Virus record (IMG/VR): IMGVR_UViG_3300042890_002246
Coordinates: 1-25,145 of that record
DNA from: a virus
Length of the DNA: 25,145 nucleotides
Reading direction: 5' to 3' (one strand)
The translations under genes and the position numbers were made by a program. The notes under the pieces were generated by a model. That model had not been told where the DNA came from, ran no database searches, and worked only from the letters and a program-made list of their open reading frames with translations. This document shows positions 1-25,145 of the stretch, piece after piece (positions within the stretch are counted from its first letter, which is position 1; each line of letters opens with the position of its first letter).

Positions 1-575
1 TGAGCAGTAGCAGGTACAAAAGTAATCTTACCTGTGGCAGTAGCTGTAACGGAAGCGATTGGACCTTCAGCTACTAGAGTTGATTCCTGAATAGGAGAAA
101 CGGTAAGCACCAAAGCACTTACGGATGCGATTAGAAGGTTCTTAGCGGAGTTAGCAGCGTTTAAACCAGCGCCTGATAGTCTGAAAGACATACCGGGAGC
201 AAAACCATCAGTAAGCCATGAACCTGTTGCACGGGTTACTGAGTATAGTAAACCAGAAGTAGCAATAGTAACAGATAAAGAGGTGGCAGAAGGTGCAGCA
301 GTAAAATCACGACCAACAATTGAAGCCATAAAATCAGCATAAGTAGCAGGTGAAAGTTCACCATTTAAACTACCTTCAGCGGATCTAACACCATGACGAA
401 AATCAGCAATTTGACGATCTGTGCGAATTTCACCTGACTCGTAAGATTCTTTTACTAGATTGAAACTGGCAGTAACTCTGCGTAGTAGTTTACCAGAACT
501 AGGACCAGCTAGAGTGCCCCATGTCGTTTCGCGTTTGTAACCAACTTGTTTGGATACGCCTTTTGCAATTGCCAT
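1..575 (-). CDS. Phage tail tube (major tail) protein, 3' end cut by window
   Basis: I translated this open frame from the ATG at 575-573; it stays open to the left edge, giving 191 codons. An AAGGAAA ribosome binding site lies a few bases upstream. The start (MAIAKGVSKQVGYKRETTWG) and the later FAPGMSFRLSGAG stretch resemble tail tube proteins of long-tailed phages, which polymerise into the hollow tube through which DNA passes. Low-complexity Ala/Thr/Ser-rich beta segments follow. It comes after the tail-terminator gene, the usual place for a tail tube gene, although an HNH gene now sits between them. The assignment rests on this resemblance and on order, not on a catalytic motif; the C-terminal part, often an Ig-like domain, is outside the window. 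Confidence 0.7.
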   Translation of the reverse strand, partial: MAIAKGVSKQVGYKRETTWGTLAGPSSGKLLRRVTASFNLVKESYESGEIRTDRQIADFRHGVRSAEGSLNGELSPATYADFMASIVGRDFTAAPSATSLSVTIATSGLLYSVTRATGSWLTDGFAPGMSFRLSGAGLNAANSAKNLLIASVSALVLTVSPIQESTLVAEGPIASVTATATGKITFVPATA

Positions 576-604
576 AATATTTTTCCTTAATTTAAATTAA
601 ATTG

Positions 605-620
605 ATTACTTGCAAGTAAT
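605..620. repeat. 16-base perfect palindrome between HNH and tail tube genes
   Basis: ATTACTTGCAAGTAAT is its own reverse complement. It sits between the stop of the HNH gene and the ribosome binding site of the tail tube gene. It could be a protein-binding site, a footprint of the HNH insertion, or chance in AT-rich DNA. It has no T-run on the minus strand that would make it a terminator. Confidence 0.6.
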
Positions 621-627
621 ACACGAG

Positions 628-1113
628 TCAGCCATTGCAGGCGTAATCTTCATGTTCTTTTTGTCGAACTTTTTCTAAAGCAAACTTAGCTTCTTCTAAA
701 GTTTCAAATGTACCTACTTGAATTGTTATTTTATTAACAGCAACTCTAGCTTCGTACTTATAATTTTTAGTTTTTCGGATACCTTTTGCACCTGAAGTAT
801 TATTGGTATTTATTCCAGAGTTCCATGCATTTTTACAATTATCTGATGCTCTTAAGTTTTCTATCCTGTTATCAGACACGCATCTATTGATATGATCAAC
901 AATCTCTGGTAAAATATCATGATGCAGAGAGAATATTATTCTGTGCACAAGATAATATTTACCTTTTAAACCAACATCATAGTATCCGTCTTTTCTCAAT
1001 TTTCCTGCTTCAGTTCCTTTTACACCTCTTGTGCCGCTGGATTTTTTCCAAAATATCCTGCCATTAGAGTATTCAAAGTATTCTTTAAATAAAAGTATTT
1101 TTTCTTCATTCAT
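628..1113 (-). CDS. HNH homing endonuclease with AP2-like C-terminal domain
   Basis: This 161-aa protein has the HNH_3 layout: VHR around residue 57, DHIN at 73-76, then N82-R83 and NLR at 86-88. A C-terminal part (about 108-155, GAKGIRKTKN...YEARVAVN...VGTFETLEEAKFAL) matches the AP2-type DNA-binding domain often joined to phage HNH nucleases. Such enzymes cut specific DNA and spread their own gene. It stands alone between the tail terminator and tail tube genes, in the same direction, with a GGAG ribosome binding site 8 bases before the ATG. The key HNH residues are present, so it may be active. It carries no structural role and is best seen as a selfish insertion in the neck and tail operon. 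Confidence 0.9.
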   Translation of the reverse strand: MNEEKILLFKEYFEYSNGRIFWKKSSGTRGVKGTEAGKLRKDGYYDVGLKGKYYLVHRIIFSLHHDILPEIVDHINRCVSDNRIENLRASDNCKNAWNSGINTNNTSGAKGIRKTKNYKYEARVAVNKITIQVGTFETLEEAKFALEKVRQKEHEDYACNG

Positions 1114-1206
1114 TACATTTCTCCATCAAGAAACATCACTTCATAAGATAAAGGCAGGACGGTGATGAGTCGTCTTTTCCCCCGCTAAAGGTAGCCATTA
1201 AATTTA

Positions 1207-1614
1207 TTAATTGGAATACACTTCCGCAACTAATTCTATAATAACAGGACAAATTACTCTTTCAGAAACAACGGTAGTTCCAGCTACTTGTGGAGTTTTT
1301 AATACATGTATTTTTATACCGGATTCAGTAAGTACCAATCCTTTTGCAAAATGCAATCGAATAAGTTCTGCTCTATTAATAACTTCCGATGTTCCTTTAT
1401 TTGCAGCACCAACTACAAAAATTTGCATCTGCATTCTTTCTCTGTGAAAACCTGTACCAAATACAGGATCTTCAGGTGCTTGAATAATAAACTGCACTCT
1501 TTGATAAATCGTATTTGGTGCATTGAATGAAACACCTTCAAATGCTGTAGGTACTGAAGGAGTTAAAGCACTGAGTTTTCTTTCGGCTGCTCTTTTAATT
1601 TCTATAATTGCCAT
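1207..1614 (-). CDS. Tail terminator protein (DUF4128 / lambda gpU-like)
   Basis: A 135-aa protein starting MAIIEIKRAAERKLSAL, with ...VQFIIQAPEDPVFGTGFHRERMQMQIFVVGAANKGTSEVINRAELIRLHF. This layout (N-terminal helix, beta strands, a helix with an R..L..F pattern and a final strand) is typical of small tail-terminator proteins that cap the tail tube and join it to the head. Its ATG overlaps the stop of the upstream gene as TAATG, and the ribosome binding site (GAGG) lies inside that gene, so the two are translationally coupled. The order adaptor, closure, completion, terminator supports the call; individual residues do not prove it. Confidence 0.7.
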   Translation of the reverse strand: MAIIEIKRAAERKLSALTPSVPTAFEGVSFNAPNTIYQRVQFIIQAPEDPVFGTGFHRERMQMQIFVVGAANKGTSEVINRAELIRLHFAKGLVLTESGIKIHVLKTPQVAGTTVVSERVICPVIIELVAEVYSN

Positions 1615-2141
1615 TAACTTGCCTCATAGTATGATTTTAAATCCGATTGATATATACCAAGAATAGCATGGAATGTTGGTTCCATAATACCGTTTGGTGC
1701 TTGTGAAGAATAACCACCTTCAAGTGAACCAAATTTAGGTACTGTCCAACCTTCTGTAGCAACGTATCTAACGCTGTTCATTATAAATACTGTATCACCA
1801 AGCTTGTATTTTTCACTAGTAGTATCGGCATCTTGTTTAATATTCAATGCGCTTTCATCAGAAGCTCTAGTTGGGAATATAATCCTAGTAGGAGCATTAA
1901 ATGAAATTGTCCAACCACCTTTAGCTGAACCTGCTTCTGGAGGTAATACTCTCAAACGAGATGGTAAGTTATACATCCATGCGTTAGAATCAGTAACCTG
2001 ACCCATAGGAGTATTTTCAATAGCTTCAAATGTTACCCAATATGTAAAGGTACTCACCATGCCTTGCATCTTACGAACAGCTTCTTCATGAAACTTCTTC
2101 AAGCTTTGTTCTAGTTTTGAAGTGTCGCATGTTATCTGCAT
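1614..2141 (-). CDS. Tail completion / neck protein (HK97 gp10-like)
   Basis: A 175-aa protein with an N-terminal helix (SKLEQSLKKFHEEAVRKMQG), then TPMGQVTDSNAWMYN, GGWTISF and a C-terminal EPTFHAILGIYQSDL helix. This is the usual look of HK97 gp10-like tail-completion proteins, in which the segment after 'TP.g' is a loop and strand region facing the tail. The start codon follows AAGGG with good spacing, and the stop overlaps the next start (TAATG). It sits in the correct neck position between the closure and terminator proteins. The family is diverse, so this is an assignment by pattern and context. Confidence 0.65.
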   Translation of the reverse strand: MQITCDTSKLEQSLKKFHEEAVRKMQGMVSTFTYWVTFEAIENTPMGQVTDSNAWMYNLPSRLRVLPPEAGSAKGGWTISFNAPTRIIFPTRASDESALNIKQDADTTSEKYKLGDTVFIMNSVRYVATEGWTVPKFGSLEGGYSSQAPNGIMEPTFHAILGIYQSDLKSYYEAS

Positions 2142-2142
2142 G

Positions 2143-2499
2143 TTAACCCTTCACTGTCAATATCTTGTATAGTATTATAAGACCATCTGCAGAATGCTCT
2201 GTAATGGAATCCACAGTATAAGTAACTGAATCAAAAGTAATTTTATCTTTAACTGCAGGTATAAAAGCAAGTTGATTATTTGGTAAATAGAATAAAGCAG
2301 AATCTCTTCCAATTAAGTTAGGGAAGTTATACTGATTAGCTCTTACGTGCTTTTTATACATTTTAACAGAATAAGATGTTTCTGTATTACTGGTACTACC
2401 AGTTTCTATATTATAAGAACCTTCTGTCACAGCAGTATATGTGCAGAGTTTACCATTCTTACTAATAGCTTGTAAAGTTATTGCTAAATATCTGTCCAT
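2143..2499 (-). CDS. Head closure (stopper) protein, probable
   Basis: A 118-aa mainly beta protein (MDRYLAITLQAISKNGKLCTYTAV... ending ITFDSVTYTVDSITEHSADGLIILYKILTVKG). The final part, a strand, 'Y.V.si....ad..ii.y.i....G', is what small head-closure proteins of the SPP1 gp16 / lambda gpFII type commonly show. These form the ring that closes the portal channel and docks the tail. It is the second gene after the capsid, between the adaptor and the completion protein, with an AAGG ribosome binding site. No catalytic motif is expected; the call relies on size, fold-like pattern and order. Confidence 0.6.
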   Translation of the reverse strand: MDRYLAITLQAISKNGKLCTYTAVTEGSYNIETGSTSNTETSYSVKMYKKHVRANQYNFPNLIGRDSALFYLPNNQLAFIPAVKDKITFDSVTYTVDSITEHSADGLIILYKILTVKG

Positions 2500-2511
2500 G
2501 ATTTACCTTAT

Positions 2512-2916
2512 TTAAATACCAAAAGAACTTGGACGATAAGTAAATGTTTCAGAAGTAGGTTGAACAATGATATTATTATCTAGGTTAGCATCATTACTTT
2601 GCATATCTGTTTTAGAAATACCGCTTGCATAACCTTGTACTTTATCGTACAGTGCATTCAAGTCAGGATTCTTAATGTACATCTGCAAAGCTTGCATGTA
2701 GTTCTTGGCAGCAGAAGAACCTTTGATACTGAATATATCGACAGTTTCATCAGTTCGCATTGAAAGCTTTAGCATGATGCTTTTAGCAGCATCCATAGAA
2801 GCTCTACGAATATTCCAATCGTGTTTACCTAGAAAATAATTATATTCTTCATCGGACATAATAGGAAACTCAGCAGATGTATCTCCTAGTTCGATTCGAA
2901 GTGCATGAATTGTCAT
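2512..2916 (-). CDS. Head-tail connector (adaptor) protein
   Basis: A 134-aa protein beginning MTIHALRIELGDTSAEFPIMSDEEYNYFLGKHDWNIRRASMDAAKSIMLKLSMRTDE. The string 'LR..lgDt....P.mSDeEy..fL......i..A..daA..i...ls...de' is characteristic of helical head-tail adaptors that bind beneath the portal ring. The C-terminus (ETFTYRPSSFGI) is also typical. It is the first gene after the major capsid gene but lies behind two terminator hairpins and a long inverted repeat, so its expression may be set apart from that of the capsid. Ribosome binding site AAAAAGGA is well placed before the ATG. Confidence 0.75.
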   Translation of the reverse strand: MTIHALRIELGDTSAEFPIMSDEEYNYFLGKHDWNIRRASMDAAKSIMLKLSMRTDETVDIFSIKGSSAAKNYMQALQMYIKNPDLNALYDKVQGYASGISKTDMQSNDANLDNNIIVQPTSETFTYRPSSFGI

Positions 2917-2933
2917 AATATTCCTTTTTAATA

Positions 2934-2988
2934 TCTAACATAAAATAACTTGTAACATAAATATTGTTAGAAATTATTTTGTGTTAGA
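2934..2988. repeat. 15-base inverted repeat in the capsid/adaptor gap
   Basis: Arms 2934-2948 (TCTAACATAAAATAA) and 2974-2988 are complementary except for one position. Inside them a smaller TAACA/TGTTA hairpin can form. On the minus-strand transcript this gives a long AU-rich stem just before the adaptor ribosome binding site. It may be an operator, an mRNA-stabilising or processing hairpin, or a translation regulator of the neck genes. Confidence 0.6.
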
Positions 2989-3004
2989 AACCCTCCGAAG
3001 AGGG
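2988..3004 (-). terminator. Second hairpin after major capsid gene, CCCTC-TTCG-GAGGG
   Basis: Five GC-rich base pairs capped by a UUCG tetraloop on the minus-strand RNA, followed by only three U residues (UUUCU). This is a weak terminator or an RNA-stabilising hairpin; it follows a better terminator at 3020-3037. Confidence 0.55.
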
Positions 3005-3019
3005 AATCTAAGTTACTTC

Positions 3020-3037
3020 AAAAAGCCCCGAAGGGCT
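3020..3037 (-). terminator. Intrinsic terminator after major capsid gene
   Basis: Minus-strand RNA forms AGCCC-UUCG-GGGCU followed by UUUU, starting a few bases after the capsid stop codon. The UUCG loop makes it very stable. It probably ends or attenuates transcription so that capsid and decoration proteins are made in excess over the neck proteins. Confidence 0.8.
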
Positions 3038-3041
3038 ATCA

Positions 3042-4055
3042 TCAGTTGCTGGTTGTTAGTTTAACAACAGCAGCAGGACGACGAATCAAGTTCAAGAAGT
3101 TGGCTTCTGACTGAATCATGATTTCGCTGTCTTTTGGATCACGGTATGTGAACACATAAGCTTGCTCACCAATGGTGTTAACATGGCTGAACTTATTAGC
3201 AGGGCTAAAGTAAGTCTTGAACATGTCAGCAGTACCTTGTGGTAGCATGTAAGCTTCACCAGCAGGCATTAGAGCAGTACCATTGTAAGAACCACGGTAC
3301 TCAACGTACTCAACACCACCGTGAACGAACCGGCGATATACGCCAGAACCTAGACGATTGCGAAGAGGCTCTTGAGTGCTGGTGTAGTACTTGTAAGCTT
3401 CTTTTACGGTAGCGTGGTTGATTAGCTTACCGAAGAATGCTGGTGAGCATAGTACGATAATGTTGCTAACAACTTCACCACTTAGGATGTTGTCCTGAAT
3501 GTGAGCGATACCCTCTTCTGACTTAGCGTTTAGGTCAGTAGTGGAAGTGCCAAGAACGAAGTCAATGGACTTTTGGGTAACACCGAAGTCAGTGTAGAAG
3601 TTACCAGCTACAGTGCCATTAGGAGCGTAGATAGCGCCAGAAGTGATAGCATAGGCACGAGCAGCTTCTAGAGTCACAGAGTGATTCATACGGATGCGCT
3701 CTAGCTTACGAGCAATAACGGCAGCTTCGGTTTCGGCTTGATCAGCAGAACCGTAAGCGCGTTTACCTTGCACATCTTCAGGCTTAACACCGTCATCAAG
3801 TGGAAAGTGAGGAATAGCGAATGAACGTAGGGCACGGGTATCGCTCTTGTTTACGGAATTGCGCTCACCACGGATCTTGTCGGTAACTAGACCTAGAGTG
3901 CCTTCGCTGGACTCAACGGTAACGCTGTGTTGAGCTACGCCTTCTTCAGAGAAGATGCCTAGTTCGTTGATTAGACCCCATTTATTAGGAACCAATAGAA
4001 GTTCTTCGGTGTAATCAACTAGCTCAAATGGTTTTTCAAAACTACGAGTTTGCAT
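3042..4055 (-). CDS. Major capsid protein (lambda gpE-like family)
   Basis: This 337-aa protein has the Phage_cap_E pattern: an N-terminal LVPNKWGLINELGIF segment with TVESSEGTLGLVTDKIRGE, the AIPHFPLDDGVKPEDVQGKRAYG motif near residues 80-105, a long helix (AAVIARKLERIRMNHSVTLEAARAYAI) and a C-terminal QSEANFLNLIRRPAAVVKL. The family builds the icosahedral shell with an HK97-like fold. Length is normal for the family (about 330-350). The decoration gene lies directly upstream and a strong terminator directly downstream, the typical arrangement of a highly expressed capsid gene. Ribosome binding site AAGGAAA. Compared with neighbouring genes it appears richer in GC-ending codons, consistent with high expression. 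Confidence 0.93.
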   Translation of the reverse strand: MQTRSFEKPFELVDYTEELLLVPNKWGLINELGIFSEEGVAQHSVTVESSEGTLGLVTDKIRGERNSVNKSDTRALRSFAIPHFPLDDGVKPEDVQGKRAYGSADQAETEAAVIARKLERIRMNHSVTLEAARAYAITSGAIYAPNGTVAGNFYTDFGVTQKSIDFVLGTSTTDLNAKSEEGIAHIQDNILSGEVVSNIIVLCSPAFFGKLINHATVKEAYKYYTSTQEPLRNRLGSGVYRRFVHGGVEYVEYRGSYNGTALMPAGEAYMLPQGTADMFKTYFSPANKFSHVNTIGEQAYVFTYRDPKDSEIMIQSEANFLNLIRRPAAVVKLTTSN

Positions 4056-4092
4056 TATAATTTCCTTGTTATATGTTCGGTAATATTAAATA

Positions 4093-4488
4093 TTATACTG
4101 CATCGTTGCAGTTAATACCTTTGGCTTCTAGAGCAGCGTATACGGCAGCTTTTTCAGCGTCTAGGTTGTAGGTAGCATCTAGGATTAGACCATCCTTGGA
4201 TACAGTGGCTGGACCTTTTACCAAGCATAGAACTTTGGTGTCGGTTGTAGCAGCAACAGTTTGTTCAACCATTACGATAGCATCAGCAACTGCTGAACCA
4301 TCTTCTGCAGTTTGTACGGCAATTTTGTACTTACCGCCAACGGTAACTTTACCTAAAACAGTGCCAGGAACTAGAGTAGCAGCAGTACCGTTATAAGTAA
4401 CGGCTAGGCGGCAGTAAGCAGTTTCAGGAAATAGTTCTTGTTTGACTACGTTAGAAAGACGTTTTGCTTCAGTGGCAATTAGTGGCAT
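4093..4488 (-). CDS. Head decoration protein (lambda gpD-like)
   Basis: A 131-aa Ala/Val/Thr-rich beta protein: YNGTAATLVPGTVLGKVTVGGKYKIAV, then DAIVMVEQTVAATTDTKVLCLVKGPATVSKDGLILDATYN. The 'l..GTVLGkVt..GKY' followed by 'a.ai.l......a..d....vlvrGpA.v....L' is the gpD-like head decoration pattern. Such proteins trimerise on the expanded shell and stabilise it against DNA pressure. It lies between scaffold and major capsid genes, as in lambda. Ribosome binding site AAGGAAA is well spaced. The C-terminus, DAEKAAVYAALEAKGINCNDAV, is the expected helical tail. Confidence 0.85.
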   Translation of the reverse strand: MPLIATEAKRLSNVVKQELFPETAYCRLAVTYNGTAATLVPGTVLGKVTVGGKYKIAVQTAEDGSAVADAIVMVEQTVAATTDTKVLCLVKGPATVSKDGLILDATYNLDAEKAAVYAALEAKGINCNDAV

Positions 4489-4509
4489 TTTTATTTTTCC
4501 TTAAATAAA

Positions 4510-4899
4510 TTATTTGGCTTGCTTGGCTTTAAGTAATTTTGCCACAGCAGATTCTTTAACAGCGGTTTCTTCTTGTGAAGAAGCACCTTTTTCTACGAAC
4601 ATGTCGGATTTTTCTACAGTAGCCATCATTGCCTCAATAGCAGTGACGAATGCAGTAAAGTCATCTTCGGATTCTAAGGATAGAGCAGCCTTTGCGATTG
4701 CTTCTACTTTGCTTTCGTCTTTCACGACAGCTTTGATTTTTTCGGTTTTTGCTTTATTGATAGCTTCTTTTTTCTCAGCTTCAAATTGAGCAATTGTATC
4801 AAGAGCTTTTTGTAGTTGCACCTTCTGCTCATCAAGAGCTTTTTGCACAAGTTCAAACTGAGCTTTTTCAACGGTTTCGACTTTTAATTCGTCATCCAT
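4510..4899 (-). CDS. Possible nested scaffold product (internal start at Met276)
   Basis: Inside the 404-aa frame, an ATG at 4899-4897 is preceded by GGAG with a 9-base spacer, a better site than expected by chance within a gene. Translation from it would give a 129-aa protein (MDDELKVETVEKAQFELVQ...) containing only the coiled-coil region. Phage lambda makes its scaffold Nu3 in the same manner from within gene C. The upstream portion would then be a separate or fused assembly factor. Whether it is used is inference from sequence only. Confidence 0.45.
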   Translation of the reverse strand: MDDELKVETVEKAQFELVQKALDEQKVQLQKALDTIAQFEAEKKEAINKAKTEKIKAVVKDESKVEAIAKAALSLESEDDFTAFVTAIEAMMATVEKSDMFVEKGASSQEETAVKESAVAKLLKAKQAK

Positions 4900-5724
4900 C
4901 TTAGATTTCTCCAATTCTATTTTGTTAACAGAGGCAGACACCCCTTCAATATTCTCAACGCCAGCGTTTGTTGAGGTATCATTACCGTCTGCAGAAGCAG
5001 CAGGTGCAGATTCTTGTTCTAGAGATTTCTTAATCTTAGTAAGTGTACTGGACTTGTGACCAACCAATGTTTCAGTAGGTTCACCATCTCTATAAATTCT
5101 AATCAGAGCAGCAGGATTTTCTGCTGTAGCATTAATACTAAACTCAGTACCGGGAACACCCAAAGTACCTTCAGTCATAACATGCTCAATCTTGCCCTTG
5201 GCTTTACCACCACTGGAGTTCCATTGAACCATGTCACCAGTTTTTGGTTTGTATGCTTTCTCAAGATCTTCAAAAGCTTTCTCAATCAAAGCCTGATCAT
5301 TGAGCATTGCAAGGAATTCATCTTCATCTAGTTCAGATAGTACAGATGATAATTTATCTGCTTCATTTGCTGCTTTAAGAATCTCGAAGGCTTCCATTCT
5401 TGATTCAATATAATCAGAGTAAGTTTCAGGTACATCTTCATTTTCTGGCATTTCAGGATACTCATAACCCATCATACGAGCTAGAATTTCTGCATCGTCT
5501 CCATACATGGAAAAGAACTTGCGAAGAAAATCAGGTAACTCCATAGTTACACGAACTTGCTGCATCTTTTGTACAAACTCTTCACTGAACTTATTACCTT
5601 TGAGTACTAATTTATAATCAGCACCAGAAGCGGGTCCACCTTGTTGTTTAGACACCAACGCAATGTGTGAACCTTCGCCACTAAAATCAATATCTGATAA
5701 TTTTCGCTTTGTTTTACGTACCAT
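4510..5724 (-). CDS. Scaffold-like head assembly protein with Tudor-like (DUF2945) insert
   Basis: The 404-aa protein has three parts. Residues 1-160 are acidic and helical, of unknown function. Residues about 161-228 (KTGDMVQWNSSGGKAKGKIEHV...ALIRIYRDGE) match the small Tudor-like DUF2945 domain. Residues about 265-404 are strongly charged and predicted coiled coil (AQFELVQKALDEQKVQLQKALDTIAQFEAEKKEAINKAKTEK), as in scaffolding proteins. Position between prohead protease and decoration/capsid genes supports a scaffold role: it would template shell assembly and be cleaved out by the protease. AAGGAAA is well placed before the ATG, inside the end of the GIY-YIG gene, which overlaps by 11 bases. 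An internal start at Met276 probably yields a separate short scaffold. Confidence 0.7.
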   Translation of the reverse strand: MVRKTKRKLSDIDFSGEGSHIALVSKQQGGPASGADYKLVLKGNKFSEEFVQKMQQVRVTMELPDFLRKFFSMYGDDAEILARMMGYEYPEMPENEDVPETYSDYIESRMEAFEILKAANEADKLSSVLSELDEDEFLAMLNDQALIEKAFEDLEKAYKPKTGDMVQWNSSGGKAKGKIEHVMTEGTLGVPGTEFSINATAENPAALIRIYRDGEPTETLVGHKSSTLTKIKKSLEQESAPAASADGNDTSTNAGVENIEGVSASVNKIELEKSKMDDELKVETVEKAQFELVQKALDEQKVQLQKALDTIAQFEAEKKEAINKAKTEKIKAVVKDESKVEAIAKAALSLESEDDFTAFVTAIEAMMATVEKSDMFVEKGASSQEETAVKESAVAKLLKAKQAK

Positions 5725-6361
5725 AATCTTTCCTTATACTCCAACCACCAGATTTTATTCTAGCATTCCTACCGAATAATTTTTTGACAGTATGTTTTTG
5801 TAAATTAAATCTTAATCTAAAATCTGTACGAGTACCAGAAAATAATTGTCCATTCTCATTCTCAAATGTATAAATATTTTTATCAGCATTTGAACAATTT
5901 AGTCCTGATCTTTTAATTGCAGATTTTGATATCTCTTCTTGACTTCTTTTTATACCTGTTAAAGCATTGGAAATTTTTAACTTTTGCTCATTAGTTAGTT
6001 TTTTCCCTTTATGAGCTTCAGACATTCTCAAAATACTTTCTTTCGAAATCTTTGTTGATTCTCCACCTGATGTTAAATTGCACAAAGAGTAGCCAAAATA
6101 TTCAAACTCAAGTATCGTATCTTTTTCAAGCTGTAAAGACTCATCTTCCGGTAATTGATCAAAAATAATTTCAACTGTGTAACCATATTTTTTAATTGTC
6201 CGATTCCATTTTGAATTACGTCCAGAAGTAACCCATGCTCTATCGCCAGAACCTTTACCAACATAAAAAGGACTATTATCCGAAAGTTTTCTGTGTATGT
6301 AAACATAAAATCTATCTTTAGATTTTAATCTATATTGTTTTAGATAATCACTTTTATTCAT
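5714..6361 (-). CDS. GIY-YIG homing endonuclease (Seg-like) with NUMOD3 repeats
   Basis: The 215-aa protein starts with a GIY-YIG nuclease domain: YVYIHRK (19-25), FYVGKGSGDRAW (32-43) with R41, an acidic helix QLEKDTILEFEYFG (77-90) and CNLTSGGE (94-101). Residues about 105-145 contain NUMOD3-type DNA-binding repeats (SEAHKGKKLTNEQKLKISNALTG). Such enzymes nick or cut DNA and copy their gene into related phages. It is wedged between protease and scaffold genes with overlaps of 8 and 11 bases, so the head operon stays intact around it. Ribosome binding site is weak (GGAAAG about 14 bases away), suggesting low or coupled translation. Very AT-rich relative to the capsid genes, as expected for a mobile intruder. 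Confidence 0.9.
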   Translation of the reverse strand: MNKSDYLKQYRLKSKDRFYVYIHRKLSDNSPFYVGKGSGDRAWVTSGRNSKWNRTIKKYGYTVEIIFDQLPEDESLQLEKDTILEFEYFGYSLCNLTSGGESTKISKESILRMSEAHKGKKLTNEQKLKISNALTGIKRSQEEISKSAIKRSGLNCSNADKNIYTFENENGQLFSGTRTDFRLRFNLQKHTVKKLFGRNARIKSGGWSIRKDYGT

Positions 6362-7148
6362 CTAAATCTATACTTTCCACACTGGCTAAAGCACCAATCG
6401 AAATACCAGTAACTTCGTCATCCTTGATCATCTGCCAAAGAGTATCATCATGTACTTGTAGTGTCATTAACCATGTAGACTTCTTAACAAACTGATCGTT
6501 TAAAATCATATCACAGGGTGCTAAGTATGATTCAATAACATCAAAAGTATCTGTCATTACTAAATGAAACAGATTTGCTCTCATCATGGACTTATTAAAA
6601 GATTCTTTAGCTTTTCTTACTTCAGCTTCAGATGTATAATCACCATGTAAATCTGTGTGATCAGGAATCATTGCAACATATGTTACTTGTTTTAATTCTT
6701 CATCAACTGCTTTTGTAATTGCAAGTTTAATTCCCGGTAACACATCCTCGGAGTTAACTTCTTCATCAGTAATTTCTTTAATATAGCTTTTTAATATTTC
6801 TTCTTGTTTGAGTACTCTTCTTGCAAAAGCTAGACCAGCAGAACCACCCCATAGTAACCAAGCAATAGTACCTGCAGTTGGTCCACCATCAGACATCTTC
6901 TTCTTAGGTGCGTAGTTCTTCTCATGCCTGCTAAAGAAAGCATACATTCTTTTAACAGTATCTAAACTGAGGTTGCCGTTTATAATATCTCTTGCTCTAG
7001 CTACACCAGAGCCTACACCTTCGCTTTTAGCTTGTGAAGCATCTAAACCTCCGCGATTCCATTTCTCTCGCAGAGCTAGACCTCTTCTAGCATTGTTCCT
7101 CATAGCATCCGTGGGAGCAAAACTTTTAGCTTTATTTAATTTTTCCAT
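6354..7148 (-). CDS. XkdF-like prohead protease (Peptidase_S78_2) with N-terminal extension
   Basis: I start this gene at ATG 7148 (264 aa). A TTG at 7166 would lie almost on the predicted transcription start of the promoter just upstream. The C-terminal half matches XkdF-type phage proteases: YVAMIPDHTDLHGDYTSEAEVRKAKESF (157-184), a candidate catalytic His in NLFHLV (H195), a candidate catalytic Ser in VIESY (S207), and WLMTLQVHDDTLWQMIKDDEVTGISIGALA (226-255). It would cleave scaffold and capsid during head maturation. The N-terminal 110 residues (ARRGLALREKW...GSGVARARDIINGNLSLDTVKRMYAFFSRHE...GTIAWLLWGGSAG) form a separate module often fused to phage head proteases; its role is not known to me. 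First gene of the head operon. Confidence 0.85.
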   Translation of the reverse strand: MEKLNKAKSFAPTDAMRNNARRGLALREKWNRGGLDASQAKSEGVGSGVARARDIINGNLSLDTVKRMYAFFSRHEKNYAPKKKMSDGGPTAGTIAWLLWGGSAGLAFARRVLKQEEILKSYIKEITDEEVNSEDVLPGIKLAITKAVDEELKQVTYVAMIPDHTDLHGDYTSEAEVRKAKESFNKSMMRANLFHLVMTDTFDVIESYLAPCDMILNDQFVKKSTWLMTLQVHDDTLWQMIKDDEVTGISIGALASVESIDLDE

Positions 7149-7176
7149 AAAAATCCCATTGAGCAATAATATTCTT

Positions 7177-7205
7177 ATTATATCATAATATTAAAAGAAA
7201 ATCAA
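7177..7205 (-). promoter_or_regulatory. Sigma70-type promoter for the head operon
   Basis: On the minus strand TTGATT (7205-7200) and TATAAT (7182-7177) are separated by exactly 17 bases. Transcription would begin near 7170, about 22 bases before the protease ATG. It lies between the terminator of the 50-aa gene and the protease gene. Confidence 0.8.
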
Positions 7206-7231
7206 GTGCAATTATATTGTTAGCATTTGGC

Positions 7232-7260
7232 AAAAAAATAAGGCCGCACTAAGCGACCTT
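7232..7260 (-). terminator. Intrinsic terminator after the 50-aa gene
   Basis: Minus-strand RNA forms an 8-bp stem AAGGUCGC-UUAGU-GCGGCCUU (one G-U pair) followed by A and seven U residues. It follows the stop of the 50-aa gene within 10 bases and insulates the head operon promoter. Confidence 0.85.
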
Positions 7261-7267
7261 AAATTAA

Positions 7268-7420
7268 TTACTCTTCTGTTTGTTCTACTTGAACTTGCAA
7301 TTGAGGAACTGCTTCTTTTTCTAATGCCATAAACAACTGAATTGAATCTTTCAGTTTTTGTTCAGCTAGAAAATTTAGCATTGCGACTACTACTTGTTTA
7401 CTTAAAGTGATTTTTTCCAT
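7268..7420 (-). CDS. Small unknown protein, 50 aa, own promoter and terminator
   Basis: I do not recognise this protein. It reads MEKITLSKQVVVAMLNFLAEQKLKDSIQLFMALEKEAVPQ... and ends VQVEQTEE. It looks like one amphipathic helical hairpin with an acidic tail, with no membrane segment or cysteines. The ATG is preceded by AAAGGGT at good spacing. It is the only gene between a near-consensus promoter (7449-7477) and a strong terminator (7232-7260), so it is a monocistronic, probably well expressed gene. Being placed between the fibre block and the head operon, it could be a small structural or assembly factor or a regulator; nothing in the sequence decides. Confidence 0.85.
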   Translation of the reverse strand: MEKITLSKQVVVAMLNFLAEQKLKDSIQLFMALEKEAVPQLQVQVEQTEE

Positions 7421-7448
7421 AATATACCCTTTCGTTGGTTAAAGAACT

Positions 7449-7477
7449 ATTATAGCACTTGTAATGAACCAAGTCAA
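7449..7477 (-). promoter_or_regulatory. Near-consensus sigma70 promoter for the 50-aa gene
   Basis: TTGACT (7477-7472) and TATAAT (7454-7449) on the minus strand with a 17-base spacer, about 20-30 bases before the ribosome binding site AAAGGGT. The rest of the 158-base gap from 7421 to 7578 holds no other gene that I can support. Confidence 0.9.
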
Positions 7478-7578
7478 TAGTTTAATTCATTATTTAAGAA
7501 CTTCATCTTGCATAGGTTCTGATTGTGCATCAATTTCCAAGTAGAATAATTATCTATAAAGTTAATTTTTTTTACTTG

Positions 7579-8736
7579 TTACCAAGTTAATTTTAGTACT
7601 GTTGCCATTCTACGAATTGTAGCACCAGTTATTGACGTATCATTAATAGTATGTCTCCAAGGAATTTTACTGCCTGGAGGATATACTTTAACAACAGACT
7701 TTTGAAATGCTGAACCAGCGTTGTTAAATACAATAAAAGGTCCAGGAGTAGTCCCAAAAGTACTAGTGCTAGTACCGCTGACGTATTGATTATAAAATAC
7801 TATACCCATTTCATTTGAACCTAATACAACTCCAGCACTTCCCGTGTTAAGTAATTCAAGGGCGCCTGTTGTTGTACTATATGCTGTACTTAGTACTGTT
7901 ACAGTAGAAGGAGAACTGCCAGCCATATTAGGTCTAAAAAAGTAACATGCCATTGCCCTGTCGTTACTACTACCTAAATTAGAAACACTTGTTCCAGCCT
8001 CACTAAAAGCAAGTGTCTTGTATGAAAGTTTAGCTACGGTTGTATCACTAATTAAAGTAGTCCAGCCAGCGTCATTTGTTGTATCATTGCTTGTGCCAAG
8101 ACATACTTCTGCTAAAATTGCAAAGTAGCGGTTTGTACCTGCAATGTTATTAATAACTAGATTACCAGTACCAGTAGCACTACTAACTGTGCTATAAACC
8201 CAAGAAGTAGGAGCAGTACTACCTTGATCAACTACATTAATGGTCCCGCTAGTGGCTACTACCGGTCCTGATGGACTACCTGATCTTATTTCTAGTTGAT
8301 AAGAAGTTTCTGTAGATTCAACAGTTGCATCTGGAATTGTATATACTATAAAACTTGCTGTACCAGCATTAAATGTAATAGTTCCCAACTGATTTGTTAC
8401 GTTATTATAGAATATACCATCTTGAACAGTAAAGTCAAAAATTGGTATAGTACTAGTCGAAGTTAAATTTACAGAGTAAGTTCCGCTAGCCGGTCCATTA
8501 GTAAAGGTAAATGTTACAGCTTCACCTTCGTTTATAGTAGTAACAGACGCTGATATATTGCAAAAAACAGAAGACTTACCATAAGCATCACTAATACTAA
8601 TCATAGTACCGCTACCTAATTTTTGTAGTAAAGCTCTAACATCAGTGTCATTCAAGCTAATTAACGAAGTTGAGACTTTGGAAAGCTCGGTGTTAATATT
8701 TGACATTGAAATTGGACCAGTAGATTGTAAAGGCAT
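7579..8736 (-). CDS. Tail fibre / receptor-binding-like protein with Calx-beta-like domain
   Basis: The 385-aa protein opens with MPLQSTGPISMSNINTELSK and SLNDTDVRALLQKLGSGTMISISDAYGKSS (about 1-55), an N-terminal module seen on many phage tail adhesins. Residues about 57-165 look like a Calx-beta/Ig-type domain (INEGEAVTFTFTNGPASGTY...YTIPDATVESTETSYQLEIRSG). The remaining part from about 170 is Ser/Thr/Gly-rich beta structure ending RRMATVLKLTW, probably the exposed binding domain. Start overlaps the previous stop by one base (TAATG) with GGAGA upstream. It closes the fibre block. Target receptor cannot be inferred. Confidence 0.7.
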   Translation of the reverse strand: MPLQSTGPISMSNINTELSKVSTSLISLNDTDVRALLQKLGSGTMISISDAYGKSSVFCNISASVTTINEGEAVTFTFTNGPASGTYSVNLTSTSTIPIFDFTVQDGIFYNNVTNQLGTITFNAGTASFIVYTIPDATVESTETSYQLEIRSGSPSGPVVATSGTINVVDQGSTAPTSWVYSTVSSATGTGNLVINNIAGTNRYFAILAEVCLGTSNDTTNDAGWTTLISDTTVAKLSYKTLAFSEAGTSVSNLGSSNDRAMACYFFRPNMAGSSPSTVTVLSTAYSTTTGALELLNTGSAGVVLGSNEMGIVFYNQYVSGTSTSTFGTTPGPFIVFNNAGSAFQKSVVKVYPPGSKIPWRHTINDTSITGATIRRMATVLKLTW

Positions 8737-9098
8737 TACTTATCTCCGGTATCTGAAAAATATAAGAAAGGATCAGCTTCCCAAGGCAACCACTTTAATT
8801 GCAATTGATTTGAATATAAAACTGGGTCTAACATAATAGTTTTAATATTTTCTTTAAACAGTGTGGCATTGGTATCATTGGATATGACCCAGGCCGCTAC
8901 TTGTTCTTCAGATAACCTGTTAAAATCCACAAAATTTTCAGTATCGGGAATTGGCAAATTAGTGCTCCCTTTTAAAGAAACTTTTTTGTCTTCAAATACG
9001 CCTGTTAATTCCCACTCTACTAAAGAAACTATGTCTGCTAAAGTATCAGTACTTTTAGTATAAATTTTAAGAATATTAAGTGTGTATGTTATATCCAT
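8736..9098 (-). CDS. Paralogue 3 of a tandem family of unknown phage proteins
   Basis: This 120-aa protein shares with the two genes just upstream an N-terminal beta portion (ITYTLNILKIYTKS...VSLVEWELTG), a central FVDFNRLSEEQVAAWVIS block and an ending LPWEAD before the tail DPFLYFSDTGDK. It is the most divergent of the three. Such 110-130 aa proteins with 'W.i......', 'F.p...lt...v..Wi' and 'PLPW' are common in phage structural regions, often of cyanophages and other aquatic phages; their function is unknown to me. It may be a fibre-associated adaptor. Ribosome binding site AAAGG; the stop overlaps the start of the 385-aa fibre gene. Confidence 0.8.
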   Translation of the reverse strand: MDITYTLNILKIYTKSTDTLADIVSLVEWELTGVFEDKKVSLKGSTNLPIPDTENFVDFNRLSEEQVAAWVISNDTNATLFKENIKTIMLDPVLYSNQLQLKWLPWEADPFLYFSDTGDK

Positions 9099-9124
9099 TT
9101 GATACCTTTAAGCTATTAAAATTA

Positions 9125-9469
9125 TTAATCTTCTGTTTTTTCTAGAACTGCTTGCCAAGGCAAAGGTTTGGATTCCAATGCAGCTTTTGCAACTTCTTTA
9201 GTTAGCACTGATTGAATATGGGATTCAACTGCTGGCATGCTATCAAAGTTATCAACGATCCAGTCAATAACGTCTTCCTGACTTACTTCGGATAAAGGTT
9301 TAAACTCAGCAGCTTCTGGCTCAGTAAGATCCACGATCTGAGGTAGCTCAAAAGAAGAACCTTCTTGAGTTCCTTTTACAGTAAATTCTACTTTTTTAAT
9401 CACATCAGATAGTTCACCTGAAGTACCAGTTAGAATCTTATTAATAATAATTTCAAAATTTGCTTGCAT
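9125..9469 (-). CDS. Paralogue 2 of a tandem family of unknown phage proteins
   Basis: A 114-aa protein: MQANFEIIINKILTGTSGELSDVIKKVEFTVKGTQEG, then FKPLSEVSQEDVIDWIVDNFDSMPAVESHIQSVLTKEV, then KPLPWQAV. The central and C-terminal blocks line up with its two neighbours without large gaps, showing tandem duplication followed by divergence. Predicted fold: beta sandwich-like N-terminus and helical C-terminus. AAGGAT ribosome binding site lies directly upstream. Function unknown; position after the 969-aa fibre gene suggests a virion role. Confidence 0.85.
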   Translation of the reverse strand: MQANFEIIINKILTGTSGELSDVIKKVEFTVKGTQEGSSFELPQIVDLTEPEAAEFKPLSEVSQEDVIDWIVDNFDSMPAVESHIQSVLTKEVAKAALESKPLPWQAVLEKTED

Positions 9470-9484
9470 TTTTTATCCTTCTAT

Positions 9485-9859
9485 TTATACTGCTGCAGGT
9501 TGTGCTGGAGCAACAGGTGTTTCTTCAGATGCCCAAGGTAACTTAGCTTCAATGACAGGAGAAATCTTTTGCTCAATCTGTTCTGCAATCTTACCGTTAA
9601 CATGCTCTTCATAACCGCCTACAACAACCGTTTGAATCCAAGCAATGATATCGCCTTCAGTTAGTTCATTAAACGGCTTAAACGGGCCAGAATCGTCTGC
9701 AGGGTCTACTGTAAAAGGTGTAGCTCCTGAGAATGTTCCTTCATTACCGTTTTCGTCAGTACCGATTTTATTCCAGTATGTTTGAACAACAGCAGATGGT
9801 CTAGAAACATCAACATCTTTGGTTTTTAAACCAGTAATTTTCCATGAATAAGTAATCAT
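9485..9859 (-). CDS. Paralogue 1 of a tandem family of unknown phage proteins
   Basis: A 124-aa protein: MITYSWKITGLKTKDVDVSRPSAVVQTYWNKIGTDENGNEGTFSGATPF, then FKPFNELTEGDIIAWIQTVVVGGYEEHVNGKIAEQIEQ and KLPWASEE, with a Pro/Ala-rich tail (TPVAPAQPAAV). It keeps the full motif set, including the VVQTYWNKIGTDENG segment, and may be nearest to the ancestral form. AGGAGA ribosome binding site. First gene after the terminator of the 969-aa fibre. Function unknown. Confidence 0.85.
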   Translation of the reverse strand: MITYSWKITGLKTKDVDVSRPSAVVQTYWNKIGTDENGNEGTFSGATPFTVDPADDSGPFKPFNELTEGDIIAWIQTVVVGGYEEHVNGKIAEQIEQKISPVIEAKLPWASEETPVAPAQPAAV

Positions 9860-9884
9860 TTATTTTCTCCTAAAATATGATTGT

Positions 9885-9909
9885 AAAAAGAAAGCCTCAA
9901 AAGAGGCTT
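9885..9909 (-). terminator. Intrinsic terminator after the 969-aa fibre gene
   Basis: Minus-strand RNA forms AAGCCUC-UUUU-GAGGCUU followed by UCUUUUU, directly after the fibre stop codon. No promoter was seen before the next gene, so it probably attenuates rather than fully stops transcription. Confidence 0.85.
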
Positions 9910-9916
9910 CCCGAGT

Positions 9917-12826
9917 TTAATCCCCAAGTAACATACCCAGGCGTTTTTCTAATAAAGCAATGCGTTTTTCTTGTTGCACAACTCGCTTTGCTAATTCAAC
10001 AGCAGATACCATTGCAGCGTTTCCATAAGCAACAGAAAGAATCCCATTGTCTACTACAGCTTCTGGTAATAGTTTCTGCAAACTCTGCGCTCCAACACCA
10101 GCTTGACGCTGAGCATTGTCTGTGCGAGTAAAAGTTCCGCTTAGTACTTCAGCAAGATTTTCAACGAAGTCCTTGTCTAAAGTTTTCCAATCGGATTTTA
10201 AACGCTCATCAGAGTACGCTGTAATATTACCTGCAGCAATGATTGCACCGGCTACGCTTAGCGAAGTTCCTGTTGAGTTAGGGTCTAAGTAAAATGCAGT
10301 GTTATCACTATCGTAGAACAAGGGAGCACGGAAATCTACAGCAGCAGTTACATTACCTAAATCATTAACAGTTATGTTATGTCTTCCTGCGGTGTTATCA
10401 TATGCCATGTAAAATCTGTTGTCGCCAGATCCCATAGAAAATCTTCTAGCACCATTTAAACTACCTTGAAGGTTGATAACGGCATAGTCTGGGCCGTTGA
10501 TAGATAGGTGTTTACTATTACTACCCCATGCTGTATTAATTGGTGAGGTGTTATTAACACCAATATTGCCTGTACTATCGACTCGGAACTTTTCAGATAT
10601 AGAACCATTGTTGCCGGTTTCAACAATAAAAGCAGGCTGACCGTTAGAATCGGAATTAACAGTTTGGTTAAATCCTATTGCACCAGATATTTTTGCAGAA
10701 GCATCAGAGCCTTGAACCCCATAAAACGTAATTTTTGAACCAGAGTTAAGTGATGTGTTTGTGAATCTTGCCGCTTCAGCGTATGTGCTAGTTCCAAATG
10801 CACTAACAATACTTAGACTACCACTCAGCGTACCGCCTGTTAATGGTAGTGCATAACTTGAGTAGTTATTACTAGTTAAAATTGCACCATTGTTATATCT
10901 TAATGAACCAGAGCCATCACCAGAAAGAATATCAAGATTCCCACCAGTTGCACGAATATTCCAAGAGCGAGTACCAGATTGATCAAACTTTAAATAATTA
11001 CTACCAAGTTGAAGATCACCAGTTAGTGAGCCACCGCTTAAAGGTAGTGCGTAACTTGAGTAGTTACCTGCATGCAGCGCAGCATTACCAGATAAACTCA
11101 AAGAGCTGGCTCTAAAGCTCATTGCATCTGAGGGTGTAAAATCACTAATACTTGTAGAAGTTGGAGTAGTGTAAACTAAAATTGCACCAGTGTGCGCCCC
11201 GTGACTAGTTACTTCAGGCCAAGAAGTAGTTACATATGCGTAATAGTAACCATAATATCGGGTATCTACGTATACTGGTATGTAGTACGAGTCACCACTA
11301 ACTTGAGTTGGCGAACCACAGGTTACTGTTGCAAATCTACCTCTTGGGCCTATTGATTCAACAAGATCGCAACTTACAATATTATAGTCATAATTAATAC
11401 TCCAAACTTGACGATCGCCGCCCATGAAATAACTATTTTGAAGCTCTACTTGAATTGTGCCAGCACTGTGCCAATCATTATAGTCAATATAAACTCTGGC
11501 AATTTCGTATCTGGTAGCACTTGCTCCAGTTGTCAAATTGCCAACGTAATAGCGTCTTTCAGGACCAAATTTTTGTTCGTTGGTTATTGTAGTTCTACCG
11601 CTAACGATTAAACCATTATTAACACGAACATTTAAGTCTGATTCGCCCACAGAAAATAAAGTATTTCCTGTAGTAATTTCTTTAAATCTAAAACCACCAT
11701 AGTTATAGTGTGAATAAAAACGTTGACCTGTATACCAGCGGAAATCTAGTCTAGAATAGCTATCTTCCATAGCTGTTCCAATGTGATACATAGTAGAAGC
11801 ATCTGCCCCTGCACTACCAAAATATATTTTACCGTTAGCCGCACCACTGTATGCGTTTGTTAAACCATTGTTTCCAACAATAAGATCAGAATTTACAGTT
11901 AAAGCTCCACTCAGCGTACCACCAGTTAGCGGTAGTGCATAACTGCCGTAGTTACCAGCATGAAGTACTTGATTACCACCTTGCGTAATACCACCAACAA
12001 CATTAAGCACACCTGCTTGAGTAAGCGACATTACCTGAGTATTAGTAGCAGTCTGATACCAAGTAAGAGTATTTGTATTATTATCTAAAAAGTTATACCA
12101 GTTAGTTGTTCCAGCAGTTCTGAACTGAATACCCGCTTGGTTGGCTACATTACTTCTGTTAGCATAAAAGTATGCATCTGTAGAACTTGCAGTAAAAGAA
12201 TTAGCAGTGTAGTTATTACCTGTATTTAAAGCATTGGCTGTAGCTGCGGTTGTAGCTGTAGCAGCATTACCAGTAATATCTGAACTACTGGTGATAAAAC
12301 CAGCACCATTAGTTAACTGATTTGTATTTGTTACGTTTGTAGCACCTGTTGCAATACCGTCAAGTTTTGTTGCGTATGCACCAGTCATGTAGCCATTAAC
12401 GCCACTGGAGGCTGCTGACATTGAGATGGTAGGGGTAGTACCTCCACTGGATACGACAGGAGCCGTTGCCCCTACGCTTGTTACAGTACCTGCATTGCTT
12501 GTGTAACCATTGGGATTGCTGGCCAAATAAAATGCAGCCGCAGAATTACCATCTAGTGTATCTGCATCTAAACCACTTCCTGTTCCATCTACTGTTTTAA
12601 TAGCATCTAATAAATTTCCTGCAGTTACAGCACCTGTATAACCACCTACGGAAGTAACAGCAGAAGTTGGTGATGCAGAAAAAGAATCAATGGTGTTTCC
12701 GTCTGCTTTTTTATAATATAACTTACCATCAGTGTAATTAAGAGCTAGTTCACCAAATTCTAAATCTCCCGGTACGGGAGCTTTCGTAGTTACATTGGAC
12801 TTCTTTAATATAATCTTACTTGGCAT
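9917..12826 (-). CDS. Tail fibre with C-terminal intramolecular chaperone (Peptidase_S74)
   Basis: The 969-aa protein begins MPSKIILKKSNVTTKAPVPGDLEFGELALNYTDGKLYYK, a common N-terminus of phage fibres. The shaft holds three copies of an 'NY.SYALPL[TS]GG[TS]L[TS]G.L' repeat, each following LHAGN or LTSNN, plus Asn/Ser/Thr/Gly-rich stretches, as in trimeric beta fibres. A central 'RYYVGNLTTGASATRYEIARVYIDYNDWHSAG' domain is followed by a jelly-roll-like region. The last 98 residues (SDERLKSDWKTLDKDFVENLAEVL... VGAQSLQKLLPEAV... KRIALLEKRLGMLLGD) are the S74 chaperone: it drives trimer folding and then cuts itself off within the conserved Ser-Asp at residue 872. Likely host-receptor fibre. Ribosome binding site AAGGA. 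Confidence 0.92.
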   Translation of the reverse strand: MPSKIILKKSNVTTKAPVPGDLEFGELALNYTDGKLYYKKADGNTIDSFSASPTSAVTSVGGYTGAVTAGNLLDAIKTVDGTGSGLDADTLDGNSAAAFYLASNPNGYTSNAGTVTSVGATAPVVSSGGTTPTISMSAASSGVNGYMTGAYATKLDGIATGATNVTNTNQLTNGAGFITSSSDITGNAATATTAATANALNTGNNYTANSFTASSTDAYFYANRSNVANQAGIQFRTAGTTNWYNFLDNNTNTLTWYQTATNTQVMSLTQAGVLNVVGGITQGGNQVLHAGNYGSYALPLTGGTLSGALTVNSDLIVGNNGLTNAYSGAANGKIYFGSAGADASTMYHIGTAMEDSYSRLDFRWYTGQRFYSHYNYGGFRFKEITTGNTLFSVGESDLNVRVNNGLIVSGRTTITNEQKFGPERRYYVGNLTTGASATRYEIARVYIDYNDWHSAGTIQVELQNSYFMGGDRQVWSINYDYNIVSCDLVESIGPRGRFATVTCGSPTQVSGDSYYIPVYVDTRYYGYYYAYVTTSWPEVTSHGAHTGAILVYTTPTSTSISDFTPSDAMSFRASSLSLSGNAALHAGNYSSYALPLSGGSLTGDLQLGSNYLKFDQSGTRSWNIRATGGNLDILSGDGSGSLRYNNGAILTSNNYSSYALPLTGGTLSGSLSIVSAFGTSTYAEAARFTNTSLNSGSKITFYGVQGSDASAKISGAIGFNQTVNSDSNGQPAFIVETGNNGSISEKFRVDSTGNIGVNNTSPINTAWGSNSKHLSINGPDYAVINLQGSLNGARRFSMGSGDNRFYMAYDNTAGRHNITVNDLGNVTAAVDFRAPLFYDSDNTAFYLDPNSTGTSLSVAGAIIAAGNITAYSDERLKSDWKTLDKDFVENLAEVLSGTFTRTDNAQRQAGVGAQSLQKLLPEAVVDNGILSVAYGNAAMVSAVELAKRVVQQEKRIALLEKRLGMLLGD

Positions 12827-12847
12827 TTGCGATCCTTAATAAAGGGA

Positions 12848-12873
12848 AAAGAAAAGGGCGGTAAAAACCGCCC
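12848..12873 (-). terminator. Intrinsic terminator after the 760-aa gene
   Basis: Minus-strand RNA forms GGGCGGU-UUUU-ACCGCCC (7 bp) followed by UUUUCUUUUCCC. It lies between the 760-aa and 969-aa genes; no promoter is visible behind it, so partial read-through is expected. Confidence 0.88.
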
Positions 12874-12889
12874 GTTAATTAAATAATAA

Positions 12890-15172
12890 TTAATAAATAC
12901 CACCGTCGATATCAGCCCATACTGGAACACCGCTTCCGTTTACCTGAAGAACTTTGCCACTAGTGCCTATACTTAATTTTGATAAAGTATTCGAAGCAGA
13001 AGCGTATAGTATATCACCTGCAGCGTAACTTGTCAAGCCAGTACCACCTTTAGTAGTAGCAATAGTATCTGCTGACCAAGTACCAGTAGATACTGTACCT
13101 AAAGTAGTGATGCTTGTTTGACCGACATATGTAGAATCAATATCAATTGCATCTGCGCTTACAGAAATTCTATTTGCTGTACCTACAGCATTGATAACAC
13201 CAGCATCGTGCGTTAAACCAGCACCTGCTACAGAAACAGATAAGCTAACTGCATTTGATGTTACGGTAATACCGTTACCTGCACCTACGTTAAACGTAGT
13301 ACCATCAAGTGTCAAACCTTCACCAGCTACATATGCACCAGAGCCTGAGAATTGAACCCAAGTTTGACCTGCAAAACTTGTTAAAGTATAATTAGTTTGT
13401 ACCCAACCAGTTTGACCGTAAGTGACACCTTCGAGTACAAATACTGAAGCGCCTTCTAACTCAAGGAATGCGTCTGCATCTAAACTACGAGTAAGTGCAT
13501 AAGTTGTACCGTTATCCGAGTAGTCATAAATACCATTTTGAGAAGATGTACTTTGACCTTTTAGTAAAATTCGATAATCAGAGTCTGCAGGTACTAGTTG
13601 AGCATGACCGTCAATAACCAATGTACCGCTAGAACCTGTTAGTGCTACATTTGTTGCAGCTAAAAGGTTTACTGCTTCTTTAAAACTAAGACCCGTAATA
13701 GCATTATCTACATAGGATTTATTTGCAGCATCATTTGCATTTACAGGATCTGCTACGCCAGTAATTCTAGAATCACTAACATCAACAACACCTATACCGT
13801 TTGGAATAAGTAATATACTACCATTTACATCAGTGGCGGTTAGTGAATTACCATTTAAATTTAAGTTATCAACTTGAACTTCAGTTAAACCAGAAAGTGA
13901 AGTTATTGTAGCACCCAGTGCAACATTGGAACTTCCGATAGTTACACTTGAGTTAACTAACTTCGCATTAGTTACACCAGCATCTTTAATTATCACATCA
14001 CCAGATGTTACAGCAAAATTGGCTGCATTGAAAGTTGCAATACCTTTGTTTATAGCAGAAGCATCTTCAGCAGAAATTGTAACGGTATTTGTTGCTGCGC
14101 TAATTGAAGTATCAATACCTTCACCACCAATAATTGATAGTGTTTCACCGTTATTAAATAAATCAGGAGTGCCTGTATCTGCTGCAATTGTAAAGGAAGT
14201 TGAGATACCTGCAGTTGAGACAGCAGTAATCAAACCTTTTGCGTTTACAGTTATAACAGGAACAGAACTTGAAGAACCAAAAATACCTGTATTTGAGTTT
14301 ACACTATCTAGGATAATTTCAATTGTTGTATTACCTAGATTTGTCATTGTGGCAGTACCATCAGCATCACCAGAAATAGTGAGCACAGGATTGTTAACTG
14401 CAAAATCTAACTTACCATTAGTATCATCATAAGTGACAGAAATACCTGTTTCTGTATTGGCGCTAACCATTGCACCAACAACATCTTGAATGTGTTCGTG
14501 GTTAATGCTTACAGCACCACCTGTAACTGAGAAATCCGTGGTATTAAAACTTGCTACACCTTTTTGAGTATAGCTTGCATCTTTTACAGAAATAGTAACT
14601 TCATTATCAGTTACAGCGGTATCTATCGCACCTGTACCTGAGAAGATCAGTGTCTCTCCTGTACTGAATAAATCAGTACCTGTATCACCTTGAATAGTAA
14701 AATTACTAGGTGGCAATGAACTCCAAGATGTTTGTCCTGCACCATCGGTTTTTAGATACTGTCCATTTGAACCACTTGTTTGAGGCCAAGCCTGACCATC
14801 TAATACAACAGAACCCGAACCATTTGGAGTAACATTTATATTACCATTTGCATTTGCAGATACAATTGAGTTACCATCAATAGTTATATTATCTACATTT
14901 AGGATATCAATCTTGCTATCTACATCAACAATAATTGCAGATAAAGAGGTAACTGTACCGGGGGTATGGTCTAATTTGTCAGTAAAATATTTACCACCAA
15001 TAACTACGTGATTAACTGCATTACCTGCAGTCTCAGTACCCATACCTACATAAAGTCGATCACCACCATTGCTTCCGTTATCAGCTAATCCAGAATAAGC
15101 TAGTTCGCCTTGTCCTAAAACTGCAGGATTACCTGCTGTCTCTGATCTTTTAATTTTTACGCGAGAAGACAT
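12890..15172 (-). CDS. Large repetitive virion fibre / adhesin protein, 760 aa
   Basis: It starts MSSRVKIKRSETAGNPAVLGQGELAYSGLADN, an N-terminus frequent among structural proteins of aquatic phages. A repeat of about 75 residues occurs twice: F-T-I-x-x-D-T-G-T...LF..GETL...G...IDT....N.VTIS..DAS...KG.A.FN...F.VT.G.V. Then comes RITGVADPVNANDAANKSYVDNAITGLSFKEAVNLLA, a widespread fibre motif, and a C-terminus with TTLGTVSTGTWSADTIATTKGGTGLTSYAAGDILYA and KVLQVNGSGVPVWADIDGG. All are beta-rich, Gly/Ser/Thr/Asn-rich and cysteine-free, consistent with an extended virion fibre. No chaperone domain of its own. Ribosome binding site AAGGA, terminator downstream. Confidence 0.8.
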   Translation of the reverse strand: MSSRVKIKRSETAGNPAVLGQGELAYSGLADNGSNGGDRLYVGMGTETAGNAVNHVVIGGKYFTDKLDHTPGTVTSLSAIIVDVDSKIDILNVDNITIDGNSIVSANANGNINVTPNGSGSVVLDGQAWPQTSGSNGQYLKTDGAGQTSWSSLPPSNFTIQGDTGTDLFSTGETLIFSGTGAIDTAVTDNEVTISVKDASYTQKGVASFNTTDFSVTGGAVSINHEHIQDVVGAMVSANTETGISVTYDDTNGKLDFAVNNPVLTISGDADGTATMTNLGNTTIEIILDSVNSNTGIFGSSSSVPVITVNAKGLITAVSTAGISTSFTIAADTGTPDLFNNGETLSIIGGEGIDTSISAATNTVTISAEDASAINKGIATFNAANFAVTSGDVIIKDAGVTNAKLVNSSVTIGSSNVALGATITSLSGLTEVQVDNLNLNGNSLTATDVNGSILLIPNGIGVVDVSDSRITGVADPVNANDAANKSYVDNAITGLSFKEAVNLLAATNVALTGSSGTLVIDGHAQLVPADSDYRILLKGQSTSSQNGIYDYSDNGTTYALTRSLDADAFLELEGASVFVLEGVTYGQTGWVQTNYTLTSFAGQTWVQFSGSGAYVAGEGLTLDGTTFNVGAGNGITVTSNAVSLSVSVAGAGLTHDAGVINAVGTANRISVSADAIDIDSTYVGQTSITTLGTVSTGTWSADTIATTKGGTGLTSYAAGDILYASASNTLSKLSIGTSGKVLQVNGSGVPVWADIDGGIY

Positions 15173-15186
15173 TTATTATTCCTTAA

Positions 15187-15465
15187 TTAATATTGTCCAG
15201 ACTCAATAGTCTGATTTTCTAACTGAGTGGTGGCAACCCATTTTTGGGATTGAGCAGAATAGACTAGTATGGCACCATTTACTTTATTAGAATCATCTAC
15301 ATCAGATGCATCACCAATTTTGTCAATACCAGCAGGACCGGGTGGTCCTTGTTCTGCAGAAGTAATAACTGTAACTTCACCTGGAGTTTCAACTAAGATT
15401 GTATCTTCAGAATCATCTACAATTATTGTATTATATATTGTTTCTACAATAATTTCTGTTGTCAT
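15187..15465 (-). CDS. Small structural protein with short collagen-like stretch, 92 aa
   Basis: The protein starts MTTEIIVETIYNTIIVDDSEDTILVETPGEVTVITSAEQ, then a short collagen-like GPPGPAG at about 42-48, then DASDVDDSNKVNGAILVYSAQSQKWVATTQLENQTIESGQY. The 'vnGaiLvYdaqsqkWvat..le' ending is common in small fibre-linked proteins of phages. Its ATG overlaps the preceding stop as ATGA, with GAGG upstream, so it is translationally coupled to the 118-aa gene. Probably a linker or adaptor within the fibre assembly; the exact role is unknown. Confidence 0.75.
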   Translation of the reverse strand: MTTEIIVETIYNTIIVDDSEDTILVETPGEVTVITSAEQGPPGPAGIDKIGDASDVDDSNKVNGAILVYSAQSQKWVATTQLENQTIESGQY

Positions 15466-15818
15466 CTAGTAACCTCTGGTGCTGCAGTAATACAACCTTC
15501 TATAACTCTTACTACAGTTGAATCAAGAAAAATAATTTCAAGATCATATACTCCGCTATTAAAAGTATAAGCTGTAGAAGTAGCTGCTGGAATTATAATT
15601 TTAAATTTACCATTCAGCGGTTCGTGAATTTGTAACTTTGAGTTCTCAGTTGTTAATGTATCTAAGATAGCCGTATCGTTTACGGATTTTCTAATTTGCA
15701 TTCTAGCAGTGCAACCACTTAGATTAACTGCAGTCGAAGGTATTCCTGTTTTCCATTGTATAATTTTAACAAAAGTAGAACCTTTGAAAACTTCCAGATC
15801 AATGTGTGCTGGTTGCAT
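15462..15818 (-). CDS. Small beta-sandwich virion protein, 118 aa
   Basis: The sequence MQPAHIDLEVFKGSTFVKIIQWKTGIPSTAVNLSGCTARMQIRKS... with LNGKFKIIIPAATSTAYTFNSGVYDLEIIF and RVIEGCITAAPEVTR is a recurrent phage pattern: 'kGstf...i.w.....p..LsGctarmqiR......il.l.t.ng.i......G.i...i.a..t.a..f..G.YdLe.....g.v.rvieG......evTR'. These are small Ig/BppU-like beta proteins attached to tails or baseplates. Coupled by ATGA overlap to the 92-aa gene. Precise binding partner unknown. Confidence 0.75.
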   Translation of the reverse strand: MQPAHIDLEVFKGSTFVKIIQWKTGIPSTAVNLSGCTARMQIRKSVNDTAILDTLTTENSKLQIHEPLNGKFKIIIPAATSTAYTFNSGVYDLEIIFLDSTVVRVIEGCITAAPEVTR

Positions 15819-15830
15819 TTTTATTTCCTA

Positions 15831-17228
15831 TTATAAATTGATTTGACTTACACGCATTGTTGCTGAAGGTGTAGCTGGTGCAAAACTTGGTGCTGCTGGT
15901 GCATTGATTACTACTGCGGTACTGTTAGAAGCATACATTAACTCAAAATAATCACCAGCAAGCATAATTACTGAAAAACTCCAAGAAGGTACAATCTCAA
16001 CACCATTACCCAATAATGAAACAGCAGAAGTACTATTGGGAATATCAACTCCGTTTTTTCTACCCCATATATATACGAGTTTATTAGATGAGTTAGTTGA
16101 AGTTAATTGCAATCTGAAATCAAAAGAATATAAACCAGCTTCAGCAGTATAAAGTTTATTCGTATCTTGAACAGTTACCCCACTTGCTAATTCTGTATTT
16201 TCAAAATCAACATGATAAGGGGTATTTATTACAGCAGGACTTTGATTTAAGAAACTTGAGAAGACACCATATGTTAGACGAGGAAATATTGTAGGTCTTA
16301 CTAATAGGATACCTATTGTAGTATTTACTTTTAATACAGCAGCTACGGATATTACAATATTTGGTACAGTGGGTCTTACTTTTGTTAATTTACCAGCTAA
16401 AGTAGGATGTGCCCAAAGTAAATCACCTTGTAACCATGTTTCACCTACATCGGAACCAGTTGTATTGATATTACGAACTTTACCAAGAATTGTAGCTCTA
16501 CCTCTTTGACCGGGAATGAGAGTATTGGTTAATACACCAATCATGTACAATGCAGGAACTGTTCCATTAGCAATCAATAAAGAAGCTTCTGGTATTTCAT
16601 CTAGACTAACTCCAGAAAAATAAACAACAGTACCACTTGGCATAGTATGTGTATTTTTATTAATTACTTCAATATATTGCTCTAGACCAACTTGGAGAAT
16701 CGAACCATCGTTTTGCACGATATCTAAGCAATCTTCGAATTCATTCCAAGTTAGCATTCCGGGAAGGCGATCTTCTTCTGTATAATTAGCAGTAGTATTC
16801 ATTTGCACATGATCGAATACTGGGTTTACGCTGACCCCGATTCTCTGATCAATATGCTGCTCTACAGCTTTACCTTTTGTTACTACTCGTCTACCATCTG
16901 TCATTAAAATAACAAGGTGGCCTTCTGCATCAAATTCAGCAGCTTTGATCGTAGCAGGTAGAGGTTGCTCTACAGCTTTGGAAACTACTTCAAAAGGATT
17001 TGTATAACTTCTTAAAGATTCTACGTGCGAAGGGGATTTAGGAGACTTTACTTTTTCAGGTTGATTTTTTCTCTCTTCAATTTTAACTGCATTTGTTGCA
17101 GCAAAGATTGCCTCTTCTTTTGAAAGACCTTTATCAATAGAAGCATTAGCTACTCTTGCAAATAATTCCCGCAATTTCAAAGATTTTGCACTTATTGAAG
17201 GTATTGTATTATCTGCAGACCATTGCAT
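15831..17228 (-). CDS. Head-fibre-like virion protein with ChaB-like N-terminus, 465 aa
   Basis: Residues about 15-55 (SLKLRELFARVANASIDKGLSKEEAIFAATNAVKIEERK) resemble the ChaB-like fold and the 74-aa protein encoded just upstream. The middle (MLTWNEFEDCLDIVQNDGSILQVGLEQYIEVINKNTHTMPSGTVVYFSG to TIGILLVRP) is a known phage fibre module, 'DCLdivq.dGs.lQvG.E.y..v.N.tg..i..G.vVy..G'. The C-terminal about 140 residues look like a jelly roll (YHVDFENTELASGVTVQDTNKLYTAEAGLYSFDFRLQLTST), a C1q/TNF-like knob. Start ATG 17228 has AAAGGAG in front. It follows its own promoter and a 5' hairpin. Position beside the portal suggests a capsid- or neck-attached fibre, but a tail fibre is possible. Confidence 0.65.
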   Translation of the reverse strand: MQWSADNTIPSISAKSLKLRELFARVANASIDKGLSKEEAIFAATNAVKIEERKNQPEKVKSPKSPSHVESLRSYTNPFEVVSKAVEQPLPATIKAAEFDAEGHLVILMTDGRRVVTKGKAVEQHIDQRIGVSVNPVFDHVQMNTTANYTEEDRLPGMLTWNEFEDCLDIVQNDGSILQVGLEQYIEVINKNTHTMPSGTVVYFSGVSLDEIPEASLLIANGTVPALYMIGVLTNTLIPGQRGRATILGKVRNINTTGSDVGETWLQGDLLWAHPTLAGKLTKVRPTVPNIVISVAAVLKVNTTIGILLVRPTIFPRLTYGVFSSFLNQSPAVINTPYHVDFENTELASGVTVQDTNKLYTAEAGLYSFDFRLQLTSTNSSNKLVYIWGRKNGVDIPNSTSAVSLLGNGVEIVPSWSFSVIMLAGDYFELMYASNSTAVVINAPAAPSFAPATPSATMRVSQINL

Positions 17229-17253
17229 GCTTTCTCCTTTATAAACAATAATA

Positions 17254-17276
17254 ACCCCCGAGGTTTACTCAGGGGT
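17254..17276 (-). promoter_or_regulatory. Hairpin at the predicted 5' end of the fibre-block mRNA
   Basis: Minus-strand RNA forms a 9-bp stem ACCCCUGAG-UAAAC-CUCGGGGGU (one U-G pair). It starts only about 4 bases after the predicted start of transcription of the promoter at 17287-17315. It has no good U-run (UAUUAUUG). It might also act as a weak terminator for RNA coming from the portal genes. Confidence 0.7.
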
Positions 17277-17286
17277 CTTTTAAGCT

Positions 17287-17315
17287 ATTATATCACGGAA
17301 TTAAAATTATTTCAA
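17287..17315 (-). promoter_or_regulatory. Sigma70-type promoter for the fibre block
   Basis: Minus strand: TTGAAA (17315-17310), 17-base spacer, TATAAT (17292-17287). Transcription would start near 17280, about 50 bases before the ATG of the 465-aa gene. This gives the fibre genes a start separate from the terminase-portal transcript. Confidence 0.85.
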
Positions 17316-17337
17316 GTGAATTTATTATATCAAGTTA

Positions 17338-17562
17338 TTAAGCAATATTGTATTTGCTTTTAATAATTTCTTCAACTGATTTCTTTACTTTATTCTTTTT
17401 ATATGCTTCTTCTGCATTTTTCATGGCAGCAAGGGATGCAATTCTAGCTTTTTCTTCTGAACCAGTATCTTTCATTGTCTTATTAAATACTTCGATAGCA
17501 ACTTTCTGAACTGCATCTGATTTTTTAGAAGCCCACTGAGGTGGATTTGATTTTGAATACAT
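17338..17562 (-). CDS. ChaB-like small protein, 74 aa
   Basis: The sequence MYSKSNPPQWASKKSDAVQKVAIEVFNKTMKDTGSEEKARIASLAAMKNAEEAYKKNK follows the ChaB pattern, a small helical protein named after an E. coli cation-transport regulator and frequent in phage structural regions. It is positively charged at the C-terminus (KVKKSVEEIIKSKYNIA). In phages its function is not established; its constant location near portal and head fibre genes suggests a virion or assembly role. AAAGGAA ribosome binding site; 10 bases after the portal stop. The similarity to the N-terminus of the next protein suggests a partner or a past duplication. Confidence 0.8.
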   Translation of the reverse strand: MYSKSNPPQWASKKSDAVQKVAIEVFNKTMKDTGSEEKARIASLAAMKNAEEAYKKNKVKKSVEEIIKSKYNIA

Positions 17563-17572
17563 ATAATTTCCT

Positions 17573-19048
17573 TTAAGCTGCGTTTTCTAAATTACTAGAA
17601 CTAGTATCTGTTCCACTTGGAGAATTAGCTGTACCTTCACCTGCTGTTTTAAAACCATCACCACTTCTGGAAGTCATAGCTGGTAATTGATCTTTATTCG
17701 GTTCTGCATCATCCGGTAAGGAATCCACACCAATTGATTCACGAACTCTATTTAGAACTGCGCGATCAACTTCAATAACTGAAGTGCTAGCAAAACGCTG
17801 AACAGCTTTGGAGAATGATTCAAGATCTTCTGATTCTAGATTATCAAAGTCCATGTAACCCATGCGGGAAGTATCCCAGCCATTGAGTTCATAAGTCTGC
17901 TTGATCAAGTCGTCATTAATTACATCGCAGATTTTCTTTAGCATGGCTTCTGCTGCAGTAGCTGATAAAGAATTTTTAATCTGACCTAGTGCATTAGATC
18001 CACCACCTGACTGACCCATTACCAAGATATCTGCAAATAAAGCAGTAAGAATTAGATTTTTATAGTATTCTTTGATTTTGGAAGTATCCATTGCTTTACT
18101 TCCATTCAAGGAAAGTAATTCAAGTTCAAACAAAGGTTGCTTAGTATCAGGATCGTGAGCTTGAGGAAGAATCAAAGCTGATTGCTGATTGAGTTGCAAG
18201 TTTCGCATTACATTCTCGTAATAAGAACGAATGGCTTTTTGATCAGGAGAAGCTTCTGAGGAAAGATACTGCGGAGGAAGCTTTAGAACTGGCAAACCTG
18301 CAAGATCCTTTGCTACACCGTTAGCTTCAATCTCTTCGATTACACTTAGGAATCTCCAAGCAAGGTAAGCATCTCTTAGCATTGATTTACCAAAAGGATC
18401 ACCCTTGTGTTTTCCTGCACGGAATAAGATAATCTTACTTCTTGGTAAAATTACTTCGTTATTGGTGCGGCTACTGTACCTGTTGTAAACATCAGAAATA
18501 GCTGAGAGGTTTTGCTTTACACCTTTGACTTCGTTACCATCTTCGCTGAAAATAAACTTCTCAATTGTTTCTTGATTTCGAATCGGAAGCTTTTTCCATG
18601 CAATAAGACCATCATTGTACTTAGAACCTAAAGTCTTTAGCCTTCTGCGATAAACTTTTTCATGCACAGAAAAACCATACATGTTGGATGAAAGTGCTTC
18701 TGAAATAAACTCAGCCCATGTCTGATCAGTAAGATCTTTCATCATTTCATTAATGATTTTAGTCTGCTGAAGTTCTTCTTGATTAGCATCTTTGATTGGT
18801 TTAAATATCCAGTCAGCTTTACCAATGATGTTCTCAAACAAAGTCATCGCTGCATTAATGGTAGCATGATAGGACATTTGCTTGTAAGTATTGACGCTGT
18901 TAGGAAAATTCAATTCCCTTTTAAGTTCATCGTTAGATACACCATTGAATACATTTAAACCAAGATATCCTGATTCACTTAATTTAAAGCGATCTGGGGT
19001 ATCGTCCACTGCTTTTACTACTGAGTTATTTTGTGATTTACGTGCCAT
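17573..19048 (-). CDS. Portal protein (Mu gp29 / DUF935-like, tentative subfamily)
   Basis: I choose ATG 19048 (491 aa) because AAAGGAG is 6 bases upstream; the TTG one codon earlier would be too near. The protein has the portal pattern: an N-terminal wing (YHATINAAMTLFENIIGKADWIFKP), FISEALSSNMYGFSVHEKVYRRR, the IILFRAGKHKGDPFGKSMLRDAYLAWRFLSVIEEIEANGVAKDLAGLPVLKLP core, the stem/crown helices (DTSKIKEYYKNLILTALFADILVMGQSGGGSNALGQIKNSLSATAAEAMLKKICDVINDDLIKQ) and a disordered Ser/Thr-rich tail. Twelve copies form the DNA gate at one capsid vertex. It follows the large terminase, its packaging partner, after 15 bases. Confidence 0.9.
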   Translation of the reverse strand: MARKSQNNSVVKAVDDTPDRFKLSESGYLGLNVFNGVSNDELKRELNFPNSVNTYKQMSYHATINAAMTLFENIIGKADWIFKPIKDANQEELQQTKIINEMMKDLTDQTWAEFISEALSSNMYGFSVHEKVYRRRLKTLGSKYNDGLIAWKKLPIRNQETIEKFIFSEDGNEVKGVKQNLSAISDVYNRYSSRTNNEVILPRSKIILFRAGKHKGDPFGKSMLRDAYLAWRFLSVIEEIEANGVAKDLAGLPVLKLPPQYLSSEASPDQKAIRSYYENVMRNLQLNQQSALILPQAHDPDTKQPLFELELLSLNGSKAMDTSKIKEYYKNLILTALFADILVMGQSGGGSNALGQIKNSLSATAAEAMLKKICDVINDDLIKQTYELNGWDTSRMGYMDFDNLESEDLESFSKAVQRFASTSVIEVDRAVLNRVRESIGVDSLPDDAEPNKDQLPAMTSRSGDGFKTAGEGTANSPSGTDTSSSNLENAA

Positions 19049-19063
19049 CAATGGCTCCTTTGA

Positions 19064-20530
19064 TTATGAAACTAATGAACTTTGAAATGAAGGTATATTG
19101 GAACCAGTAATACTTCCATCAAATGGATTACTACCTGTAAAATCAGGAAGTGAAAAAACAGGAAGCTGAGTATCTTTGTTTAGCAGCAGCATTGCGTCAG
19201 AGCAGCAGTCAACTTGGTCATCCTTCTTCTTAGGATCTCCATCAAAGACTTCAAGTTCATCGAAGAAAGGTACATTCCAGTGCCCTTTTACAATATTCAC
19301 AAAACCTGCTTGTGATACACTTGAAAAAGGAGCAAATCTTGTTACTTTGGACTTTACTGGCTTTGATAGCCTTATGTTAAAACCTGCTTCTGCTAGCTTT
19401 CTTTGCAGATCTCTAGCATATGCTCCTGCGGCTGCAGCAGGATCAATGGGTATTGAAATAATAACTTCTTGACCATCTCTTGTTGCGGTTTCAAATATTA
19501 GTTTTTCAACTTCATGAACTCTATCGCGCATAGAAACTACATCTTCAACAGTATAAATATTTAATTTATCTTTTGAAATTAACACACCTCTTGTCCAATC
19601 TGGATTAGGGTATTGTTCTGAAGGTTTAGTAAAAGCAAAATCCCATGCTCTAATTCTTCTTGTTGCTCTAGCATTTGGATAGTCAACTAAATTACACCAC
19701 TCTCTTTTAAATAATCCCGCAGATTCTTGTCTAGCAAACCAAGAACCTAAAAGAAGTCTTTCCATTTCAACTCTAGGTAAGGATTTAAGTTTACTGACAT
19801 AAGTAGGATCAGCCTTCATTAAAGGAGGATTATCATATATAGTACCGGGAATAAATTTAAATGAAAGGATACCTGATTCATTACCTTCACCAAATTGAGA
19901 TTCTAGTTCTTCTTTTGTATTTGCCCATTGAAGTCTTCCACCTTCTACCTGAATCATATATCTGGTAGGATATACATCCTTACGTATTGGTATTCCTCTT
20001 TCATCTAAAGCAAACTCAACCCAATGTCTTATGAAACTATCATAATCTGGATTTCCTGTAGCTACAACTTGTTTTTTGTAATCAACTGAAGTTGAACGCA
20101 AACGAGATAACATGTACATTACGTTATCCTCACTGAGTTGCTGAACTTCATCAAATCCAATATAAGTTAATTCTGCACCTTGAAAGTTGTACTTATCTGA
20201 ACTGTTATCAAGATAACCAAACTTTAAGGTAGCTCCTGAACTAAATATAAGTTCTAATTCTCTTACTCTTATTCTTAATTTCGGATCAACTTTTTTAAAT
20301 AGATTAATAGCTGAGTCAAATAAACCACCTGGGTTGGAAATCTGTTTAGTTGTTCTGCGAAAAATTACACCTCTAGTTCTTGGATGATGACAAAATTTTA
20401 AAAAAGAACCAAGTAAACAATGCGATTTACCTGCTCCTGCTGCCCCACCGTAAAAAGTAATATCTGCGTCACTATTTAAAAACTGTTCTTGTGCTGCTGA
20501 TGCAGGTGCAAAAACTATATTGTTACTCAT
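19064..20530 (-). CDS. terL: Terminase large subunit (packaging ATPase-nuclease)
   Basis: I choose ATG 20530 (488 aa) as AAGGAAA lies 7 bases before it; an upstream in-frame TTG at 20554 lacks a site. The N-terminal ATPase has a Walker A FYGGAAGAGKSH (26-37) and Walker B LTYIGFDEV (121-129, D127 E128), plus the coupling region VVATGNPD. The C-terminal RNase H-like nuclease shows AWDFAF (first acidic residue, about 300) and DDQVDCCSDAMLLL (437-450). The enzyme translocates DNA into the prohead through the portal and cuts concatemers. It sits between small terminase and portal genes. All key residues are present. Confidence 0.96.
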   Translation of the reverse strand: MSNNIVFAPASAAQEQFLNSDADITFYGGAAGAGKSHCLLGSFLKFCHHPRTRGVIFRRTTKQISNPGGLFDSAINLFKKVDPKLRIRVRELELIFSSGATLKFGYLDNSSDKYNFQGAELTYIGFDEVQQLSEDNVMYMLSRLRSTSVDYKKQVVATGNPDYDSFIRHWVEFALDERGIPIRKDVYPTRYMIQVEGGRLQWANTKEELESQFGEGNESGILSFKFIPGTIYDNPPLMKADPTYVSKLKSLPRVEMERLLLGSWFARQESAGLFKREWCNLVDYPNARATRRIRAWDFAFTKPSEQYPNPDWTRGVLISKDKLNIYTVEDVVSMRDRVHEVEKLIFETATRDGQEVIISIPIDPAAAAGAYARDLQRKLAEAGFNIRLSKPVKSKVTRFAPFSSVSQAGFVNIVKGHWNVPFFDELEVFDGDPKKKDDQVDCCSDAMLLLNKDTQLPVFSLPDFTGSNPFDGSITGSNIPSFQSSLVS

Positions 20531-20554
20531 ACTATTACTTTTCCTTAAATTCAA

Positions 20555-20899
20555 TTATTCTTCGTTAACTACCTTCAGGCTGAAGATAGGTGCGTTATTT
20601 TGCTGCACTTCTAAGCCTTCTTCATCGGCTTTATCTTCACCATCGTACATGTCCAGAGTAAGTCTTCTGTAATTATCTAAAAGGATAGTAGCTGCTTTTA
20701 GCTGATTTTGGTGACTTGCTTCTGAGTTCTTCATGATATTAGCTGCCTGTAAAATAGCTTCTGCTACATGCGGCTTAATTTTTCTAAGAAGAAGTACAAG
20801 TTCTTTTTCTTTTAGTTCACGATTAGTTGGTTTATCTAAAATACTATCTCTTCGTGGACGACCGGCAGTATTGCCTGATTGACCTTTTGTCCATACCAT
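20555..20899 (-). CDS. Terminase small subunit, probable
   Basis: A 114-aa protein starting MVWTKGQSGNTAGRPRRDS; the KGQSGN.AGRP motif is a basic N-terminal tag frequent in small terminases and related phage DNA-binding proteins. A helical part follows (LVLLLRKIKPHVAEAILQAANIMKNSEASHQNQLKAATILLDNYRRL), then an acidic tail ending FSLKVVNEE. The small terminase recognises phage DNA and loads the large subunit. Placed 24 bases upstream of the large terminase gene, with AGGAGA in front. No classic helix-turn-helix is obvious, so the call is by motif and position. Confidence 0.75.
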   Translation of the reverse strand: MVWTKGQSGNTAGRPRRDSILDKPTNRELKEKELVLLLRKIKPHVAEAILQAANIMKNSEASHQNQLKAATILLDNYRRLTLDMYDGEDKADEEGLEVQQNNAPIFSLKVVNEE

Positions 20900-21171
20900 A
20901 TTTATCTCCTAAATTGTTAGTCCCGAAGTTTTACTTCGAAACGAATTAGTCCTGCTTACGATTTGCAGGGTTACTCTAACGCGATAACCGATATCAAAGC
21001 GTTGTTAAGTTATACTGCAACAATCAGTTGTTATGACGCCGAGAAGCTTTGGCAAACTTCAGCACCGATTTCATAACGGTCACTCTAAGGTAGGGTGATC
21101 TTTTAATACGTTGACTATGGATATTTAACAAGCCTTCATAGTCATGCTTGTCCCCATCCCGAATGGTGATT
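20900..21171 (-). other. Structured non-coding leader between tRNAs and small terminase gene
   Basis: No open frame of note. On the transcript side several stems can form: CGAAGU/ACUUCG near 20924-20938, CCUGC/GCAGG near 20952-20970, AACGC...GCGUU, a 7-bp GUUATGA/TCATAAC helix (21030-21036 with 21071-21077) enclosing a GAAG/CTTC hairpin, TCACYCTA-type stem at about 21080-21098, and GACTATG/CATAGTC (21113-21119 with 21137-21143). Some pieces look like fragments of tRNA arms, including a TTGCCAA loop. A poor promoter match (TTGTTA-17-TATTAA, 21131 to 21103) is present. It may be tRNA relics, an RNA processing region or a regulatory leader. Confidence 0.4.
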
Positions 21172-21257
21172 TGGTGGATGATCTAGGTAACGCTCCTAGC
21201 GAGTACTGGGACAAGGGATTTACAGTCCCTCCCGCCTCTTTAACGGAATACTCATCC
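21172..21257 (-). tRNA. tRNA-Tyr (GTA), divergent T-arm
   Basis: The minus strand gives acceptor GGATGA paired with TCATCC, discriminator A and an encoded CCA. The anticodon arm is perfect (AGGGA-CUGUAAA-UCCCU, anticodon GUA), and the long variable region fits tyrosine tRNA. The T-stem CTAGG/CCTAG is intact, but its loop is AGCGTTA rather than the normal TTCRA type, and the D-arm is poor. It may be a real but divergent tRNA or a decaying one. Confidence 0.6.
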
Positions 21258-21289
21258 TTATTGTTTGCTATTTCCGAATAGCGAATGGA

Positions 21290-21358
21290 TGCGGGTACTG
21301 GATTCGAACCAGTGATGCTGCGAGCTTATGAGACTGCAGTAGTGACCACCTTACCCGC
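21290..21358 (-). tRNA. Aberrant tRNA-Met-like (CAT)
   Basis: Acceptor GCGGGTA/TACCCGC is a perfect 7-bp helix, and the T-arm ACTGG-TTCGAAT-CCAGT is canonical. The anticodon loop CTCATAA reads CAT. Yet the gene is only 69 bases: the D-arm is almost absent, and the anticodon stem needs a bulged C to pair. CCA is not encoded (A is followed by TCC). Likely a decaying tRNA, or a minimal one. Confidence 0.5.
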
Positions 21359-21399
21359 TATTTATTATTTGAGTGCTCTACCAACTGAGCTACTGATCA
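21359..21399 (-). pseudogene. tRNA 5'-half fragment (acceptor strand and D-arm only)
   Basis: The minus strand reads TGATCAG-TA-GCTC-AGTTGGTA-GAGC, a textbook 5' half of a tRNA, then runs into AT-rich sequence and straight into the 5' end of the Met-like tRNA. No matching 3' half (CTGATCA) was found nearby. Probably the scar of recombination or deletion between tRNA genes. Confidence 0.6.
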
Positions 21400-21404
21400 A
21401 TATT

Positions 21405-21481
21405 TGGTACAGCATACGGGACTTGAACCCATATTCCTACCTTGAAAGGGTAGTGTCCTAAACCTGTTAGACGAATGCTGC
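21405..21481 (-). tRNA. tRNA-Glu (TTC)
   Basis: Cloverleaf on the minus strand: acceptor GCAGCAT/ATGCTGT, D-stem GTCT/GGAC, anticodon arm CTACC-CUUUCAA-GGTAG (anticodon UUC), T-arm ATGGG-TTCAAGT-CCCGT, discriminator A and encoded CCA. All arms pair with only G-U exceptions. Confidence 0.9.
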
Positions 21482-21486
21482 GTGTT

Positions 21487-21562
21487 TGGTGCTGGATGAA
21501 GGACTTGAACCCTCGACCTACCGCTTACAAGGCGGTTGCTCTACCAACTGAGCTAATCCAGC
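21487..21562 (-). tRNA. tRNA-Thr (TGT)
   Basis: Canonical cloverleaf on the minus strand: acceptor GCTGGAT/ATCCAGC, D-arm GCTC-AGTTGGTA-GAGC, anticodon arm ACCGC-CUUGUAA-GCGGT (anticodon UGU), T-arm GAGGG-TTCAAGT-CCTTC, discriminator A and encoded CCA. First tRNA of the cluster, 11 bases after the zinc-ribbon gene. Confidence 0.95.
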
Positions 21563-21573
21563 TTTATTAAGCA

Positions 21574-21786
21574 TTAAATCGAATCCCTTGACTCTTCATC
21601 GTCGGATTCATAACCATCTTGATAAAATACAGCAGGGGTTTTACCAGAAGGATTTAGGATCATACCTACATCTACTTCTGTTTCTGAATCCATTTCAGGT
21701 AAAACGCAATGAACGCAATCATCGCACTCATTTGTTTGATTGAAAGCATGTTTCTTAAAATAGTTACCGCAAATAATGCACTTCAT
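21574..21786 (-). CDS. Small zinc-ribbon-like protein, 70 aa
   Basis: The protein MKCIICGNYFKKHAFNQTNECDDCVHCVLPEMDSETEVDVGM has CxxC at residues 3-6 and CDDCVHC at 21-27, a treble-clef or zinc-ribbon arrangement, then an acidic tail (ESDDEESRDSI). Small proteins starting 'MKC..C...F......n....C..C' are widespread in phages and may bind nucleic acid or host proteins; none of this is proven here. The ribosome binding site is weak. It is the first gene after the promoter at 22003-22031 and precedes the tRNAs. The gap 21787-22002 holds only very short frames and a CCAG/CTGG hairpin near 21822-21838. Confidence 0.75.
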   Translation of the reverse strand: MKCIICGNYFKKHAFNQTNECDDCVHCVLPEMDSETEVDVGMILNPSGKTPAVFYQDGYESDDEESRDSI

Positions 21787-22002
21787 ATTATTTTTTCTTA
21801 TTGTTGTAAAATTAATTAGCGCCAGTGACTGCTCTGGCTTATGCCGTAAAACAAAGAATTGAAAGGAGTCAAAATAAACTTAGTATACGCATAAAGGTTT
21901 TTGTTCATTCAGGTTTAAATTCTTTTTTCATCAAGCAGGTTCATAACTTTTAATGCTATGATTTACAAGAATCAGATATTTTTAATTTAAATGAACATGT
22001 TG

Positions 22003-22031
22003 ATTATAACATGAGTTTATTGTAAATTCAA
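22003..22031 (-). promoter_or_regulatory. Sigma70-type promoter for zinc-ribbon/tRNA/terminase transcript
   Basis: Minus strand: TTGAAT (22031-22026), 17-base spacer, TATAAT (22008-22003). It lies just after the stop of the HNH-like gene and would drive the zinc-ribbon gene, tRNAs and possibly the packaging genes. Confidence 0.8.
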
Positions 22032-22045
22032 GATAAATATCAGTG

Positions 22046-22555
22046 TTAATCAAATAAGCAGTATTTACTTAGTATTTTGGAATATTTCAATTGCAGTTTG
22101 TTGAAAACCTTCTTGGCTATTACTACATCATTAATGACCAGCTTTCTATCCTTGTTTGATTCTTTCCAGCTTAGCACGTAGGAAAATACATCCGTTGAAT
22201 GCGGAGTCATTTTCAAAGCACCGAGTAAATTCCTAGATGCTTCTTTTATTTTATTAAAAACTACCTTTGATACTACAGCTAGATTTTGCAATCTGTAATC
22301 CGTCTTATCCAAGTTCTTGTGCAAAATAACTTTACCTTTTGGCAACTTCTCTGAAGTTATCAACTCCATAGCTACTTTGTTTGCTCTTAATTTTAATCTA
22401 GAACCATTTCTATAAAATATAAGATAGCCTTCTTCATCAGGAAATATCCTTCGGATTATCTTATTGTCCTTCATTGTATAGAATTCACCAAGAATCATGT
22501 CATAATGAATGAAACTGTTTATGCTATTTAAGCTCTGGGCTGTGTTAGTTTTCAT
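22046..22555 (-). CDS. HNH-like protein with eroded active site, 169 aa
   Basis: Residues 41-92 keep the HNH_3 frame (EEGYLIFYRNGSRLKLRANKVAMELI... KGKVILHKNLDKTDYRLQNLAVVSK), with H79, N81, R88 and N91-L92. However the usual D before the central H is L78, the N of 'dNR' is Y87, and the N-terminal 'vHR' His is replaced (RANKV). A C-terminal segment ending YSKILSKYCLFD resembles the DNA-binding tail of such proteins. It is therefore either a catalytically dead homing endonuclease or one recruited as a DNA-binding regulator; its place next to divergent promoters would suit a regulator. It has its own strong promoter and AAGGA ribosome binding site. Confidence 0.65.
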   Translation of the reverse strand: MKTNTAQSLNSINSFIHYDMILGEFYTMKDNKIIRRIFPDEEGYLIFYRNGSRLKLRANKVAMELITSEKLPKGKVILHKNLDKTDYRLQNLAVVSKVVFNKIKEASRNLLGALKMTPHSTDVFSYVLSWKESNKDRKLVINDVVIAKKVFNKLQLKYSKILSKYCLFD

Positions 22556-22576
22556 GGCAATCCTTTTAGTTAAACT

Positions 22577-22605
22577 ATCATACTACAAAATAATCAATTT
22601 GTCAA
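22577..22605 (-). promoter_or_regulatory. Strong sigma70 promoter for the HNH-like gene
   Basis: Minus strand: TTGACA (22605-22600), 17-base spacer, TATGAT (22582-22577), with the ATG about 22 bases downstream. It is arranged back to back with the plus-strand promoter at 22633-22661. Confidence 0.85.
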
Positions 22606-22632
22606 TAGCACAAGGATTATTAAAAATTACAC

Positions 22633-22661
22633 TTGACTTCACTACAACTTTGGTGTATAAT
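22633..22661 (+). promoter_or_regulatory. Strong sigma70 promoter of the putative large RNA
   Basis: TTGACT (22633-22638), 17-base spacer, TATAAT (22656-22661) on the plus strand; transcription would start near 22668. No gene with a ribosome binding site follows until 23431, beyond a terminator. A 7-base-arm palindrome AAAGAAC-TT-GTTCTTT at 22676-22691, just after the start, might be an operator, although it overlaps an RNA stem. Confidence 0.88.
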
Positions 22662-23139
22662 TGGTTTTGCTAGGGAAAGAACTTGTTCTTTAATTATAAT
22701 CGGTTGTTTCGGATAACCAATCTTTCCCTATCCCTTAACAGGTCATGCTAGGTCTGATGGATTTCAGACACACAAGTGATTCATAACTCTTCACTGCATG
22801 AAGCAAGTTTCAGTAGGTAATGCCTGAAGCAAGCACCTGACGACTGCGCCATTGTCGAATAAAGGGCCGTAAGGTAGTTCACTCTTGGGTGAATTGCAGT
22901 GACGGAAAAGGGCACATAGGTGGTTGCGTAAAAACCCTGCCTTTGTGTTGAACACTGCTGCAACGAATGCTTTAGCAACATTCTCGCAAGAACTTCAGGA
23001 TGATGCAATTTGTACTTTTGTGCATGCATTAAAAAATTATATCCTAAGCAAAAAATACCCTGTCTTTTAGAGCACTATTCAATAAATAAAATTGATTTAG
23101 TTCTCCTAAAAGGCAGTATTGTATTCTGCTTAGGATGAT

Positions 23140-23325
23140 ATCTTTAACTTAAGGTTAATTACTATTTTACTTATTATCTTTATTAAGTACTCTTAAGGTA
23201 TTAACCTTAGTATAACTGTGAGTTTAACCTAAGTATAAGCTAAGAGCTTTAACCTTAGTAAATATCTTTATTTATCTATTTACCTATCTATATTATATTT
23301 ATTTATATATTATCTTTATCTTAAG
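23140..23325. repeat. AT-rich tract with TTAACCTTAG repeats
   Basis: TTAACCTTAGTA occurs at 23201-23212 and 23249-23260, a variant (TTTAACCTAAGTATA) at 23223-23237, and inverted forms at 23148-23158 and 23192-23199. They can pair into nested hairpins in RNA. About 65 bases of almost pure A/T follow (23260-23325). The mix of short repeats and an A/T block also resembles a replication origin. No gene seen. Confidence 0.55.
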
Positions 23326-23329
23326 AGAC

Positions 23330-23365
23330 AACCCCTTGGTGAAAGCTAAGGGGTTTTTCTTTTTG
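23330..23365 (+). terminator. Strong intrinsic terminator of the putative large RNA
   Basis: AACCCCUUGG-UGAAAG-CUAAGGGGUU, a 10-bp stem (one G-U pair), followed by UUUCUUUUUG. It closes the transcript begun near 22668 and lies 10 bases before the next promoter. Confidence 0.93.
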
Positions 23366-23374
23366 TCTTTTCTA

Positions 23375-23403
23375 TTGACATAAGTAATCATTTATGCTAT
23401 AAT
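23375..23403 (+). promoter_or_regulatory. Consensus sigma70 promoter for the 92-aa / PhoH / ClpP operon
   Basis: TTGACA (23375-23380), 17-base spacer, TATAAT (23398-23403): perfect in both boxes. Start near 23410, followed by AAAGGAG and the ATG at 23431. Confidence 0.93.
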
Positions 23404-23430
23404 TTGTTTTATTATTTATAAAGGAGTATT

Positions 23431-23709
23431 ATGACTGAATTAGTTAAACGAATTGAAACATACAGCTTGTATGAGTTTTGTGATAAAGTGCAAGAAGCTA
23501 TTAAAGAAGGTTGGGTCTTTGACTTTGAATCAAATGAAAACTTCCCTACTGCATTTGGTTCATTGATTGTAGCAGGTATGGTTAAAGTCAAGGTTGAAGA
23601 AGTTCCTGAAGAAAACGAAGATCAACTTGAACTTGACCTTGGGATTTCATACGAAGAAGCTCAAGGTACAAAACCAGAGAAGACTCGCAAAGTTAAGGTT
23701 TCTAAATAA
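23431..23709 (+). CDS. Unknown acidic protein, 92 aa
   Basis: I do not recognise this protein. It reads MTELVKRIETYSLYEFCDKVQEAIKEGWVFDFESNENFPTAFGSLIVAGMVK, then an acidic stretch (VEEVPEENEDQLELDLGISYEE) and a basic tail (KPEKTRKVKVSK). The first half looks like a small alpha-beta domain ('f.d.vqeAik.GW.f......P..fG'), the second half disordered. It is led by a perfect promoter and an AAAGGAG site, so strong expression is likely, perhaps early. First gene of the plus-strand operon with PhoH and a ClpP-like protease. Confidence 0.85.
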   Translation: MTELVKRIETYSLYEFCDKVQEAIKEGWVFDFESNENFPTAFGSLIVAGMVKVKVEEVPEENEDQLELDLGISYEEAQGTKPEKTRKVKVSK

Positions 23710-23710
23710 G

Positions 23711-23780
23711 AGTATCCGAAACCTTCGGTTACGAATAATTAAACAAATAAAGGGGTATAAGTATCCGAACCTTCGGTTAC
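23711..23780 (+). promoter_or_regulatory. Duplicated hairpins; second one bridges PhoH ribosome site to its ATG
   Basis: GTATCCGAA-ACC-TTCGGTTAC (23712-23732) and GTATCCGAA-CC-TTCGGTTAC (23761-23780) are near-identical imperfect palindromes. The first begins 3 bases after the 92-aa stop. The only good ribosome binding site, AAAGGGG (23749-23755), is 32 bases before the PhoH ATG; folding the second hairpin out leaves about 12 bases (5 before plus 7 after), a workable distance. Phage T4 gene 25 is a known case of such a hairpin-assisted start. Confidence 0.6.
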
Positions 23781-23787
23781 TAGTATT

Positions 23788-24564
23788 ATGAAAAGAAGAG
23801 AAAAAACACAGGATCTAAGAGTTCAAAAAGAAAAGTTCGCTAGAGTTCAATTCCCTGCATTAGTACCCCTTAATGACAGACAATCTCAGTTGCTTGAAGC
23901 TCTTAAGTACAACTCTTTGGTTGTTGCGAAAGGAAGCGCAGGTACAGGTAAAACTCTACTAGCTTGCTGGCATAGTGCTAAGAAGTTGCACTACGGTGAT
24001 ATTAAAAAGGTAGTTCTAATCCGAGCTTACCAACCCCTAGCAGGAAGAAGCATTGGTTTCCTCCCAGGTACTGCTGAAGAAAAGCTAATTCCTTTTTATC
24101 AACAAATGCTTGATTACTTTGAGGATTACTTAGGTAAAGCTAGCACGGAGATTCATGTAAAGAACAAAACTATAGAAATCTGCAGCCTAGAAACTATCCG
24201 AGGTAGAAGCTGGAATGATGCAATAATTATTGTTGATGAATCACAGAATCTTTATGTTCCTGAAGTTCAAGCTTTAGTTACTCGCGTAGGGACTAACTCC
24301 CAGATTGTATTTTGCGGAGATAACACAGGTCCACAAACTGATGTTAAAAAAGGTATTGATGGTCTAACATATCTTGAAAAAGTCTGTACTAAATACAGCA
24401 TTAGTGACTGCAGCTTTACTACTTTCGAAAGAGAGCATGTGGTTAGAAGTGGATTAACTAAAGAATTTGTTATTGCATTTGAAAATGAACTAGAGGAAGA
24501 AATCAAAGGTACTGCTATCGTAAAAGAAGTTCAAAGTATCTCAACCAAGAAGGGAAGCAGATGA
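23788..24564 (+). CDS. phoH: PhoH-like ATPase
   Basis: The 258-aa protein has a Walker A GSAGTGKT (49-56), the PhoH-typical VVLIRAYQPLAGRSIGFLPGTAEEKLIPFYQQMLD (75-109), RGRSWNDAIIIVDESQNL (138-155, Walker B) and IVFCGDNTGPQTD (173-185). PhoH proteins are RNA/DNA-linked ATPases common in phages; their role in infection is unsettled, with phosphate-stress or RNA-handling proposals. Start is fixed at ATG 23788, as no ATG, GTG or TTG lies between it and the in-frame stop at 23758. Its ribosome binding site appears to act through a hairpin. The stop overlaps the ClpP-like start (ATGA), coupling the two. Confidence 0.93.
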   Translation: MKRREKTQDLRVQKEKFARVQFPALVPLNDRQSQLLEALKYNSLVVAKGSAGTGKTLLACWHSAKKLHYGDIKKVVLIRAYQPLAGRSIGFLPGTAEEKLIPFYQQMLDYFEDYLGKASTEIHVKNKTIEICSLETIRGRSWNDAIIIVDESQNLYVPEVQALVTRVGTNSQIVFCGDNTGPQTDVKKGIDGLTYLEKVCTKYSISDCSFTTFEREHVVRSGLTKEFVIAFENELEEEIKGTAIVKEVQSISTKKGSR

Positions 24565-25145
24565 AATACGATTTAAATAAAAAGTACTTGAATAATTTAG
24601 TTATTAATAAAAGAAACTCAGATGAAGATGACGAAGGGTTTCCTGCATTTGCTCAGCAGCAGCATTTACCTTTCTTTGAAAATACTCAAACTAGTACATG
24701 CATTAAAGCTTACCTTGATGAAACTATTAAAGAAGCTAAGTACTACAGAAATTGGATATCTTCGGTTGAATCCTTATCAGAAAACGATATGGTTTACCTT
24801 AGCGTAAATAGCTATGGTGGGTATCTAGACGGTGCTATTGCTATTATTAATGCAATGAAAAGCACAGAAGCTAGTGTTCATGTTTGCTTGGATGGAGTAG
24901 CTGCATCTGCTGCGTCTTTAATCGCATTGGCTTCACCTTCCGTAAGTGTATCTCCTTATGCTTCAATGATGATTCATGCCGCTACCTTTGGTGCGTTCGG
25001 TAAGCAGTCGGATGTGATCTCTCATGCTTCATTTATTGACAAGCAAGTAAAAGTGCTAATGAATGAAATTTATAAGGATTTTCTCACTGAGAAGGAATTT
25101 GAAGAAGTAATCGTAGGTAGAGAGATCTGGTTCGATGCAGAAGAG
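24561..25145 (+). CDS. ClpP-like serine protease, 3' end cut by window
   Basis: I translated 195 codons from ATG 24561 to the window edge without a stop. After a non-conserved N-terminus of about 45 residues come VYLSVNSYGGYLDGAIAIINAMK (78-100, the 'iNSpGG' oxyanion element), DGVAASAASLIALA (111-124) with nucleophile S116, and YASMMIHAATFGAFG (133-147) with catalytic H139. VGREIWFDAEE (185-195) fits the 'GR..w..a.EA' block near the third catalytic residue. ClpP-type peptidases form barrels and need an unfoldase; phage versions often serve head maturation, but here a separate XkdF protease exists and this gene is with PhoH on the other strand. It may act on host proteins or with host Clp ATPases. 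GGGA site upstream, ATGA overlap with PhoH. Confidence 0.88.
   Translation, partial: MKYDLNKKYLNNLVINKRNSDEDDEGFPAFAQQQHLPFFENTQTSTCIKAYLDETIKEAKYYRNWISSVESLSENDMVYLSVNSYGGYLDGAIAIINAMKSTEASVHVCLDGVAASAASLIALASPSVSVSPYASMMIHAATFGAFGKQSDVISHASFIDKQVKVLMNEIYKDFLTEKEFEEVIVGREIWFDAEE

Follow-up and report, generated by a model that had tools for sequence, protein, structure and literature searches.

The window analysed here is a viral contig of 25,145 nt (25 kb; IMG/VR record IMGVR_UViG_3300042890_002246), which matches Limnohabitans phage DC31 (PQ492658) best, with PhoH proteins 80% identical. At the locus, tRNA-Glu and tRNA-Thr are followed by a gene for a small protein, an HNH-like gene, the RNA described below, a 92-aa protein gene and phoH (Table 1). 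The two tRNA genes lie at 21405-21562, and the end of tRNA-Thr (21562) is about 1.1 kb from the RNA. A divergently oriented site resembling a promoter (22605-22577) belongs to the HNH gene. In the related metagenomic contig L003, phoH is followed by a ClpP-like protease gene. The window is DNA of a freshwater phage and contains a previously unrecognised RNA gene, ~470-700 nt long, that has no protein product and whose transcription is predicted.

Table 1. Features of the RNA unit, its neighbours and the other contents of the site; positions are those of the window unless a contig is named.
Feature	Position	Strand	Basis or remark
HNH endonuclease-like gene	22046..22555	-	PF13392 E 1.5e-6; phrog_99; synteny; left bound of cassette
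Sigma-70 promoter, TTGACT-17-TATAAT	22633..22661	+	11/12 match; predicted transcription start ~22668
5' hairpin	22671..22730	+	10-bp outer stem enclosing inner hairpins
Conserved 5' domain, helices P2-P7	22734..22862	+	model R1 and pair changes; core motif ACACAnGTGnTTCATAACTCTnCAC
Middle domain, P8-P12	22858..23010	+	compensatory changes, window vs L003
3' long hairpin, P13-P15	23041..23136	+	3' strand CCTAAAAG(G)CAGTATT
AT-rich stretch, GC 0.21	23141..23325	+	TTAACCTTAGTATAA repeated directly, iteron-like, at 23201, 23224 and 23249, plus inverted copies
Intrinsic terminator	23330..23363	+	11-bp stem at 23330-23355, then T-rich tail TTTCTTTTTG
Separate promoter of next gene, TTGACA-17-TATAAT	23375..23403	+	12/12 match
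92-aa protein of unknown function	23431..23709	+	first gene of phoH module, right bound of cassette; synteny
PhoH-like ATPase gene	23788..24564	+	phrog_170 E 1.7e-68
A-type element	L012 ~5040-5215, L002 ~4480-4655, ~20 other loci	plus favoured	not in Rfam
Rep-like winged-helix protein, 131 aa	L005 5182-5577	-	phrog_8102 E 6e-15; resembles phage replication initiators

The segment 22633-23365 is laid out like a transcription unit, with a promoter, a GC-richer core and a terminator. The promoter and stem terminator that the original prediction had framing the unit are both present, as are the two 10-bp stems it had singled out (22671-22680/22721-22730 and 23041-23050/23127-23136). It had also described a core richer in GC than its surroundings, which agrees with the values measured (0.45 vs ~0.2-0.3): GC content is 0.277 at 22556-22667, 0.453 at 22735-23010, 0.285 at 23011-23140 and 0.205 at 23141-23325. 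Its large RNA of ~700 nt is, as a single transcript of 701 nt, a prediction; the structured, ornate part extends from 22668 to ~23140, and the final 180 nt (23141-23325) consist of AT-rich repeats. The most constant stretch of the RNA is ACACAnGTGnTTCATAACTCTnCAC, which forms hairpin P5 with an 11-nt loop.

Four copies of the RNA are known, in the window, in L003, in a distant contig (L038) and in the isolated Curvibacter phage P26059A (KY981271). L003 was reached by a search with the PhoH protein and has the RNA at the same place, with a promoter (3114-3142) and a terminator (3787-3812) matching those of the window; the two promoters have identical -35 and -10 hexamers but diverged spacers. 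Model R1, a covariance model built on the 5' domain (129 nt), matched L038 at 3467-3572 on the minus strand (39.6 bits, E 2e-7 in 0.7 Mb), with a 10/12 promoter at 3610-3582 on the same strand. The L038 copy, used as a DNA query, led to P26059A by direct similarity (78% over 54 nt), where R1 matched KY981271 77263-77406 (7264-7407 of our extract L138) with 35.4 bits and E 5e-8. This copy occupies an unannotated gap at 77.26-77.70 kb beside phoH, and an 11/12 promoter (L138 7226-7254) stands 10 nt before its core. A promoter is thus at the matching place in 4/4 copies.

The copies differ at their ends. In place of the 5' hairpin of the window, L003 has a shorter, simple hairpin; the 5' hairpin is absent from L038 and P26059A, in which the conserved domain starts ~10 nt past the -10 box. 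The 3' strand sequence of the long hairpin is also found in P26059A. Downstream of the RNA, L003 and P26059A have AT-rich repeats of the TAACCTTAGTA type that resemble those of the window. A model of the middle domain (R3) found the two close copies (window and L003) and did not recognise L038 or P26059A. Wider searches added no member: blastn of the window RNA against phage records and plasmids gave nothing real, exact and gapped DNA patterns run on viral contigs gave L003 and two chance coding matches, and a first scan of GTDB genome contigs with such patterns gave none. A later GTDB pattern scan gave 45 matches, which were rejected, as they look protein-coding (many lie in one conserved Sulfurimonas gene) and were insignificant with the RNA profile. 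Model R2 found none in 398 genomes of one GTDB family, under strict filters and with no positive control, which makes this negative uninformative.

The folding energy of 22665-23365 is -198.8 kcal/mol, compared with -150.5 +/- 6.3 for 20 shuffled sequences (z -7.7), and the core 22668-23140 alone gives z -4.5. The P26059A and L038 copies alone fold only slightly better than shuffles (z -1.5 and -2.3). Covariation in homologues, which the original prediction had set as its own test, was found. The RNAalifold structure of the window and L003 has 9 pairs with changes on both sides and 9 with a change on one side, and no broken pair; among 78 pairs of the helices listed by hand, 7 had changed on both sides and 5 on one side, and 1 was broken. 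Against column-shuffled alignments the same two sequences scored z ~-7 for the plus strand, compared with -4.3 for the minus strand. In the four-sequence alignment of the 5' domain (129 nt), 115/115 scorable cells pair and 19/32 pairs show changes on both sides, compared with 1-5 pairs and 27-42% paired cells in slid controls. These pair counts are flattered, because the alignment was fitted to the structure of the model; chance is nevertheless made very unlikely by the size of the difference from the slid controls, by the separate match at the DNA level and by the common location. Support for the middle domain comes entirely from the close pair window/L003, and that for the 3' hairpin from the same pair and the short sequence match in P26059A, so that in this family of four members the middle and 3' domains depend mainly on two close sequences.

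We conclude that this is almost certainly a real family of structured RNAs. The comparisons show that the plus strand from 22668 to ~23140 represents a new family of putative phage non-coding RNAs with a conserved secondary structure, and folding kept by paired mutations in four phages looks like the mark of a new family of large phage RNAs. The proposal that a phage has, where the coding strand switches, a real, large and structured unit for a non-coding RNA is supported.

The site of the RNA is constant and its contents are not. In 30-odd relatives the order is HNH gene (minus strand), cassette, 92-aa gene (plus) and phoH (plus), and the cassette between HNH and phoH is one of three: this RNA (B type), a different small structured element (A type) or a Rep-like gene. 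The B type was found in the four phages named above, always with the HNH gene on one side and the phoH module on the other, and it occurs in both orientations. The RNA points to phoH in the window and to HNH in P26059A and L038, so the cassette has flipped between the window and these two. Most relatives have the A type, an element of ~170 nt with the motif TTCAGGCTACATACCCCTAGACTA; its alifold z is -4.2 on the plus strand and -2.0 on the minus strand, with modest covariation (one helix was entered one column off). That the A-type element shares its ancestry with this RNA was considered and rejected, there being no similarity by eye and no match of R1 or R2 at A-type loci. The Rep type was found in eight relatives (L005, L006, L008, L009, L011, L016, L017 and L018). 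On the PhoH tree the B type falls on three separate branches, which needs at least three changes; judged from this tree, the B-type RNA has been exchanged, or repeatedly lost. The constant HNH/phoH site, the two orientations and the other contents in relatives show that the unit behaves as a swappable cassette, one with its own promoter.

Beyond the HNH gene, relatives carry tRNA islands of 5-7 genes (L012 2960-3865, L005 2799-3868 and L003 838-1465), and the window only two tRNA genes. Matches to int-alpA RNA (RF02996) about 1 bit below the gathering score were seen on the minus strand of L003 (1982-2049) and L012 (2257-2325), and a group I intron (RF00028, 64 bits) lies near the tRNA region of relative L034 (2691-2899, minus strand).

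As to function, we favour, at a probability of roughly one half, a trans-acting RNA expressed during infection that would be like GOLLD and ROOL in kind and a member of neither. Host RNA polymerase would transcribe the RNA early in infection from the host-type (sigma-70) promoter, the RNA would fold into a compact multi-domain form, and it may then act in trans, either bound to a protein of host or phage or through self-assembly of the kind shown for GOLLD and ROOL. Both of these form homo-oligomeric nanocages, and the ROOL transcript is very abundant. The unit also resembles phage morons, which are independently transcribed inserted cassettes, usually protein-coding: it has its own sigma-70 promoter and terminator, is inserted between conserved genes and is exchangeable among relatives, and in contrast to most morons it encodes an RNA.

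An origin-linked RNA is a rather unlikely alternative. The transcript from 22668 would run into the AT-rich iteron-like repeats and, like RNA II of ColE1 plasmids, prime or control replication in cis. This is suggested by the allelic exchange with Rep and iterons and by the TTAACCTTAGTATAA repeats downstream. Like ColE1 RNA II and other plasmid origin transcripts, the unit has a promoter, a structured RNA of ~0.5 kb and then AT-rich repeat DNA, and its site is taken in relatives by a Rep-iteron module. Three iterons of 22-23 bp lie beside the Rep-like gene in L005 (5111-5178), similar repeats were seen by eye in other Rep-type loci, and among the 15 records searched (window and L003 fragments included) the Rep-like protein occurred in 5/5 of the Rep type and 0/10 of the others. 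However, the Rep-like protein is small (131 aa), lacks a helicase-loading part and could be a regulator; repeats are almost absent from L038; and no antisense regulator like that of RNA II was found for the new RNA. Moreover, a cluster of DnaA boxes (TTATCCACA) is located elsewhere, a few kb beyond phoH, with five perfect boxes in ~120 bp of DC31 (L084 20233-20350), and like clusters in L003 (8544-8650), L006, itself of the Rep type (~10414), L024 (~10654), L030 (~8104) and L034 (~11623). In the cassettes of the window and DC31 there are only single DnaA-like sites, with one mismatch. GC skew reaches its minimum at a different strand switch (DC31 ~35 kb, P26059A ~56 kb), although GC skew in these genomes follows coding direction. 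The cluster is probably the DnaA-dependent origin of this phage group, and its presence elsewhere led us to downgrade an origin role; together with the position of the GC-skew minimum it makes us prefer a trans-acting RNA. Since sister phages carry either Rep and iterons or the RNA and repeats at one site, the RNA may hold the job of an initiator or regulator. That a new class of large RNA has replaced a protein replication initiator in this way is a doubtful, more speculative extension.

A cis-acting leader, that is, a promoter-proximal RNA that modifies RNA polymerase in the manner of HK022 put or EAR, or that switches the downstream genes, we regard as improbable. The start of the conserved domain so close to the -10 box in L038 and P26059A would fit it. 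In these two the RNA points at the HNH side, and searches for a terminator past the RNA found none in P26059A and, on the strand of the RNA, none in L038, so the transcript there could run into the next gene. The terminator of the window stands between the RNA and the next gene, where read-through could matter. On the other hand, the orientation flips make the downstream gene vary among members, a strong separate promoter serves the next gene in the window and in L003, and known elements of the put and EAR kinds are several-fold smaller than this RNA. The changing orientation to the neighbours, and a terminator that precedes the next promoter and gene in the window, argue that the RNA is not the leader of one particular gene.

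The original prediction had compared the RNA with GOLLD and ROOL and left open a divergent member or a new class; of these the first is now very improbable. GOLLD is a large ornate phage RNA, near tRNA genes in many phages, that is conserved universally in its 3' region, and ROOL is a phage or prophage RNA of ~0.6 kb with high structural complexity and an independent transcript; the function of both is unknown (PMC12286853). The new RNA is similar to them in size, intricacy, phage origin and possession of a promoter, and in the window it also lies near tRNA genes. Unlike GOLLD, it has its strongest conservation at the 5' end, and the P26059A copy has no tRNA inside or adjoining it. The nearness to tRNAs that had been pointed out thus holds for the window and not for P26059A, where the tRNA genes, at ~61 kb, are far from the RNA copy (PMC5964084). 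Searches for membership were all negative, and we rejected it. The models RF02032 (GOLLD) and RF03087 (ROOL), both confirmed in the Rfam library under these numbers, were run on the window and seven related records, and neither matched at E<=10; the RF03087 test is weaker than cmscan, because nothing matched in control genomes either. Rfam 15 at gathering thresholds found only the two tRNAs in the whole window, and relaxed cmscan of 22500-23500 and of the P26059A and L038 copies gave chance-level matches only. A new class, the second option, is borne out by the lack of any Rfam 15 match for the window, L038 or P26059A copies, and a literature search found no description of this RNA.

Chance folding or a minus-strand protein-coding region is hardly credible: the longest ORF (minus strand, 22781-23029, 82 aa) is 59% identical to a 68-aa ORF in L003, but its substitutions at codon positions 1/2/3 (16/9/13) lack the third-position bias of the neighbouring phoH (20/12/100) and so mark it as not coding, a single-base gap halfway along it shifts the frame between the window and L003, Pfam, PHROG and PADLOC gave no match, L038 and P26059A have no frame of comparable length, and compensatory changes run through the 5' domain. 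The unit is accordingly without a plausible protein, as had been proposed.

To our knowledge few classes of large phage RNA exist, and the structures of GOLLD and ROOL are striking. The present RNA adds a further, independent large-RNA family to those of phages, with strong covariation. As P26059A is a cultured lytic phage (host IMCC26059), expression, deletion and structure of the RNA are directly testable, and because the site holds a Rep-like gene or another small structured element in other phages, nature itself provides the comparison from which the role of the site can be worked out.
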